DNA of 64,000 nucleotides. Source: Streptacidiphilus sp. P02-A3a. Its GTDB lineage: Bacteria; Actinomycetota; Actinomycetes; Streptomycetales; Streptomycetaceae. Positions 1 to 64,000 of this stretch are shown piece after piece; within the stretch, counting starts at the first letter, position 1; every line of letters starts with the position of its first letter. A model generated the notes under the pieces. That model was not told the DNA's origin, did no database searches, and saw nothing but the letters and a program-made list of their open reading frames with translations. Location of the stretch: positions 939,922 to 1,003,921 of the forward strand of contig NZ_CP048289.1 of NCBI RefSeq assembly GCF_014084105.1, in the 5' to 3' direction. Both the position numbers and the translations under genes were made by a program.

Positions 1-813
1 GGGCGCGGGCTCCAGCGGCGCGGTCGGATCGTCGGACTGGCGGAGCAGCCCGACGGTCGCCTTCAGCTCCTGCAGCGCCTCGTGGCTGGCGTCCCGGATG
101 TGCTCCAGTGCCGCGCGGACCGGCGGCGGGATCTCGTCGGCCAGGTGCACGGCGACCCCGGCCTGGGCGTTTATCAGCGCGATGTGGTGCGCGACGACGT
201 CGTGCAGCTCCCGGGCGATCCGGATCCGGTCCTCGGCGACCCGGCGGCGGGCCTCCTCCTCCCGGGTGCGCTCGGCCCGCTCGGCCCGCTCCCGGATCGC
301 GGAGATGTAGGCCCGGCGCGACCGCATGGCGTCCGCCCCGGCCGCTACCATGCCGGTCCAGGCGAGCACGCTGAGCTTCTGCGGCTCCAGCCACGACCCG
401 GGGGCGAACGCCATGCTCGATCCGACCAGCAGCAGCGCGGCCGTGCCGGTGCCGAGCCAGGCGGTGCGGCGGTCGGTGTCCAGGGCGAGGGTGCAGATCG
501 CGGCCACGACCGGGGACAGCAGCACCGGGTTGAGGTCGTAGCCGAGCGCGGTGTAGCTGATCCCGCAGGCGACGGTCACCGCCAGCACCACGCGCGGCCG
601 GGTGCGCCGGAGCAGCAGCGCGCCGCAGGCCACGGCCGCCACCGCGGCGGTAGCGGGGTGTATCGCGCTGAGCGAGGGGAGCGCGTGCCGGGAGGCCCGG
701 GCGGCCATCGCCGACGCGGTCAGCGAGAGCACCAGCAGCAGCGCCGCGGCCGATCCGTCCGCCAGTAGCGGCCGTCTGGACGCCCGCTGCCGCCACTGCT
801 CCAGTGTTCCCAT
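1..813 (-). CDS. Sensor histidine kinase (HisKA_3 type), 5' part only
   Basis: The gene starts at ATG 813 and runs off the left edge, so only the first 271 codons are present. Four to five hydrophobic segments fill residues 15-150, followed by a charged coiled-coil stretch. Next comes the HisKA_3 dimerisation motif RIARELHDVVAHH with the phospho-acceptor His at residue 204. This is the NarL-partner (DesK-like) class of kinase: it autophosphorylates on His and passes the phosphate to a LuxR-type response regulator, probably encoded just outside the window. The ATPase domain is not visible. Ligand unknown. Confidence 0.9.
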   Translation of the reverse strand, partial: MGTLEQWRQRASRRPLLADGSAAALLLVLSLTASAMAARASRHALPSLSAIHPATAAVAAVACGALLLRRTRPRVVLAVTVACGISYTALGYDLNPVLLSPVVAAICTLALDTDRRTAWLGTGTAALLLVGSSMAFAPGSWLEPQKLSVLAWTGMVAAGADAMRSRRAYISAIRERAERAERTREEEARRRVAEDRIRIARELHDVVAHHIALINAQAGVAVHLADEIPPPVRAALEHIRDASHEALQELKATVGLLRQSDDPTAPLEPAP

Positions 814-1057
814 CCTGCAACGGTACGAGGCCGTGGCGGCTTTCGGCGTCGTCCGGGGACGGTAGCCGGGGTGTACGGCGGTTGCGGTAGGGGCGGGGGT
901 GACCTGGGCCGACGTTGGCATGCCAGAAAACATGAGCATGGCTCTTGTTTTGTTACCCGCTGGTATCTAGCATCTGAGGCCGATCGACGCTGTCCGAGAA
1001 GCTCCGCACCGCCCCTCCATCCAGCGGGCGGTCCCGCTGCCCCCACAGGAGCCCTGT

Positions 1058-2728
1058 GTGACCAGATCAGTATTAGTAGGACGTGCCGCCGTGATCACCG
1101 CCGCGGCCCTCATCGGGGCCTTCGGCCTGGCCGGGACCCCCGCGCTGGCGGGCACCCCGGCCGCCGCCGGTGGCGCCCGGGCCGCGGCCGTCGGCGCCGC
1201 CGACACCCGCGCCTCCGCCATCGTCGCCCTCGGCGACAGCGCCATCTCCGGCGAGGGCGCGGGCACCGACACCGACGACGCCTATGTCCCCGGGACCGAC
1301 GGTCCGACGAACTTCTGCCACCGCAGCACCTCGTCCGAGATCTTCGACACCGGGCTGTCCGGCGTCACCGGGGTCGACCTCGCCTGTTCCGGCGCGCAGA
1401 CCGGCGACCTGGTGAGCGACCCGACCCTGGCCAAGGTCACCGGCTCCGGCAGCGGTGACTTCGGCGAGCCCAAGCAGGACGTCGAACTCGCCCGGACCGC
1501 CGCCCAGTACCAGGTGAAGATGGTCGTCGTCACCATCGGCGCCAACGACGACTTCGACTTCAGCGGGATCATGGAGAGCTGCCTCGGGCAGTACTTCCCG
1601 ATCCCGCAGTCCGAGGGCTGCCGGGACACCATCGGCAGCGCGGCCATCACCGCGCGGGCCCAGGCGGTCATCCCGAAGATCGAGGCGGCGCTCACCGACG
1701 TCCGGCAGACCATGCGCGACGCCGGCTACGCCGACGGCTCGTACCAGCTGGTGATGCAGTCGTACTTCACCCCGATCACCCCGGACATCCGCAGCAACAC
1801 CTACGCGGCGAAGGTCGCCGACGGCTGCCCGGCCTACCCGGAGGACCTGGCCTGGGGCCACAACTGGGTGGTCCCGCAGCTGGACGACGCGCTGCGGACC
1901 GCCGCCGAGGCGGTACCCGGCGTGCGCTTCCTCGACCAGCGCCGGGTCAGCTACGGCCATGAGGTCTGCGCGGAGATGACCACCTCGCCGTACGAGTACA
2001 CCAACGGCGACGTGATCGACACCAGCGAGCTCACCCGCAACGGCTGCGACTACTCCATCGGCATCCTCGGCCTGTGCGAGGACGAGATCCGGCAGTCCTT
2101 CCACCTGCGGGTCGCCGGGTACCAGGGCGAGGGCGCCTGCCTCGGCGAGTTCTTCGACGCGCCGAACCAGCAGGAGGCCTACTGCACCCTGGACCAGGGC
2201 GACGGGACGACCATCGAACCGCTGACGGTCGGCCGGCCGTTCAACGACGCGCCACAGGACGGCGCCTGGTTCCAGCTCAGCAACCACGCCACCGGCCAGG
2301 TGCTGGACTTCTCCGGCGGCGGCGACTACGGCGACAGCACCAACGGCCGTCCGGCGATCACCTATCCGGCCGACGGCGGGCTGAACCAGTCCTTCGTCTT
2401 CGAGGCCAAGCCGGGCGGCAGCTACGAGCTGGACTTCAGCGGCAACCGGGACATGTGCCTGGACGCCACCGGTGGCTCCACCGCCGCCGGAACCGCGCTG
2501 GAGCAGTGGGGCTGCACCGGCAACGGCAACCAGCACTGGGTGCTCGAACCGGCGGGCAACGGCCTGTACAAGGTCGCCGACTCGGAGAACACGGGCATGG
2601 TCGCCACCCTCGGCAGCAGCTCGCTGACCGACTCCAGCGGCAACCCGGTCACCGTGCTCCAGCCCGACACCGGCGCGGCCGGGCAGCTGTGGCAGCTGAC
2701 CCTGCTGGGCATCGTCTACCTGGGCTGA
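1058..2728 (+). CDS. Secreted SGNH/GDSL hydrolase with C-terminal ricin-type lectin domain
   Basis: 556 aa. GTG start with AGGAG about 7 nt upstream. A Sec signal peptide covers residues 1-32. The SGNH hydrolase domain shows block I GDSAISGEG (nucleophile Ser61) and block III GAND near residue 163. Residues from about 400 to the end form a ricin B-like domain with QHW and QLW motifs and paired Cys, which usually binds sugar polymers. Likely role: extracellular esterase or lipase acting on a polysaccharide-associated substrate. Codon 6 is TTA (1073-1075), so translation should depend on tRNA-Leu(UAA). A strong hairpin at 2738-2789 ends the transcript. Confidence 0.88.
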   Translation: MTRSVLVGRAAVITAAALIGAFGLAGTPALAGTPAAAGGARAAAVGAADTRASAIVALGDSAISGEGAGTDTDDAYVPGTDGPTNFCHRSTSSEIFDTGLSGVTGVDLACSGAQTGDLVSDPTLAKVTGSGSGDFGEPKQDVELARTAAQYQVKMVVVTIGANDDFDFSGIMESCLGQYFPIPQSEGCRDTIGSAAITARAQAVIPKIEAALTDVRQTMRDAGYADGSYQLVMQSYFTPITPDIRSNTYAAKVADGCPAYPEDLAWGHNWVVPQLDDALRTAAEAVPGVRFLDQRRVSYGHEVCAEMTTSPYEYTNGDVIDTSELTRNGCDYSIGILGLCEDEIRQSFHLRVAGYQGEGACLGEFFDAPNQQEAYCTLDQGDGTTIEPLTVGRPFNDAPQDGAWFQLSNHATGQVLDFSGGGDYGDSTNGRPAITYPADGGLNQSFVFEAKPGGSYELDFSGNRDMCLDATGGSTAAGTALEQWGCTGNGNQHWVLEPAGNGLYKVADSENTGMVATLGSSSLTDSSGNPVTVLQPDTGAAGQLWQLTLLGIVYLG

Positions 2729-2737
2729 CCGCCCGAA

Positions 2738-2789
2738 CCCTGGGACGTCCAGCGCGCCGGGCCGCGGCCCGGGCCGGGACGTCCCAGGG
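2738..2789 (+). terminator. Hairpin terminator after SGNH hydrolase
   Basis: Perfect 13-bp arms (2738-2750 and 2777-2789, CCCTGGGACGTCC and its complement) enclose a GC-rich loop, 9 nt after the stop codon. There is no T-run, as usual in high-GC actinomycetes. Confidence 0.7.
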
Positions 2790-2943
2790 CCGAGCCCGGG
2801 CCGCGTCCCTTCGCGCTCGGATCATTTTGCCATCCCTTTACAACCGGGTCGGATGCCCCGTCGTCTCTCCGCTCGATCTGAACAACGGTCAGCCCGCCAC
2901 GGCCCTCCGGGGCCGGGCCGACCCGACGAGAGAGAAGCCGTCC

Positions 2944-3777
2944 ATGCGTATGTCCACCCTCGCCGTTGGCGCGATGGCCTGCACCGCCGTGGTGCTCGGG
3001 TCCGCCCCCGCCATGGCCGCGAGCTCCGACTCGGCCGCCGCCAAGACGCCGATGTGCGCCACCTCCCAGCTGACCGCGTCGCTCGGCGGCGGGGACGCCG
3101 GTGCCGGGAACCTGTACCGCTTCCTGCTGCTGACCAACCACAGCCACACCAGCTGCCAGCTCGACGGCTACCCGGGCCTGTCGCTGCTGAACGCCCACGG
3201 CCAGGAGATCGGCGCCCCGGCGACGTTCGACCACAACTTCAGCTACGCCCCGGTCACGCTGCGGCCGGGCCAGGCCGTCAGCGACACCATCCACACCCTC
3301 AACTCCGGCGCCACCAGCTGCCAGGGCACCTCCACCGAGCTGCGGATCTACCCGCCCGGCAACAAGGCCGCGCTGGTCATCCCCGGCAAGGTGATGCTCT
3401 GCGGCAACCTGCTCAGCGTCACCCCCTTCGGCCGCGGCACCACCGGCAACCCGCCCGACGGCACGGCCGTGGCCCCGATCAGTGACACCTCCAGCTCGCC
3501 GAGCCCCGCCGCCACCCAGACGCCGTCCGCGGCCCCGACCAACGGCCCGTCCGCGTCGGCCGCGCCCGCCTCCGGTGGCACCGGCAGCGGCGGCGCGTCC
3601 GCCGCCCCGACCTCCGCCTCCGTCGGCGTGGTGCCGTCGGGCGCCCCCGACACCGGCGTGCCGGTGACCGACTCCAGCAGCGACACCGGCCTGATCGCCG
3701 GTGCCTGCGCCATCGCCGCGGCGCTGTTCGGCGGGCTCGGCCTGATGCTGCGTCGCAGGTCGCAGGCTCGGGGCTGA
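2944..3777 (+). CDS. Secreted DUF4232 protein with possible C-terminal cell-wall sorting signal
   Basis: 277 aa, ATG start; the frame is open far upstream, but the Sec signal peptide (residues 1-24, ending PAMAAS) fixes this start. The DUF4232 domain (about 36-165, four Cys, motif YPGLSLLN) is followed by a Pro/Ser/Thr/Gly-rich stalk. The C-terminus has APDTG (234-238) and SSDTG, a 20-residue hydrophobic segment (250-269) and RRR. That is the architecture of a sortase substrate, although neither motif is a canonical LPxTG or LAxTG. The sortase gene begins 3 nt after the stop, which supports surface anchoring. DUF4232 function is unknown. The domain is closely similar to the one at 5104-6165. 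Confidence 0.85.
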   Translation: MRMSTLAVGAMACTAVVLGSAPAMAASSDSAAAKTPMCATSQLTASLGGGDAGAGNLYRFLLLTNHSHTSCQLDGYPGLSLLNAHGQEIGAPATFDHNFSYAPVTLRPGQAVSDTIHTLNSGATSCQGTSTELRIYPPGNKAALVIPGKVMLCGNLLSVTPFGRGTTGNPPDGTAVAPISDTSSSPSPAATQTPSAAPTNGPSASAAPASGGTGSGGASAAPTSASVGVVPSGAPDTGVPVTDSSSDTGLIAGACAIAAALFGGLGLMLRRRSQARG

Positions 3778-3780
3778 CCC

Positions 3781-4512
3781 TTGCGGCGTAGCGGATCGGC
3801 TCGCGACAGTCAGCACGGAGTCCACCGTCGGGGCCCTGGCCGGAAGGGGGCCGCGACGGCACGCGGGCGCGCCGCCGCGCGCTGGTGCGGGACGCTGGCT
3901 GCCCTGCTGCTCGCCACCTCCGGCGCCGTGACCCAGCTCTCCGGCTGCGCGGCCCACAACCCGGCCACGGCCGGGACGGCGGCGGCGCAGTCCTCGCTCG
4001 CGGCCGTCCCGGTCACCGCCCCCAGCGGCAGCGCGGCGCCGCGCCCGCTGGCCCGGTCGGTACCGGAGCGGCTGGAGATCCCCGCCATCGGCGTCGACAC
4101 CCCGATCATGGCGGTCGGCCTCGGCCCGGACGGAACCGTCGGCGTCCCCCCGATCGAGGCGAACGCCCCGGCCGGGTGGTACCAGTACTCGCCCACACCC
4201 GGGCAGGTCGGACCAGCGGTGATCCTCGGCCACGTGACCGTCGGCCAGTACGGCGACGGGGTGTTCCTGCACCTCGCGCGGCTGGCCGCGGGCGACCGGG
4301 TGGTCGTGGTGCTCCAGGACGGCGCGTCGGCGGTGTTCACCGTGGACTCGGTGCAGACCGTGTCCAAGGCCCGTTTCCCCACGTCCGCCGTCTACGGCAG
4401 CGTGGACCGGCCGGAGCTGCGACTGATCACCTGCGCGGGCCCGCGCGGGGCAGGCGGCACCGGCTACTCCGAGAACACCATCGTCTACGCGTCCCTGGCC
4501 GACGCGAGTTGA
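3781..4512 (+). CDS. Class F-type sortase
   Basis: 243 aa with a TTG start, tightly coupled to the upstream DUF4232 gene; no clear ribosome-binding site, so the start is uncertain. A basic N-terminus and one membrane segment (about 37-55) precede an extracellular sortase domain that begins LEIPAIGVDTPI. Catalytic His151 lies in GHVT and Cys218 in LITCAG. The basic residue usually found in the last strand is not obvious; the nearest Arg is in GPRGAGG, so activity should be checked. Sortases cleave a C-terminal sorting motif and transfer the protein to a cell-surface amine. The likely substrate is the adjacent DUF4232 protein. Confidence 0.85.
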   Translation: MRRSGSARDSQHGVHRRGPGRKGAATARGRAAARWCGTLAALLLATSGAVTQLSGCAAHNPATAGTAAAQSSLAAVPVTAPSGSAAPRPLARSVPERLEIPAIGVDTPIMAVGLGPDGTVGVPPIEANAPAGWYQYSPTPGQVGPAVILGHVTVGQYGDGVFLHLARLAAGDRVVVVLQDGASAVFTVDSVQTVSKARFPTSAVYGSVDRPELRLITCAGPRGAGGTGYSENTIVYASLADAS

Positions 4513-4519
4513 CGAATTG

Positions 4520-5107
4520 ATGGCTGATTGGCGCGCGGGTGCCGCAACCGAGGAGCAGCCGGAACCGTCTCGTCCGGTGAGACCCGCCGATCCATCGGCG
4601 GAACCTCTACAGCCGAGGAGAATGGTGCGCCGGTCCCACGAGAGGGAGGCAGCCGAGCTGTTCGCCGCCCTCTACCCGCGCCTCGCGGGCTGGTGCCGTC
4701 GTCTGGTCGACGACGACGGCACCGCCCACGAGATCGCCTCGGAGGCGTTCACCCGCCTCTGGGCGCGCTGGACCAAGGTGGAGGAGCCGCGCGGCTTCCT
4801 CTACGTGACCGCGGCCAACCTGGTCCGAGACCACTGGCGCAAAATGGAGCGTGAACGGCGGGCCATGCGGCGCGCCACCACGGAGGAAGTCGTGAAGCAG
4901 CAGCGCGCCGAGACGGGTGACCCGTCGGTGCGGCTGCTGGTCCAGTCGCTCCCGCAGCGGCTGCGCACACCAGTACTCCTGTACTACTACGCGGACCTGC
5001 CGGTACGTGAGGTGTCCGCGCTGATGGGACGGAACGAGGGAACGGTCAAGTCTGATCTGCACGCGGCCAGGGAACTGCTGCGAGCCAAGCTGGGAGCGGC
5101 GGAGTGA
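4520..5107 (+). CDS. ECF-family RNA polymerase sigma factor
   Basis: 195 aa from ATG 4520, 7 nt after the sortase stop. An in-frame ATG/GTG pair at 4622/4625 just after GAGGAG gives a 161-162 aa form that starts right before region 2 and may be the true start. Region 2 is seen in LFAALYPRLAGWCRRL and RLWARWTKVEEPRGFL. Region 4 helix-turn-helix is DLPVREVSALMGRNEGTVK. The stop overlaps the next gene (GTGA), which implies translational coupling to a membrane partner as in sigma/anti-sigma pairs. Confidence 0.88.
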   Translation: MADWRAGAATEEQPEPSRPVRPADPSAEPLQPRRMVRRSHEREAAELFAALYPRLAGWCRRLVDDDGTAHEIASEAFTRLWARWTKVEEPRGFLYVTAANLVRDHWRKMERERRAMRRATTEEVVKQQRAETGDPSVRLLVQSLPQRLRTPVLLYYYADLPVREVSALMGRNEGTVKSDLHAARELLRAKLGAAE

Positions 5108-6165
5108 GCAGAGACCCCGGTGGGCCCGGCCCCGACCCGCAGCACCCCGACGACCAGCCCGAGCCGTTCGAGCCCGTTGACCCGCCCGAGCCCGTTGACC
5201 CGCCCGAGCCCGTTGACCCGCCCGGACCCCTCGACCAGCCCGAGCCGTTCGAACCGGTGAACCAGCCCGACCCGTTCGACCTCGGCGAGCGGCTGCCGGG
5301 CCTGGGCGCGGCCGAGCCGCTGCTGCGCCCGGAGATCCGGATGCTGCCGGTGCCGACCGGCTCCTTCGAGCGGATCCGCCGCCGGGCCGCCCGCCGCAGA
5401 CGCGGGCGGGTCGCCGCCGGAGGCGGGCTGGTCGTCGCCGTGGCCGCCGGTTCGCTGTACCTGCTGGGCGTGCCCGGCCCCTTCTGGAACGCCGCACCCC
5501 CGGTCACCGCCACCGGCGGCACCCGGTCGCCGTCCGCTTCGCCGACCCCGAGCGCCACCGGCGGGCACGTCTCCGCGCCCCGGCCCCCCGTCCAGAGCCC
5601 GTCCGCCAGCGCGGCCGGCGGCAGCGCCAGCGGCGCGGCCAGCGCTGAGCCGACGGTCGGTACCACCGGCGCGTCCAGCACCAGCGGCGCGCTCACGGCC
5701 ACCCCGTCGGCCTCCGCGGCCAGCAGCTCCGCCCCCGCGACGGCGGTCGTGGGCATCTGCCCGACCTCGCAGCTGACCGCCGCGCTCGGCGGTGGCAACG
5801 CCGGCGCCGGGAACCTGTACCGGTACCTGGTGCTGACCAACGACGGCCCGACCTCCTGCACGCTGGACGGCTTCCCGGGGCTGACGCTGCTGGACGCCCA
5901 GGGCGGGCAGCTCGGCGCCCCGGCGACCTTCGACCACACGATCTCCTACAGCCGGGTGGTACTGGCGCCGGGGGCCTCGGCCAGCGACACCATCCACACC
6001 CTGAACGCGGGCGCCACCAGCTGCTCCGGCACCTCGTCCAGCCTGCGGATCTACCCTCCGGGCGACACCGCCTCGATGCTGATCCCCGGTCAGGTGATGC
6101 TCTGCGGCGGGCAACTCAGCGTCAGCCCGTTCATCACGGGCAGTACCGGCAACCCGCCGTCGTGA
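5104..6165 (+). CDS. Membrane-anchored DUF4232 protein, candidate anti-sigma or sensor partner
   Basis: 353 aa, GTG start overlapping the sigma-factor stop by 4 nt. Residues 1-100 are probably cytoplasmic: a Pro/Glu/Asp-rich segment with PEPVDP repeats, then a basic stretch (SFERIRRRAARRRRGR). One membrane segment spans about 104-123, followed by a Ser/Ala/Thr stalk and an outer DUF4232 domain (about 217-350). That domain is nearly colinear with the one at 2944-3777, sharing GGG-AGAGNLYR, GAPATFDH and SDTIHTLN. Position after an ECF gene suggests the N-terminus controls the sigma factor, but no classic zinc anti-sigma motif (HxxxCxxC) is visible, so this is inference. Confidence 0.75.
   Translation: MSRDPGGPGPDPQHPDDQPEPFEPVDPPEPVDPPEPVDPPGPLDQPEPFEPVNQPDPFDLGERLPGLGAAEPLLRPEIRMLPVPTGSFERIRRRAARRRRGRVAAGGGLVVAVAAGSLYLLGVPGPFWNAAPPVTATGGTRSPSASPTPSATGGHVSAPRPPVQSPSASAAGGSASGAASAEPTVGTTGASSTSGALTATPSASAASSSAPATAVVGICPTSQLTAALGGGNAGAGNLYRYLVLTNDGPTSCTLDGFPGLTLLDAQGGQLGAPATFDHTISYSRVVLAPGASASDTIHTLNAGATSCSGTSSSLRIYPPGDTASMLIPGQVMLCGGQLSVSPFITGSTGNPPS
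5170..5223 (+). repeat. Three 18-bp tandem repeats encoding PEPVDP
   Basis: Units at 5170-5187, 5188-5205 and 5206-5223 are nearly identical and encode the Pro/Glu/Val/Asp repeat in the N-terminus of the membrane DUF4232 protein. Confidence 0.9.
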
Positions 6166-6243
6166 CCTCCGGGTGCCCCCGACTGGCCGAAGGCGGCGCG
6201 TCCCGGCGCGCGTCGGCCGCCCCTGGCTCCTAGGGTCGGAAGC

Positions 6244-6939
6244 ATGCGCATCGTCATCGCGGGTGGACACGGTCAGATCGCACTGCAACTGGAGCGGATC
6301 CTCGCGGAGCGTGGGGACACGCCGGTCGGGTTGATCCGCCGGTCCGACCAGGCGCACGAGCTACAGGCGGCCGGAGCCGAGGCGCTGCTGTGCGACCTGG
6401 AGTCGGTCGGCGTCGAGCAGCTGGCGGCGGATCTGGCGGGCGCGGAGGCGGCGGTGTTCGCCGCCGGGGCCGGGGGACACGGCGGCATGGCCCGGACCCA
6501 GGCCGTCGACCAGGGCGGGGCGGTGCTCTTCGCCGAGGCGGCCCAGCGGGCGGGGGTGCGCCGACTGGTCCAGCTCTCCTCGATGGGCGCCGACCGCGAG
6601 CCCCCGGCCGGAACCGACGCGGGCTTCGCCGCGTACCTGCGGGCCAAGGGCGCGGCCGACAGCGACCTCGCCAGCCGCACCGACCTGGACTGGACGATCC
6701 TGCGGCCCGGCCATCTGACGGACGACCCGGGCACCGGGCTGGTCACCCTGTCCACCGGCCACCTCGCCGAAAGCGGGGGCGCCGGCCGGGTACCCCGGCG
6801 GGACGTCGCGGCGGTGATCGCGCAGCTGCTGCACACCCCGGCCAGCGCCGGACTGGCACTCGAACTCGTCAGCGGTGACACCAGCATCGAGGCGGCGGTC
6901 GAGGCAGTCGTCCAGGAGTCCTCGGCCCACTCCCGCTGA
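6244..6939 (+). CDS. NAD(P)-binding atypical SDR (NmrA/NAD(P)H-binding family)
   Basis: 231 aa, ATG start. The N-terminal Rossmann motif MRIVIAGGHGQIA matches GxxGxxG of atypical SDRs. QLSSMGADRE and DWTILRPGHL are typical of NAD(P)H-binding/NmrA-like proteins (YwnB, SDR_a5 type). It lacks the classical YxxxK pair; YLRAKG occupies the equivalent place. Probable role: NAD(P)-dependent epimerase, reductase or redox sensor, substrate unknown. It appears monocistronic, since the next gene is on the other strand. Confidence 0.85.
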   Translation: MRIVIAGGHGQIALQLERILAERGDTPVGLIRRSDQAHELQAAGAEALLCDLESVGVEQLAADLAGAEAAVFAAGAGGHGGMARTQAVDQGGAVLFAEAAQRAGVRRLVQLSSMGADREPPAGTDAGFAAYLRAKGAADSDLASRTDLDWTILRPGHLTDDPGTGLVTLSTGHLAESGGAGRVPRRDVAAVIAQLLHTPASAGLALELVSGDTSIEAAVEAVVQESSAHSR

Positions 6940-7031
6940 GCTCCGCCGCTCCCACCCCGACCCCCGACCCCCGCCGCCGCCCCGACCCCCGCCGCCCCGC
7001 CGCCCCGCCGCCCCGAGCCCCGCCGCCCGGG

Positions 7032-7715
7032 TCAGCCGTCCGCCGTCGGCGGATCGCTCGGTCGGTCGCCCGGCGGATCGCTCGGTCGGCCCGGAGGCAG
7101 GATCGGGAAGATCCGGCTGACCACCGCCACTGGTCCGGCGTCCGGCGGCCGGGCGGACGGCGAGGACTCACGGATCCGGTAGGGAGCCAGCAGCCGACGC
7201 AGCTCCTCGGCCAGCAGATCGATCTCCTCCGGTCCCAGATACAGCACCGCGCTGAACGCGTCGTCCCTGCGCCACGGCTCGGGCGCCCGCTCCCGCTCGG
7301 CCAGCCAACGCTGGTAACTCTCGTTCTCCAGACCACGGTTGAGCGCGCTCAGGCCTTCCCCGACGGCGTCCCCCGGATCCCCCGCGTCCGTCGGGTCCGT
7401 CGGGTCCGCCGCGTCCTCGCGGCCCGCCCACCCGGCCGCGTCCGCCGCCGCCCAGTCGCCGCCCCCGGCGGCCAGCCGCCAGGGACGCGCCCGACCGCTG
7501 CTCCTCGGCGCCTCCTCGATCAGCCCGACCCTGCCCAACTGCCGCAGGTGGAACGAGCAGAGCCCGGAGCTGCGGCCGAGTCGGCGTCCGGCCTCATTGG
7601 CCGTCACCGGGCCTATCCGGTGCATCAGTTCGAGCAGCGCGGTGCGCAGCGGATGCGCGGCGAGCACGGGTGCCACGTCCAACTCGACTGCCGCGTCAAC
7701 GGATTCGCTGTTCAC
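7032..7715 (-). CDS. Winged-helix (ArsR-like) transcriptional regulator
   Basis: 227 aa from GTG 7715. A TTG 36 nt upstream (7751) gives a longer frame, but that extension contains the promoter-like TTGACA and a perfect palindrome, so the shorter start is preferred. The helix-turn-helix at residues 15-75 (VLAAHPLRTALLELMHRIG, RRLGRSSGLCSFHLRQL) is the HTH_20/ArsR fold. An Asp/Pro-rich linker and a second domain with LGPEEIDLLAEELRRLL follow. The low-complexity C-terminal tail (PPGRPSDPPGDRPSDPP) is unusual. Probably autoregulatory, and possibly also affects the divergent deformylase gene. Confidence 0.82.
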   Translation of the reverse strand: MNSESVDAAVELDVAPVLAAHPLRTALLELMHRIGPVTANEAGRRLGRSSGLCSFHLRQLGRVGLIEEAPRSSGRARPWRLAAGGGDWAAADAAGWAGREDAADPTDPTDAGDPGDAVGEGLSALNRGLENESYQRWLAERERAPEPWRRDDAFSAVLYLGPEEIDLLAEELRRLLAPYRIRESSPSARPPDAGPVAVVSRIFPILPPGRPSDPPGDRPSDPPTADG

Positions 7716-7729
7716 GTTGCCAGCTTCGG

Positions 7730-7741
7730 ACTTTGCAAAGT
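7730..7741. promoter_or_regulatory. Palindromic operator ACTTTGCAAAGT upstream of HTH regulator
   Basis: A perfect 12-bp palindrome lies 15 nt upstream of the preferred GTG start. On the minus strand it sits directly after TTGACA (7746-7751), as expected for an operator overlapping the regulator's own promoter. Confidence 0.65.
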
Positions 7742-7842
7742 AGCGTGTCAAGGTCTTCGGTCGACCCCGTGGAGGCGGTCGACCGCTTGCGCACGCCCTG
7801 TCGACGCCGAGCGCCCAGAGCGCACTCCGGAGGACCAGCCCG

Positions 7843-8520
7843 ATGCCTGATCACCGCGACCGCGCCATCGACCGCCGGGTCCACGTCCAGGGCCGACCGG
7901 TGGACAGCTACCCCGAGCGCGCCCCCGAGGCCGCCCGGGGCCGGGTGCTGCGGATCACCGTCACCGGCGAGGAGATCCTGCGCCGCGACTGCCGCCCGGC
8001 CGTCGACTTCGGAACCGTGGAGCTGTCGCAGCTGATCGACGACATGTTCGTCACCATGTACGTGGCCGAGGGCGCCGGGCTGGCCGCCAACCAGGTGGAC
8101 GTCGACCTGCGCCTGTTCGTCTTCGACTGCCTCGACGACGACGGCGTGCGCCACGTCGGCCACATCCTCAACCCGGTGGTCGCCGCGCCCGCCCCGGGCA
8201 GCCGCAGCTTGCTGGACGCCCCCGAGGGCTGCCTCTCCGTCCCCGGCCCGCACCACGAACTCCCGCGCGAGGAGCGGGCGGTGGTCACCGGCGTCGACAA
8301 GGACGGCCAACCGCTCACCATCGAGGGCACCGGCTACTTCGCCCGCTGCCTGCTGCACGAGACCGACCACCTGAACGGCATGGTCTACATCGACCGCCTC
8401 TCCAAGCGCGACCGCCGAGCCGTCCTCCAGGAAATGGAGGAGCTCATGCCCTCCGTCCTCGCCCGCCGCCGGTCCCGCGCCGAATCCCTCCCCACCCCGA
8501 CGCACCCCGCCGCCAACTGA
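7843..8520 (+). CDS. def: Peptide deformylase
   Basis: 225 aa, ATG start. All three PDF motifs are present: GAGLAANQV, EGCLSVPG (metal ligand Cys130) and HETDH (His172, Glu173, His176). The enzyme removes the formyl group from nascent protein N-termini using Fe2+ or Zn2+. The N-terminal 35 residues and the short C-terminal tail exceed the minimal domain, as in many Streptomyces paralogues. It stands alone between the divergent regulator and the tRNA-Arg. A second housekeeping copy beside fmt is common in this group, so this may be one of several. Confidence 0.92.
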   Translation: MPDHRDRAIDRRVHVQGRPVDSYPERAPEAARGRVLRITVTGEEILRRDCRPAVDFGTVELSQLIDDMFVTMYVAEGAGLAANQVDVDLRLFVFDCLDDDGVRHVGHILNPVVAAPAPGSRSLLDAPEGCLSVPGPHHELPREERAVVTGVDKDGQPLTIEGTGYFARCLLHETDHLNGMVYIDRLSKRDRRAVLQEMEELMPSVLARRRSRAESLPTPTHPAAN

Positions 8521-8740
8521 CCCCTCCCCTTCGCCCCCACCGGACACCGCCTTGCCGGGGAGAACGGATCAGGACCGATCCGCTAGGCTGTGAACCGGGC
8601 AGTCGCTGTGCGGCCTGGTCGGGCACCCCCGACCTCACGGTTCGGAGCCCCGAACCGATCGCAGAGCACCTACCCAGGACGTTTGCCGGAAGGCAGGGAT
8701 ACCCCCCAGGGGTTCCCCCACCGCCACCTCCGCAAGCCCC

Positions 8741-8813
8741 GCCTCAGTAGCTCAGGGGATAGAGCACGGCTCTCCTAAAGCCGGTGTCGCAGGTTCGAAT
8801 CCTGCCTGGGGCA
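8741..8813 (+). tRNA. tRNA-Arg (anticodon CCT)
   Basis: The 73-nt cloverleaf has acceptor arm GCCTCAG pairing with CTGGGGC (one G-U), D-arm, anticodon stem CGGCT/AGCCG with loop CTCCTAA (anticodon CCT), T-arm GGTTCGAATCC and discriminator A. The 3' CCA is not encoded. It marks the left edge of an accessory stretch. Confidence 0.95.
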
Positions 8814-8841
8814 CTTCTCCGACCAGCCCGTAGATGGCCAA

Positions 8842-8877
8842 AAGCCCAGCTCGGGACGCAAGTCCAGGGCTGGGCTT
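8842..8877 (+). terminator. Terminator of tRNA-Arg
   Basis: Arms AAGCCCAGC (8842-8850) and GCTGGGCTT (8869-8877) form a 9-bp stem 28 nt past the tRNA, followed by a modest T-rich tail. Confidence 0.7.
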
Positions 8878-9201
8878 CTTGCTTCCCTGCGTTCGCACTA
8901 CGTCGCCAATACGTTCGAAATACGGGGCGCCCACGCAAGATGGTCACCCGGATTCCTCCCAGATGATCAAGGTCTCCCCCGGGGGTACAGGAGCGCCCCC
9001 GGCCAGCGGCGACTGGTCGAGGGCGTCGGTGGTGCCGGAGCCCGAGGGGGTCGTCTACCTGAGCTCCGGCACGTGTGGGACGGTGGCGGTCCGGGCGTGG
9101 CCCGGACCGGGGATTCGAGTACCTCGGTGCCTCCACCGGGCCGGGCGGACATCCCTGTAAACGGTTGTCCGCCCGATCGCTGCGGCCGGTAGCGTTCAGC
9201 C
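8878..9201. other. Intergenic stretch with no supported gene
   Basis: Between the tRNA terminator and the NADAR gene I see no coding frame with normal codon use. Only short inverted repeats are visible (for example around 9086-9110). No integrase gene or copy of the tRNA 3' end was recognised. Confidence 0.5.
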
Positions 9202-10338
9202 ATGAGCTGGCGGGGACCGACATACAGGACAGTGGACGGAGAAAGAATCAAGGGCGCGTGGTGCCATGTCTGGCGCTGGAGCCGCTGGAACGACCGGTAC
9301 TACATGGATGACCTGGTGGTGTTCTCTGATGGGGAAGTGCGATGCGAGGATCGCACTGATCTCACCGGCTTGGAGAAGCTGCTGGCATCAGGCCGCATCT
9401 TGGTGACGGACCCAGCGGCGCCTGCCCGCCCGGTCGAACCGTCCAAGTGGCTCTCCCGGAACGGTGAGCCGCTGACCCCGGAGGGGTTCCTCCTCGAAGT
9501 GGCTGACAAGGTCGAGGAGCTCAGCGGACGTCCCACCGCCGGGCGTCGTTGCTGGCAAGCGATCGAGCGCTTCCAGCAGGAGCCGACCGAGGCCAACCGT
9601 GCGTTGTTGCGAGCGGCCTATCTCGCGGTTCCGCCCCACCGGCGCATCTACGTTCTGGGCGATATGGACCGCCAGGACCGGCCCCTGCGGATACTGCTCA
9701 CCGATGTGGGTACCGCAGTCGACGGCGACGGCCCGGTCGTTACCCCAGTGCATCACCGGAAAGCCCTGGACTACTTCAACGAGGGGACCCAGGGTGTCGC
9801 GCGTCAACGGGAACGCCGCGCGATCCACCATGCGGATGATCCGGTCGAGGCCGGTCGGCCGGCGGTCATCTCGCATGAGACCGTCTTCCCGAAGGGCTGG
9901 CCCGAGAAGCTGGACCTCTTCGTGCTGCGCAACGACTTCCCGGCGCAGGTGTCCCTGGCAGGCGAGACGTACCCGTCCGTAGTGCACGGCTACTGGGCCC
10001 TGTCAGCAGCCGACGCCTCCGATCACGATCGAATCCGGGACGCGCCAACAGGGCGGGAGGCGCATGAACTGGGCGGCCGGGCGGACCGCCGAGCGGACTG
10101 GGCCAGCGTGCGACTTGCCGTCATGGGTGCTCTGCTGCGGGCGAAGTTCGAACAGCACCCCGACCTGGCCGAGATGCTCCTGTCCACCGGGGACAGCGCG
10201 ATCAGTTACACCGGCCTGTTGGATTCGCCCTTCTGGAGGGACGCCCCCGATCGGCAGGGCCGGAACTGGATTGGCCGCCTCCTCCAACTGACCCGTTCCG
10301 AACTCGTCGCCCAATCGCTCCTCGCGGACCGCAGGTAG
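9202..10338 (+). CDS. NADAR-domain protein with extra N-terminal domain
   Basis: 378 aa, ATG start. The C-terminal part (about 235-375) matches the NADAR (YbiA/RibX-like) fold: AGETYPSVVHGYWAL, RADWASVRLAVMGALLRAKF, STGDSAISYTG and GRNWIGRLL. NADAR proteins hydrolyse N-glycosidic bonds in riboflavin-pathway intermediates or ADP-ribosylated nucleobases. The N-terminal region (1-70, DGERIKGAWCHVWRW, DLVVFSDGEV) is a separate domain seen in Streptomyces NADAR homologues. The middle (about 95-190) includes YVLGDMDRQDRPLRIL. It sits alone after the tRNA-Arg. A defence-linked role is possible but unproven. Confidence 0.8.
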   Translation: MSWRGPTYRTVDGERIKGAWCHVWRWSRWNDRYYMDDLVVFSDGEVRCEDRTDLTGLEKLLASGRILVTDPAAPARPVEPSKWLSRNGEPLTPEGFLLEVADKVEELSGRPTAGRRCWQAIERFQQEPTEANRALLRAAYLAVPPHRRIYVLGDMDRQDRPLRILLTDVGTAVDGDGPVVTPVHHRKALDYFNEGTQGVARQRERRAIHHADDPVEAGRPAVISHETVFPKGWPEKLDLFVLRNDFPAQVSLAGETYPSVVHGYWALSAADASDHDRIRDAPTGREAHELGGRADRRADWASVRLAVMGALLRAKFEQHPDLAEMLLSTGDSAISYTGLLDSPFWRDAPDRQGRNWIGRLLQLTRSELVAQSLLADRR

Positions 10339-10834
10339 GTCCGAGCGACCGGAGGGCTGCCCTGTCCTGTGCGCTTGGGGGCGGGTAGCTTCCCGGCGAC
10401 CGCTGACCATCAGGCCATCAATTCCTCGCCACTTCCAGCGCCGCGAGTGCGGCTGCCGCTTTGCGTGCCTTCCGCCCGGCCTTCTCCGCCTTGGCCTTCG
10501 CCTTCGCGATCTGCTCGGAGCGGCCTTGTGCAGCTTCTTCGAGACCTCGTCCAGACGGTCTGGCCGTAGGTGCGATTCTGAGCACGGATCGGGTGGATGG
10601 TGCCCGAGGTGAATGACGGGACTGCCTCCCCCTTCCCCCGTGGTCGCCCTGAACTTGGGCTGCTCGGTGCGGGGCGCGGGCAGTGGGTTACCTCGGCCGC
10701 GCTGCCCGCGGCCATTGCGGTGATGCGTACCTGCCGATGCCCAGCCAGTCCCCGACGCTTGCGCGCCAGCAGGTCGAACGGAGCAGTCGGGGCTGCTTCC
10801 ACTGGTGTGCGGCGCGGTAACGACGGGTACTTCT
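10339..10834. other. Intergenic stretch with decayed coding remnant
   Basis: No intact gene. The minus-strand remnant described at 10424-10575 lies inside. The rest shows broken frames only. Confidence 0.4.
10424..10575 (-). pseudogene. Frameshifted remnant of a Lys/Ala-rich small protein
   Basis: On the minus strand, one frame reads RPDRLDEVSKKLHKAA. An adjacent frame continues EQIAKAKAKAEKAGRKARK to a stop ending ALEVARN. The two pieces join at one apparent frameshift near 10525. The composition suggests a helical, basic, coiled-coil-like tail. Family not recognised. Confidence 0.35.
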
Positions 10835-11599
10835 CTATCTCCTGAGCTTGTGCTCTGCTTTACCCCGCAGTGCATTTGTCCCTATAATGCTGCTGTATAT
10901 CTGCAAGGTGCTGGTTTCGGTGGTCCCCGGCGGGGGGCATATCATGAGCGTGTATGTTCCATCCGTTGTGTAGATGCCCAAGGCTCCCAACTCCGATTCG
11001 CCCGATCCTACGGGTGAATCAATCAGGAGGCTTCCCGATGGATCGTAGACGGCAGTATTGGTGTAGTTGCCCGCGGAGAAAGTGCCCTCTATTCCTATGT
11101 ATGATCCCAGGGATGAAAGTGTCCACGGGAATGTGATTTTCGCCCACTGTCCGGGTTTGGTCGTCACCGATACGGGTGAGCCGTTCGCCTGGGCTGTTGC
11201 GGTCACGAACGTTCCGGAAAAGCCGAGGATCTGGACGGTGACCGAGTCTGCTGCCTCTGTAGACAGCTGGAGTGTATATACTCCTGATGTCACCGCCGTG
11301 AATGGCGTGATCAGATTCTGTTCGCCGGGATCCGAGACTCCGACGTCTTGGATCACATTTCCTGCCGGATCGGTGAGGATGCCCGAGAGGATGCTGCCAT
11401 CCGTGAGGCTGTCGTCCACGTAGATCATCTGCCCGGCCTGTGCCGTAAATGTGATCCGGGCTATTTTCCCCAGCGCAGAAGCTGGATAATCAATTTTCAT
11501 CGGAGGGCTGTTGACGGAAGTGGAATCCGTGATGAAAGAACCCAGAATCTGCTCCTCGATTGCCCCAGATCCTCCTTCGATTGGCGTAAACTTGAGGGC
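10835..11599 (-). pseudogene. Downstream part of the cutinase-like protein, cut off by an amber codon
   Basis: This stretch is in the same reading frame as the gene at 11600-13585 and continues its repeat pattern after a single TAG (11600-11602): AGQMIYVDDSLT, TDPAGNVIQD, TSGVYTLQLS, then YDPSGSLLIDS. The equivalent position in other repeats is Tyr (TSGVYTL, TSGIYTL) and here it is stop-ALKF. The frame would therefore extend the protein by about 250 residues. Either the gene carries a recent nonsense mutation, the stop is read through, or the base is a sequencing error. Confidence 0.75.
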
Positions 11600-13585
11600 C
11601 TAGACTCCGGAGGTTTTCACTGCCATTGGGGCGATGATATTTGACCACACCCCGAAGTATGGAATGCCGTCGTATATCATTTTCCCGGAAGGGTCAAATA
11701 TTGATACTTCGAGAGTGGAGGTGCCGAAAGTTGATGTTCCGTTAATGTAGATTTCCTGGCCGGCGCTCGCCGCGAATGTGATGACACTCCAATCTCCTGG
11801 GTCTGAAGCCGGAACGTTCACTGTTACGGGCGCCCCGTCGATTGTCTGGGATGCGGTCAGGTCGGTGCCGAAGACCTGGGCGCTGAATATCCCGGACCCG
11901 GGGTTTCCCAGCGGGTTTTCGAGCGAGTAGTTCAGGGTGTAGATCCCGCTCGTTGTCGCGACGATGGGGCTCACATTGATTGAGGACCCGGCGTCCACGG
12001 AGTCGTCGTTCTGCTCAAGGACTGTGATACCCGAGGGATCCAGCAGGTCGTAATTCGCCTCCAGCGGCTGATCGCTCTGGGAGAGGTTCCCGTTGATGTA
12101 GAAGGCCTGGCCCGCCTGTACGGCGAAGGATATGGTCGCGCCCTCTCCAATCTGGGCGGCGACCGAGGCCGTGGGGCCGTTGACTGTGGCGATCGCACTG
12201 GGCTCAGGGGTGAACTGGGCGGTGAGAATCCCTCCTTCTCCGTCGCTGTCCACCGATTCGACGTCGATGCTTGAGGGGACACCTCCTGCCGGAAGGGTCA
12301 GTGAGCCGGGACCGCCGCCAACGGTTGCAGCCAATGGGGTCCCATCGCCTCCGAAGACCTCGTATCCCCCGGGCGCCGGTCCCGACGCGGGCGGCTGCCA
12401 GGTGAGCGTGTCGGACAATCCGTCGGAGGACTCTTCCACGGCGAGGGTGGTGGGAGCCTGCAGCGTGCCTGGGTCGGGGTCGGCGACGACGGTCACGACT
12501 GCAGAGGCGGTCGCGGACAGCCCGCTCTCGTTGGTCACTTGCAGTCTGACGGTGTAGGTGCCGGCGGTTTTGAACACAGTTGAGGTCGTCCGACTGGGGG
12601 ACGCGGTCGAGAAGGTGCCCGAGTTTGCCAGATCCCAGCTGTAGGTGAGTTCTTCACCGTCTGGGTCTGTCGACTCGGCTGCCGAGATGGTGATCGGTCG
12701 TCCGACGAAGGCGGTATCCACGGGCGTGATCATCGCGCTGGGTGCGGCACTCCCGCTCGGGATGCCGGTCAAGTTCGCGAAATACAACGCGGCGCGGGTG
12801 CTGTAGGGGACTGTGCTGTCGGCGTCGCCGTCTGTGTTGTAAGCGGAGTGGGCGGCAAGGCCGGACACCTGGAGTGGGAAGAAACTCGCCCATGGGCCCT
12901 GGCAGATCACGTCGGCCTGGAAGCAGTAGGAAAGAACTTTGCCGTCGTCGGCGAACGCTGGGCGCATCCTGCTCGAGGGGTGCGCAAGGAGGCCCTGACG
13001 ATCGCCGCTGAAGTCACCCATGTCGCCGGGGGAACCTGGATTGAAGAGCGGATCGCCGAAGAGAGCGACTCCGGAAATGTCCGCCTGCAGGTCGGGGGCC
13101 AGTGCCTGATAGACATTGGCCGTGACCTGGGCCCCTTGGCTGTAGCCGACCAGAATTATTTTTGTGCTTCCGGCGCACGTTGCGGTAATATTCGTGATCG
13201 CGGCCGTTAATTTATTCTGACCACCATTGACCGAATTACTGTAGAAGGAAGAATTTAAAGCCGCCGAGGCCGCGTTGAGCAGGTGAGGCCAGGAGACGGG
13301 CACCGCAAGGTAGGGATTGTTCCAGGTAGTGGTGGCTGCGGCGGTACCAGCTGGCAACTCGGCCAAGAAGGACTCAATGAACGAAAATACCGGTTGTCCG
13401 AACCCGTTGGTGGAACTGTCATCCATTAGTTGTCCGGATCCACGGCTGGCGAGGATTGCGTAGGGGGCGCAGCCGCTGGTGACGGCATGAGCTTTGGGTG
13501 CCTGCCAAGAGGCGTACCCTGCCAGGAACAGCACCAGGGTTCCGGAGAGCAGGATGCGTAACGCGTGTATAACTCTGGTGGACAA
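11600..13585 (-). CDS. Secreted cutinase-like alpha/beta hydrolase with PKD domain and C-terminal repeats (prematurely stopped)
   Basis: 661 aa from TTG 13585, chosen because AGGAGG lies 4 nt upstream and a clean signal peptide follows (MSTRVIHALRILLSGTL). A GTG at 13681, also with AGGAGG, would add 32 residues. Residues about 35-240 are a cutinase/PE-PPE-like hydrolase: ASRGSGQ, then GYSQGA with nucleophile Ser149. A PKD-type domain (DPDGEELTYSWDL, GTYTVRLQV) and tandem beta-sandwich repeats (ISFAVQAGQAFYING, ITFAASAGQEIYING) follow. Base composition is clearly lower in GC than neighbours and two TTA codons occur (codons 110 and 126), pointing to transfer. The reading frame continues past the TAG at 11600. 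Confidence 0.82.
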   Translation of the reverse strand: MSTRVIHALRILLSGTLVLFLAGYASWQAPKAHAVTSGCAPYAILASRGSGQLMDDSSTNGFGQPVFSFIESFLAELPAGTAAATTTWNNPYLAVPVSWPHLLNAASAALNSSFYSNSVNGGQNKLTAAITNITATCAGSTKIILVGYSQGAQVTANVYQALAPDLQADISGVALFGDPLFNPGSPGDMGDFSGDRQGLLAHPSSRMRPAFADDGKVLSYCFQADVICQGPWASFFPLQVSGLAAHSAYNTDGDADSTVPYSTRAALYFANLTGIPSGSAAPSAMITPVDTAFVGRPITISAAESTDPDGEELTYSWDLANSGTFSTASPSRTTSTVFKTAGTYTVRLQVTNESGLSATASAVVTVVADPDPGTLQAPTTLAVEESSDGLSDTLTWQPPASGPAPGGYEVFGGDGTPLAATVGGGPGSLTLPAGGVPSSIDVESVDSDGEGGILTAQFTPEPSAIATVNGPTASVAAQIGEGATISFAVQAGQAFYINGNLSQSDQPLEANYDLLDPSGITVLEQNDDSVDAGSSINVSPIVATTSGIYTLNYSLENPLGNPGSGIFSAQVFGTDLTASQTIDGAPVTVNVPASDPGDWSVITFAASAGQEIYINGTSTFGTSTLEVSIFDPSGKMIYDGIPYFGVWSNIIAPMAVKTSGV

Positions 13586-13737
13586 CGTTCCTCCTGGGGT
13601 ATGTTGAGAGAATGATTCGAGCGTGGGCTTTTCTGTGGCTGCCTCGGCGGCGTCAACCGGTCCCTCTGGGGCGGGCTTCACGAGCGATATGGCCTCCTGG
13701 GACCCGGCTCCTTTCTTCCCAGGCAGTCCTGTCTTCG

Positions 13738-14568
13738 GTGGTCGACTCCCTGGGGGCCCGGGATGGCACGATTCTGGTCGACCGGGTAGGTGGAGGTGGT
13801 ATCACCGGTACGTTCCGCGTCGATCTGTCCGTGATCTTTCCCGGTGACCCCGAGGGGGTGGGACGCACATTAGCGGACCGCGCTCAACAATTGGGGTACG
13901 AGCGGGACGCGAGGAACCTGCTAGGGCGTGATGACGAGGAGACGTTTCGTTTCTATCGTCCGGTGATGCTGCCTGAACTGTTCTTCAAACTTGTGCCGCC
14001 CGGTGCTGCTCTGGACGGCATCGTTGTGCCTGCAGCATCGAGCGGCGTCATGGTCAGTGTGAACGCGGGAATGACACTGACCAGCGAACAAGGCCTGAGG
14101 TTGAAGCTCCCCACTCCGAGGACCCGGGCCTACCTGACGGACCTGGGGATCGACTTCGAGCCCCCGCCCGGGTGGCAGCGATTCTGGTACTGGTGGTGGG
14201 CCCGCCTGGCGGTCCAGGCCCACCTGGCCCGGACCGCCCGCAGGCTCGGCGCGCATCGCAGGGGCGCCCTGACGGCATGGCTTGTCGGAGGAGAACTCGT
14301 CGGCCCTTACACCTTCGGGGTGGCGGGTATGTACAAAGGCACGCGTCAGGAAGTGATCAAAGATGTCGTCAAGCGCGCCTCGCGCGCGGGCTACCTGCCG
14401 CTTCCGGCAACCTCGCAAGCACACGACCCGACCTTCTCGGGGCAGCCTGGCCGACCGGCCCTGCACTTGACCACGTATGGCCCGGGTGCGGCCATCTTCC
14501 CAGGCGGCCGCACCGTGCCGATTGGTTTCACCGGGATGATCATGTCTCTGACGCAAAGGGCTCGGTAA
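13738..14568 (+). CDS. Hypothetical protein, divergent partner of the cutinase-like gene
   Basis: 276 aa from GTG 13738. Longer in-frame starts back to 13612 would overlap the divergent gene's 5' end and are less likely. I do not recognise a family. Visible features: a Gly-rich FRVDLSVIFPGDPEG segment, FYRPVMLPELFFKLVPPG, an aromatic/basic stretch FWYWWWARLAVQ near the middle, and a hydrophobic C-terminus (GFTGMIMSLTQ). There is no signal peptide and no clear membrane protein pattern. Codon 45 is TTA (13870-13872). It may belong with the cutinase-like gene as a transferred pair. Confidence 0.6.
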   Translation: MVDSLGARDGTILVDRVGGGGITGTFRVDLSVIFPGDPEGVGRTLADRAQQLGYERDARNLLGRDDEETFRFYRPVMLPELFFKLVPPGAALDGIVVPAASSGVMVSVNAGMTLTSEQGLRLKLPTPRTRAYLTDLGIDFEPPPGWQRFWYWWWARLAVQAHLARTARRLGAHRRGALTAWLVGGELVGPYTFGVAGMYKGTRQEVIKDVVKRASRAGYLPLPATSQAHDPTFSGQPGRPALHLTTYGPGAAIFPGGRTVPIGFTGMIMSLTQRAR

Positions 14569-14939
14569 GCACCCTTGAGTACCCGATCGCATAGAAGCGG
14601 CCCCTCACGGAAATGGAAGAGGTACGGCTCGGTACATATACGTACACAATGATTTCCAGTGAAAGCTGTGCACACCAGGGGAGGCATCTGTATCGACACG
14701 CTACCAGAAGTTGCCTTGTACTCGTCAATAAATCCTGGAAGCCGGGCTAGGTCCGTATGCAATGCAACACAGCCAGGGAACCGTCATGATGCCTGGAAAA
14801 TTCGCCCGGCGCTCGGTCTACGCCCGGCGCAGGCGCCAATGACGTCACTCTCCCAAGATGTCGCGCCACCCGCCGCGTTGGTCGAATGGCGACGTCCCCG
14901 GGGCCGGGAGGCTCGCCCCTCGCCACCAGATGAAGACCA
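14569..14939. other. Intergenic stretch with no supported gene
   Basis: Lower-GC DNA with short palindromes (for example ACATATACGTAC near 14632). No convincing coding frame. Confidence 0.45.
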
Positions 14940-15294
14940 GGACATGGTCCGGCTTCGGTCCGCCCAGATCCGGGCTGACCTAGACGACCTCGACCACGGC
15001 CGCCTGACCGCGGTCCCACGGATCACCCCCTATGGCCAGTCCGCCGAGCGACGACGCCCGTAGGCCGTCCGGCACTCGCCACGCGCTGTCCTTCAACTCC
15101 GGGAACGCCTCCCTGCACGCCGCCCTCCACGCGGTCGGCGCGGACTCCGAAGCCGGAGTCGCCGTCTCGCCGATGACCTGGATCTCCGCCATCACCGCGA
15201 TCTTCCAGGCCAGCAGCTACCCCGCCCTCTGCGACATCGAGCCAGACAGCCCGAACATCGCCGCCAGCGCCGTGGCCCAGGTGAACGGCGCCTA
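14940..15294 (+). pseudogene. N-terminal fragment of a DegT/DnrJ/EryC1/StrS-type aminotransferase
   Basis: The segment GTRHALSFNSGNASLHAAL, then WISAITAIFQASSYPALCDIEPDSPN (split here at 20 for length: WISAITAIFQASSYP and ALCDIEPDSPN) is the N-terminal half of the PLP fold of DegT-family sugar aminotransferases. Upstream, IRADLDDLDHGRLTAVP in another frame may be its start, which implies a frameshift near 15040-15065. The frame ends exactly at the IS element's left end, and the catalytic Lys region is absent. Nonfunctional remnant. Confidence 0.6.
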
Positions 15295-16253
15295 GTGTCC
15301 TGCACCAGGAATTCGTTCAGGATATGTGGCGAGTCGTTCGAGGATTTCGTCGGCGGTCCTGGTCCAGGTGAAGGGCCGTGGGTTCTCGTTCCAGGTCTTG
15401 ATCCAGTCCCGTATGTCCTTCTCCAGTGCGCGGACGGACTTGTGGACTCCGCGTCGGAGTTGCTTGTCCGTCAGCAGGCCGAACCACCGCTCGACCTGGT
15501 TGAGCCAGGACGAGCTGGTGGGGGTGAAGTGCAGGTGGAACCGTGGGTGTGCGGCCAGCCACTTCTGGATCGCCGGGGTCTTGTGGGTGGCGTAGTTGTC
15601 ACAGATGAGGTGCACGTCCAGGTCGGCCGGCACCTCCTTGTTCAGCTTGGTGAGGAACTTCTTGAACTCCGCTGCCCGGTGTCGGCGGTGGAGCGAGCCG
15701 ATGACCTCGCCCGTGGTCACGTCCAGTGCGGCGAACAGTGTGGTGACGTCGTTGCGCGGGTAGTCGTGGGTGCGGCGTTCGGGCATGCCGGGCATCATCG
15801 GCAGGACCGGGGCCGAGCGGTCCAGTGCCTGGATCTGGCTCTTCTCGTCCACGCAGAGCACAAGTGCCCGTTCCGGCGGGTCGAGGTAGAGCCCGACCAC
15901 GTCGCGGACCTTGTCGATGAACTGGGGGTCCTTGCTGAGCTTGAAGGTGTCCACCAGGTGCGGCTTGAGGCCGAACGCCTTTCAGACCTCGGGGCGCCGG
16001 GCCGTTGCTCGTCGGCCAGGCCCTCCAGCCGGCTCTCCAGGAACCGCCGTCGCCACTTGCCGACCGTCTGCGGCCAGATGCCCAACTCGGCGGCGACCAA
16101 CTGGTTCGACTTCCCGTCCGCACAGCCGAGGACGATGCGGCAGCGTTGCGCCAGTGCCTGCGAGGACTTGGCCCACCGCGACCAGCGGACCAGCGTCTCG
16201 CGCTCCTCGTCCGTCAAGGTCAGCTCGGCCATCGGCCGCCCCATTCGCGCCAC
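15292..16253 (-). pseudogene. IS630-type transposase with internal deletion/frameshift
   Basis: The 5' piece (16253-15982) encodes the winged-helix DNA-binding part, ending GLADEQRPGAPR. The 3' piece encodes the DDE_3 catalytic domain: VDEKSQ, LICDNYATHK and SSWLNQVERWFG supply the D, D and E residues. The linker of about 40 residues expected between them is missing, and a TGA lies in the catalytic frame at the junction near 15980. The stop codon overlaps the left TA. The element is probably unable to move on its own, but its ends are intact. Confidence 0.88.
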
Positions 16254-16301
16254 AGACCAAGGCTACATACATATATATCGAACTTCGGGTGCAGGACACT
16301 A
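15293..16301. mobile_element. IS630-family-like insertion element
   Basis: Perfect 12-bp terminal inverted repeats GTGTCCTGCACC (15295-15306) and its complement (16288-16299) are flanked by TA on both sides (15293-15294 and 16300-16301), the target duplication of IS630/Tc1 elements. The element is 1005 bp, about 100 bp shorter than full-length relatives because of an internal transposase deletion. Confidence 0.9.
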
Positions 16302-16304
16302 GGG

Positions 16305-16538
16305 CCAGCTTGAGCCACATCGTCCAGGTCGCGGGTGAGCCTTGTGAACTGGCGTCGGCGCCGGAGCCGAGGAGCACGGTTGTGGTGACGGCCACGCCAC
16401 GGCGGCGATCCAGCCGGTGGTGAGGGCGATGCCGTTGCGGCGGCCCTGGGGGCGGGCATGAGGATGACGGCGATGAGCGGGAGCGGGCTGATGGCGATGC
16501 CGACCGCGGAGGCGAATCGTCCCGGTGGCGTCACCCAT
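16305..16538 (-). pseudogene. Decayed 5' fragment of a GAP/Sap-family membrane protein
   Basis: Three frames together give MGDATG, then RFASAVGIAISPLPLIAVI, then GRRNGIALTTGWIAAVA, then VTTTVLLGSGADASS and PATWTMWLKLAL. This is the start of a GAP (sulfolipid-addressing, LysE-like) transporter. Two frameshifts and truncation by the IS element inactivate it. Its ATG overlaps the stop of the DUF1254 gene, so the two were an operon. Confidence 0.65.
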
Positions 16539-17847
16539 GGGCGCGCACGGTCAGGTCGGGCATGGTCCAGCTGCCGTTCAGGACGGCGGCGTCGGGGCCG
16601 TAGACGCGGATGGCGACGGTGAAGGGCCCGGCCGGGGCCGGGAGCCAGTTCGCGGCCTGGGCCGGGTCGTGGGGGCGGGTGTGCTGCACGCGGAGGGTCA
16701 GTCCGCCGTCTTCGTCGTACACCAGGCCGGGGGTGCGGTCGCCGATGGAGTAGCGGTCGGCGGGGTTGTCCACCAGCAGCCGCTCGGGTAGGCGGTACAT
16801 GGTGGCGGACCAGAAGAACCGGGCCGGGGGGAGCTTGCCGGGCGGGAAGTGGATGACGTAGTCGCGCCCGGCGGCGTCGGGGGGCCGGTTGCCCTGGTCA
16901 TCGGTGAGCCAGCCCGCGTACCAGGCTTCCTCGGAGGGCAGCCCGTACAGGCCCTTGTCCACGCCGACCGCGCGGGTCAGGTAGTCGTCAGCGTGCTGGG
17001 CGCGGGTGCCGAACCAGCCGGTGGAGTCGCGGACAGTGCTCTCGGCATCGGCCAGCTGCTTGCGGGCGTCGGCAATGCCCGCCTCGATCGCCTCGGCGAC
17101 CTCCCGGGGCAGTGTGCCGGGTTCGAAGGTGCCGGTGCCGACCCCCAGGTCGGCCAGGCGCTGCCGCAGTTCAGTCTCTTGGGGCAGGACGGGGAAGAAC
17201 TGGAGCAGGAAGTCCAGCAGGGTGAAGAACTCGGGACCGTCGAGGGCTTCCTCGCGCCAGACCGGCCAGGCCGGCTCCGGGGCGGGCTCGGGTTCGACCT
17301 GGTCCAGGAAGCGGCTCAGGGGGCGCAGCAGGTACTGCTGCTGGAGGGCGCTGAGCTGGGTGACGTCGTCGGGCCCCGCGAGGTAGGTGCGGCCCAGGAT
17401 GCCGACCAGCTGGGTGTCCGCGCGCAGGACCGCAGTGATGCCGGCCGGGGGCTGCCCTGCCCAGTTCGGTCCGGCGACCAGGTAGTCACCGGGCCCGTCG
17501 CCGGTGGTGCGGGCGCCGATGAAGCCGACGTAGGAGGTGTCCAGGTCGTGCAGGGGCAGTACGTAGTAGCGGTCGACGGCGGGGACGGAGACCACCCAGG
17601 GTTCGGTGCGCAGGTCCAGCCAGGCCCAGGAGTACGGGGTGTCGTTGTTGGGGGTGACCACGTCGGTGTTGGCCGGGGTGAAGGGTTGGGAGTAGTGCCG
17701 GAAGCTTCCGAAGCCGCCCACGTACCGCGGGTCGTCGCTGTCGATGGCCTGCGGGTACATCGTGCGGTAGTTCTCCAGCAGCGCGTATCCGTAGATCCAC
17801 CCCTGGGTGGCGGTGGCGCGGGCAGTAGCGGCGTCGGGGAGCGTCAA
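16531..17847 (-). CDS. DUF1254/DUF1214 domain protein
   Basis: 438 aa. The N-terminal DUF1254 region shows YGYALLENYRTMYPQ and the typical VVTPNNDTPYSWAWLDL. The C-terminal DUF1214 region shows FFWSATMYRLPERLLVDNP and YSIGDRTPGLVYDEDG. No signal peptide, unlike many relatives. Biochemical function of the family is not established; members are often annotated as putative exported or cell-wall-associated proteins. In actinomycetes the gene is often beside a GAP-family transporter, and here the decayed GAP gene overlaps its 3' end. Confidence 0.88.
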   Translation of the reverse strand: MTLPDAATARATATQGWIYGYALLENYRTMYPQAIDSDDPRYVGGFGSFRHYSQPFTPANTDVVTPNNDTPYSWAWLDLRTEPWVVSVPAVDRYYVLPLHDLDTSYVGFIGARTTGDGPGDYLVAGPNWAGQPPAGITAVLRADTQLVGILGRTYLAGPDDVTQLSALQQQYLLRPLSRFLDQVEPEPAPEPAWPVWREEALDGPEFFTLLDFLLQFFPVLPQETELRQRLADLGVGTGTFEPGTLPREVAEAIEAGIADARKQLADAESTVRDSTGWFGTRAQHADDYLTRAVGVDKGLYGLPSEEAWYAGWLTDDQGNRPPDAAGRDYVIHFPPGKLPPARFFWSATMYRLPERLLVDNPADRYSIGDRTPGLVYDEDGGLTLRVQHTRPHDPAQAANWLPAPAGPFTVAIRVYGPDAAVLNGSWTMPDLTVRAHG

Positions 17848-18360
17848 GGTCGGCCTCCGGGGCGGTGCGGGTGGCGGATCGGCTGAGTGGAGGCAGGAGG
17901 GGCGACAGTCGGTTGCCCATGACTGCTGGGCCGAGACCTCACAGAGTCAGACGATTTGTTCCCATTTGTCGAGCATATGGGTGCAGTCCTCCAGCGGCAC
18001 GCGGGCACCAAATAGGGGTGGGCAGCCACTCTGTGCGCGGCGGGACCAAAGGTGCCCATGCGGCTCACTCTCCGCCGGTCGGGGCGCTCAGTCACACCTG
18101 TGACTGTTCAGCTGATGTGGCGGATCTGGTCACTGTTGTTGGCGGATGTCCCCAGCTGGAGCGTCAACCAGATCACTTCTGACTTCCGGTAGGGCCACTG
18201 CCCCAGGGCGGCTCGCTATCGCGCCGGGAGCCGGGAGCCGGGAGCCGGGCGGCCCTGGACCTGGCCCTGTCTCTGCTCCCCGGCGGGCAGCCCGCAGTAC
18301 CGCCTGGAGGCGCGCGGGCGGCAGGTGCGCCAGAAGCCGGGCAGCGCCGACAGCGGTGCG
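17848..18360. other. Intergenic stretch between DUF1254 gene and esterase remnant
   Basis: No intact gene. It holds the 5' region of the DUF1254 gene and a small direct repeat of GAGCCGG at 18225-18250. Confidence 0.45.
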
Positions 18361-18374
18361 GGCGGCCAGCCTGC

Positions 18375-18592
18375 GTAGTGCCGACCTCGGTGGGAACAAC
18401 TTCCTGAAGACCGAGGCACAGCAGGCGATGGCGGCCACGGTGATCGGCTACTGGACCGCCTTCGCCCGGACCGGCGACCCCAACCACGCCGGGGCGCCGC
18501 GGTGGGCCGCCGCGACGGTCCGGGGCAACGGTCAGCTGCGGTTCATTCCGGACCGGATCCGGGAGGCGCGGACGTCGCCGCGGCCCCGCTGA
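18375..18592 (+). pseudogene. C-terminal fragment of a type-B carboxylesterase
   Basis: The segment KTEAQQAMAATVIGYWTAF followed by ARTGDPN and PRW is the conserved end of type-B carboxylesterases. The catalytic Ser, Glu and His regions are absent upstream, so this is a remnant. Its last 50 bp overlap the convergent MFS gene. Confidence 0.6.
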
Positions 18593-19886
18593 CCGGGGGC
18601 GTGGCTTCAGCGGCGGTGAAGTGGTGTGTGGGGTGTGCCGTGTCGGCGGGGGCGCGGGAGCTGATGAACGTGGCGGCCAGGGCAGTGGCCGCAGCGAGGG
18701 GGAGCCACAGGGTGGCCGCGCCTACGTTCAGGGCGGCGGTGATGGTCAGCGGGGCGAGGGCGCGGCCCAGGCCGAGGGAGAGCTGCCAGCGGGCGAGGGC
18801 GCGGCCGCGCAGGTGGGGCGGGGCCGCGTCGATGACCAGGGCGGTGCCGACGCCGGTGTAGAGGATCTCGCCGAGGTTGTACAGGACCGACACCAGGGCG
18901 ACCGCGGCGGCGCCGGTGGTGCCGTGCCGGGTGGCGGCGAGGAGGAAGCCCAGGTAGGAGGCCGCGAGTACCCATCCGGCCAGGGCGAAGACGCTGCGTC
19001 GCGGTCGGCGTGACATCCAGAGCACGACGGGGAGTTGGCAGAGGATGACCATGGCGGTGTTGGCGACGAAGATCCCGGAGGACCACGCGGGGGCCGCGTG
19101 CAGGTGGGTGACCAGGACGATCGGCAGTGCGACTTCGAGGATGTCGAAGCAGAACGCGAAGGGCAGGTTGGCCAGGTTCATGAGGGTCAGTCGGCGCAGC
19201 GCGAGCCGGTCGGTACCGCTGACGGGCGTCGGAACGTCGGCGCGGCGCGGCACGGCAGTGTCGGTGAGCATGACGGTCGACACCAGCGCCGCCGAGATCA
19301 GGTAGCCGAGCGCGGTGCCCAGGGCCAGCCAGCGCATGCCGACGCTGCCGGTGCCGACCGCGATGGTGGCCAGCAGGGCCCCCGCGCCCAGACCGGCGTT
19401 GCCCAGGGAGCGCAGCGCGGCCAGGACGGCGTCGCGTTCGTAGCCGACGGAGATGCTGGAGACGACCGCGGCCTGGCCGATCGGTCCGGCCTGGTTGCCG
19501 ATGCCCTGCAACAGGCAGCAGCAGGCGAAGCCGTCAGGACCGGGGACGAGCAGCAGGGTGATCAGTCCTGTGGCGCGCACGACCAGGGTGGTGACCGTAA
19601 GGCCGCGCCGGGCGCCCCGGTCGACCCAGCGACCGGCCAGCGGTACCGCCGCCATGCCCGCGAGGTAGCCCAGGGACAGGGCCAGGCCCGCGCGCTCGGC
19701 GCTGATGCCGCTGATGGTGACCGCGTACAGCAGCAGGAAGGGGCGCATCAGCCCGCCGCCCAGGGAGGAGACCAGGGCTGCGCCGGCGTAGCGTCCGCCG
19801 CCCAGACCGCGTAGCAGTTGCAGGGTCGTCAGTCGGGTGGGCGGTGGCGTCGAGGAGGTGGTTCTGCTGCGGGTGGTGGGGGGCAT
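18543..19886 (-). CDS. MFS transporter
   Basis: 447 aa with about 12 hydrophobic segments. The loop between helices 2 and 3 reads GYLAGMAAVPLAGRWVDRG, the MFS_1 motif A equivalent (G-x3-D/R-x-G). The N- and C-terminal tails are hydrophilic and Thr/Pro/Ala-rich. It probably exports a small molecule or drug; substrate unknown. It is divergent from an ArsR-type regulator with a shared 99-bp promoter region containing an inverted repeat, which suggests direct repression. Its 3' end overlaps the esterase remnant. Confidence 0.87.
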   Translation of the reverse strand: MPPTTRSRTTSSTPPPTRLTTLQLLRGLGGGRYAGAALVSSLGGGLMRPFLLLYAVTISGISAERAGLALSLGYLAGMAAVPLAGRWVDRGARRGLTVTTLVVRATGLITLLLVPGPDGFACCCLLQGIGNQAGPIGQAAVVSSISVGYERDAVLAALRSLGNAGLGAGALLATIAVGTGSVGMRWLALGTALGYLISAALVSTVMLTDTAVPRRADVPTPVSGTDRLALRRLTLMNLANLPFAFCFDILEVALPIVLVTHLHAAPAWSSGIFVANTAMVILCQLPVVLWMSRRPRRSVFALAGWVLAASYLGFLLAATRHGTTGAAAVALVSVLYNLGEILYTGVGTALVIDAAPPHLRGRALARWQLSLGLGRALAPLTITAALNVGAATLWLPLAAATALAATFISSRAPADTAHPTHHFTAAEATPPVSGAAATSAPPGSGPE

Positions 19887-19925
19887 GCGGCAACGATCGG
19901 TGCGGCGCAGCGCGGGTACCGAGTC

Positions 19926-19946
19926 GATTGACGTTGATCGTCAATC
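19926..19946. promoter_or_regulatory. Inverted-repeat operator between MFS and ArsR genes
   Basis: Arms GATTGACG (19926-19933) and CGTCAATC (19939-19946), perfect over 8 bp with a 5-bp spacer. The site contains TTGAC promoter-like elements on both strands, as expected for an operator controlling both divergent genes. Confidence 0.6.
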
Positions 19947-19985
19947 GTGACGGGCCTGCCGCGGCCGTGGTGCGATGCTGGCAGG

Positions 19986-21074
19986 ATGAGCGTCAGCATC
20001 GATGTGTCGGGGATGGCCGCGGACCGGTACCTGTTCGCGCCCTCCCCGTTGGCCGAGCTGGGATCCGCGCTGCACCTGCTCGTGGAACCGTCCCATCACC
20101 CGCAGCAGGCCGGTTGGATCGCCTCGGTCGGCGCGCAGGTCGACCCGGAGTTGATGGACCGCATCGTCACCGCCGACTACCTGTGGCGCACCTCGCGGGC
20201 GGACATCCTGCTGCCTGCCCGGCCGACACCGACGCTGGCCGAGGAACTCGACGGTCTCGACGAGCTCGACGACGAGACCTGGGTCCGCTCCACGCTGATG
20301 ACCAGCAGTTGCGGTGTGGTTCCGGTGTGCGACGACCTCGGCTCGCCGCTCACCGACGCCGCCGCCCGGCGGGTCGCGCGCGAGCGGGCGGCCGGGCGCG
20401 GCAGCCGCCAGTTGGACTTCGTGGACTCCCTGCTCACCGATCCCGCGCGGGCCAGGGCCTGGCTGCGCCGTGTCCTGGAGGACTGCGCGGCCGGTTTCTT
20501 CGACGCCGCCTGGAGCACGGTGGCGGGACGGCTCGCGGGCGAGGCCCGCCACAAGCGCGACCTGCTGGCGCGGCACGGGCTGGAGCGCACCCTCGCGGCG
20601 ATCTCCCCGGCGGTCACGCTGTCGGCTTCGGGCGAGCGCATCCTGGTCGACAAGCTGCAGGACCGCGCCACCAGCTCTCACGGGGCGGGGATCACCTTCA
20701 GCCCCAGCGCCTTCTCCGACCCCCATCTGCTGGTCGTGCACACCCCCGGCTGGCAACCGGTCATCCACTACCCGGTCTCCGCCTCCCTGGCCGCACCGCC
20801 CGCTGCCGCCGCTCCGGTCCAGGACCGGCTGCACGCGCTGGACCACCCCGTGCGCCTGCGGCTGCTGCGCAGCATCGCCCGCGGACCGCAGAACACCGCG
20901 CAGCTCGCCGAGACCTGGCTGCTGACCCCGCCGGAGGTCTCCCGCCACCTGGCCGTCCTGAAGAGCGCCGGCCTGATCACCTCCACCCGGCGCGGCCGCT
21001 ACGTCAGCTACGAACTGGACCTGCTGTCGACCGCCCGCCTGGGCACCGACCTGATCGAGGCCCTCCTGCGCTGA
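19986..21074 (+). CDS. ArsR-family regulator with N-terminal DUF5937-like domain
   Basis: 362 aa from ATG 19986; an upstream in-frame start at 19947 would run into the operator. Residues 1-270 form an effector-like region common in long actinobacterial ArsR proteins. The C-terminal HTH (about 278-350) reads LDHPVRLRLLRSIARGPQNT, then PPEVSRHLAVLKSAGLI and RRGRYVSYEL. Likely represses the divergent MFS gene and itself; inducer unknown. A shared hairpin at 21100-21140 ends it and the convergent CMD gene. Confidence 0.85.
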   Translation: MSVSIDVSGMAADRYLFAPSPLAELGSALHLLVEPSHHPQQAGWIASVGAQVDPELMDRIVTADYLWRTSRADILLPARPTPTLAEELDGLDELDDETWVRSTLMTSSCGVVPVCDDLGSPLTDAAARRVARERAAGRGSRQLDFVDSLLTDPARARAWLRRVLEDCAAGFFDAAWSTVAGRLAGEARHKRDLLARHGLERTLAAISPAVTLSASGERILVDKLQDRATSSHGAGITFSPSAFSDPHLLVVHTPGWQPVIHYPVSASLAAPPAAAAPVQDRLHALDHPVRLRLLRSIARGPQNTAQLAETWLLTPPEVSRHLAVLKSAGLITSTRRGRYVSYELDLLSTARLGTDLIEALLR

Positions 21075-21099
21075 AGTGGGCCGGGGCCCAGGCGCGACA

Positions 21100-21140
21100 A
21101 AGGCCCGGCACAGCCGGTGGTTGCCGGGAGGCCGGGCCTT
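21100..21140. terminator. Bidirectional terminator
   Basis: Arms AAGGCCCGGC (21100-21109) and GCCGGGCCTT (21131-21140) between two convergent genes, with A-rich and T-rich flanks on either side. Confidence 0.75.
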
Positions 21141-21165
21141 CGTCGTCGCTCGGGGGACCTGGTGG

Positions 21166-21615
21166 TTACCAGGTCCGACCGGCCTGCTCCTGGATGGAGC
21201 GGTTGATGCGGTTGAAGAAGTTGGTCGTCGCGATCTCCAGGACGATGGCGGAGAGCTGCTCGTCGGTGAAGTGCTCGCTGGCGGCGGCCCAGATGTCGTC
21301 GGTGACGCCCGGGGCGCCGTCCTGGAGGCGGGTGGCGGCCTCGGTCAGCGCGAGGGCGGCGCGTTCCGAGTCGGTGTAGAAGGGGGTCTCGCGCCAGGCG
21401 ATCACGTTGTGCAGCCGCTCGTCCGTCTCGCCCGCCTTCTTCGCACCCGTGACACTGGCGTGGACGCACGGCGCGCAGTTGTTGATCTGGCTGGCGCGCA
21501 GGTGGATCAGCGACAACAGGCGCTGGTCGACGCCCCCGGAGCCGATCGCCTTGTAGAGGTGCTTGATGGCGGTCATCATGTCGGGGTTCGCGGTGCTGTT
21601 CAGACGTGCTTCCAT
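21166..21615 (-). CDS. Carboxymuconolactone decarboxylase (AhpD-like) family protein
   Basis: 149 aa. The CxxC motif NCAPCVHASV with downstream His is the AhpD-type redox centre. HLYKAIGSGGVDQRLLSLIHLRASQIN is typical of the AhpD/CMD core (given here as HLYKAIGSGGVD and RLLSLIHLRASQIN). Probably a small thiol peroxidase or hydroperoxide-reducing protein rather than a true decarboxylase. It is divergent from an ECF41-like sigma factor gene. CMD genes are the commonest neighbours and targets of ECF41 sigma factors, so it is likely transcribed by that sigma factor. Confidence 0.88.
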   Translation of the reverse strand: MEARLNSTANPDMMTAIKHLYKAIGSGGVDQRLLSLIHLRASQINNCAPCVHASVTGAKKAGETDERLHNVIAWRETPFYTDSERAALALTEAATRLQDGAPGVTDDIWAAASEHFTDEQLSAIVLEIATTNFFNRINRSIQEQAGRTW

Positions 21616-21643
21616 CGGTCCTGCTCCTTATGTCGGCCGTATC

Positions 21644-21706
21644 GGTTACCTGGGCCCGTTCGGGCCCGTCATCCCCCATGACGGAGCAGATCCGAGGAAG
21701 GTAACC
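21644..21706. promoter_or_regulatory. Divergent promoter region between CMD and sigma genes
   Basis: Inverted repeat GGTTACC (21644-21650) and GGTAACC (21700-21706) brackets the region. Within it is a tight hairpin GGGCCCG-TT-CGGGCCC (21652-21667). No match to the known ECF41 promoter was obvious to me. Confidence 0.4.
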
Positions 21707-21708
21707 AG

Positions 21709-22587
21709 ATGACCGAGAGCAGTGCGAAGGATCCGGTGGCCGAGGCGTTCGAGTCGCAGCGCGACCGGTTGCGGGCGGTCGCCTACCGGATGCTCGGGTC
21801 GCACGCCGACGCCGAGGACGTCGTCCAGGAGGCCTGGCTGCGGCTCTCCCGGCAGGAGCCGGAGACCATCCACAACCTCGGCGGCTGGCTGACCACGGTG
21901 GTCGGCCGGATCAGCCTGGATGTGCTGCGGACGCGGCAGACCCGCTCCGAGGCGTCCTATGACGACCGGCTGCCGGAGTTCGTGGTGACGGCGGACGACG
22001 GTCCGGCTCCCGAGGACGACGTGGCGCTCGCCGACGCGGTCGGGCTCGCGCTGCTCGTCGTCCTTGAGGCGCTCCGGCCGAGCGAGCGGCTGGCGTTCGT
22101 GCTGCACGACCTGTTCGGGGTGCCGTTCGACGAGATCGGCCAGATCCTGGGCAAGTCGACCCCGGCCACCAAGATGCTGGCCAGCCGCGCCCGCCGGAAG
22201 GTGCAGGGGACCGAGCGGCCCAGCGGGGGCCGACGGGAGCAGCGGCAGGTGGTCCAGGCGTTCCTGGCGGCGGCCCGGCAGGGCGACTTCGGGGGCTTGC
22301 TGCGGGTGCTCGACCCCGAGGTGAGGCTGACCGTGGACACCCCCGCCGGGGTGTTCGTCACCCTCGGCGCGACCGAGGTGGCCGCCGGTGCGCAGCTGGG
22401 TGCCGCCGCGGCCGAGCGCGGGCGCGCGGTGCTCGTCGACGGCCGTCCAGGGGTGGTCTCCTGGCGCGAGGACGGCACCCCGCTGTCGGTACTCGCGTTC
22501 ACCGTGGTCGACGGCCGGATCACCGCGATCGCGGCGGCGATCGACCCGGCCAAGCTCGCCCGGATGGACCTGCCGGAGCCGGTGTGA
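21709..22587 (+). CDS. ECF41/SigJ-like sigma factor with SnoaL-like C-terminal domain
   Basis: 292 aa. Region 2 (FESQRDRLRAVAYRMLGSHAD, shortened: RDRLRAVAYRMLGSHADAED) and region 4 (VPFDEIGQILGKSTPATKM) are followed by an extension of about 110 residues resembling the SnoaL/NTF2 fold, the hallmark of ECF41. The linker RLPEFVV corresponds to the conserved xLPEP-type motif, and the C-terminus has IDPAKL, like NPDKL. In ECF41 proteins the extension modulates activity in place of an anti-sigma factor. It probably drives its own gene and the divergent CMD gene. Confidence 0.87.
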   Translation: MTESSAKDPVAEAFESQRDRLRAVAYRMLGSHADAEDVVQEAWLRLSRQEPETIHNLGGWLTTVVGRISLDVLRTRQTRSEASYDDRLPEFVVTADDGPAPEDDVALADAVGLALLVVLEALRPSERLAFVLHDLFGVPFDEIGQILGKSTPATKMLASRARRKVQGTERPSGGRREQRQVVQAFLAAARQGDFGGLLRVLDPEVRLTVDTPAGVFVTLGATEVAAGAQLGAAAAERGRAVLVDGRPGVVSWREDGTPLSVLAFTVVDGRITAIAAAIDPAKLARMDLPEPV

Positions 22588-22639
22588 GGCGCGGGGCGTG
22601 GGGCGCGGGGCGTGACGCGCGGACGCGGGTTTCCCCGGG

Positions 22640-23371
22640 TCAGCCGAGGGCCGGCGGCTGGGGCAGGGGGCTGCCGTCGGCGGTGGTCGGGCCGGGGGTG
22701 GTCGGGCGGTTGACGAGCCAGGCCAGCAGGGTCGCCCGGGTGCCGCGGACCGTGGGGCTGCCGGGGACCGGGTGGATGTCGTACCAGGTGTCGGTGTCGG
22801 TGGCGTGCAGCCGCATCGCGGCGGTGGCCGGGCGGGCGTCGTGGGCGGTGACCAGGCGGTGCAGCAACTCCTCCACGAAGTCCGGGGGCCAGTCGTCGGG
22901 GGTGTAGCCGATCGCGAGGTCGACGTGGTGGATGAGGACCTCGGTCAGCCGGGAGTCCGCCGCCCGGAGGACCGGATGCCGCTGGCCCTCGGTCCAGCGG
23001 ACGAGCCGCTGCCAGGCGTCGGCGGGCATGCGGGCGTACTCGGCGGCGAACCGGGCCGAACTGTCGCGCAGGTCGGCGAGCAGGGCGTCCGGGCCGCGCC
23101 CGGAACCGGCCTCGATCTGCTCGGCCCGGGCGGCCATGCTCGGGTACTCGGGCGTCTCGACGCCGGTTCGGGCCCACGTCAGCAGGTGTCTGCCGCCGTC
23201 GGCGTTGCGGGCGAGGTGGGTCAGGACGTGCCCCCGCGACCAGCCGGGGAGCAGCGAGGGGCCGCGTACGTCGGTGACGCCGAGGCCCGCCGCCGCCCCG
23301 AGCAACCGCTCGATGGCGACGGTGATCCGGGTGAGCCACGGTGCGGGCTCGAAGTCGGGGGCAGTGGCCAT
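22640..23371 (-). CDS. Mycothiol-dependent maleylpyruvate isomerase family protein
   Basis: 243 aa. The MDMPI/DinB-like N-terminal domain has LPGWSRGHVLTHLARNADG with the metal-binding His region. EVLIHHVDLAIGYTP carries further His ligands. The C-terminal about 70 residues match the MDMPI C-terminal (SCP2-like) domain. These enzymes use mycothiol as cofactor; this could be the isomerase itself or a paralogue of unknown substrate. No aromatic catabolic genes are nearby, which argues for the latter. Confidence 0.85.
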   Translation of the reverse strand: MATAPDFEPAPWLTRITVAIERLLGAAAGLGVTDVRGPSLLPGWSRGHVLTHLARNADGGRHLLTWARTGVETPEYPSMAARAEQIEAGSGRGPDALLADLRDSSARFAAEYARMPADAWQRLVRWTEGQRHPVLRAADSRLTEVLIHHVDLAIGYTPDDWPPDFVEELLHRLVTAHDARPATAAMRLHATDTDTWYDIHPVPGSPTVRGTRATLLAWLVNRPTTPGPTTADGSPLPQPPALG

Positions 23372-23497
23372 GTCGCCGTCTCCTCGGTGCCGTTGGCGCG
23401 GGTACGGGATGGGTGGGCGGTGTCGAACGGTCGAACCGTACGCCCGGTACCGGCCGGTTGCCGGGCGTCGGGATCAGCCTCGGGATCAGCCTCGGGG

Positions 23498-24457
23498 TCA
23501 GCCTCGGGCGGCGTCCAGGCGGGCGTGCTGCTCCGGGGTGAGTCGCAACTCGACGGCGTCCAGGGCCTCGTCGAGTTGGGTGAGCCGGCTCACGCCGATG
23601 ATCGGCAGGACGGAGGGCTCGCTGCCCAGCATCCAGGCGAGGACGACCTGGTTGCGGGTCGCGTCGAGCTCGCGGGCGATCTCGCTCAGCACCGACAGTT
23701 GGGCGTGCGCCGCCGGGTGGTCGTACTGCTCCGGCAGCGGCTTGGCCGGGTCGGTGTAGGCGCCGTTGAGCAGCGGGCCGTACGCCAGCACGGTCAGGTC
23801 GGGCTGGGTGCGGGCATAGGCCAGTTGCGGGTCGTCCACGGCGATCTGGTAGTCGAAGTCGGTGCCGGGGCCCGGCCGCAGGTAGGTGTGGCGCTGTTGC
23901 AGCGCGGTGTACCGGGGAACGCCCAACTCGGCCGCCAGCTCCCGTGATCGGACCACCCGGGGGCCCGGCTGGTTGCTGATGCCGACCTGTTCGGCCAGCC
24001 CCTCGCGGACCAGCGCGCCGAACGCCGCCACGGTCTCCGCGAGCGGGGTGGCCGGGTCGTCCACGTGTCCGTACAGCAGGTCCACCCGGTCGGTGCCGAG
24101 TCGGCGCAGGCTGGGGTGGATGCTTGCGGCGATCACCGGCGCCGAGAGGCCCTCGCGGTTGGTTGGCCACTCGCCGTCGCCCGGCGCGGGGAGCGCGCCG
24201 AGCTTGGTGGCCAGGACCACCTCGTCCCGGTTGCCCCGGGCGGCGAGCCAGCGGCCCAGCAGCGACTCGCTCTCGCCGCCGTCGCAGCCGTCGATCCAGA
24301 AGCAGTAGCAGTTCGCGGTGTCCACGAAGGTTCCGCCCCGCTCGGTGAAACGGTCGAGCAGGGCGAAGGAGGTCTGCTCGTCCACCAGCGTGCCGAAGGG
24401 CAGCGTGCCCAGGCACAGACTGGAGACCTGACGTCGTCCAAGGTTCCGATAGCGCAT
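23498..24457 (-). CDS. Aldo/keto reductase
   Basis: 319 aa. Catalytic tetrad visible: Asp46 and Tyr51 in FVDTANCY, Lys85 in LATKLG, His in LLYGHVDDPATPL. GISNQPG and the C-terminal IPIIG-type segment (VLPIIGVSRLTQLDEAL) complete the AKR fold. NADPH-dependent carbonyl reduction, substrate unknown. The gene is divergent from a MerR regulator, a common pairing. The stop codon lies within three 12-bp direct repeats (23470-23505). Confidence 0.9.
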   Translation of the reverse strand: MRYRNLGRRQVSSLCLGTLPFGTLVDEQTSFALLDRFTERGGTFVDTANCYCFWIDGCDGGESESLLGRWLAARGNRDEVVLATKLGALPAPGDGEWPTNREGLSAPVIAASIHPSLRRLGTDRVDLLYGHVDDPATPLAETVAAFGALVREGLAEQVGISNQPGPRVVRSRELAAELGVPRYTALQQRHTYLRPGPGTDFDYQIAVDDPQLAYARTQPDLTVLAYGPLLNGAYTDPAKPLPEQYDHPAAHAQLSVLSEIARELDATRNQVVLAWMLGSEPSVLPIIGVSRLTQLDEALDAVELRLTPEQHARLDAARG

Positions 24458-24559
24458 GGGAGGAGCGTTCCAACTGGAGCGCGCTCCAGGTCAAGCGGCG
24501 AGCCGGGAGTCGCGAGCCGTGAGCGGCGAGCCGGGAGCCGTAGGCCGCACAATGGACGC

Positions 24560-25048
24560 ATGGCCAACGCGACCCGCTATCTCACGCCCGCCGAGACCGT
24601 CGAGAGCTCCGGTTTCAGCCTGGACACGCTGCGCTACTACGAGCGGATCGGGCTGCTCAGCCGGGTCGATCGGGCCCCGAGCGGCCACCGCCGGTTCACC
24701 CCGGACGACCTTGAGTGGCTGTCGGTGCTGCGCTGCCTGCGCGACACCGGGATGCCCATCGCCGACATGCGGCGCTACGCCGAACTGGTCCGCGCCGCGA
24801 GCACCGCGAACGCGGCAAATGCCGCGAACGCGGCAAATGCCGCGAACGCGGCAAGCGCCGAGGCTGCCGAGGGCGCCGAGGGCGCCGAGGCTGCCGACCA
24901 CGCCGACAGCATCGCCGAGCGGATCGCGCTGCTGGAGCGGCACGACGCGCAGGTGGACGCCCAGATCGCGCACCTGCGTCGGCAGCAGCGGCATCTGCAC
25001 GACAAGATCGCCTACTACCGCTCGGTCCGGGGTCAGTCGCGGGGGTAG
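24560..25048 (+). CDS. MerR-family regulator with an expanded Ala/Asn linker
   Basis: 162 aa, ATG start. The winged HTH (6-75) shows SGFSLDTLRYYERIGLL, SGHRRFTPDDLEWL and LRDTGMPIADMRRY. The dimerisation helix is at 117-156 (ALLERHDAQVDAQIAHLRRQ). Between them, residues 79-117 form a low-complexity insert (NAANAANAAN, then EGAEGAE) absent in typical relatives, encoded by 18-bp DNA repeats. No Cys that would bind metal is present in the C-terminus. Probably controls the divergent aldo/keto reductase gene. Confidence 0.88.
   Translation: MANATRYLTPAETVESSGFSLDTLRYYERIGLLSRVDRAPSGHRRFTPDDLEWLSVLRCLRDTGMPIADMRRYAELVRAASTANAANAANAANAANAASAEAAEGAEGAEAADHADSIAERIALLERHDAQVDAQIAHLRRQQRHLHDKIAYYRSVRGQSRG
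24806..24859 (+). repeat. Three 18-bp tandem repeats inside the MerR gene
   Basis: Units of GCGAACGCGGCAAATGCC at 24806-24823 and 24824-24841 (identical) and a variant at 24842-24859. In-frame copy-number change would lengthen or shorten the linker by six residues per unit. Confidence 0.9.
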
Positions 25049-25290
25049 GCCGCGACGCTGTTGGTGACCGCCAGGCTCGCCTCGGTCGGGTAGAAGTGCG
25101 GGGACCGGCCGGAGAAGCGGGCCGCGTCGCCGCCCTCCAGTACGTGCGGCACGCCGTCGGAGACCAGGGTGACCCTGCCCTCGACCACCATCACGTACTC
25201 CATCGAACCGGGCCCGGGCGTGCTGACCTGACTGGTGGCGTGCGGCGACAGCCGGGAGCGGTGGACCTCGAAACGCCCCAGCTCGTGGCC
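25033..25290 (-). pseudogene. C-terminal cupin fragment of an XRE/cupin-type regulator
   Basis: The minus strand encodes GHELGRFEVHRSRLSPHA, MEYVMVVEGRVTLVSDG, LEGGDAARFSG, HFYPTEASLAVTN and ends VAAYPRD-stop. This is the cupin_2 end of HTH_3/cupin regulators. No start codon precedes it in frame before a TGA near 25360, and the HTH half is missing. An ATG at 25205 could give at most 57 residues. The 3' end overlaps the MerR gene by 16 bp. Confidence 0.6.
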
Positions 25291-25359
25291 GGTGGCCGGT
25301 GGCCGGGCGCGTGGGCCGGCGCCGCGCTCGGTGCGGGCCCACGTCCGGCGGTGGCTCGG

Positions 25360-25818
25360 TCAGGCCGTGGGCTGGAGTCGGCGCTCGAAGCAGAGGGAGG
25401 TGTCGGAGTCCACGTAGGGCCCGTAGTTGGGGATGGGGGTGAAGCCGGAGCGGGTGTAGAAGCGGTGCGCCGCGTGGAGGCGGTCGCCGGTCTCCAGCCG
25501 GAGCGTGGTCAGGCCCCGGGCGCGGGCCGAGGCCTCCAGCGCCCGCAGCAGCTCGGCGGCGACGCCGGTGCCGCGCTGGGCCGGGACCACGTACATCCGC
25601 TTGAGCTCGGCCGAGTCCTCGCCGAGGAGCCGCAGTCCGGCGCAGCCGACGGGGGTGCCGTCGTCGGCGTAGGCGACCACGAAGACGGCGATGTCCGGTC
25701 CCGAGGGGGCGCCGGACTCGCTGTCCGGGGTGCCGTAGACCTCGGCGATCTCATTCCGCTGGTCCCTGCGCAGCGCCTCGCCCGCAGGGTCGGACCAGGG
25801 CACTTCCTTGATTCGCAT
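25360..25818 (-). CDS. GNAT-family N-acetyltransferase
   Basis: 152 aa. The acetyl-CoA binding motif A is LKRMYVVPAQRGTGVAAELL (RxxGxA form RGTGVA), followed by LRLETGDRLHAAHRFYTRSG and GFTPI, the common GNAT C-terminal pattern. Cytosolic. Acceptor substrate cannot be told from the sequence. Confidence 0.9.
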   Translation of the reverse strand: MRIKEVPWSDPAGEALRRDQRNEIAEVYGTPDSESGAPSGPDIAVFVVAYADDGTPVGCAGLRLLGEDSAELKRMYVVPAQRGTGVAAELLRALEASARARGLTTLRLETGDRLHAAHRFYTRSGFTPIPNYGPYVDSDTSLCFERRLQPTA

Positions 25819-25872
25819 GGACTCATTGTGCCTCGGGGCCCGGTCGGGTCGGGGGCTCCCCGGTGGGGCCGC

Positions 25873-26586
25873 TCAGTGCAGGGCCACGGCCAGCAGCGCG
25901 CCGAGGAGCAAGTAGGGGCCGAACGGGATGGTGTCCTTGCGGCCCGCGCGGCGGGTGAGCAGCAGCGCCAGCCCGGCGACGGAGGCGACGACGAAGCCGA
26001 GGAACACCCCGGTGACCACGGCCGCCCAGCTCAGCCAGCCCAGCAGCAGGCCGAGCACGCCGACGAGCTTGACGTCCCCCAGTCCGAGCGAGCTCGGACT
26101 GGCCAGCGCGAGCAGGTAGAAGACCGTGACCAGGGCCAGCATGGCGAGCAGGGCCCGGGTCAGCGAGCCATGGTGACGATCCGTCAGGAAGGCCAGGCCG
26201 AGTACGGCGATGGTGACCGGGTACAGCGGCAGGACTATCGCGTTGGGCAGCCGCTTGACCCGGGCGTCGGTCGCGGCCAGGACCACCGCGGCCAACGCGG
26301 CGGCCAGGTAGGCGGCCAGTGCCGGATGCGGGCCGATCCGCCAGCCGCAGACCGCGCAGGCCGCCGCCGCTGCCGCCGACATCCACCACACGGACGGCCC
26401 GAGGCCGCGACGGCAGCCGGGACAGCGCCACCGGGGCAGCGCGGACGGCGCGGCGCCGCAGTCGTCGCAGTGGCTGCGGGGCGGTTCGCCGCTGGGCACG
26501 GACCGCACCCAGCAGGCGCGCACCAGCACCGGTCCGACAGCCGCGCCGAGGGCGGCGGCCAGGCAGATCAGCAGCATCGGTGGCAT
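25873..26586 (-). CDS. Prepilin peptidase (A24 type IV leader peptidase family)
   Basis: 237 aa from ATG 26586; the frame is open further upstream, but that stretch lacks a protein-like pattern. Several membrane helices. The two active-site Asp motifs of A24 peptidases are ATDARVKRLPN and GLGDVKLVG. The N-terminal part has a four-Cys cluster HCDDCG and RCPGC, as in the zinc-binding domain of PilD-like enzymes. It would process prepilin-like signal peptides for type IV pilus or Tad/ComG-type systems, none of which is in the window. Confidence 0.88.
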   Translation of the reverse strand: MPPMLLICLAAALGAAVGPVLVRACWVRSVPSGEPPRSHCDDCGAAPSALPRWRCPGCRRGLGPSVWWMSAAAAAACAVCGWRIGPHPALAAYLAAALAAVVLAATDARVKRLPNAIVLPLYPVTIAVLGLAFLTDRHHGSLTRALLAMLALVTVFYLLALASPSSLGLGDVKLVGVLGLLLGWLSWAAVVTGVFLGFVVASVAGLALLLTRRAGRKDTIPFGPYLLLGALLAVALH

Positions 26587-26699
26587 GGCTTCCTTCGCGG
26601 AGGGCGGGGTCGGGCGTCGGGCACAGCCCTGTCTACACCCGATCGCCGCGCCGCTCCCCTCGGGATTGCCAATTCGCAACGTCGGCGGCCGCCGTGCGG

Positions 26700-27461
26700 T
26701 CAGATGCCGTGCAGGGCGCCGCCGTCCACCGGGATCATCACCCCGGTGAGGTAGGAGGCGGCGGGGGAGAGCAGGAAGGCCGCGACCCGGCCGAACTCCT
26801 CCGGGCGGCCGTAGCGGCGCAGCGGGATCTGGGCCTCGTTCCCGGCCCGGGCGGCGTCGCTGTCCGGGGCGAGGGCGTCCAGTTCGCGCACCCGCTCGGT
26901 GTCGATCCGTGCGGGCAGCAGCCCCAGTACCCGGATGCCGCGCGGGCCGTACTCGTTGGCGAGGCTCTTCGCGGCCATGGCCAGGCCGGGGCGCAGGCCG
27001 TTGGAGATGCCCAGCGCGGTGATCGGCTCACGGACCGAGCCGGAGAGCACGAAACCGATGCAGCCGCCCTCGCCGAGCACCTGCGCCGTGGTCCGGGCGA
27101 GGCGTACCGCGCCGAGGAAGACGCTTTCGAAGGCGCTGCGCCACTGCTCGTCGGTGGCGGTCGAGACCGGTCCGGCGGGCGGGCCGCCGACGCTGATCAG
27201 CGCGCCGTCGAGCCGTCCGAAGTGCTCGGTCGCGGTGTCGACCAGCCGCTGGGCGGTGTCCGGCGCGGCGTTGTCCGCGACCAGGCCCAGCGCGTGCCCG
27301 GAGCCGCCCAGCTCCGCGACCGCGCGGTCGACGGACTCCTGGGCCCGCCCGGTGACCACCACCTGGGCCCCGTCGGCGACCAACTCCCGGGCGGTGGCGA
27401 AGCCGAGGCCGCGACTGGCGGCGGTGACGAGGTACACGCGGCCTTCAAGTCCTAGGTCCAT
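26700..27461 (-). CDS. SDR-family oxidoreductase lacking the classical YxxxK
   Basis: 253 aa from ATG 27461. Cofactor motif TAASRGLGFATA fits TGxxxGxG except that the first Gly is Ala. FVLSGS supplies the Ser. The expected YxxxK is replaced by the region ITALGISNGLRPGLAMAAKS, so catalysis must differ or be lost. RIDTERVRELD and YLTGVMIPVDGG are normal FabG-like features. Resembles divergent 3-oxoacyl-ACP reductase-like proteins of actinomycetes. Monocistronic on the minus strand. Confidence 0.85.
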   Translation of the reverse strand: MDLGLEGRVYLVTAASRGLGFATARELVADGAQVVVTGRAQESVDRAVAELGGSGHALGLVADNAAPDTAQRLVDTATEHFGRLDGALISVGGPPAGPVSTATDEQWRSAFESVFLGAVRLARTTAQVLGEGGCIGFVLSGSVREPITALGISNGLRPGLAMAAKSLANEYGPRGIRVLGLLPARIDTERVRELDALAPDSDAARAGNEAQIPLRRYGRPEEFGRVAAFLLSPAASYLTGVMIPVDGGALHGI

Positions 27462-27550
27462 ACCGACATTCTGCCTGCCGTCGGCGGCGACGGCGGCTCG
27501 GGGCGGGGTCCGCGCCGCGTGTCCGGGTGTCCGGGGAGAGTCGCGGTCGG

Positions 27551-28495
27551 TCAGTGCTGCCAGGCCCGGACCCAGTCGACCTTCATCCGCGCGGAGTCCA
27601 CCCCGGCGGGCGGGTCCTTCGGGAAGCCCACGGCGAGGTTGAGCAGGATCTCCATCGGTACCCGGGGGATGCGCGCGGTGTCGGTCACCCGGTAGCGGGC
27701 CACGCCGTCGATGTACCAGGTGATCGACTTCGGCTCCCAGTCGACCGCGAACACGTGGTACCCGGCCGGGTAGTCGACCGGTCCGTACTGGGCGGCCGAG
27801 AAGGTGTCCTTGCCGGTGGCCGGGTCCGTCCAGTGCAGGGTCATCTGGGCGCGGTCGGTGAACTCGATCGCCTCCATGATGTCGATCTCGGGCGGGGTGG
27901 TCCTGCTGCCGGAGGGCATCAGCCAGAAGCTGGGGAACATGCCCCCCTGCGCCGGGATCTGGATCGCGGCGGCGATGTAGCCGTAGGTGATCGTGTACTG
28001 CGGGTCGCCGGTCCAGGACCGGCGGCCGGTGGAGACCATGCCCGAGGTCCACGGGTGGGTCCTGCCGTCGGAGCCGTAGCTGGGCTGCTTCCGCGCGGTG
28101 AGCACCAGTGCGCCGTCGGACACCGAGACCTGGCCCGGCAGGTACCACTCCAGCTCGCGGTGGCCCGCGTTGGTGCAGCCGTCGTCGTTCCAGTCGTAGC
28201 AGGTGACCCACTGGTCCGGGTCGAGGCTGCTTCCGTCGAAGTCGTCGGAGAAGGCCAGCCGCCAGGGGCCGGGGATGTTCGGGGCCGCCCGCAGGGCCGA
28301 GGCGGAGAGCGTGGTGGGGCGGGGCGCGGGCCGCGCCGAGGGGGCGGATCGGGCGGCCGACGCGCTGGGGGTCAGCGCCGGCAGGTCGCTGGGGAAGGCG
28401 GGCGCGGTCCTGACCCCGGTGGTGAGCGTGCCGCAGGCGCTGGTCAGCAGGGCCGCGGCGACCACCGCGACCAGCCTCGGGCGGATCCTGACCAC
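27551..28495 (-). CDS. Lipoprotein glycoside hydrolase family 16 (beta-glucanase-like)
   Basis: 314 aa. Signal peptide with lipobox LLTSACG near residue 20, so likely lipid-anchored outside the membrane, followed by a Pro/Ala/Ser linker. The GH16 domain (about 80-314) has the signature EIDIMEA with Glu203 (nucleophile), Asp205 and Glu208 (acid/base). SFWLMPSG and VDWEPKSITWYIDG are typical. Predicted endo-acting beta-1,3 or 1,3-1,4 glucanase. Confidence 0.92.
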   Translation of the reverse strand: MVRIRPRLVAVVAAALLTSACGTLTTGVRTAPAFPSDLPALTPSASAARSAPSARPAPRPTTLSASALRAAPNIPGPWRLAFSDDFDGSSLDPDQWVTCYDWNDDGCTNAGHRELEWYLPGQVSVSDGALVLTARKQPSYGSDGRTHPWTSGMVSTGRRSWTGDPQYTITYGYIAAAIQIPAQGGMFPSFWLMPSGSRTTPPEIDIMEAIEFTDRAQMTLHWTDPATGKDTFSAAQYGPVDYPAGYHVFAVDWEPKSITWYIDGVARYRVTDTARIPRVPMEILLNLAVGFPKDPPAGVDSARMKVDWVRAWQH

Positions 28496-28791
28496 AGCCG
28501 CACCACCGCCCCCATGCTCCGGCTGACTCCCCAGTACGCGTGTTCCCCAGCTTGGCCCACCGTCGCCCCGGGGACAACAGTGCGACAGCTGGTGAGGCCG
28601 GGATTTCCAGGGATGGTTTGCCTGCGTCCGAGCGTGGTTGGGGTGGATCGCCGGTTCTTCACGATTCTGTCCCGGTTCCGCCCCTGTTCCGATTCAGCTC
28701 CCCGCGCGCCGGTGACATTTGCCGGTGTCGGCGGGACGCTCGAAGTGGGGCATCGCGGGATGCCGAACTCGTCTGCTTCCGGGAGGTTGCG

Positions 28792-29565
28792 GTGAACAGG
28801 ATGACCGAACGCGTGCGGACAGGTACGGCAGGGCGCGGCGGGTCGCGCACGGGTGCGCTGGCGCTCGCCGCCGCGGTGGCCGCGCTGGCGCTGTCGGCCT
28901 GCTCGGCGGGGTCGGGCGGGTCCGGCGGGTCGAGCTCGTCGACCACCCCGAGCGGCGCGGCCTCGGCGCCCGCCTCGTCCACGGCCGGTGGCGGCAGCGG
29001 CGGCAGCGGTGGCGGGAGCAGCGGCGGCAGCGGGAGCGGGACGACCGGCGGCGCGACCTCCGGCACCGGGACGACCGGCGGCGCGACCTCGGGCACGGGT
29101 TCGTCCGGCGGCGCGGCCTCCGGGGCCGGGACGGCGGCGGCCGGGACCGCGGAGTGTGCGAGCTCGCAGCTCTCGGTGGCGCAGGTGAACCCGAGCGTCG
29201 GCGCCGGGCAGTACTACTCGACGCTGGTGTTCACCAACACCTCCGGCGGCAGCTGCGTGATGACCGGCTACCCGGGCGTCTCCTACGTGGTGGCCAACGG
29301 TGTGCAGTCCGGCAACCCGGCCGTTCGCGCGGGCGGCACCGCGAGCACGGTGACCCTCGCGCCCGGCGGCAAGGCCGACGCGGTGCTGCACGACAGCAAC
29401 GGGATATCCGGCTACTCGCCGCAGCAGTGCCGGCTCACCCCGGCGCTGGGGCTGCGGATCTACCCGCCGGACAACAAGGCCGCGCTGTTCCTGCCCTGGA
29501 GCACCAGCCACTGCGCGGGCCTGAGCATCCACCCGCTGTCCATCGGTCCGATCACCCGGGCGTAG
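28792..29565 (+). CDS. DUF4232 lipoprotein
   Basis: 257 aa from GTG 28792, with GGGAGG 5 nt upstream. Signal peptide with lipobox LSACS (Cys about residue 37). A long Gly/Ser/Thr stalk contains tandem TTGGATSGTG repeats. The C-terminal DUF4232 domain (about 125-255) has CASSQLSVAQV, TGYPGVSYV and LRIYPPDNKAALF. It is the most divergent of three DUF4232 proteins in the window. Surface-exposed, function unknown. A 20-bp stem terminator follows. Confidence 0.87.
   Translation: MNRMTERVRTGTAGRGGSRTGALALAAAVAALALSACSAGSGGSGGSSSSTTPSGAASAPASSTAGGGSGGSGGGSSGGSGSGTTGGATSGTGTTGGATSGTGSSGGAASGAGTAAAGTAECASSQLSVAQVNPSVGAGQYYSTLVFTNTSGGSCVMTGYPGVSYVVANGVQSGNPAVRAGGTASTVTLAPGGKADAVLHDSNGISGYSPQQCRLTPALGLRIYPPDNKAALFLPWSTSHCAGLSIHPLSIGPITRA
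29041..29130 (+). repeat. Tandem 30-bp repeats in the DUF4232 lipoprotein stalk
   Basis: Units 29041-29070 and 29071-29100 are nearly identical and a diverged third copy covers 29101-29130. They encode the Gly/Thr/Ser stalk. Confidence 0.85.
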
Positions 29566-29586
29566 CCGCCCAGCGGGCGCGCGACG

Positions 29587-29636
29587 CGGCGCGGCGTCCG
29601 CGTTCCGTGGGGGTGGGGAACGCGGACGCCGCGCCG
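29587..29636. terminator. Strong bidirectional terminator
   Basis: Perfect 20-bp arms (29587-29606 and 29617-29636) with a 10-nt loop, placed between the convergent DUF4232 and acyl-CoA dehydrogenase genes. Confidence 0.85.
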
Positions 29637-29655
29637 GTCCGGCGGGGTCGGTCGG

Positions 29656-30813
29656 TCAGAGGCCCAGCGACTTGGCGATCACGGTCTTCATGACCTCGCT
29701 GGTGCCGCCGTAGATCCGGAACACCCGGTTGTCGGTGTAGAGGCGGGCGATCGGGTACTCCAGGATGTAGCCGTAACCACCGTGCAGCTGAAGGCACTTG
29801 TCGACGACCCGGGAGCACACCTCGGTGGTGAACAGCTTCGCCTTGGCGACGTCGGCGGCGTTCAGGTCGCCGGTCTCGAACTGCTCCAGGGCCCGGTCCA
29901 CCACGGCCTGGGCGGCGTCCACCTCGGCCTCGCAGGCGGCCAGCTCGAACTTGGTGTTCTGGAAGGAGGCGACCGTCTGGCCGAAGACCTTGCGGTCCTT
30001 GGTGTAGGCCACGGCCAGGTCCACGGCGGCGCGGGCGGCGGCGTACGCGCCGACGGCGATGGCCAGGCGCTCCTGGACCAGGTTGTGGGCCAGGTAGGAG
30101 AAGCCCTTGCCCTCCTCGCCGAGCAGGTCCTCGACCGGCACCTTGACGTCCACGAAGGCCAGCTCGGCGGTGTCGGAGGTGCGCAGGCCGATCTTCTCCA
30201 GCTTGCGGCCGACGGTGTAGCCCTCGGACTTGGTGTCCACGCAGAGGATGGACAGGCCCGCGCGGCGGTTCTCCGGCGTCGCCGGGGAGGTGCGGGCGAC
30301 CACCAGCACCATGTCGGCCAGCACGCCGCCGGTGATGAAGGTCTTGGCGCCGTTGAGGACGTAGTGCGTGCCGTCCTCGGAGAGCTTGGCGTTGGTGGTC
30401 ATCCCGGCCAGGTCGGATCCGGTGCCCGGCTCGGTCATGGCGATGGCGGTCATCATCTCGCCGGAGACGAACTTGGGCAGCCAGCGCCGCTTCTGCTCCT
30501 CGTCGGCGTACTCCATGATGTACGGCAGGCACAGGCCGGTGTGCACGCCGGAGCCGCCGAAGCTGACGCCCGCGCGGGCGCACTCCTCGGTGACGATCGC
30601 CTGGTACTTGAAGCCGTGCATCCCGGCCCCGCCGAACTCCTCCGGCACCTCGATGCCGAACACGCCGAGCTCGCCGAGCTTCAGGTAGAAGTCCCGGGGG
30701 GCGTGGCCCTGGTGCTCCCAGTCGGCGTAGACCGGCACGACCTCCTTGGCGATGAAGTCGCGGATGGTCTCCCGGAACGCCTCGTGGTCCTCGGTGAATA
30801 CGGTGCGGCGCAC
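29656..30813 (-). CDS. Acyl-CoA dehydrogenase
   Basis: 385 aa, the normal length. Signatures AMTEPGTGSDLAG (ACAD signature 1, FAD/substrate contact) and QLHGGYGYILEYPIARLY (signature 2). Catalytic Glu373 lies in IYGGTSEVM, the position used by short/medium-chain enzymes. Oxidises acyl-CoA to enoyl-CoA, passing electrons to ETF. Preceded by AT-rich DNA with GAACGTTAAGTTAA-like elements that could bind a fatty-acid-responsive TetR regulator (inference). Confidence 0.93.
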   Translation of the reverse strand: MRRTVFTEDHEAFRETIRDFIAKEVVPVYADWEHQGHAPRDFYLKLGELGVFGIEVPEEFGGAGMHGFKYQAIVTEECARAGVSFGGSGVHTGLCLPYIMEYADEEQKRRWLPKFVSGEMMTAIAMTEPGTGSDLAGMTTNAKLSEDGTHYVLNGAKTFITGGVLADMVLVVARTSPATPENRRAGLSILCVDTKSEGYTVGRKLEKIGLRTSDTAELAFVDVKVPVEDLLGEEGKGFSYLAHNLVQERLAIAVGAYAAARAAVDLAVAYTKDRKVFGQTVASFQNTKFELAACEAEVDAAQAVVDRALEQFETGDLNAADVAKAKLFTTEVCSRVVDKCLQLHGGYGYILEYPIARLYTDNRVFRIYGGTSEVMKTVIAKSLGL

Positions 30814-30914
30814 GATGGCGCTCCTTCCAGGATCGGCCTGCAGGCTCGACTAGACGAACGAACGTTAAGTTAATCGTCAGTAGGGATTATGTCCAGGCCA
30901 TCCGGTGGTCGGCG

Positions 30915-33900
30915 TCAGTTCGCGGTGAAGAAGCCCGTCACGTCGACGACGAGGTTCACCCCGCCGTACGGGGTGTAGAGGTCCACCTTGCCGTCGGTCA
31001 CCGGGACCACCACCAGGTTCGGCACCGGCACCCCCGGGCTGAAGTCGAGGTTCGAGGTCGCCGGCCGGGGCGCGCCGTCCGGGTAGACGGTCACCCAGCC
31101 GGAGGAGGTCGGACCGGTCCCGGTGACGTTCAGGACCACCGCGGTCACGCCCTTCAGTGGAATCCCGGAGCTGCCGGAGACCGGGAGCGCGACGACGGCG
31201 CCCGGGCCGAGCGGCTTGCCCGCGCCACTGCCGGTGCCGCGCCCGGTGTCCAGCAGCCGGGTCGGGTCGAGCGTGTGCAGCACCCCGCCGGTCGGGTTGC
31301 CGGTGAAGTAGCCGGTGATGTCGGCGAACAGGTCGACCGAGCCGAAGGCGTTGTAGAAGTCCACCTTGCCGTCGGTCACCGGGACGATCGCCAGGTTCGG
31401 CGTGGTGCGGCCCGGGCCGACGTTCAGGGTGGAGGTGCTCGGCACCGCCGGGGCCCCGGCTGTCGGGCCGTCCGGGTAGACGCTCACCCAGGTGTCGCTG
31501 GTGGCGTCGGTCGCGGTGACGTTCATGACCACGGCGGTGATGTTCGTCGGGGCGCCCTTGACGGTGGCCACGTCGAGGGTGGCACGGCCCCCCGGGCCGA
31601 TCGGGGTGCGCGCCACGCCGGTGCCGTCGCGGGTGTCCATCACCCGGACCGGCCCGAAGCCGGTCAGCCGCGACCCGGTGCCGGAGCTGGTGTAGTAGCC
31701 GACCACGTCGGCCCAGACGTTGACCGTCCCGGTCTCGTTGTAGAAGTCGACCCGCCCGTTCACCACCGGCACCGTGACCAGGTTCGGCACCACCCGCCAG
31801 GCCGGGAAGTCCAGGTTCGCGGCCGACGGCCGGGGTCCGCCGTCCGGGTAGACCGTCATCGAGCCGCCGGACTTCTGGCTGTCGGCGGTGACGTTCATGA
31901 CCACCGCGGTCACGCCGGCGGTCAGCGGCGGCACGATCCCGTCGCCGGTCACCGGCAGGCTGAGGGTGCTGCCGCTGCCGAGCGGCTTGTAGCCGCCGGC
32001 GGGGCTGCGGGTGTCCAGCACCCGCGTCGGGGCGACCGGCATGTAGGTGCCGGTCGGCGGGGTCGCGGCGGATATCACCTGGACGTCGGTCGCCTTGACG
32101 AAGCCCAGCCGGTGGTCGTAGCTGATCTGGTAGTACAGCGTCCTGCCGATGATCTCGCACTGGTCGGCGGCGGTGGTGCAGCCGGTGTCCTTGGCGTGGT
32201 AGCTGCCCTGGTACCGGTAGTAGTCGCCGGTCACCTCACCGGCGGTGACGTACGCCTGGCCGGCCGGGATGGTGTACGGCAGGTCCTTGTAGTCGATGCC
32301 CTGCGCGGCCGTGGCGCCGAACGACGCCTGCGCGGGCGGGTAGGCGGACGCCTCCGGGTAGGCGCGGCCGTAGACCTGCACCGCCTTGCTGCCGACCGGG
32401 GTGACCAGGGTCTGGTCCGGGGTGCTGTTGGCGTAGGTGTAGGCGCCGCCGGGGTTGTAGAAGTACGCCTCCTGGCCGCCGTACCAGATGGCGGTCCAGT
32501 CGCTGGTGGTCCCCGGGGCCACCACGAAGGTCTGCCCGTAGTCGGCCTTGTCGCTGACGTCGCCGCCGTTGGTGCTGCCGGAGCTCAGGCCCGCCGACTT
32601 CAGCAGCGGGTCGCCGAGCAGCGGGTACGAGGTGGACGGGCCGGTGCGCAGGTAGACGAAGTCGGCGGGCCGGGCCGAGCAGGCCGCCGCGTGGCTGCCG
32701 CAGCCGGTGACGGTCGGCTGGTAGGAGCCGCTGTACGGCGGGGCGATGGTCACCGTGCCGCCGACCACGGCCTCGCCGTCGCCGCTGACCGGCGCGCCCA
32801 GCAGGCTGAGGAAGTGGCCCCAGTCCCAGTAGGTGCCCGGGTCGACCTGCTGGGTCGCGACCGGGTTGTCGGCGCCGAGGCCCGGGGCGTCGAAGGCGTA
32901 GGGCACCTCGTCCTGGCCGATGACGTGGTTGCGGTCCAGCGGGATGTCGAACTGGTTGGCGAGGTACTTCACCAGCTCCGAGGCGGACTCGTACTCCTGC
33001 TCGGAGAACCAGCTGCCGTTCCGGAGCGCGTAGCCCTCGTTCTCGATGCCGATCGAGTGCATGTTGACGGTCGCGTTGTCCGCGTGGGTGGCGGTGTCCT
33101 GGTCCGGAACCAGCTGGGTCACCGCGCCGTTGGCGGCGATCACGTAGTGGGCGGCGGCGTAGGGGGCGCCGGGGCTGGTGGCGGAGCCGATCGTGGAGGA
33201 GGCCGAGCCCTCGGTGTCGTGGATGACGATGTAGCGGACGGTGTCGCCGTCCGCCGGGCGGTTCGCGACGTCGTACTTCGCGCCGTCGGCCGGGTCGAAG
33301 GTGCAGGTCAGGCCGCTCGGGCACTGGGTCGGCGGGGTCGTCGCCGCCGCCGTCGGCTGCGGGGACGCGGTCAGCGGGTGCGCCTCGGTGGTCGGCGGGG
33401 CGGCCGCCGGGTCGGCGTCGAGGGTGACGATCTGGCCGTCCGCGGTGGTCCGGGTGGCGCCGCCGCTGATCGTGGCGTACACCCGGTTCGCGAACTGGTC
33501 GGCCGTGCCCGGGTCGGTGGCCTGGTCGTAGGCGGCGACGGCGGCGTACCAGTCGCCCGGGGCGGCGGGCAGCGAGCCGTGCAGCTTCCGCTGGTACGAG
33601 GCCAGCAGCGCCGCGCCGCCGCGCACGCTCTGCTTCATGGTGCCGCGCAGCGCCGAGGCGGGCTGCCGCAGCAGCGCCGCCGCCGCGTCCAGCGTGTGCA
33701 GCGCCGGGACGGTGGTGTCCACGGTGTCGATCCCGGCGAGGACCTTCGCCGACGGCGTCGCCACCTTGCGGCCGTCACCGAAGGCTTCGAGGTCCGCCTC
33801 CTTCTGCGCGGTGGTGGCCGGGATCACCTGGGACGCCTCGACCTCGGTCAGGCCCATCACGTTGTAGTTGCCGGTGCTGCTCGGCTGCCCCTGGTGGGAC

Positions 33901-34166
33901 TCCCAGAGGGTCTCCTGGTACGACACCGCGAGCAGCACCTCGACCGGCACGTGGAACTCGGCCGCCGCCGCGCCGAAGTCGTCCTGCAGCGCGTACGGGT
34001 CGACCGTCGCGGTGGTGGCGGCCGTCGGGACGGTGGCCGGACGCGCCAGCGGGCGGGATCCGGATGCCGCCTCGGCGACCGTGCCTATCACCAGGGTGCC
34101 GGCGGCCAGGAGCGCCGCCGAGGACGCCCAGATCCTGGACCTCTTCCGGACATGTCGTGCTGCCAA
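30915..34166 (-). CDS. Large secreted N-acetylmuramoyl-L-alanine amidase with three C-terminal repeats
   Basis: 1083 aa from TTG 34166; upstream in-frame starts exist, but the signal peptide (RKRSRIWASSAALLAAG) begins here. Residues about 45-220 resemble a lysozyme/transglycosylase-like domain (EVLLAVSYQETLWESH, NYNVMGL). An Amidase_2/PGRP domain follows (about 295-440): YIVIHDTEGS, AAHYVIAANGAVTQLV, IGIENEGY, NHVIGQDEVPY. A linker with SH3-like features leads to three repeats of about 135 residues, each with VLDTR, VVMNVTA, VYPDG, PNL-VPV and DFYN motifs. Predicted wall hydrolase for growth or development. Confidence 0.88.
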   Translation of the reverse strand: MAARHVRKRSRIWASSAALLAAGTLVIGTVAEAASGSRPLARPATVPTAATTATVDPYALQDDFGAAAAEFHVPVEVLLAVSYQETLWESHQGQPSSTGNYNVMGLTEVEASQVIPATTAQKEADLEAFGDGRKVATPSAKVLAGIDTVDTTVPALHTLDAAAALLRQPASALRGTMKQSVRGGAALLASYQRKLHGSLPAAPGDWYAAVAAYDQATDPGTADQFANRVYATISGGATRTTADGQIVTLDADPAAAPPTTEAHPLTASPQPTAAATTPPTQCPSGLTCTFDPADGAKYDVANRPADGDTVRYIVIHDTEGSASSTIGSATSPGAPYAAAHYVIAANGAVTQLVPDQDTATHADNATVNMHSIGIENEGYALRNGSWFSEQEYESASELVKYLANQFDIPLDRNHVIGQDEVPYAFDAPGLGADNPVATQQVDPGTYWDWGHFLSLLGAPVSGDGEAVVGGTVTIAPPYSGSYQPTVTGCGSHAAACSARPADFVYLRTGPSTSYPLLGDPLLKSAGLSSGSTNGGDVSDKADYGQTFVVAPGTTSDWTAIWYGGQEAYFYNPGGAYTYANSTPDQTLVTPVGSKAVQVYGRAYPEASAYPPAQASFGATAAQGIDYKDLPYTIPAGQAYVTAGEVTGDYYRYQGSYHAKDTGCTTAADQCEIIGRTLYYQISYDHRLGFVKATDVQVISAATPPTGTYMPVAPTRVLDTRSPAGGYKPLGSGSTLSLPVTGDGIVPPLTAGVTAVVMNVTADSQKSGGSMTVYPDGGPRPSAANLDFPAWRVVPNLVTVPVVNGRVDFYNETGTVNVWADVVGYYTSSGTGSRLTGFGPVRVMDTRDGTGVARTPIGPGGRATLDVATVKGAPTNITAVVMNVTATDATSDTWVSVYPDGPTAGAPAVPSTSTLNVGPGRTTPNLAIVPVTDGKVDFYNAFGSVDLFADITGYFTGNPTGGVLHTLDPTRLLDTGRGTGSGAGKPLGPGAVVALPVSGSSGIPLKGVTAVVLNVTGTGPTSSGWVTVYPDGAPRPATSNLDFSPGVPVPNLVVVPVTDGKVDLYTPYGGVNLVVDVTGFFTAN

Positions 34167-34393
34167 CGCGGTGCCCCTGCCCCTGCCTTGTGCGCCGGTC
34201 GGTCGGGGGACGAAGGCGTCACCCTGAACCCGCACCCGGCCTGCCCGGACGCCGTCCGCGAGGTACGGGCGGCGGCTACTGGTGGACCCACCAATCGAAC
34301 ACGTGTCAAATGGTGAGTGAGAGTAGCAGTTCAGGGACACGGAACCACGGGTGGGGGCGGCTGTTGGTGGCACGTTCGTGCGACCATGGGCGC

Positions 34394-35398
34394 ATGGCTG
34401 ACGCGAACCCCCCGACCGCGAATCCCACCCCCGGTCCGACCTCCACGCCGCCCTCGGCGTCCCCACGATCGCCGGTCGACGAACTGGCCCCGAGCGGGCC
34501 GCAGCAGGTCATCGAGTTCGGTGACTACCGGGCCGTGCTCACCGGCGTGGGCGCCGGACTGCGCGCCCTCAGCCACCGGGGCCGACCACTGGTGCTGAAG
34601 TACCCGCAGGAGCAGCAGGCCCCGGGCGGCGCCGGGCAGTTGCTGATCCCCTGGCCGAACCGGGTGCGCGACGGCCGGTACCAGTTCGACGGCCACGACC
34701 AGCAGTTGGACCTCAGCGAGCCGACCACCCACAACGCCAGCCACGGCTTCGTCCGCTTCCTGCCGTGGCGGGTGATGGCCGAGGACGCCGCCTCGGTCCG
34801 CTTCGGGCTGCGGCTGTACCCGATGCACGGCTACCCGCATCTGCTCGACCTGACCGCGAGCTACCGCCTGGACGAGTCCGGTCTGAGCGTCGAGGTCACC
34901 GCGCGCAACGTCGGCCGCACCGCCGCGCCGTACGGCATCGGCGCCCACCCGTACGCCACCCTGGGCATGGGCCCGGGCAGCGTCGACGAGGCGGTGCTGG
35001 AGCTGCCCGCCGACACCTGGATCCCGGTGGACGAGCGGCTGATCCCGGTCGGCCGCGAGAGCGTCCAGGGCACCCCGTACGACTTCCGCAAGCCCCGGGT
35101 GATCGGCGGCACCAAGCTGGACACCGCGTACACCGGGCTGCTGCGCGACCCGGACGGTCGCGCCCGGGTCCGGCTGACCAGCGCGGACGGGAGCCGCGGG
35201 GTGGAGCTGTGGGTCGGCGAGGAGATCGGCTGGCTCCAGCTGTACTCGGCGGACGGCCTGCCCGGCGCGTACCACCGCGCGGGGGTGGCGGTCGAGCCGA
35301 TGAGCTGCCCGCCGAACGCCTTCGCCACCGGCGAGGACGTGCTGCGGCTGGAACCCGGCGAGCGGGTCAGCCACCACTGGGGGATCAAGGCCCTGTAA
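34394..35398 (+). CDS. Aldose 1-epimerase family protein
   Basis: 334 aa from ATG 34394. The fold signatures include NRVRDGRYQFDG, HNASHGFVRFLPW (His of the active site) and GIGAHPYATLG (second His). The C-terminal acidic region carries VAVEPMSCPPNAF with the likely catalytic Glu. Interconverts alpha and beta anomers of hexoses or a phosphorylated relative. Shares a 227-bp divergent promoter region with the amidase gene. Confidence 0.92.
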   Translation: MADANPPTANPTPGPTSTPPSASPRSPVDELAPSGPQQVIEFGDYRAVLTGVGAGLRALSHRGRPLVLKYPQEQQAPGGAGQLLIPWPNRVRDGRYQFDGHDQQLDLSEPTTHNASHGFVRFLPWRVMAEDAASVRFGLRLYPMHGYPHLLDLTASYRLDESGLSVEVTARNVGRTAAPYGIGAHPYATLGMGPGSVDEAVLELPADTWIPVDERLIPVGRESVQGTPYDFRKPRVIGGTKLDTAYTGLLRDPDGRARVRLTSADGSRGVELWVGEEIGWLQLYSADGLPGAYHRAGVAVEPMSCPPNAFATGEDVLRLEPGERVSHHWGIKAL

Positions 35399-35472
35399 CG
35401 GATCTCCACCCCGGGCGGGGCTCACAGCCCACCCCTTCGCGTTCTACAGTGTGCGCGAAGGGGGTGCGTGAC

Positions 35473-36246
35473 ATGCGTGGCACACAGGGGTGGCGGGGCT
35501 CGGGTCCGCAGACGGCCGAGGAGATGATCGCCGAGGCGCGCAAGGCGTTCTTCGTGATGTTCGCCTTCATGGCGCTGCTCTGGGTCATCCAGATCGCCAA
35601 CTGGGCCGGCCACTACCAGCTCGACCAGCAGTTCGGGCTGATCCCGCAGCGGGTGGACCGGCTGCCGGAGATCTTCAGCTCGCCCTTCCTGCACTTCAGC
35701 TGGGCGCACATCGAGGGCAACTCCGGGCCGCTGTTCGTCTTCGGCTTCCTGGCCGCCTACCGGGGCGTGTTCCGCTTCCTCTGGCTGACCCTGATCGTGG
35801 CGCTCACCAGCGGGCTCACCGAGTGGCTGTTCCAGAGCGGGAACACCCTGGGCGTCGGCGCCAGCGGGCTGATCTTCGGCTACTTCGGCTACGTGGTGCT
35901 GCGCGGGATCTTCGACCGGCACCTGATCGACACCATGATCGGCCTGGTGATGGCCGCCTCCTTCGCGTACCTGGTGACCATCGCGCTGCCGGGCACCCCC
36001 GGCGTGAGCTGGCTGGCGCACCTCGGCGGCCTGATCGGCGGGGTCGCCGGGGCGTGGCTGCTGCGCGACCGCCGTCCGGTCGCCCCGGCCGCCGTCGGTG
36101 CGGGCGGCGGTGCGGGCGGCTCCGGCGGTGCGGCGCTGGTACCCGGACCGGCGACCGAGTCCGCGCCCGCGCCGGGTGGCCGGGGCAGGCCCGGCTCCGA
36201 CCGTGAGGACCTGCACAAGGAACTCGGCGATCTGGGCCTGCTCTGA
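35473..36246 (+). CDS. Rhomboid-family intramembrane serine protease
   Basis: 257 aa from ATG 35473 with AAGGGGG 9 nt upstream; GTG 35464 is an alternative. About six membrane segments. Catalytic Ser131 in GVGASGLIFG and His183 in SWLAHLGGLIGG. FLHFSWAHIEGN is the conserved HxxGN-like loop. The hydrophilic C-tail is Gly/Pro-rich and ends EDLHKELGDLGLL. Cleaves membrane-protein substrates; none identifiable here. Confidence 0.9.
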   Translation: MRGTQGWRGSGPQTAEEMIAEARKAFFVMFAFMALLWVIQIANWAGHYQLDQQFGLIPQRVDRLPEIFSSPFLHFSWAHIEGNSGPLFVFGFLAAYRGVFRFLWLTLIVALTSGLTEWLFQSGNTLGVGASGLIFGYFGYVVLRGIFDRHLIDTMIGLVMAASFAYLVTIALPGTPGVSWLAHLGGLIGGVAGAWLLRDRRPVAPAAVGAGGGAGGSGGAALVPGPATESAPAPGGRGRPGSDREDLHKELGDLGLL

Positions 36247-36291
36247 AAAGCGGCCCGCTCTTTGGGTGGGCCTGCTCTGAAAGCGGGCCCG
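36232..36291 (+). repeat. Direct duplication of the rhomboid gene's 3' end
   Basis: The sequence TGGGCCTGCTCTGAAA plus AGCGGCCCG (36232-36257) recurs at 36267-36291 with small changes, copying the last codons and stop of the rhomboid gene. The copies form inverted-repeat-like terminator material. Confidence 0.7.
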
Positions 36292-36438
36292 CGCCCGGTC
36301 CGGGGAGCCGTTCGACCACCGAAGATGAGCCCGGGAGCCCCACCTGAGCGTCCGGGCTTACTGGATCGCTACGCAATCCACAGGCCAACCACAGAGCCGC
36401 CTTACTCGTTTCTCATTTAGTCTCGGCACCGTGCTTGC

Positions 36439-37199
<761 letters not shown>

Positions 37200-37203
<4 letters not shown>

Positions 37204-38819
37204 GGTGCGGCTGGGTCCGCCGCTGGGCCACCTGGTCGCTGCGGACCCGCCTGCTGGTCAGCACCACCGTGATGCTGGCCGTGGTCAGCGGCGTGATCGG
37301 ACTGACCACCACGCTGTTCCTGCGGGCCGACCTGAATGCCTCCGCGCAGCAGACGCTGCAACAGGCCTGGCAGCGGGCCGTGGTGGGCCTGGGCGGTCCC
37401 GGCGGCATCGGCCAGGGCGGCGGGATCGGCCAGAACGGCGGCATCGGCCAGAACGGCGGTGGCCAGGGCGGTCCCGGCGGCGGCATGCACCCGCAGCCCG
37501 GCGGCGACTCCGACGGGGACTTCGTCGCGACGCTGCCGGACGGCACCGTGGCGGGCTGGATCACCAACGGCACGGTCGAGGCGTGGACCCCCTCCGACAC
37601 CGCCACCACCAACCTGCTGAACCTCCCGCCGCCGGAGCCGCTGACCGCCGCGCAGGACGCCGCGCTGGCGACCGTCCAGGGCGGGCACGCCCAGCAGATC
37701 AGCATCCCCGGGCGCGGCGACTACCTGGTGCAGTCCCAGCCGCACTCCGGCAGCACGCTGGTCGTCGGCGTCCCGCTGGGCGGGGTCGAGTCGATGGTCA
37801 ACGAGTTGATCGCGACCGAGGTCGTGGTCACCGTCGCCGGTCTGATCGCCTCCGGCTTCCTCTCCTTCGCGCTGATCCGGTTGTCGCTACGGCCACTGGA
37901 CCGGGTCGCCGCCACCGCCGCCCGGATCTCCCGGCTGCCGCTGGACCAGGGCGAGGTCGGCGAGCTGGTGCGGGTGCCCGAGGCCGACACCGACGGCCGG
38001 ACCGAGGCCGGGAAGGTCGGCGCCGCGCTGAACCGCATGATCGACCACGTCTCCGACGCGCTGACCGCGCGGCAGGCCAGCGAGACCCGGGTCCGCCAGT
38101 TCGTCGCCGACGCCAGCCACGAGCTGCGCACCCCGCTCGCGTCCATCGGCGGCTACGCCGAGCTGACCCGGCGCGGACACGAGAGCGTCCCGCCGGACAC
38201 CGCCTACGCGCTCAGCCGGATCGAGTCCGAGGCCGGGCGGATGACCCGACTGGTCGAGGACCTGCTGCTGCTGGCCAGGCTGGACGCCGGACGACCGCTG
38301 GAGCGGGAGCCGGTGGACCTGTCGCCGCTGGTGGTGGACGCGGTCCGGGACGCCCACGCGGCGGTGCCCGACCACAGCTGGCAGGTGGACCTGCCGGACG
38401 ACCCGGTGGTCGTCGACGGCGACCCCGGGCGACTGCACCAGGTACTGGTGAACCTGCTCGCCAACGCGGGCAAGCACACCCCCGCCGGGACCACCGTCAC
38501 CGCGTCCGTGAGCCGCGCCGACGGCTGCTGCGTGGTCCGGATCGCGGACGACGGCCCGGGCATCCCGCCGGAACTGCTGCCCACGGTCTTCGAGCGCTTC
38601 GCCCGGGGCGACCACTCGCGCTCCCGCGCGGCCGGGAGCACCGGCCTGGGCCTGGCCATCGTCACGGCGGTGGTGGCCTCGCACCGGGGCCGGGTGGAAC
38701 TCACCAGCGTGCCGGGGGCGACGGTGTTCACCGTCCGGCTGCCGCTGGCGGATCGTCCCGCCGAGGACCCGCCCCAGCGGGCCCTGGTCGCCGGGCACAT
38801 GTGCTCAGGCGTGGGCTGA
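37200..38819 (+). CDS. Sensor histidine kinase with Gly/Gln repeat in sensor domain
   Basis: 539 aa from GTG 37200, overlapping the response regulator stop. First membrane helix about 20-45, outer sensor region, second helix about 195-220, HAMP, then HisKA with His307 in DASHELRTPLASIGGY and a HATPase domain with N (VNLLANAGKH), G1 (DDGPGIPP) and G2 (STGLGLAIV) boxes. The sensor has a low-complexity GGIGQNGG repeat (about 65-95), perhaps a flexible insert. Partner of the preceding response regulator; signal unknown. Confidence 0.93.
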
Positions 38820-38909
38820 CACCGCCCTCACAGCTTCGGCACACGCCGCCGACAGCGCGCCGGGCGAGATTGGGAGCCACCACCGAGCCCCCGTCGAGAA
38901 GGCCCACAG

Positions 38910-41069
38910 ATGACCGCGACCACCCACGATCCGGCCCTGCCCGAACCGCTCCGGCCCGGCCCCGGCCCCGGCCCCGGCCCGGCCACCGTCACCGCCGGGG
39001 CCGGGCCCGGCGGGCCGGTGCCCGTCCGGCCGGCGGACCCGCGCTGGGCGCGGCCCGCGTTCCTGGCGCTGCTGCTGGTCACCGGGGTCCTGTACCTGTG
39101 GGACCTCAGCGCCTCCGGCTGGGCCAACCAGTTCTACTCGGCCGCCGTCCAGGCGGGCAGCAGGAGCTGGGAGGCGATGTTCTACGGCTCCTCCGACGCG
39201 GCCAACTTCATCACCGTGGACAAGCCCCCGGCGGCGCTGTGGGTGATGGAGGTCTCCACCCGGATCTTCGGCGTCAACTCCTGGGCGATCCTCGCCCCGC
39301 AGGCCCTGGAGGGTGTCGCCAGCGTCGCGGTGGTCTGCCTCGCGGTGCGCCGCCGCTTCTCGGCCGGGGCCGGGCTGATCGCGGGCGCGGCGCTGGCGCT
39401 CACCCCGGTCGCGGCGCTGATGTTCCGCTTCAACAACCCGGACGCCCTGCTCGCGCTGCTGCTCACGCTCGCCGGGTACGCCACCCTGCGCGCCCAGGAG
39501 CAGGCCCGCACCCGCTGGCTGCTGCTCGCGTCGGCCTGCGTCGGTACCGCCTTCCTGACCAAGACCCTTCAGGCCTTCCTGATCGTCCCCGCGCTCGGCC
39601 TGGTCTACGCCGCGCTGGCGCCGACCGGCGTGTGGCGGCGGGTCCGGCAACTGGCGCTGGCGCTGGTGGTGCTGGTCGTCAGCGGCGGCTGGTGGGTGGC
39701 CGTGGTCGAGCTGACCCCGGCGCAGGACCGGCCCTACGTCGGCGGCAGCCAGAACAACAGCTTCCTCGAACTCACCTTCGGCTACAACGGCTTCGGGCGG
39801 CTGGACGGCTCCGAGACCGGCAGCGTCGGCGGCGGCGGGGGCGGTGCCACCGGCGGTACCGGGATGTGGGGTGCCACCGGGCTCACCCGGCTGTTCGGCT
39901 CCGACATGGGCGGCCAGATCGCCTGGCTGCTCCCGGCGGCGCTGGTGCTGCTGCTCGCGGGCCTGTGGCTGACCCGCCGCGCGGCCCGCACCGACCCGGC
40001 CCGGGCGGCCCTCCTGCTCTGGGGGCTGGCGCTGCTCACCACCTTCCTGACCTTCAGCCTGATGAAGGGCATCTTCCACCCGTACTACAACGTCGCCCTC
40101 GCCCCCTACCTCGCGGCGATCACCGGCATGGGTGCCGGACTGCTCTGGTCCCGGCGGCGCGAGTGGTTCGCGGCGGGCGCGCTGGCGCTGGCGGTCGGCG
40201 CGACCGCGGTCTGCTCGTACCTGCTGCTGGAGCGCACCCCCGACTGGCTGCCGTGGCTGCGCTACCCCGTGCTGATCGGCGGACTGCTGGCGGCCCTCGG
40301 ACTGCTGGCCGCCGGGCGGGTGTCCACCCGGCTGGCGGCGGTCCCGGCCCTGGTCGGACTACTCGCGGGGCTGGCCGGACCGGCCGCGTACACCCTGCAG
40401 ACGGTGGGCACCGGGCACAGCGGTTCGCTGCCGAGCGCGGGACCGGCGGTGGCGGGCGGCGGCTTCGGCGGCTTCCCCGGTGGCGGGGCGGGCGGCGGTC
40501 GCGGCGGCACCGGAGGTGGGCACCCGGGCGGCTTCGGTGGCCGGACCGGGCAGCCGGGCGGCACCGGCGCCGGTCAGCCGCCCACCGGGACCGGCGGCGG
40601 CTTCCCCGGCGGCCAAGGCGGCACCGGCACCGGCACGACCCCCGGTACCGGAACCCGTACCGGCGGCGGGACCGGTGGCATGGGCGGCGGCGTCGGCTCG
40701 CTGCTGAACGGCTCCGACCCCGGCAGCGCCGTCACCGCGCTGCTCAAGGCCGACGCGTCCAGGTACACCTGGGTCGCCGCGGGCATCGGCTCGCAGAACG
40801 CCGCCGGTTACCAACTCGCCACCGGTGACCCGGTGATGGCCGTCGGCGGCTTCAACGGGACCGACCCGGCGCCGAGCCTCGCCCAGTTCGAGGCGTACGT
40901 CAACGCCGGACGGATCCACTACTTCATCGGCGGCGGCGTCGGCGCGACCGGCGGCAGCGGCAGCGGCGACTCCTCGCAGATCGCCACCTGGGTCGCCGCC
41001 CACTACACCGCCAGGACCGTGGACGGGGTCACCCTCTACGACCTGACCGCGCCCAAGAGCAGCAGCTGA
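38910..41069 (+). CDS. GT39-family membrane glycosyltransferase (ArnT/YkcB-like)
   Basis: 719 aa. Pro/Gly-rich N-terminus, then about 12 membrane helices. The conserved first outer loop contains DLSASGWANQFYSAAVQAGS and ITVDKPPAALWV, the PMT_2/GT39 pattern with catalytic acidic residues. An extended Gly-rich region (about 505-600) and a C-terminal extracellular domain (about 610-710) with RYTWVAAGIGSQNAAGY follow, as in YkcA/B-type proteins. Predicted to transfer sugar from a lipid donor to an envelope acceptor. It lies 90 bp after the two-component operon and may be its target. Confidence 0.9.
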   Translation: MTATTHDPALPEPLRPGPGPGPGPATVTAGAGPGGPVPVRPADPRWARPAFLALLLVTGVLYLWDLSASGWANQFYSAAVQAGSRSWEAMFYGSSDAANFITVDKPPAALWVMEVSTRIFGVNSWAILAPQALEGVASVAVVCLAVRRRFSAGAGLIAGAALALTPVAALMFRFNNPDALLALLLTLAGYATLRAQEQARTRWLLLASACVGTAFLTKTLQAFLIVPALGLVYAALAPTGVWRRVRQLALALVVLVVSGGWWVAVVELTPAQDRPYVGGSQNNSFLELTFGYNGFGRLDGSETGSVGGGGGGATGGTGMWGATGLTRLFGSDMGGQIAWLLPAALVLLLAGLWLTRRAARTDPARAALLLWGLALLTTFLTFSLMKGIFHPYYNVALAPYLAAITGMGAGLLWSRRREWFAAGALALAVGATAVCSYLLLERTPDWLPWLRYPVLIGGLLAALGLLAAGRVSTRLAAVPALVGLLAGLAGPAAYTLQTVGTGHSGSLPSAGPAVAGGGFGGFPGGGAGGGRGGTGGGHPGGFGGRTGQPGGTGAGQPPTGTGGGFPGGQGGTGTGTTPGTGTRTGGGTGGMGGGVGSLLNGSDPGSAVTALLKADASRYTWVAAGIGSQNAAGYQLATGDPVMAVGGFNGTDPAPSLAQFEAYVNAGRIHYFIGGGVGATGGSGSGDSSQIATWVAAHYTARTVDGVTLYDLTAPKSSS

Positions 41070-41110
41070 CCGGGCCCGGAGCGGGGCGGCGGCCGGGTAA
41101 GTTCGTGGTC

Positions 41111-42121
41111 ATGGCAGACAACGACCTCAGCCCGAACGCCCCCGCCCCGGACGCCGGACGCCTCGTCCTGCTGGCCAGCACCCACCGCGTCGCGGCGGGG
41201 CTGCTGTCCTGGCCCGCCTGGGAGGCCCTGCGCGGTGCCTCCCGGGTACTGGTCGGGAACGAGGGGCACCCGCTGCTGGCACCGGTCCGGGCGGCGGGCG
41301 TGCCGGTCGAGGTGGTGGACATCGAGCGCTACGCGCTCGGCAGCACGCTGGCCGAGGCCGCCGCCCCGGGCACGGTCGTGGTCTGGATCAGCGGCCCGGA
41401 CGGCGACCCCGGCCTGGCCGACTCGCTGGCCCGGATCGCGGTCGAGGGCGGCCTGGACCCGATGCCGGAGATCGAGCTGCTGCCCGGCTCCTGGGACCTG
41501 CCCGGCGCCCGGCTGCTCGACCTGGTCGCGGTGATGGACCGGCTGCGGTCGCCGGGCGGCTGCCCCTGGGACGCCGAGCAGACGCACGAGTCCCTGGTGC
41601 GGCACCTGGTCGAGGAGTCCTACGAACTGGTCGAGGCGATCGAGGAGGGGGACCGCGAGGCGCTGCTCGAAGAGCTCGGCGACGTGCTGTTCCAGGTCTT
41701 CTTCCACGCCCGCATCGCCGAGGAGGACCCGGCGGAGCCGTTCGGCATCGACGACATCGCGGGCGGCCTCATCGACAAGCTGACGTACCGTCATCCGCAC
41801 GTGTTCGGCGACGTGCACGCACCCACGGCCGAGCAGGTGGAGGCCAACTGGGAGCAGCTGAAGGCGGTTGAGAAGCAGCGCGAGTCGGTAGTGGACGGCG
41901 TACCGGTGGCGCAGCCCGCCCTCGCCCTCGCCGCCAAGCTCCACTCCCGGGCGGTCAGGGCCGAGTTGGACGTCCCGCTGCCGGAGGCGGACGACCTCGG
42001 CGCCCGGCTGCTCGCCCTCGCCGTCGAGGCCCAGCAGCAGGGGCTGGACCCCGAGGCCGAGCTCCGCGCCGCCGCCCGCCGCTACCGCGAGGCCATCCGG
42101 CAGGCCGAGAAGCAGAACTGA
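41111..42121 (+). CDS. mazG: Nucleoside triphosphate pyrophosphohydrolase MazG
   Basis: 336 aa from ATG 41111 (GTG 41105 is possible). The first about 130 residues are an N-terminal domain common in actinobacterial MazG. The MazG domain carries CPWDAEQTHESLVRHLVEES with the EExxE metal motif (EESYELVEAIEEGD) and EELGDVLFQVFFHARI. TYRHPHVFGDV is a family signature. Hydrolyses NTPs and abnormal dNTPs to monophosphate plus PPi. It lies shortly upstream of the rpf-eno block. Confidence 0.92.
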   Translation: MADNDLSPNAPAPDAGRLVLLASTHRVAAGLLSWPAWEALRGASRVLVGNEGHPLLAPVRAAGVPVEVVDIERYALGSTLAEAAAPGTVVVWISGPDGDPGLADSLARIAVEGGLDPMPEIELLPGSWDLPGARLLDLVAVMDRLRSPGGCPWDAEQTHESLVRHLVEESYELVEAIEEGDREALLEELGDVLFQVFFHARIAEEDPAEPFGIDDIAGGLIDKLTYRHPHVFGDVHAPTAEQVEANWEQLKAVEKQRESVVDGVPVAQPALALAAKLHSRAVRAELDVPLPEADDLGARLLALAVEAQQQGLDPEAELRAAARRYREAIRQAEKQN

Positions 42122-42392
42122 CGCACCGTCAGACGGCACTCCCGGCCGGCAGTTCGACCCGAGCCAAGCCACCTCGCCCCCCGGCCCACCCACCGCGCCC
42201 CGCGCCCCGGCGCGGCGGGCCACCCGCCCCGCCCCGCCCGAGCACCCCGCCCGCGCCTGCTCGTCGGCCGCCGCGCTCCCGCCGCGACCGCCGCTCCCGC
42301 CCCCGGCCTGCCCGTCGGCCGCCGCGCGGGCGTGGGGGCGGGGGCGCGCGCCCCCCTTGCCTGGGGTGTCGCGCGCGTGGTGGCATCGGGCC

Positions 42393-43421
42393 ATGACCTC
42401 CGACGCCGCCACCCCGTCCGCCCCTCGCTGGGGCCTCACCTTCCCGCTGGACGGGATCCCGCTCGCCGACCAGCGCAAGCTGGTCGAGGCGCTGCCCGAC
42501 CTGGGCTTCACCGACCTGTGGTCGATGGAGACCAACGGCGCGGACGCCTTCACGCCGCTCGCGCTGGCCTCGGTCTGGGCCCCGGAGCTGAACCTCGGGA
42601 CGGCCATCGTGCCGGTGCACACCCGGGGCCCGGCGCTGCTGGCGATGCAGGCCGCCGCGCTGGCCGAGGCCGCCCCGGGACGCTTCACGCTGGGCCTCGG
42701 CGCGTCCTCGCCGGTCATCGTCCGGGACTGGAACGCGGTCCCGCACGAGCAGCCGTACCAGCGCAGCCGGGACGTGCTGCGCTTCCTGAGGGCCGCGCTC
42801 GCGGGCCAGGCGGTGGACGAGCAGTACGAGACCTTCGCGGTGCGCCGGTTCCGGCTGGAGCGGGTGCCCTCGCCGACCCCGCCGGTACTGCTCGCGGCGC
42901 TGCGCCCGGGCATGCTGCGGCTGGCCGCGCGGGAGGCCGACGGCACCATCCTCAACTGGCTCTCGGCCGAGGACGTGACCACCGCCGTCGCCGAGTTCGA
43001 GCGGGCCGGGGGCGCCGGGAAGACGGTCGCCGCCCGGATCTTCGTCTGCCCGACCACGGACGCGGCGCACGCCCGCGCCCTGGGCCGCCGACTGATCGCG
43101 GGCTACCTCACCGTCCCGGCCTACGCGGCCTTCCACCGCTGGCTCGGCCGGGAGGAGCAGCTGAAGCCGATGTGGGAGGCGTGGGCCGCCGGGGACCGCA
43201 AGGGCGCCGCCGCGTCGGTACCGGACGAGGTGGTGGACGCGCTGATCGTGCACGGCGACGCCGACGAGTGCCGGGAGCGGATCCGCCGTTACGCCGCCAA
43301 CGGGGTGACCGTGCCGGTACCGGCGGTGCTGCCGACGCCGCAGATGCTGGACACCACGGCCGAGCCGCGCGAGCGGCGCAAGGCCGTGGCGGCGGCGGTG
43401 CTGGCGGTCAGCCCGGGCTGA
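42393..43421 (+). CDS. LLM-class F420-dependent oxidoreductase
   Basis: 342 aa from ATG 42393. Luciferase-like TIM barrel: GLTFPLDGIPLADQRKLVE, LWSMETNGADAFTPL, LNLGTAIVPVHTRGP, LGLGASSPVIVRDWN and the C-terminal HGDADECRERIRRYAANGV. These are typical of F420-dependent LLM enzymes (TIGR03617-like). Substrate unknown. The 270 bp upstream are extremely C-rich and hold no gene. Confidence 0.9.
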   Translation: MTSDAATPSAPRWGLTFPLDGIPLADQRKLVEALPDLGFTDLWSMETNGADAFTPLALASVWAPELNLGTAIVPVHTRGPALLAMQAAALAEAAPGRFTLGLGASSPVIVRDWNAVPHEQPYQRSRDVLRFLRAALAGQAVDEQYETFAVRRFRLERVPSPTPPVLLAALRPGMLRLAAREADGTILNWLSAEDVTTAVAEFERAGGAGKTVAARIFVCPTTDAAHARALGRRLIAGYLTVPAYAAFHRWLGREEQLKPMWEAWAAGDRKGAAASVPDEVVDALIVHGDADECRERIRRYAANGVTVPVPAVLPTPQMLDTTAEPRERRKAVAAAVLAVSPG

Positions 43422-43443
43422 CCGGCCGGGCCGGGGACGCCGG

Positions 43444-44265
43444 TCAGCCGAGGGGCTGGACCAGCGGCTGCTCGCTCAGCTTGACGTCCAGGTGGCTGAC
43501 CGCGCGGCGGACCCCGGAGAGCCAGCGGTCGCGGTCGGCCGCCCGGCCCTGCTCGTGCTCGGCCACCTCGGGGTGCGGCAGGATCAGGAACCGCTCGTCG
43601 GCCAGCCCCTCCACCACCGCGTCGGCGACCTGCTCCGGTGTGATGATCTCGCCGAAGGCGCTCAGCACCGACCGGACGCCGGGGTCGGCGGTCAGCCCGG
43701 TGTGCACGCCCTGCGGGCACAGCGCGCTGACCTTGATGCCCCGGTCCCCGTAGGTCACGGCCAGCGACTCGGCGAAGGCGACCGCCGCGTGCTTGGTCGC
43801 GGTGTAGGCGGCGTCGCCGGGCATTTGCAGCAGCCCGGCGGCCGAGGCGGTGTTGAGCAGGTAGCCCCGGCCGCGCTTGAGCATCCCCGGCAGCACCGCG
43901 CGCGCGGCGTAGACGTGCGCCATCACGTTGACGTCCCAGCAGGCCTGCCACACCTCGTCCGGCGCCTCGATGCCCGCGCCGGAGCCGATGCCCGCGTTGC
44001 TGCAGAACAGGTCGACCGGGCCGAGGTGCTTCTCGGCGGTCTCCACCAGCGCCCGGACGTCGCTCTCGCGGGTCACGTCGCTGCCCACGCCGACGGTGTG
44101 ACATCCCTCACGGTCGAGTGCCTGGGCCAGATCCTCGACCTTGCCCGCGTCCAGGTCGGCCAGCAGCAGCCCGCGGGCGCCCTCGGCGGCGAAGCGCCGT
44201 GCCAGCGCCGCCCCGATGCCCCCGGCCGCGCCGGTCACGACCACGATCGATCCACTGATCCGCAT
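43444..44265 (-). CDS. SDR-family oxidoreductase
   Basis: 273 aa from ATG 44265 with GGAGGAG upstream. Classical SDR: TGAAGGIGAALA cofactor motif, NAGIGSG, Ser in NTASAAG and catalytic YTATK. LLADLD suggests NAD(H) preference through the acidic residue after strand 2. Convergent with the LLM gene. Substrate unknown. Confidence 0.92.
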   Translation of the reverse strand: MRISGSIVVVTGAAGGIGAALARRFAAEGARGLLLADLDAGKVEDLAQALDREGCHTVGVGSDVTRESDVRALVETAEKHLGPVDLFCSNAGIGSGAGIEAPDEVWQACWDVNVMAHVYAARAVLPGMLKRGRGYLLNTASAAGLLQMPGDAAYTATKHAAVAFAESLAVTYGDRGIKVSALCPQGVHTGLTADPGVRSVLSAFGEIITPEQVADAVVEGLADERFLILPHPEVAEHEQGRAADRDRWLSGVRRAVSHLDVKLSEQPLVQPLG

Positions 44266-44477
44266 GTCCTGCTCCTCCCGCCGGACCACCGCACAGGCCC
44301 GAGCACTGCCGGTGATCGTAGGCAACCCACCGCCAGGGCAACAGTGCCCGCCCACAACCCACCCCAACCACTTGCCAACGTCAAGGACAACACAAGGGGT
44401 TCCGCTCCCGTGACTGAGCGGCATCGGCCGGTCCGGGGGTGGACGGCGCACGGACGGGGTCCGGCTACCGTCGGGGG

Positions 44478-45794
44478 GTGCACCACTCACCGCCCCTCCC
44501 CGACGACGCGCCCGAACTGTTCACCTGGGAGTTCGCCGCCAACCCCTACCCCGCCTACGCCTGGCTGCGCGAACACGCGCCGGTGCACCGGGCGACGCTG
44601 CCCAGCGGGGTCGAGGCCTGGCTGGTCACCCGCTACCCCGACGCCCGGCAGGCGCTCGCGGACGCCAGGCTCAGCAAGAACCCGAGCAACCACAGCGCCC
44701 AGGCGCACCGGACCGGGCGGGTCGGGATCCCCGGCGAGCGCAGCGCCGACCTGATGACGCATCTGCTGAACATCGACCCGCCCGACCACACCCGGCTGCG
44801 GCGCCTGGTCTCCAAGGCGTTCACCCCGCGCCGGGTCGCGCTGTTCGAGCCCCGGGTGCGGGAGCTCACCGACCGGCTGATCGACGGCTTCGCCGACCGG
44901 GGCGAGGCGGACCTGATCCACGAGTTCGCCTTCCCGCTGCCCATCTACGCCATCTGCGACCTGCTCGGGGTCCCGGCCGAGGACCAGGACGACTTCCGCG
45001 ACTGGGCCGGGATGATGATCCGTCACGGCAAGGGCCCGCGCGGCGGCGTCGGCCGGGCGGTGAAGCGGATGCGGACGTACCTGGCCGAGCTGATCCACCG
45101 CAAGCGGGCGGACCTCGGCGACGACCTGATCTCGGACCTGATCCGGGCCGGCGACCACGGCGAGCACCTGACCGAGAACGAGGCCGCCGCGATGGCCTTC
45201 ATCCTGCTGTTCGCCGGTTTCGAGACCACCGTCAACCTGATCGGCAACGGGCTCTACGCGCTGCTCACCCACCCCGAGCAGCGGGCGCGGCTGCAAGCGT
45301 CGCTGGACCGGGGCGAGACCGCTCCGCTGGCGACCGCGGTGGAGGAACTGCTGCGCTTCGACGGCCCGGTGGAGCTGGCCACCTGGCGCTTCGCCACCAG
45401 TCCGGTCACCATCGGCGGCCAGCGGATCGAGGTCGGCGAGCCGGTGCTGGTGGTCCTCGCCGCCGCCGACCGTGATCCGGCCCGGTTCGCACAGCCGGAC
45501 CTGCTGGACCTGAACCGCCGTGACAACCCGCACCTGGGCTTCGGCCTGGGCATCCACTACTGCATCGGCGCCCCGCTGGCCCGGCTGGAGGCCCAGTACG
45601 CCCTCGCCGCGCTGCTGCGGCGGCTGCGGGGGCTGGAGCTCGCCGCCGACCCGGCGGAGCTGCGCTGGCGCGGCGGCCTGATCATGCGCGGCCTGCGGCA
45701 GCTGCCGGTCCGCTTCGAGCCGGAGGATCGAGCCTTCGGGAATCCGGATCAAAGCGGGCAAAGCGACCAGCATGCCTGTGGTCAAGGTGAGTAG
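44478..45794 (+). CDS. Cytochrome P450
   Basis: 438 aa from GTG 44478. I-helix FAGFETTVNL (AGxET), K-helix ExxR in VEELLR, and the heme loop GFGLGIHYCIGAPLAR with Cys362. Soluble bacterial CYP; needs ferredoxin and reductase encoded elsewhere. The acidic/polar tail after RFEPE is longer than usual. No biosynthetic partners next to it, so the role cannot be inferred from context. Confidence 0.93.
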   Translation: MHHSPPLPDDAPELFTWEFAANPYPAYAWLREHAPVHRATLPSGVEAWLVTRYPDARQALADARLSKNPSNHSAQAHRTGRVGIPGERSADLMTHLLNIDPPDHTRLRRLVSKAFTPRRVALFEPRVRELTDRLIDGFADRGEADLIHEFAFPLPIYAICDLLGVPAEDQDDFRDWAGMMIRHGKGPRGGVGRAVKRMRTYLAELIHRKRADLGDDLISDLIRAGDHGEHLTENEAAAMAFILLFAGFETTVNLIGNGLYALLTHPEQRARLQASLDRGETAPLATAVEELLRFDGPVELATWRFATSPVTIGGQRIEVGEPVLVVLAAADRDPARFAQPDLLDLNRRDNPHLGFGLGIHYCIGAPLARLEAQYALAALLRRLRGLELAADPAELRWRGGLIMRGLRQLPVRFEPEDRAFGNPDQSGQSDQHACGQGE

Positions 45795-45848
45795 AGGCAG
45801 TGTGAGGTATTCCTGGGAAGCTTGAGATTTCCGGGGTGATCTGCCTAG

Positions 45849-46958
<1,110 letters not shown>

Positions 46959-46983
46959 CTCGACGGCCCCGCACGGCTGTTCC

Positions 46984-47033
46984 GCCGGTAGTCCATCGTC
47001 GGAGGCCTTGCTCCGAAGATGAACTACCGGCGA
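46984..47033. terminator. Terminator hairpin between rpf and eno
   Basis: Arms CGCCGGTAGT (46984-46993) and ACTACCGGCG (47024-47033) with an inner stem CGGAG (47001-47005)/CTCCG (47012-47016) form a two-tier hairpin 26 nt past the rpf stop. Confidence 0.7.
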
Positions 47034-47053
47034 GTAGGGGCACCGCCTGGTGA

Positions 47054-48427
<1,374 letters not shown>

Positions 48428-48539
48428 GCACCCTGCCCGAGCGCTCTTCCTGAACGCCGACCGCAGATCCCGTGCCCCGCAGTCCGCACCCTCTAGGGTG
48501 GACGGCGGGGCACGGGTGTCGAGACGGGAGGGTGGCCAG

Positions 48540-48983
48540 GTGGGCGGCAGCACACGCGGTGCGCGCGGCGGGAAGGCGGCGACCGGGCGCGGGCCCCGGC
48601 TCACGGCGCGGGCCGCCGTCCTGGCGCTGGTGTTCTGCACGCTGGTGGCCGTGCTCGCCTATCCCACCCGCCAGTTCATCGCCCAACGGGCGCAGATCGC
48701 CCAGCAGCAGCTCGCCGCGCGGCAGGCCCAGGCCCAGGTGGAGCAGCTGCGCCAGCTGAAGGCCCGCTGGCAGGACCCGGCCTATGTCGAGGCCCAGGCG
48801 CGCGAACGGCTGCACTACGGCTTCGCGGGCGAGACGCCCTTCTCCTCGGTGGACCCGAACCCGGGGGCCGCCTCCGGCGCCGACCCCGCGGCGTCCGCCG
48901 AGCCGCAGCCGGGCGCGGTCAGCCAGCCCTGGTACGACAACATGTTCGAGTCGCTGAGCCGGGCCGACTCCGCCCAGCACTGA
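48540..48983 (+). CDS. FtsB/DivIC-family septum formation initiator
   Basis: 147 aa from GTG 48540 with GGGAGGG about 8 nt upstream; GTG 48516 or 48498 are alternatives. Basic N-terminus, one membrane helix (about 28-48), then a coiled coil (QRAQIAQQQLAARQAQAQVE) and the family motif WQDPAYVEAQARERLHYG. A disordered C-tail follows. Part of the FtsB/FtsL/FtsQ divisome subcomplex. Located between eno and DUF501 as in other streptomycetes. Confidence 0.93.
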   Translation: MGGSTRGARGGKAATGRGPRLTARAAVLALVFCTLVAVLAYPTRQFIAQRAQIAQQQLAARQAQAQVEQLRQLKARWQDPAYVEAQARERLHYGFAGETPFSSVDPNPGAASGADPAASAEPQPGAVSQPWYDNMFESLSRADSAQH

Positions 48984-48986
48984 AGC

Positions 48987-49062
48987 CGCGCACGACGGCT
49001 CCGCACGAAGGCCCCGCACGACGGCCCCGCACGAATGCCCCGCAGAAGGCCCCGCACGAAGG
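48987..49062 (+). repeat. Degenerate about 13-bp repeats in the ftsB-DUF501 spacer
   Basis: Six copies of a CCGCACGAAGGCC-like unit fill the spacer. The last one supplies the AAGGAAG ribosome-binding site of the DUF501 gene. Confidence 0.7.
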
Positions 49063-49068
49063 AAGAAG

Positions 49069-49698
49069 ATGACGCACACCCCCGCCACTCCCGGCACGCC
49101 GGGAGCCCCCGGCGTGTCCGCCGAGGACACCGCCGCCATCGAGGCCCAGCTCGGCCGGGTGCCGCGCGGGCTCCGCGCGGTGGCCCACCGCTGCCCCTGC
49201 GGCCTGCCGGACGTGGTGGAGACCGCCCCGAGGCTGGAGGACGGCACGCCGTTCCCGACCCTGTACTACCTGACCTGCCCGCGCGCGGCCTCGGCGATCG
49301 GCACGCTGGAGGCCGACGGGCTGATGAAGGAGCAGACGGCCCGGCTGGCCGAGGATCCGGAGCTGGCCGCCGGCTACCAGCGGGCGCACGAGGACTACAT
49401 CGCCAAGCGGGACGCGATCGAGGTGCTGGCCGGCTTCCCCAGCGCGGGCGGCATGCCGGACCGGGTGAAGTGCCTGCACGTGCTGGTGGGCCACTCGCTG
49501 GCGGCCGGGCCCGGGGTGAACCCGCTGGGCGACGAGGCGCTGGCGAAGCTGCCCGAGTGGTGGCGCAAGGGCCCGTGCGTGTGCGCGGGCGGGGCCGCCG
49601 AGACGGCTCCGCCGACCGACGACGACCCGACCGAGGGCGACCCGACCGAGGACGACCCGACCGACGACCCGACCGACTCCCAGGGGGACCAGCGATGA
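49069..49698 (+). CDS. DUF501 domain protein
   Basis: 209 aa. The DUF501 core (about 20-175) has LGRVPRGLRAVAHRCPCGLP, FPTLYYLTCPRAASAIG and KCLHVLVGHSLAAGPGVNPLG with conserved Cys and His that could bind metal. The C-terminal tail is very acidic with DPTEDDPTDD repeats. Function unknown. Almost always between the ftsB-like and ppx/gppA genes in actinobacteria. Its stop overlaps the next ATG (ATGA). Confidence 0.93.
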   Translation: MTHTPATPGTPGAPGVSAEDTAAIEAQLGRVPRGLRAVAHRCPCGLPDVVETAPRLEDGTPFPTLYYLTCPRAASAIGTLEADGLMKEQTARLAEDPELAAGYQRAHEDYIAKRDAIEVLAGFPSAGGMPDRVKCLHVLVGHSLAAGPGVNPLGDEALAKLPEWWRKGPCVCAGGAAETAPPTDDDPTEGDPTEDDPTDDPTDSQGDQR

Positions 49699-50618
49699 GC
49701 ACCGTGCGCGTCGCCGCGATCGACTGCGGCACCAACTCCATCCGGCTGCTGGTGGCCGACCTCGACCCGGCCACCGGCGAGCTGCGCGACCTCGACCGGC
49801 GGATGACCATCGTCCGGCTCGGCCAGGGCGTGGACCGCACCGGGCGGCTGGCTCCGGAGGCGCTGGAGCGCACCTTCGCGGCCTGCCGCGAGTACGCCGC
49901 CGTCATCGCCGAGCACGGCGTCACCGAGCTGCGCTTCGTGGCCACCAGCGCCTCCCGGGACGCCGAGAACCGGGACGAGTTCATCGACGGCGTGCGGGCG
50001 ATCCTGGGCGTGGAGCCGGAGGTGGTCAGCGGCGACGAGGAGGCCGAGCTCTCCTTCACCGGCGCCACCCGGGAGTTGAAGGCCGCCGACGGGCTGGTCC
50101 CGCCGTACCTGGTGTTCGACCTGGGCGGCGGCTCCACCGAGTTCGTGCTGGGCACCGACCGGGTGGAGGCCGCCCGCTCGGTCGACATAGGCTGCGTCCG
50201 GATGACCGAGCGCCACGGCGAGGACACCCTGGCCATGCGCGTCGACATCAAGCGGGCGCTGGACCTGGCGGCCGAGACCGTGCCGCTGACCGGTGCGGCG
50301 ACCCTGGTCGGCCTGGCCGGGACGGCCACCACCGTGGCCGCCATCGCGCTGGGCCTGACCGCCTACGACCCGGCGGCGGTGCACCACGCCCGGATCCCGC
50401 TGGCGCGGGTGCACGAGGTCACCGAGATGCTGCTGGCCGCCTCGCCCGAGGAGCGCGCGGCGATCCCGGTGATGCACCCCGGTCGGGTCGATGTGATCGG
50501 CGCCGGGGCGCTGGTGCTGCTCGCGGTGATGGAGCGGACCGGGGCCGCTGAGCTGGTCGTCAGCGAGCACGACATCCTCGACGGGATCGCCTGGAGCGTG
50601 GCCGGGCGTGTCGGCTGA
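49695..50618 (+). CDS. Ppx/GppA-family exopolyphosphatase/pppGpp phosphatase
   Basis: 307 aa, coupled to DUF501 by an ATGA overlap. ASKHA fold: AAIDCGTNSIRLLVAD (phosphate 1), ATSASRDAENRDEF, VVSGDEEAELSFTGA and FDLGGGSTEFVLG (phosphate 2), LAGTATTVAAI (adenosine/phosphate). It lacks the C-terminal HD domain of the long form, as in actinobacterial Ppx1. Degrades inorganic polyphosphate and possibly hydrolyses pppGpp. Confidence 0.93.
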   Translation: MSTVRVAAIDCGTNSIRLLVADLDPATGELRDLDRRMTIVRLGQGVDRTGRLAPEALERTFAACREYAAVIAEHGVTELRFVATSASRDAENRDEFIDGVRAILGVEPEVVSGDEEAELSFTGATRELKAADGLVPPYLVFDLGGGSTEFVLGTDRVEAARSVDIGCVRMTERHGEDTLAMRVDIKRALDLAAETVPLTGAATLVGLAGTATTVAAIALGLTAYDPAAVHHARIPLARVHEVTEMLLAASPEERAAIPVMHPGRVDVIGAGALVLLAVMERTGAAELVVSEHDILDGIAWSVAGRVG

Positions 50619-50626
50619 GAAAAGTT

Positions 50627-50642
50627 CGTGAATTTCTTCACA
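50627..50642. promoter_or_regulatory. Rex-like redox operator upstream of ndh
   Basis: CGTGAATTTCTTCACA matches the Streptomyces Rex consensus TGTGAAnnnnTTCACA at 15 of 16 positions or spacers. Rex (NADH-sensing repressor) is known to bind upstream of ndh in S. coelicolor. The site is about 285 bp before the NDH-2 start, just after the ppx/gppA stop; the remaining leader to 50925 shows no gene. Confidence 0.65.
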
Positions 50643-50925
50643 TGAGAATGGCCGCCCGCGGGTCGCCCAATCGGCCGGTACGTCCGAATTGTGGGACCAA
50701 AGGCCGTTGGCGGGCTCGGACGGCTGGATCCAAGGCGTAGCCGCACAGTTGTGCGCACAATCGCAATAAGCGGGGCGAGCTGCGGTTTCTCCCCGCGAAC
50801 CGGTCCGGGGCGGGTGAGGGCCCGCTGGGGGTGGTTCGCGGGGCGCGTAGTGTAGCAGGTGGTGTCCAGAGGTACGTGAGCAGGCCCACAAACAGTGCGC
50901 CGAACGGTGCTGGATACTTTCGGAT

Positions 50926-52290
50926 ATGAGCACCACGGAGCGTCCTCGCATTCTCATCGTCGGCGGTGGATACGTCGGCATGTATGCCGCGATGCGCATC
51001 CTCAAGAAGATGCGCTACGGGGAGGCGACCGTCACGGTCGTCGACCCGCGGTCCTACATGACGTATCTGCCCTTCCTTCCCGAGGCGGCGGCCGGCAACG
51101 TCGCCCCTCGCAACCTCGTCGCGCCGCTGCGCAGCGTCCTGAAGAACGCGGAGGTCCTCACCGGCCACGTGACCTCCGTGGACCAGGAGCGCAAGGTCGC
51201 GACCATTCACCCGGCCGCGGGCGACTCGTACGAGCTGCCCTTCGAGTACCTGGTCGTCGCGCTCGGCTCGGTCTCCCGCACCTTCCCGATCCCCGGCCTG
51301 GCCGAGCACGGCATCGGCATCAAGTCGGTGGAGGAGGCCATCAGCCTCCGCAACCACGTGATCGCCCAGCTGGACAAGGCCGAGTCGACCACGGACGAGA
51401 AGGTCCGCAAGCAGGCGCTGACCTTCGTCTTCATCGGCGGCGGCTTCGCGGGCATCGAGACCGTGGCCGAGCTGGAGGACATGGCGCGCGACGCCGCGAA
51501 GATCTACCACAACGTGAAGCGCGAGGACATGCGCTTCATCGTGGTCGAGGCGGCCAACCGCATCCTCCCCGAGATGGGCCCGGACCTCGGTCTGTGGACC
51601 AAGGAGAAGCTCGAAGAGCGCGGCATCGAGATCTACATCGAGACCTCGATGGACTCCTGCGTCGACAAGCACGTCGTGCTGAAGAACGGGGTCGAGGTCG
51701 ACGCCTCCACCATCGTGTGGACGGCGGGCGTCAAGCCCAACCCGGCGCTGGCCAACTTCGGCCTGCCGCTCGGCCCGCGCGGCCACGTGGACGCGGCGCC
51801 GACCCTCCAGGTCACCGGCTTCACCAACGTCTGGGCCGCGGGCGACAACGCCCAGGTGCCCGACCTGGCCGTGGGTGAGGGCGCCTGGTGCCCGCCGAAC
51901 GCCCAGCACGCGGTGCGTCAGGCGATCGTCCTCGGCGACAACGTGGTCTCCGGCATGCGGGGCTTCCCGCAGGCGGAGTACAAGCACAAGAACCTCGGTG
52001 CGGTCGCCGGTCTCGGCCTGCACAAGGGCGTGGCGATCCTCTTCGGCAAGTACAAGCTGAAGGGCCGTCCGGCCTGGTGGTTCCACCGCCTGTACCACGG
52101 CAGCCGGGTGCCGACCATGAACCGCAAGGTCCGGGTCTTCGCCGACTGGACGCTGGCGGTCTTCCTGAAGCGCGAGACGGTCTCCCTGGTGGAGATGGAG
52201 CGTCCCCGCGAGACCTTCATCGAGGCGGCGGCCCCCGCCCCGAAGGCGGTCACCCCGGCCCCCGCGCCGACCGAGAAGGTCCCCGCGTAG
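50926..52290 (+). CDS. ndh: Type II NADH dehydrogenase (NDH-2)
   Basis: 454 aa. Two Rossmann motifs: FAD-binding ILIVGGGYVGMYAA and NAD-binding FVFIGGGFAGIETVAELED. VWTAGVKPNPAL and VWAAGDNAQVPDL are family signatures. The C-terminal membrane-binding helix region (about 375-420) includes YKHKNLGAVAGLGLHKGVA and KGRPAWWFHRLYHGSRV. Oxidises NADH with menaquinone without proton pumping. A Rex-like site upstream suggests NADH/NAD+ control. Confidence 0.94.
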   Translation: MSTTERPRILIVGGGYVGMYAAMRILKKMRYGEATVTVVDPRSYMTYLPFLPEAAAGNVAPRNLVAPLRSVLKNAEVLTGHVTSVDQERKVATIHPAAGDSYELPFEYLVVALGSVSRTFPIPGLAEHGIGIKSVEEAISLRNHVIAQLDKAESTTDEKVRKQALTFVFIGGGFAGIETVAELEDMARDAAKIYHNVKREDMRFIVVEAANRILPEMGPDLGLWTKEKLEERGIEIYIETSMDSCVDKHVVLKNGVEVDASTIVWTAGVKPNPALANFGLPLGPRGHVDAAPTLQVTGFTNVWAAGDNAQVPDLAVGEGAWCPPNAQHAVRQAIVLGDNVVSGMRGFPQAEYKHKNLGAVAGLGLHKGVAILFGKYKLKGRPAWWFHRLYHGSRVPTMNRKVRVFADWTLAVFLKRETVSLVEMERPRETFIEAAAPAPKAVTPAPAPTEKVPA

Positions 52291-52365
52291 CGCAGAGCAC
52301 GGCCCTCATGCCCGGCAGCGTCGCCGGACCACACGTGTGGTGCTCATACCGGCACCGCTGCCGTA

Positions 52366-52401
52366 AGTGCCCCGGCCCAGAGTGATCTGGACCGGGGCAC
52401 T
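52366..52401. terminator. Bidirectional terminator between ndh and ABC permease
   Basis: Arms AGTGCCCCGG (52366-52375) and CCGGGGCACT (52392-52401) with an inner CCAG/CTGG pair, between convergent genes. Confidence 0.8.
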
Positions 52402-52434
52402 GGGCTGTTCGGGGGCTGCCCGGCGGGCGGCCGC

Positions 52435-54984
52435 TCAGTCCCCCTTGACGCCCTCCAGGATGTTGAGCCTGGCCGCCCGCCGGGCCGGCCAGAGCGCCGC
52501 CAGCAGGCCGACCAGGGCCGCGCCCAGCACGTACCCGGCCAGCTGCCCGTACGGCAGCACGGTGGTCAGCCCGGAGACCGCGTCCCGCAGCAGCCGGACC
52601 GCGGCCCAGGCCAGGAAGCCGCCGATGGCCACCCCCAGCACCGCGCCGAAGGTCGCGATCACCACCGACTCCAGCCGGACCATCCGCTTGATCCCGCGCC
52701 GGTCCAGGCCGATCGCCCGCAGCATGCCGATCTCGCGCTTGCGCTCGAACACCGACATGGCCAGCGTGTTCACCACGCCCAGCACCGCGATGATCACGGC
52801 CATCCCGAGCAGCGCGTACATCACGTCCAGCAGCAGGCTGATCTGCGAGCTGAAGTGCTGCTGCAACGCCTTCTTGTCCTGGACCTGGAGCAGCGGGTTG
52901 TCACCGGTGGCGTCCTTCAGCGCCTGCTGAAGCGCCGGGGTGTCCCCGTCCGTGCCCTTGACCAGGACCACCCCGTAGTCGGGTCCGGTGGTCCGCGGCG
53001 CCAGGACCGACTCGCTCATCAGCAGCGGGCCGAGCAGGCCGCTGTTCCGGTAGACCCCGCCGACCGTCAGCGTGCCCTCGGAGCCGTTCGGATAGGTCAC
53101 CGGGACGCTGCTGCCGACCGCCAGGTGGTCGCTGTCCGCGTGGTCCTGGTCGATCAGCAGCTGCCCCTGCGCCAGCGCCGAGGTGGAGCCGCTGACCATG
53201 GTCGGGGCGGCCAGCTCCGCCCAGGTGCCCGGGTCCATGCCGGTGACCTGGACCGCGGAGCCGTGCACCCGCAGGTACTGCTGGTCCATCGGGCTGTAGG
53301 CGGCGACGCCGGGGGCCTTGGCGATGTCCGGCAGCAGCGTCGGCGAGACGCTGGGGTTGACCACCGAGCTGATCGCCAGGTCCGCCGTCATGTTCTGGGT
53401 GACCTCCTGGTCGATCGCGTGCGTCATCGACGCGCCGATCACCGTCAGCGCGCTGATCAGGGTGACCCCGACGGTCAGCGCGGACGCCGTGGCGGCGGTG
53501 CGGCGCGGGTTGCGCACCGCGTTCTGCCGCGCCAGCTTGCCGGAGATGCCGAACAGGCCGCCCAACAGCGGCCCGAGCAGGCCGATCACCGGCCGGGAGA
53601 GCAGCGGGATCAGCACGAACACGCCGAGCAGGATGCCGACCGCGCCCGCGCCCACCGGCAGCCGCCCGGAGCTGCCCCCGGCGTTCACGCCCATCAGCAC
53701 CAGCGCCAGTCCGGCCGCGGTCAGCAGCAGCCCGATGCTGTTGCGGACGATCAGGCTCCGCTGGGTGGCCGGCTGGTCGCCGCTGCGCATCGCCGCCACC
53801 GGGGCCACCCGGGACGCCCGGATCCCCGGCAGCAGCGCCGCCAGCACGGTCACCAGGATGCCGGTGAGCAGCGTGGCGACGACCGTGGTGGGCGAGACCA
53901 CCAGCACGCTGGCGGAGATCTGGCTGCCCATGGAGCCCACCGCCGCCTGCAACGCGACGCCGAGGCCGATACCCGCGCCGAGGCCCACCACGGACGCGCT
54001 GACGCCCACGAACAGGGCTTCCAGCAGTACCGAGTTGGTGATCTGGCGGCGGCTGGCGCCGATCGCGCGCATCAGCGCCAGCTCCCGGGTGCGCTGGGCG
54101 ATCAGCATGGTGAAGGTGTTGGAGATCAGGAAGATGCCGACGAAGAGCGCGATCCCGGCGAAGGCCAGCAGCGCGGTCTTCATGCCGGAGGTGGTCCTGG
54201 CGATCATCGACGCCTGGTCGGCCTTGAGCTGGGCGACGGTCTCGGTCTTGATCGTGGAGACGTGCGGGACCAGCGGCAGGATCTCCTGGCGCAGCTGCTC
54301 CTGGCTGGTCCCCGGCCGGGCGGTGACCTGGATGTCGTTGTACTGACCGGACTTGAGGTAGAGGCCCTGCGCGGTGGCGCTGTCGAACAGCACCAGCGAG
54401 CCACCGGAGGTGACCTGCGGGTCGGTGGTGCTGAAGACGCCGGAGACGGTCACGTTCAGCACCGGCCCGTTGACCGCGAGCCGGACCTGGTCGCCGACCT
54501 TGAAGCCGTGCGCGGCGGCGGTCTTCTGGTCGATCGCGATCTGTCGGCCGTCGGTCGGCCCGGAGCCCTGCACCATCGGGTACTTGGTGTCCTGGCCGCC
54601 GCTGCCGGGGTACCAGTTGGCGCCCTGGGTGTCGCCCTTGCTGCCGATCAGGTTGCCGTGCGCGTCGGACAGCCCGGCGAAGCCGGAGACGTCGCCGCGC
54701 GCGGTCGCGGCCCCGGGCAGCGCGGCGATCCGGTCCAGCGTGGCCTGGGTGAGCGGGACGTCGGGCTTGCTGCCGCTGCTGCCCCCGGGGCCCGCGGCGT
54801 TGTCGGTGACCTGGACGGATATGTTGTCGAAGCTGCTGGAGACGCTGTCCTTGAAGGACTGCCCGACGGAGTCGGAGAAGACCAGCGTCCCGGCCACGAA
54901 GGCGGTCCCGAGCAGGACGGCCAGCATGGTCATCAGCAGTCGGCCCTTGTGGGCCAGGACGTTGCGCAGTGCGGTGCGGTACAC
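52435..54984 (-). CDS. ABC transporter permease (FtsX/MacB-like, two FtsX units)
   Basis: 849 aa from GTG 54984. N-terminal helix and MacB-like outer domain (about 20-260), three-helix FtsX unit (about 265-400, AFAGIALFVGIFLISNTFTM), connecting helices (about 415-480), second outer domain, and a second FtsX unit (about 720-845) with SVFERKREIGMLRAIGLDRR. Together with the ATPase gene 14 nt upstream it forms an exporter-type (LolCD/MacB-like) complex. Such pairs export peptides or lipoproteins or confer antimicrobial resistance. Confidence 0.92.
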   Translation of the reverse strand: MYRTALRNVLAHKGRLLMTMLAVLLGTAFVAGTLVFSDSVGQSFKDSVSSSFDNISVQVTDNAAGPGGSSGSKPDVPLTQATLDRIAALPGAATARGDVSGFAGLSDAHGNLIGSKGDTQGANWYPGSGGQDTKYPMVQGSGPTDGRQIAIDQKTAAAHGFKVGDQVRLAVNGPVLNVTVSGVFSTTDPQVTSGGSLVLFDSATAQGLYLKSGQYNDIQVTARPGTSQEQLRQEILPLVPHVSTIKTETVAQLKADQASMIARTTSGMKTALLAFAGIALFVGIFLISNTFTMLIAQRTRELALMRAIGASRRQITNSVLLEALFVGVSASVVGLGAGIGLGVALQAAVGSMGSQISASVLVVSPTTVVATLLTGILVTVLAALLPGIRASRVAPVAAMRSGDQPATQRSLIVRNSIGLLLTAAGLALVLMGVNAGGSSGRLPVGAGAVGILLGVFVLIPLLSRPVIGLLGPLLGGLFGISGKLARQNAVRNPRRTAATASALTVGVTLISALTVIGASMTHAIDQEVTQNMTADLAISSVVNPSVSPTLLPDIAKAPGVAAYSPMDQQYLRVHGSAVQVTGMDPGTWAELAAPTMVSGSTSALAQGQLLIDQDHADSDHLAVGSSVPVTYPNGSEGTLTVGGVYRNSGLLGPLLMSESVLAPRTTGPDYGVVLVKGTDGDTPALQQALKDATGDNPLLQVQDKKALQQHFSSQISLLLDVMYALLGMAVIIAVLGVVNTLAMSVFERKREIGMLRAIGLDRRGIKRMVRLESVVIATFGAVLGVAIGGFLAWAAVRLLRDAVSGLTTVLPYGQLAGYVLGAALVGLLAALWPARRAARLNILEGVKGD

Positions 54985-54998
54985 GGTTCGCCCCCCCT

Positions 54999-55757
54999 TC
55001 AGCTGGTGCGGCCGGCGGCGTCGAAGCGCCGCATCCGGTCCAGGACGCTGTCGGCGGTCGGCGCGTGCATCTCGTCCACGATCCGGCCGTCGGCCAGGAA
55101 GACCACCCGGTCCGCGTAGGAGGCGGCCACCGGGTCGTGCGTGACCATCACCACGGTCTGGCCCAACTCCCGTACCGAGGACCGCAGGAAGGACAGGATC
55201 TCGGCGCCGGAGCGGGAGTCCAGGTTGCCGGTCGGCTCGTCCGCGAAGATGATCGACGGCCGTCCGGCCAGTGCCCGGGCGCAGGCGACGCGCTGCTGCT
55301 GGCCGCCGGAGAGCTGCGAGGGGCGGTGCGAGAGCCGGTCCTTGAGGCCGACGGTGGCCACCACCCGGTCCAGCCAGGCCTGGTCGGGCTTGCGCCCGGC
55401 TATGTCCATGGGCAGCGTGATGTTCTCCAGCGCGGTGAGCGTCGGCAGCAGGTTGAACGCCTGGAACACAAAGCCGATCTGGTCCCGGCGCAGTCTGGTC
55501 AGCTGCTTGTCCTTGAGCCCGACCAGTTCGGTGTCGCCGATCCGGGCGGAGCCCGAGCTGACCGTGTCGAGGCCGGCCATGCAGTGCATCAGGGTCGACT
55601 TGCCGGAGCCCGACGGCCCCATGATCGCGGTGAACCGGCCTGCCGCGAACTCGACGCTGACCCGGTCGAGAGCGGTGACCCGGGTGTCTCCTTCGCCGTA
55701 GACCTTGCTGAGGTCAACGGCTCGTGCGGCTGCGGCGGTGCGCAGGGGCGTGGTCAC
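54999..55757 (-). CDS. ABC transporter ATP-binding protein
   Basis: 252 aa from GTG 55757, preferred over 55811 because GGAG precedes it. Walker A GPSGSGKST, Q-loop FVFQAFNLLP, signature LSGGQQQRVACARALA, Walker B IIFADEPTGNLD, and H-loop MVTHDP. This is the MacB/LolD subfamily. It forms an operon with the FtsX-like permease, spaced by 14 nt. Confidence 0.95.
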   Translation of the reverse strand: MTTPLRTAAAARAVDLSKVYGEGDTRVTALDRVSVEFAAGRFTAIMGPSGSGKSTLMHCMAGLDTVSSGSARIGDTELVGLKDKQLTRLRRDQIGFVFQAFNLLPTLTALENITLPMDIAGRKPDQAWLDRVVATVGLKDRLSHRPSQLSGGQQQRVACARALAGRPSIIFADEPTGNLDSRSGAEILSFLRSSVRELGQTVVMVTHDPVAASYADRVVFLADGRIVDEMHAPTADSVLDRMRRFDAAGRTS

Positions 55758-56085
55758 TGTCGGACTCCAAAGGAGGGGGAGAGAGCGCAGTCGGGCTGCG
55801 GTGCTCTCCATCCTTCCGGAGTGATCACGCCAGGTAATCGGTCCGGCGGACGGTTACGGCACCCACTCGCGTCGGAGCCGGGGGGTACCGCCCCTCCTCT
55901 TCAGGGATGACCGACCCTGACCTCGGCCCGGACCGTGATCCCCGACCCTCTGCATACAGACAGAAGTCGCATGCGAGTGGTCAAACTGAGCCGACGAAGC
56001 GTCAGAGGGCTGTGAAATGAGACAAGTTCCCTACGGGTATGGGAGTATCCGGCGTTCCGGGCGGCTAGGCTCAGAGTGCGGACAG
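55758..56085. other. Intergenic region with ABC and bldA promoters
   Basis: No gene seen. It carries the 5' region of the ABC operon on one side and, before the tRNA, a TAGGCT -10-like box (56066-56071) placed 14 nt before the tRNA start. Confidence 0.45.
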
Positions 56086-56168
56086 GCCCGGATGGTGGAA
56101 TCGCAGACACGGCGAGCTTAAACCTCGCTGGCCGCCAGGCCGTGCCGGTTCAAATCCGGCTCCGGGCA
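56086..56168 (+). tRNA. bldA: tRNA-Leu (anticodon TAA), bldA-type
   Basis: The 83-nt class II tRNA has acceptor GCCCGGA/TCCGGGC, anticodon stem GCGAG/CTCGC with loop CTTAAAC (anticodon TAA at 56119-56121), a long variable arm, T-arm GGTTCAAATCC and discriminator A; CCA is not encoded. It decodes UUA. In Streptomyces the sole UUA-reading tRNA is the bldA product, which controls development and antibiotic production by limiting translation of TTA-containing genes. Confidence 0.95.
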
Positions 56169-56348
56169 CACGTGTTGTTCTGGGAGTGGCATGGGCAGGT
56201 CATCACGGTGACCTGCCGAACCACGATTCCCGGCATCGTCTCCACGGTGGGCCCGGCGTTGGAATGCGACCTTCCGGAATATGTTTTCTTTGTGGCCGGG
56301 CCATATCCGATGGCGGGGTTTTCGAACCGTGCGCGACGCGTGTGCGCG

Positions 56349-56582
56349 CTATCGGGACATGCGGGCGGCGGCCCGGCGCAGGTCGTGTTCGTGCACGATG
56401 GCCTTGGCATAGCCGTGGGAGATCTCGTAGGTGCCGCGCAGCCACTCGATCCGCTCCTCGCAGCGCAGCAGGCTGGGGCCGTCGTCCACGACCCGGAGCC
56501 ACTCGCCGAGGGTGCGGCCGGTCACCGCGGGGATGCGGGTGAGCAGGTTCTGGTGGGTCTCGTCGGAGTACATCAGGGACAC
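56349..56582 (-). CDS. DUF4287-like small protein
   Basis: 77 aa, GTG start with GGAGG 7 nt upstream. NLLTRIPAVTGRTLGEWLRV and YEISHGYAKAIVHEHDLRR resemble the DUF4287 pattern, in which a helical pair ends with GxxxAxxLV. Small cytosolic protein of unknown function, transcribed towards the bldA tRNA. Confidence 0.7.
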   Translation of the reverse strand: MSLMYSDETHQNLLTRIPAVTGRTLGEWLRVVDDGPSLLRCEERIEWLRGTYEISHGYAKAIVHEHDLRRAAARMSR

Positions 56583-56743
56583 TGGGCGCCTCCAGGGTGG
56601 GTCCGGCTGCCGTCATCCGACTGTCCCGCGGGGGGCGGGCCTTGGCAACAGCCGGTGTGTGGACACCCGTACCCGGTCGGCCGCCGATTCATCCCTCGCC
56701 GGTCACTCCCCGTTAACCACCCCCGCCCGGATACGCTCGGTGG

Positions 56744-57259
56744 ATGCCCGATCCCACACCGCTCCTCGCCCCGGCCGAGCGCCTGGCGGACCGTTTCCGC
56801 TCGATGCCGCAGAGCAAGCTCACCCGGTTCGCCCCGTTCGGTCTGCGGCTGGCCCGGCGACTGGCCGTTCTCGCCCAGCAGTTGGAGGGGCTGCCGGTGC
56901 GCGAGCTGCCGGAGGCCGGGGTGTTCGCGGTGGGCGACCAGATCGCCCTGGCCGCCCACGACCTGGCGGCGGCGCTGGCCGGTACCGGCTCCGGGTCGCG
57001 GTCGGGGTCGGGGTCGCAGTCGGGGTCGCGGTCGGGCGCGGGCTCGGGGTTCGGGTCAGGGTCCGGCTCGGGGGTCGACTCAGGGTCCGACTCGGGGGCG
57101 CACTCCGGGTTCGACCCGGGGACGGAGCCCGAGGCCGAACCGGAGCAGGCGGAGCAGACGGAGCAGACCGGGGCCGGGGAGGCGGCGCTGGCCGAGGCGC
57201 TGGGACTGGTGGCCGAGCTCGCTCAGAGGCTGGCGACCACGCGGTCGGCGATGATGTAG
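56744..57259 (+). CDS. Hypothetical protein with Gly/Ser repeat region
   Basis: 171 aa. A helical N-terminus (1-78: LADRFRSMPQSKLTRFAPFG, LARRLAVLAQQLEGLPVRE) and a short helical C-terminus (148-171) flank a Gly/Ser-rich repeat (80-125) made of SGSGS-type units, then Glu-rich sequence. The repeat DNA is a degenerate hexamer array. Family not recognised beyond a general resemblance to streptomycete hypotheticals. Its last 37 bp overlap the convergent gene. Confidence 0.65.
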   Translation: MPDPTPLLAPAERLADRFRSMPQSKLTRFAPFGLRLARRLAVLAQQLEGLPVRELPEAGVFAVGDQIALAAHDLAAALAGTGSGSRSGSGSQSGSRSGAGSGFGSGSGSGVDSGSDSGAHSGFDPGTEPEAEPEQAEQTEQTGAGEAALAEALGLVAELAQRLATTRSAMM

Positions 57260-58059
57260 GCGGTCTCCTCGCCCAGGGTGAAGGTCAGCGCGTGGCCGCC
57301 CGGCAGCCGGGAGGAGCCCAGCAGCCGCACCTCGGCGCCCCGGTCGATCGCCTCGCGGATGCGCGCGCCGGTGGCCGGGTCGCCGGGGGCCACGCACAGG
57401 GTGGTCTCGTCCTCGAACACGTAGACGTCCAGCGTGCCCATCGGGCCGGGGCGGACGTCCCGCAGCGTGATGCCGACGTCCACCAGCTCCATCAGCCGCA
57501 GGTCGGTCCACTCAGGGGTGGAGGTGGGCTGCGGCACGAAGCCGGGCATGGACGGGTGGTGGACCCCGTGGTCGGTGCGGCTGGGGCTGGCGGTGCTCGC
57601 GGTGCCGGGCGCGGACGCGGTCCCCGGGGCGTTCCCGGCGCCGGGCGCGCCGCGACCGGCCTCGGTCTCCGAGATCAGGTCCTCCAGGGCGCTGCGCAGC
57701 GCCTCGGCGAACTCCGGGTCCATGGTGCCCTCGTCGTCCACGTAGCCGCGCGGCGCGGGCAACAGGACCACGTCGGCGTCCCCGAACAGGCCGCCGCCGT
57801 CCTGGGCGCCGCCGGCCGTCCCGCCGCCGTAGCCCTCGTCCTCGGCGGCGCGGGCCTCCTGCTCGGCCCAGAACGCCCGGGCCTCCTCCATCTCCCGCTC
57901 GCGGTCCTGCGCGAGCGCGGCGGTGACCGCCTCGCGCACCGACGCGTCGAAGCGCCGGTCCAGCGAGCGGAGCGCGCGGACCGAGAGGAGCACGCCTGCC
58001 GCGACGGCGGCGACGAGGACGAACAGCAGTGAGGCGAGGACGACAACGAGGACGATCAC
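57223..58059 (-). CDS. Hypothetical single-pass membrane protein
   Basis: 278 aa. N-terminal membrane helix (1-27), then a charged helix (SLDRRFDASVREAVTAALAQ), a low-complexity linker, and a C-terminal domain (about 180-278) with EWTDLRLMELVDVGITLRDV, YVFEDETTLCVAPGDPATGA and a beta-rich end (LTFTLGEETAYIIADRVV). No family recognised with confidence. Conserved length and composition suggest a genuine streptomycete protein of unknown role. Confidence 0.8.
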   Translation of the reverse strand: MIVLVVVLASLLFVLVAAVAAGVLLSVRALRSLDRRFDASVREAVTAALAQDREREMEEARAFWAEQEARAAEDEGYGGGTAGGAQDGGGLFGDADVVLLPAPRGYVDDEGTMDPEFAEALRSALEDLISETEAGRGAPGAGNAPGTASAPGTASTASPSRTDHGVHHPSMPGFVPQPTSTPEWTDLRLMELVDVGITLRDVRPGPMGTLDVYVFEDETTLCVAPGDPATGARIREAIDRGAEVRLLGSSRLPGGHALTFTLGEETAYIIADRVVASL

Positions 58060-58362
58060 GAGGCACCCCTAGCGAAGGGTCGAACTGCGGTCAGTCCCAA
58101 CAGTGCCCCAGCCGGGCAATTGACGGGAGTGCCGAATCTCGCTCGCCAGTGTGACCCATGACATTCCGGTAAATGGATATCCGCCGATTTTCGACGCATT
58201 GTGACCGGGCGCTCACGGGCTGTCGATCGAATGTGATGAGCAGCTAAAGAAAGCACTTCGGGTCACGTGAGAAACGTGACCCGAACTTTACCCCCGCACC
58301 GCTAGCCCAAACGTGTCACCGGGCCCGTTTCCCGACCGGGCCCGGTGGCCGCGCCGGTACGG
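58060..58362. other. Intergenic region upstream of hypothetical membrane gene
   Basis: No gene seen. Contains the thiolase terminator hairpin and the likely promoter of the membrane-protein gene. Confidence 0.5.
58257..58285 (-). terminator. Terminator after thiolase
   Basis: Perfect 12-bp arms TTCGGGTCACGT (58257-58268) and complement (58274-58285) with a 5-nt loop. On the minus strand it is followed by T-rich GTGCTTTCTTT. Confidence 0.85.
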
Positions 58363-59586
58363 TCAGCTCAGCCGCTCGATGACCATCGCCATGCCCTGGC
58401 CGCCGCCCACGCACATGGTCTCCAGGCCGAACTGCTTGTCGTGCCACTGGAGCGAGTTGATCAGGGTGGTGGTGATCCGGGCGCCGGTCATGCCGAAGGG
58501 GTGGCCGACCGCGATCCCGCCGCCGTTGACGTTCAGCCGGTCCAGGTCCACGCCCAGGTCCCGGTAGGACGGGATGACCTGGGCCGCGAAGGCCTCGTTG
58601 ATCTCGACCAGGTCGATGTCGCCGATGCCCAGCCCCGCGCGGCGGAGCGCCTGCCGGGAGGCCTCGACCGGCCCGTAGCCCATGATCTCCGGCGAGAGGC
58701 CGGTCACGCCGGTGGAGACGATCCGCGCCAGCGGGGTCAGCCCCAGCTCCCTGGCCTTGGTGTCGGACATGATCACCAGCGCCGCCGCGCCGTCGTTCAG
58801 CGGGCAGCAGTTGCCCGCGTTGACCGTGCCGTCGGGGCGGAAGACCGGCTTCAGGGCGGAGACCGCCTCCAGCGTCACCCCGGCGCGCGGGCCGTCGTCC
58901 TTGCTGACGACCGTGCCGTCGGGGGTGGTCACCGGGACGATCTCGCGGGCCCAGAAGCCGTCCGCGATGGCCTTCTCGGCGAGGTTCTGCGAGCGCACGC
59001 CGAACTCGTCCTGCTCCTGGCGGCTGATGCCCTTGAGCTTGGCCAGGTTCTCCGCGGTCTGGCCCATGGCGATGTAGACGTCCGGGACCAGGCCGCTGTC
59101 GCGCGGGTCCTCCCAGACCGGCGCGCCGGTCTGCGCGGCGGTGGCGAGGGTGCGCGCCTCGGCGTCGGCGAACAGCGGGTTCTTGGTGTCCGGCAGGCCG
59201 TCGGAGGAGCCCTTGACGCTGCGCGAGACGGTCTCCACCCCGGCCGAGATGAAGACGTCGCCCTCACCGGCCTTGATCGCGTGCAGCGCCATCCGGGTGG
59301 TCTGCAGCGAGGAGGAACAGTAGCGGGTGACGGTGCAGCCCGGCAGGTGGTCCATGCCGAGCTGCACCGCGACCACCCGGCCCAGGTTGTAGCCCTGCTC
59401 GCCGCCCGGCAGACCGCAGCCCAGCATCAGGTCGTCGATGTCGCGCGGGTCGAGCCCCGGGACCTTCGCCAGCGCGGCCTGGATGACGTGCGTGGTCAGG
59501 TCGTCCGGTCGGACGTCCTTCAGCGAGCCCTTGAACGCCCGGCCGATCGGCGAGCGGGCGGTGCTGACGATGACGGCTTCGGGCAT
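58363..59586 (-). CDS. Acetyl-CoA C-acetyltransferase (thiolase)
   Basis: 407 aa. Nucleophile Cys90 in [13 protein letters not shown], His362 in [12 protein letters not shown] and Cys392 in MCVGGGQG complete the thiolase triad. EINEAFAAQ is the standard motif. Either condenses two acetyl-CoA or cleaves 3-ketoacyl-CoA. Next to the SGNH esterase and cystathionine beta-synthase genes, as in S. coelicolor. Two direct copies of a possible operator precede the gene. Confidence 0.95.
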
Positions 59587-59640
59587 GACGACTCCAGAAG
59601 GTTTCCAGGGGCGGACGGGGGGCGGCCTTCCGGTCGCACC

Positions 59641-59679
59641 ACCGTCAGGTAGCTCCTTAAATTACCGTCAGGTAGCTCC
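59641..59679. promoter_or_regulatory. Direct repeats in thiolase promoter region
   Basis: ACCGTCAGGTAGCTCC occurs at 59641-59656 and 59664-59679, separated by TTAAATT. Each includes the palindromic core TACC-GTCA-GGTA (first copy starts C instead of T). They lie 55-93 bp upstream of the thiolase ATG, and the second covers the stop codon of the SGNH gene. Good candidates for a regulator's operators. Confidence 0.6.
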
Positions 59680-60762
59680 GGCGTCAGCGCTGGCGGCGTG
59701 TGAATTGTCCGACGTTGATTCCGGCGCCGATCCGGGGGCGGGATCCGCCGCCGACTCCGGCGTCGCGCCGTCGGGCAGGGTGTGCCGCCGCCGGTGCTTC
59801 AGCAGCGCCCAGCGGCCCCGCGGACCGGAGTCCGCGCCCAGCACCTCGGCCCCCGCCACCTCGGTACCGCTGCGCCCGGCGGCCTCCGCCGCCGCCCGCG
59901 CCACCGGCAGCACGCCCTCGCCGCGGTAGGCGTCCGGACGCTCCTCCTCCGGCCACACCTCCAGCGCCGCGCACATCGACGGCAGCAGCGCCATCGCCGC
60001 CGTCTGGTAGCCCTGGGCGGACGGGTGGTAGCGGTCCGAGGCGAACATCTCCGGCCGGTGGTTGAACTCCGGGCCGAGCAGCGTGCCCAGCGACACGCTC
60101 CGGCCGCCCGCGTCCACCACCGCGATCGTCTGCGCCGCCGCCAGCTGCCGACTGGCCCGCCGGGCCAGGGTCCGCAGCGGCGGGCGCACCGGCTCGATGG
60201 TGCCCAGGTCCGGGCAGGTCCCGACGACGACCTCGGCCCCGGCCGCGCGCAGCCGCCGCACGGTGTCCCCGAGCATCCGCACCGAGTCCGCCAGCTTGAT
60301 CCGCTGGGTGACGTCGTTCGCGCCGATCATGATCAGCGCGATGTCCAGCTCCGGCTCGGTCTCCAGCAGCGAGACCAGCTGCCGCTCCAGGTCGTCCGAG
60401 GCGGCCCCGTTCACCGCCGCGACCGTCAGCCGCACCGGCCGCTCCGCCATCGCCGCGATCCCCCCGGCCAGCAGCGCGCCCGGGGTGTCCCGGCCCCGGT
60501 CCACGCCGAACCCGGCGGCGGTGGAGTCGCCCAGCACCGCCATCCGCAGCGGCTGCTCCGTCGCCGCGTCCTCGCCCGCGAACGCCTGCCCGTACAGGCC
60601 GTCGGCCCGGGGCGGTTCGCCGTGCAGCGTGTTCAGCTGCATCTCGGCCAGCTTGGCCTCGGTCAGCAGCAGTCCCGCGAAACCCACCCCGAGCAGCCCG
60701 ATCCCGCCGCCCCCGTAGGCCGCCGCTGCGGCGATGCGTCGTGCAACCCGTTCCCGCGACAT
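59668..60762 (-). CDS. SGNH/GDSL-type esterase with N-terminal membrane segment
   Basis: 364 aa from ATG 60762. N-terminal membrane anchor or uncleaved signal (about 9-34, GGGGIGLLGVGFAGLLL). SGNH domain: block I AVLGDSTAAGFGV (Ser), block II Gly in VNGAASDD, block III IGANDVTQ, block V SDRYHPSAQGY (Asp, His). The C-terminal about 90 residues are Ala/Pro/Ser-rich. Outer-face esterase or lipase. Conserved neighbour of the cystathionine beta-synthase gene. Confidence 0.9.
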   Translation of the reverse strand: MSRERVARRIAAAAAYGGGGIGLLGVGFAGLLLTEAKLAEMQLNTLHGEPPRADGLYGQAFAGEDAATEQPLRMAVLGDSTAAGFGVDRGRDTPGALLAGGIAAMAERPVRLTVAAVNGAASDDLERQLVSLLETEPELDIALIMIGANDVTQRIKLADSVRMLGDTVRRLRAAGAEVVVGTCPDLGTIEPVRPPLRTLARRASRQLAAAQTIAVVDAGGRSVSLGTLLGPEFNHRPEMFASDRYHPSAQGYQTAAMALLPSMCAALEVWPEEERPDAYRGEGVLPVARAAAEAAGRSGTEVAGAEVLGADSGPRGRWALLKHRRRHTLPDGATPESAADPAPGSAPESTSDNSHAASADAGAT

Positions 60763-60903
60763 GAGCGACCCCATCTCCTGTCCAGTACCAACGTCTACCT
60801 GCAACGCCCACTTATTCTCGGAGTCTGCCCCATTACGCTGACCTCCACGGAGACGACAAACCGTGCGTCCCGTAGATTCCCGGCCAACCGCGGAGGAGAC
60901 CCC

Positions 60904-62304
60904 GTGCGGTACCACGATTCGATCATCGAGCTCGTCGGCAACACCCCTCTGGTACGACTCAACAGGGTCACTGAGGGAATCAGTGCCACGGTTCTGGCCA
61001 AGGTTGAGTACTTCAACCCGGGCGGTTCGGTGAAGGACCGCATCGCCATGCGGATGATCGAAGCCGCAGAGGCTTCGGGGGAGCTCAAGCCAGGCGGCAC
61101 CATCGTCGAGCCGACATCCGGGAACACCGGGGTGGGACTGGCGATCGTGGCCCAGCAGAAGGGCTACCACTGCATCTTCGTCTGTCCCGACAAGGTGTCC
61201 AGCGACAAGATCAACGTGCTCCGCGCCTACGGCGCCGAGGTCGTGGTCTGCCCGACCGCCGTCGCCCCCGAGCACCCCGACTCGTACTACAACGTCAGCG
61301 ACCGGCTGGTGCGGGAGACCCCCGGCGCCTGGAAGCCCGACCAGTACTCCAACCCCAACAACCCCGCCAGCCACTACGGCTCCACCGGCCCCGAGCTGTG
61401 GGAGCAGACGGATGGCCGGATCACGCACTTCGTCGCGGGCGTCGGCACCGGCGGCACCATCTCCGGCACCGGCCGCTACCTCAAGGACGCCTCCGACGGC
61501 CGGGTGCAGGTCATCGGCGCCGACCCGGAGGGATCCGTCTACTCCGGCGGCACCGGTCGCCCGTACCTGGTCGAGGGTGTCGGCGAGGACTTCTGGCCGA
61601 CCGCCTACGACCGCCAGGTCGCGGACGAGATCGTCCCGGTCTCCGACAAGGACTCGTTCCAGATGACCCGCCGCCTGGCCAAGGAGGAGGGCCTGCTGGT
61701 CGGCGGCTCCTGCGGGATGGCGGTCGTGGCGGCGCTCCGGGTGGCCGAGCGGCTCGGCCCGGACGACGTGGTGGTGGTGCTGCTGCCGGACTCCGGCCGC
61801 GGCTACCTGTCCAAGATCTTCAACGACGACTGGATGCAGGACTACGGCTTCCTGGACGAGGGCGGTACCGAGGCCGTCGCCGGGGACGTGCTCCAGCGCA
61901 AGGACGTGCTGGAGCACGAGGGGATCCCGCAGTTCGTCCACATGCACCCGCGCGAGTCGGTCGGCGAGGCGGTGCAGATCCTGCGCGAGTACGGGGTGTC
62001 GCAGCTGCCGGTGGTCTCGCCCGGGGCCGGGCACCCGGACGTGATGGCGGGCGAGGTGATCGGCTCGATCGTGGAGCGCGACCTGCTGGACGGGCTGTTC
62101 GCGAAGCGGTTCGAGCTGGGCGACCCGATCGAGGGGCACATGTCGCCGCCGCTGCCGGTGGTCGGCTCGGGCGAGTCCATCACCCGGCTGATGGCGGTGC
62201 TGGAGCGGGCGGACGCGGCGGTGGTGCTGGTCGACGGCAAGCCGCAGGGCATCGTCACCCGGCAGGACCTGCTCGCCTTCATGGCGCAGCACGGCGTGCA
62301 CTGA
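60904..62304 (+). CDS. Cystathionine beta-synthase
   Basis: 466 aa from GTG 60904 with GGAGGA 7 nt upstream. PLP Lys44 in GGSVKDRIAM, SGNTGVGLAIV phosphate/substrate loop, GTGGTISGTGRYLK PLP phosphate loop. Two C-terminal CBS domains (about 340-462) give regulatory ligand binding. Makes cystathionine from serine and homocysteine in reverse transsulfuration. Confidence 0.95.
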   Translation: MRYHDSIIELVGNTPLVRLNRVTEGISATVLAKVEYFNPGGSVKDRIAMRMIEAAEASGELKPGGTIVEPTSGNTGVGLAIVAQQKGYHCIFVCPDKVSSDKINVLRAYGAEVVVCPTAVAPEHPDSYYNVSDRLVRETPGAWKPDQYSNPNNPASHYGSTGPELWEQTDGRITHFVAGVGTGGTISGTGRYLKDASDGRVQVIGADPEGSVYSGGTGRPYLVEGVGEDFWPTAYDRQVADEIVPVSDKDSFQMTRRLAKEEGLLVGGSCGMAVVAALRVAERLGPDDVVVVLLPDSGRGYLSKIFNDDWMQDYGFLDEGGTEAVAGDVLQRKDVLEHEGIPQFVHMHPRESVGEAVQILREYGVSQLPVVSPGAGHPDVMAGEVIGSIVERDLLDGLFAKRFELGDPIEGHMSPPLPVVGSGESITRLMAVLERADAAVVLVDGKPQGIVTRQDLLAFMAQHGVH

Positions 62305-62774
62305 GCCCGGTGCGGGCCCGGGGGCGACCGGCTGCCGGGCCCGTGAGCCGCAGGACTCACGGCGTTCACGCGGGAGGTGCCTATCGGTACGCCGACGACA
62401 CGAACCCGCAGCACGCGGTTAACAACGGACCGTCATCGTTGTGGTCAACGGCAAGCAAGTCGAGCTTGGTGACAGCGGCGGATCCGGAGCGGCTCCCGGA
62501 GCCCGCAGTCACCAAAGGACGCGTCGGACGGCCCTGACCCGGCCGGCCGCGTCCGCCCGCGGGGACTGCCGTCGTCCCGCCTCTGGGCCTTGAGCCCGGG
62601 GTGCGGCGGCCCCGTGGCACCAGCTCCGCGTTCCCGGGTGGGGGAACTTCAGCGGAGACACCAGGACCGGCCCGTTTCGAGGGCCGGTCCTGCTGGTGCT
62701 TGTGGCCCGGACCCTGAGGCTGTCCCGGGCCGTGCTGGAGGGGTGCTGGAGGGGTGCTGGGGGGCGTCCTGGGC
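62305..62774. other. Intergenic region between cbs and LADTG gene
   Basis: No gene supported. It contains a terminator hairpin (62660-62697) and tandem AGGGGTGCTGG at 62737-62760. Confidence 0.5.
62660..62697. terminator. Terminator hairpin
   Basis: Arms CAGGACCGGCCC (62662-62673) and GGGCCGGTCCTG (62681-62692) with further ACC/GGT pairing. Serves cbs on one side and possibly the small surface-protein gene on the other. Confidence 0.75.
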
Positions 62775-63047
62775 TCAGGAGGCCCAGCGCCGGGCGGCGT
62801 AGACCAGGCCCGCGCCGACCACCAGCGTGCCGACGCCGCTGACCGCGTACGGGACGGCGTCCGCGCCGGTGTCGGCCAGGGACAGGTCCCGCACCGGCCC
62901 GGCCGAGGTGACCGTGGTCGAGGTGCGCAGGTCGTGCCGGGCGGCCGAGCTGGTCGCCGCGGAGGCCATCGGGCCGAGGGCCACGGCGGCGGCGATGCCG
63001 ACACCCGCTGCGATGGTGGTGACGGTGAGTGGACGGCGCGTGCCCAA
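62775..63047 (-). CDS. Tiny LADTG-anchored surface protein
   Basis: 90 aa from TTG 63047, with GGGAG 6 nt upstream. Signal peptide 1-30 (ending MASA). LADTG (57-61), hydrophobic segment (66-85) and RRW tail make a textbook class E sorting signal (LAxTG). The mature part before the cleavage site is only about 28 residues, so the anchored product is a short peptide. No chaplin or other domain is seen. The sortase that would use it is not in the window; the class F sortase at 3781 probably has a different specificity. Confidence 0.8.
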   Translation of the reverse strand: MGTRRPLTVTTIAAGVGIAAAVALGPMASAATSSAARHDLRTSTTVTSAGPVRDLSLADTGADAVPYAVSGVGTLVVGAGLVYAARRWAS

Positions 63048-63128
63048 GGGGCGCTCCCTGGGTAACTGGGTGGCGATGTGGTTCGCACGATGCTAATGAG
63101 CTTCGGCTGGGTTGGATAGGGTCAATCC

Positions 63129-63473
63129 ATGACTAGTGAGACCAGCGAGCCGCGCTACATCCGGCTTCAGATCGAGCTCATCGCCGAGATCGTCGATGAG
63201 AAGGCCCTGGCGGAGGCCGCCCTGGAGCAGGTCCGCAACGACGCCTACCTGGAGGACGAGGAGCGCGCGGAGGCCGTGGCCGCCATCGAGATCGACCCGG
63301 CCGGGTCGATCGCCCACTTCGTCGACCCGGTCGCGATGCTCTCCGGCATCCCCGGCGTCGAGCTGGCCGAGGCGACCTGGGAGTCGCAGCCGGTGGACTT
63401 CGACCCGGAGAACGAGGACTGGGAGCTCTACGACGGCGACAGCGACGGCGGCGACGAGGCGCGGCAGGACTGA
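63129..63473 (+). CDS. Small acidic hypothetical protein
   Basis: 114 aa. Helical N-terminus (RLQIELIAEIVDEKALAEAA) and acidic C-terminus (ENEDWELYDGDSDGGDEARQD, shown as ENEDWELYDGDSDGGDEA). HFVDPVAMLSGIPGVEL in the middle. It resembles a conserved streptomycete protein of unknown function. The ATG start is the first in frame. A 15-bp stem terminator follows. Confidence 0.8.
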   Translation: MTSETSEPRYIRLQIELIAEIVDEKALAEAALEQVRNDAYLEDEERAEAVAAIEIDPAGSIAHFVDPVAMLSGIPGVELAEATWESQPVDFDPENEDWELYDGDSDGGDEARQD

Positions 63474-63499
63474 CCCGGCCGCGCGGCGCGGTACGCCGG

Positions 63500-63530
63500 A
63501 CGGGCGGCCCTGGTCACCAGGGCCGCCCGT
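63500..63530 (+). terminator. Terminator hairpin
   Basis: Perfect 15-bp arms (63500-63514 and 63516-63530) around one central base, 27 nt past the stop of the acidic protein gene. Confidence 0.8.
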
Positions 63531-63648
63531 CGCCGTATCCGCCGACGGCCGGCCGAGCGGACCCGGGCACAGTGGGGCAAAACTGGGTATCCAGCAGGTG
63601 CTGGTGCGATGACAGGCATGGCGTGGTCCAGGCGAGGGAGCGTTGACA

Positions 63649-64000
63649 GTGGTGGCAGCGGAGCAGGGGCAGCAGCGGAACGACTCCGGCGGCGGCGCCC
63701 GCGGCCCGCTCGCGGCGGGCGCCCCCGGATTGGGGCGGCGCGCGCTGGTGGGCACCCTGGTCGCCACGCCGGTCGCGCTGGTCGCCGGTTGCGGCGGGGG
63801 CGGGTCCTCCGGCTCCTCCGGCACCTCGGGGGAGTCGGGGCCGAAGGTCTCCGCCGCCGTGGTCACCGTCACCCCGGCGGGCGGCGCGGCCAAGGCCGAC
63901 TTCACCCAGCCGGTACGGGTCGCGGTCACCGGCGGGCGGCTCAGCTCGGTCACCCTCACCGACCCGAACGGCACAGCCGTCGCCGGTCGGCTCAGCCCGG
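63649..64000 (+). CDS. L,D-transpeptidase-like lipoprotein, 5' part
   Basis: Starts at GTG 63649 with GAGGGAG 9 nt upstream; TTG 63643 is an alternative. Runs off the right edge after 117 codons. Lipobox LVAGC follows RRALVGTLVATPVA. The visible mature part (VVTVTPAGGAAKADFTQPV, VTGGRLSSVTLTDPNGT) matches the Ig-like domain of actinobacterial L,D-transpeptidases (LdtMt2 type). The catalytic YkuD domain with its Cys lies outside the window, so this identity is inferred. Confidence 0.75.
   Translation, partial: MVAAEQGQQRNDSGGGARGPLAAGAPGLGRRALVGTLVATPVALVAGCGGGGSSGSSGTSGESGPKVSAAVVTVTPAGGAAKADFTQPVRVAVTGGRLSSVTLTDPNGTAVAGRLSP

Follow-up and report, generated by a model that had tools for sequence, protein, structure and literature searches.

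A conserved Streptomycetaceae operon joining a class F sortase and its probable substrate to an ECF sigma factor and a probable membrane-bound anti-sigma factor

The window, the whole 64,000-nucleotide stretch of Streptacidiphilus sp. P02-A3a DNA analyzed here, carries one copy of a conserved Streptomycetaceae operon. The conserved core comprises a dedicated promoter and genes for, in this order, a GAPDTG-type sorted secreted protein, a class F sortase, an ECF sigma factor, and lastly a protein that spans the membrane once and carries a conserved cytosolic motif. We propose, with a probability of roughly two in three, that this operon is an autoregulated sigma/anti-sigma circuit that senses the envelope and has a wall-anchored protein and its sortase as output.

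Layout and conservation of the operon

The features of the locus are as follows.

2825..2831, + strand: TTTTGCC element, 5' of the -35 region
2837..2866, + strand: promoter predicted to serve the ECF sigma factor of the module, TTTACAACC-N15-TCGTCT
2944..3777, + strand: gene 1, secreted protein with a signal peptide, a DUF4232 domain, a Ser/Thr/Pro/Ala-rich stalk, and a C-terminal sorting signal
3055..3429, + strand: DUF4232 domain of gene 1 (Pfam E 5.1e-26)
3631..3759, + strand: sorting signal of gene 1, consisting of GAPDTG (3640-3657), a hydrophobic stretch, and a basic tail
3781..4512, + strand: gene 2, class F sortase with a TTG start and a lipobox-like LSGC (Cys codon 3946-3948)
4520..5107, + strand: gene 3, encoding an ECF sigma factor that has regions 2 and 4
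5104..6165, + strand: gene 4, membrane protein with a single pass and a probable anti-sigma role
5314..5409, + strand: juxtamembrane motif of gene 4, conserved and on the cytosolic side, PLLRPEIRMLPVPTGSFERIRRRAARRRRGR
5758..6132, + strand: second DUF4232 domain, in gene 4 (Pfam E 1.5e-27; all-beta sandwich by prediction)

As an earlier, sequence-only reading had described, the four genes lie on the same strand; genes 1 to 3 are spaced by 3 and then 7 nt, and genes 3 and 4 share 4 nt (GTGA) (open reading frame listing). Pfam domains in these genes are DUF4232 (genes 1 and 4), sortase, and sigma-70 regions 2 and 4. The same reading took the anchoring enzyme, its likely substrate, the sigma factor, and the membrane protein to be one unit and suggested seeking the four-gene order among relatives. 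Almost every one of 81 Streptomycetaceae loci has this order, which shows that it is not a product of chance. The sortase is found 5' of the sigma factor in 80 of the 81 loci, and the profile of the gene 4 motif matches 3' of the sigma factor in equally many (80/81); in the remaining locus, L088, the motif is readable and the frame is broken. Locus L119 has no sortase between the sorted protein and the sigma factor. A sorted protein was detected by pattern in 76/81 loci and, once two pattern misses had been read, in 78/78 loci that were long enough.

The module is kept in many genomes of Streptomyces, Actinacidiphila, and Streptacidiphilus, and the trio of sortase, sorted protein, and sigma factor was confined to Streptomycetaceae within what was searched. 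Relatives outside the family pair the sigma factor with a membrane protein encoded 3' of it, in which the motif is frequently present, and they lack both sortase and sorted protein; therefore, the association of the sigma factor with its membrane partner is older than the surface module. One remote copy (L269) combines the sigma factor with a DUF4232 partner, again without sortase or sorted protein.

Gene 2 scores above the cut-off of the NCBIfam class F sortase model NF033748 (184.7 bits; cut-off 166), and the catalytic His and Cys are kept in 80/80 sortases of the module. An Arg between TC and DN occurs in 68/80, by a pattern that does not pinpoint the catalytic Arg. A lipobox is present in most copies; the sortase probably sits on the outer face as a lipoprotein. 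Chaplin sortases belong to class E and differ in this from the class F enzyme of the module. For the module's sortase, no solved relatives were found at E 0.01. What sets the sortase of the window apart from its class F family is its linkage to a sigma factor: among 56 class F matches in 10 Streptomyces genomes, nine are modules and 30 others were fetched, leaving 17, and no sigma match turned up within 1.5 kb of any of these 30, using a profile of the module's sigma clade and its remote kin that other kinds of ECF factor may escape.

Gene 1 is the probable substrate of this sortase. Its sorting signal is a borderline match to NF058571 (GVDTG_CTERM; cut-off 29), with 24.3 bits in the protein scan, 28.6 bits in the genome scan, and 29.2 bits when in-frame neighbors are included, and the GAPDTG motif is present in 64/76 loci. 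Elsewhere in the same genome, a sorting-signal match at position 2258411 lies directly 5' of a further class F sortase at 2258697.

The sigma factor and its predicted promoter

Gene 3 exceeds the cut-off of TIGR02937 (59.5 bits; cut-off 42.9), has Pfam matches to sigma-70 regions 2 and 4 with no other sigma domain reported, and in a profile search finds solved ECF factors, among them SigW (2.3e-11). Assignment to the BldN family was rejected, the score for TIGR02952 being 39.5 bits at a cut-off of 206.45.

The dedicated promoter at 2837-2866, before gene 1, is new here; the sequence-only reading was silent on it and on the LSGC of the sortase. The promoter pattern precedes gene 1 in 75/76 loci and is absent elsewhere on the same strand (0 matches in 643,446 bases) and on the antisense strand (0 matches); the single miss, L129, is a contig end. 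Both loci missed by the sorted-protein pattern also have the promoter. A TTTGC[CT] element occupies the position upstream of the -35 region in 46/76 loci, with related letters in others. These counts come from a final pattern that was fitted to the first set of loci, after reading the upstream regions missed by earlier, narrower patterns, which had found 45/64 loci and then 53/76, with one match elsewhere and three antisense. When the pattern was fixed and applied to a set of named loci, it was found in 79/80, with 0 matches in 772,140 bases elsewhere. Leaving out 14 named loci that are identical in DNA to members of the first set, the promoter was present in 65/66 new loci, and these constitute the fair test because the pattern had been fitted to the first set. 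A stricter pattern gave 11 matches in 10 whole genomes, 10 of them at a module, and 0 in controls. The 20 remote loci contained one chance-like match (L252; 397,324 bases, both strands). In the window's own genome, promoter counts were no higher than in controls (1 versus 1; 3 versus 3), and the weight of the promoter prediction is in position and conservation, not in own-genome counts. Judging from this conserved, position-specific motif, the sigma factor very probably drives its own operon.

The membrane partner and the DUF4232 domains

Sequence, alignment, and a structural model of weak quality (pTM 0.25) agree on a cytosolic N-terminus for gene 4, a single membrane pass, and one long juxtamembrane/membrane helix. 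We infer that gene 4 is a probable membrane-bound anti-sigma factor. Among the 20 remote loci, the motif occurs behind the sigma factor in 10 and nowhere else, and the outer part of the protein differs, as expected if the motif serves the sigma factor. Searches for solved relatives of gene 4 gave none at E 1, and a match of its N-terminal profile to annexins (E 0.001) was taken as chance.

Two other readings bear on this protein. According to the first, which follows the sequence-only reading, the sensor itself consists of the two paralogous DUF4232 domains, the first anchored to the wall and the second linked to the sigma factor, such that assembly or loss of the anchored protein changes sigma release. 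The two domains are indeed paralogous, with 70% identity in protein and 78% in DNA in the window, and they are matched within loci: pair identity was 71.2% within 29 loci versus 63.9% between loci, and 0/5000 random pairings reached the within-locus value. In the clade to which the window belongs, the tree unites the two domains of a genus (100/100 support), and of the 81 loci 30 have the domain in both outer proteins and only four, on contigs that end early, in one. The remaining 47 loci, which lie on both sides of the single DUF4232 clade, have the same operon and promoter with neither domain, and 60/80 named loci have a complete module that lacks it. Sigma homologues thus occur without DUF4232 genes, an outcome that the sequence-only reading had itself named as refuting its model. 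The domain is optional, is not supported as the core of the circuit, and is rejected as the general heart of the system; the conserved unit and its matched, paralogous domains are what stands of the earlier interpretation. Presence and absence of the domain require one change on the tree, so that the co-occurrence counts as a single event; the tree has only one independent DUF4232 pair. Moreover, gene conversion between near neighbors could match the domains without any function. Taken together, we regard this reading as unlikely.

A clean early duplication of DUF4232 was not supported (seven label changes on the best tree; one origin in 0/200 bootstrap trees), with two label changes forced by supported branches in the careful analysis and three in the quick one with outgroups. 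Foldseek gave no match to the DUF4232 fold below E 0.001. A second look yielded the archaellum stator FlaG as best match (Z 6.9, 94 residues, rmsd 3.3-3.4), as well as an enterococcal WxLIP (Z 6.8); scores of this size may mean only a common beta-sandwich. Among open-licence papers, we found none linking DUF4232 to a sigma factor, or on DUF4232 at all, a weak form of absence.

The second reading holds that gene 4 is a further surface protein, or else a partner in assembling the sorted protein, with the sigma factor controlled by its own transcription alone. Indeed, the outer stalks of gene 4 are similar in composition to the stalk of the sorted protein (approximately 70% S+T+P+A, versus 28-31% in the sigma factor and the sortase), and the motif, being short and basic, could be a mere topogenic juxtamembrane stretch. 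No known anti-sigma domain of class I, II or III was matched in the motif region by Pfam or NCBIfam, which a short two-helix domain could escape, and the motif profile matched no anti-sigma factor among solved chains. Against this stand the pairing of sigma factor and membrane partner outside the family, where there is neither sortase nor sorted protein, and the motif profile being single-copy in the genome, with its one match at this locus. We consider this second reading unlikely.

Relation to known systems and the proposed circuit

The counterpart in Streptomyces coelicolor is probably SCO3738-3735, an orthologous module, as judged solely from gene order and annotation. Cold-shock and DEAD-box genes are, we presume, located near SCO3736; the flanks of the 80 named loci gave two cold-shock matches and 0 DEAD-box matches, and so no support for synteny with those surroundings. 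As in the window, SCO3738-3737-3736-3735 encode, in order, a membrane protein, a putative lipoprotein/sortase, an ECF sigma factor, and a downstream secreted protein, and the first three genes, SCO3738-3736, were co-induced as the most significantly up-regulated operon in RNA-seq of a ppm1 mutant (PMC5882110). The sequence-only reading knew of no described system of this form. The operon had in fact been reported, whereas in its available sections that paper displays the read depth of SCO3735 without otherwise discussing it and contains no promoter, no anti-sigma role for the partner, and no account of conservation (PMC5882110). Since the RNA-seq concerned ppm1 and not pmt, the signal could be lipoglycan loss or general envelope damage. 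The 38 tabulated S. coelicolor glycoproteins exclude the module's proteins, "SCO37" having 0 occurrences in the text (PMC6593405), and SCO3736 is listed as down-regulated on acid shock (PMC2631018).

Known systems of an ECF factor and a membrane anti-sigma factor, as far as covered in the available part of PMC8103513, share with the module sigma regions 2 and 4, a cotranscribed one-pass partner, and probable autoregulation; they differ in that the window's partner has no recognized anti-sigma domain and in that a sortase, together with its substrate, is part of the output. In BldN-RsbN (PMC8103513, available part; chaplin control, PMC4255298, available part), BldN belongs to another sigma subfamily, by the TIGR02952 score above, and acts on unlinked genes, whereas the window's predicted promoter occurs essentially at the operon alone.

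That the locus is a housekeeping cluster, with a sortase and substrate joined by chance to an unrelated sigma/anti-sigma pair and kept by descent, is very unlikely: class F sortases commonly adjoin their substrates, as at 2258411/2258697, and the trio is limited to Streptomycetaceae within what was searched, but one promoter before gene 1, tight spacing, wide conservation in three genera, and the co-induction of three genes in S. coelicolor (PMC5882110, available sections) speak against it.

In the autoregulated circuit that we favor, gene 4 would keep the ECF sigma factor at the membrane via its short conserved cytosolic motif, and its outer part, a Ser/Thr/Pro/Ala-rich stalk with a DUF4232 beta-sandwich tip in one clade, would report the state of the envelope. 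Upon envelope failure, gene 4 would let go, and the sigma factor would transcribe its own operon from TTTACAACC-N15-TCGTCT, yielding class F sortase, the wall-fixed substrate gene 1, and further copies of the sigma factor and of gene 4. Where the domains are matched, as in the DUF4232 clade, feedback from the anchored protein could arise through its binding of the partner that the sensor also binds. A more specific version, which we put forward tentatively, is that the gene 4 stalk is a target of O-mannosylation and that its unmodified form is cleaved, freeing the sigma factor to renew a mannosylated, sortase-anchored coat protein; in Streptacidiphilus and Actinacidiphila, the anchored protein might report its own abundance to the sensor via the matched DUF4232 domains. 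The window's own genome encodes a protein O-mannosyltransferase.

The physiological roles of class F sortases have been stated to be unknown, and a quadruple class F sortase deletion in Actinoplanes missouriensis gave no phenotype (PMC13251363, available part). With the present analysis, one class F sortase lineage gains a sigma factor dedicated to it along with that factor's probable anti-sigma partner, a probable substrate, and a single strong promoter. Via S. coelicolor, the module has a published inducing condition, and each link is open to laboratory test. Should the module be linked directly to the loss of polyprenyl phosphate mannose, it would give actinomycetes a transcriptional read-out of surface glycosylation.

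Four-gene module and its promoter

The sequence-only reading described four co-strand genes, spaced by 3 nt, then 7 nt, then a GTGA overlap, as encoding a sorted surface protein, a class F sortase, an ECF sigma factor, and a membrane protein. ORF analysis, Pfam, and NCBIfam bear out both the spacing and the domain kinds.

Features of the module in window coordinates, with the supporting evidence
2837–2842 (TTTACA) and 2861–2866 (TCGTCT), + strand: predicted promoter CTTTACAACC-N15-TCGTCT upstream of gene 1 (motif conservation)
2944–3777, + strand: gene 1, DUF4232 and sorting signal (ORF, Pfam, NCBIfam)
3781–4512, + strand: gene 2, class F sortase (ORF, NCBIfam)
4520–5107, + strand: gene 3, ECF-type sigma factor (ORF, Pfam, NCBIfam)
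5104–6165, + strand: gene 4, membrane partner with DUF4232 (ORF, Pfam)

Gene 2 scored 184.7 bits against the NCBIfam class F sortase model (cut-off 166). Against GVDTG_CTERM (cut-off 29), the gene 1 sorting signal gives a borderline score of 24.3 bits, or of 28.6 (29.2 with neighbours) in a second scan. A scan of the window's genome gave nine DUF4232 matches and four class F sortases over the cut-off. The upstream neighbour of the module is a secreted GDSL-type hydrolase with a ricin-type lectin domain (1058–2728, +). Elsewhere in this genome, three pairs of matching hits on opposite strands (4,620,149/4,868,550; 4,707,849/4,780,479; 4,487,436/5,001,155) are mirrored about ~4,744,360. This arrangement is suggestive of a very long inverted repeat, which might stem from the joining of chromosome ends or from the assembly.

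Operon, promoter, and conservation are established computationally. The sigma protein was searched in 150 genomes of Streptomycetaceae, 61 of which yielded hits at E ≤ 1e-30, at 82 places in total. The 81 loci analysed are the window plus 80 of the remaining 81 places, each taken with its flanks; the last place, locus L269 of genome G097, was handled separately. Across this set the four-gene order recurs, as had been proposed for checking. Profiles place a sortase upstream of sigma in 80/81 loci, the exception (L119) having the sorted protein, sigma, and membrane partner with no sortase in between, and the cytosolic motif of gene 4 downstream in 80/81, the exception (L088) being readable across a frame break. 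A pattern found the sorted protein in 76/81 loci; reading the five misses revealed it in L127 and L133, and L062, L101, and L109 end short of its position, giving 78/78. The sorting motif is GAPDTG in 64 of the 76, and a lipobox-like Cys follows a hydrophobic run in 64/80 or 63/80 sortases, depending on the pattern (LSGC in the window).

The promoter pattern TTT[AG]CA[AG]-N16-19-CGTC lies ahead of the sorted protein's end in 75/76 loci and occurs nowhere else in them on the same strand (643,446 bases) or on the opposite strand; at the sole miss, L129, only 1,024 bases lie upstream of sigma. Kept fixed, the pattern is present in 79 of 80 named loci, the best 80 of 347 relatives in a separate scan, and absent from the other 772,140 bases of these loci. 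Removing 14 loci with the same DNA as the first set leaves 65 of 66 (L161 misses). A stricter form has one match in the window's genome, located at the module, and its reversed control likewise has one; a second form occurs three times versus three in the control. In ten other genomes, TTTACA-N17-20-CGTCTCT gave 11 matches in nine genomes and none in controls, ten of them before a module. Because the promoter is conserved at modules and nearly absent elsewhere, it is very probable that the sigma factor acts on its own operon and on few other targets.

The eleventh match, in G050, a genome of the same genus, is a second motif copy before a large secreted protein (L304/L312), which is possibly an additional target of the sigma factor.

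Gene 4 and the sigma factor

Gene 4 has its N-terminus in the cytosol, crosses the membrane with a single helix, and carries a stalk on the outside. Directly before the membrane, the alignment shows a motif of roughly DDPLxxLLRPxxxxLxPPPGxFExIRRxAARRRR. Ser, Thr, Pro, and Ala make up ~70% of the stalk (medians 0.70 and 0.68), versus 0.28 in sigma and 0.31 in the sortase. With a stalk composition like that of the module proteins, O-mannosylation might be expected, and a protein O-mannosyltransferase is present in the window's genome. In that genome, the profile of the gene 4 N-terminus matches gene 4 only. No known anti-sigma domain was matched in Pfam, NCBIfam, or a profile search of solved chains, and the model of the N-terminal part is weak (pLDDT 72.9, pTM 0.25).

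Sigma relatives at E 1e-28 occur in 42 of 394 genomes of the class, 16 of the 42 within Streptomycetaceae. Among 20 remote loci (19 from outside the family, plus L269), the gene 4 motif stands immediately downstream of sigma in ten and nowhere else, and no sortase was found in gene lists that leave out L258–L260. This distribution argues that sigma and membrane partner are the older unit, which the sortase and sorted protein joined within Streptomycetaceae, and this earlier pairing is the chief argument for gene 4 as a probable regulator of sigma. L269 has a DUF4232 partner and no sortase. The outer parts of the partners vary, some carrying TDGGRTW-like repeats. Outside the family, a membrane protein follows sigma in L250, L252–L256, and L262–L267, its outer part often with such repeats, which suggests that these belong to a broad class of sigma partners whose outer domains can be exchanged.

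DUF4232 as an optional part

DUF4232 is optional, being present in both outer genes in 30 of the 81 loci and in neither in 47; the four loci that show it in one gene only all run into a contig end on the opposite flank. Sigma homologues without the DUF4232 genes, which the sequence-only reading had named as refuting its proposed circuit, occur in those 47 loci. On the sigma and sortase tree each DUF4232 trait requires a single change, six rows (contig ends or missed sorted proteins) being omitted from one or other count. In 60 of the 80 named loci, which are the best 80 of 347 relatives, the module is complete but without DUF4232; nearly all of the 60 are Streptomyces. Named carriers among the 80 are Streptacidiphilus sp. 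4-A2, Actinacidiphila alni, cocklensis, paucisporea, epipremni, and acididurans, three Streptomyces sp. strains, and one MAG, all ten with the same DNA as loci in the 81-locus set.

The DUF4232 domains of genes 1 and 4 share 71.2% identity within a locus (29 loci) versus 63.9% between loci, a value reached in 0 of 5000 random pairings, and the own-locus partner is the closest of the 29 in ten cases. Such likeness is not what an early duplication without subsequent exchange would leave, which indicates that exchange or joint selection kept the pair alike. The domain model is confident and all-beta (pLDDT 89, pTM 0.81), with only middling structural matches. A third DUF4232 in the window (29155–29517, +), which scored above the cut-off when the genome was scanned, is distant from any sortase or sigma factor; the N-terminal part of its frame resembles a lipoprotein signal (LALSACSAG) and a Gly/Ser-rich linker.

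Candidate counterpart and proposed circuit

SCO3738-SCO3737-SCO3736-SCO3735 of S. coelicolor fit the module in gene order and kinds, which make them a candidate counterpart. The SCO3738–3736 operon was reported as the one most significantly up-regulated in a ppm1 mutant, in which sigE was unchanged (PMC5882110). Such a mutant is devoid of the mannose donor required for O-mannosylation of proteins and for other glycans. These proteins are absent from the published S. coelicolor glycoprotein table, as far as the covered sections of its source extend (PMC6593405). A direct O-mannosylation link is weakened because ppm1 alone was profiled and the table lacks these proteins. SCO3736 is also listed among genes down-regulated on acid shock (PMC2631018), and a network for germination includes its name (PMC3902916).

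Parts of the module have thus already been noticed in S. coelicolor. As far as our searches of open-licence papers show, the conserved four-gene architecture, the one promoter dedicated to it, the more ancient pairing of sigma with the motif, and the DUF4232 domains, optional but matched, are new.

We infer promoter use by sigma, anti-sigma action of gene 4, a sortase–substrate link, and the nature of the signal. Working like ECF/anti-sigma pairs, gene 4 would hold sigma inactive at the membrane until an envelope fault, perhaps an unmannosylated or unanchored surface protein, frees it to switch on its own operon. The anchored protein would then be restored via the module's own sortase, and additional gene 4 product would re-establish the hold on sigma. 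One clade acquired DUF4232 in its anchored protein and in its sensor alike, and this may link anchoring with sensing.
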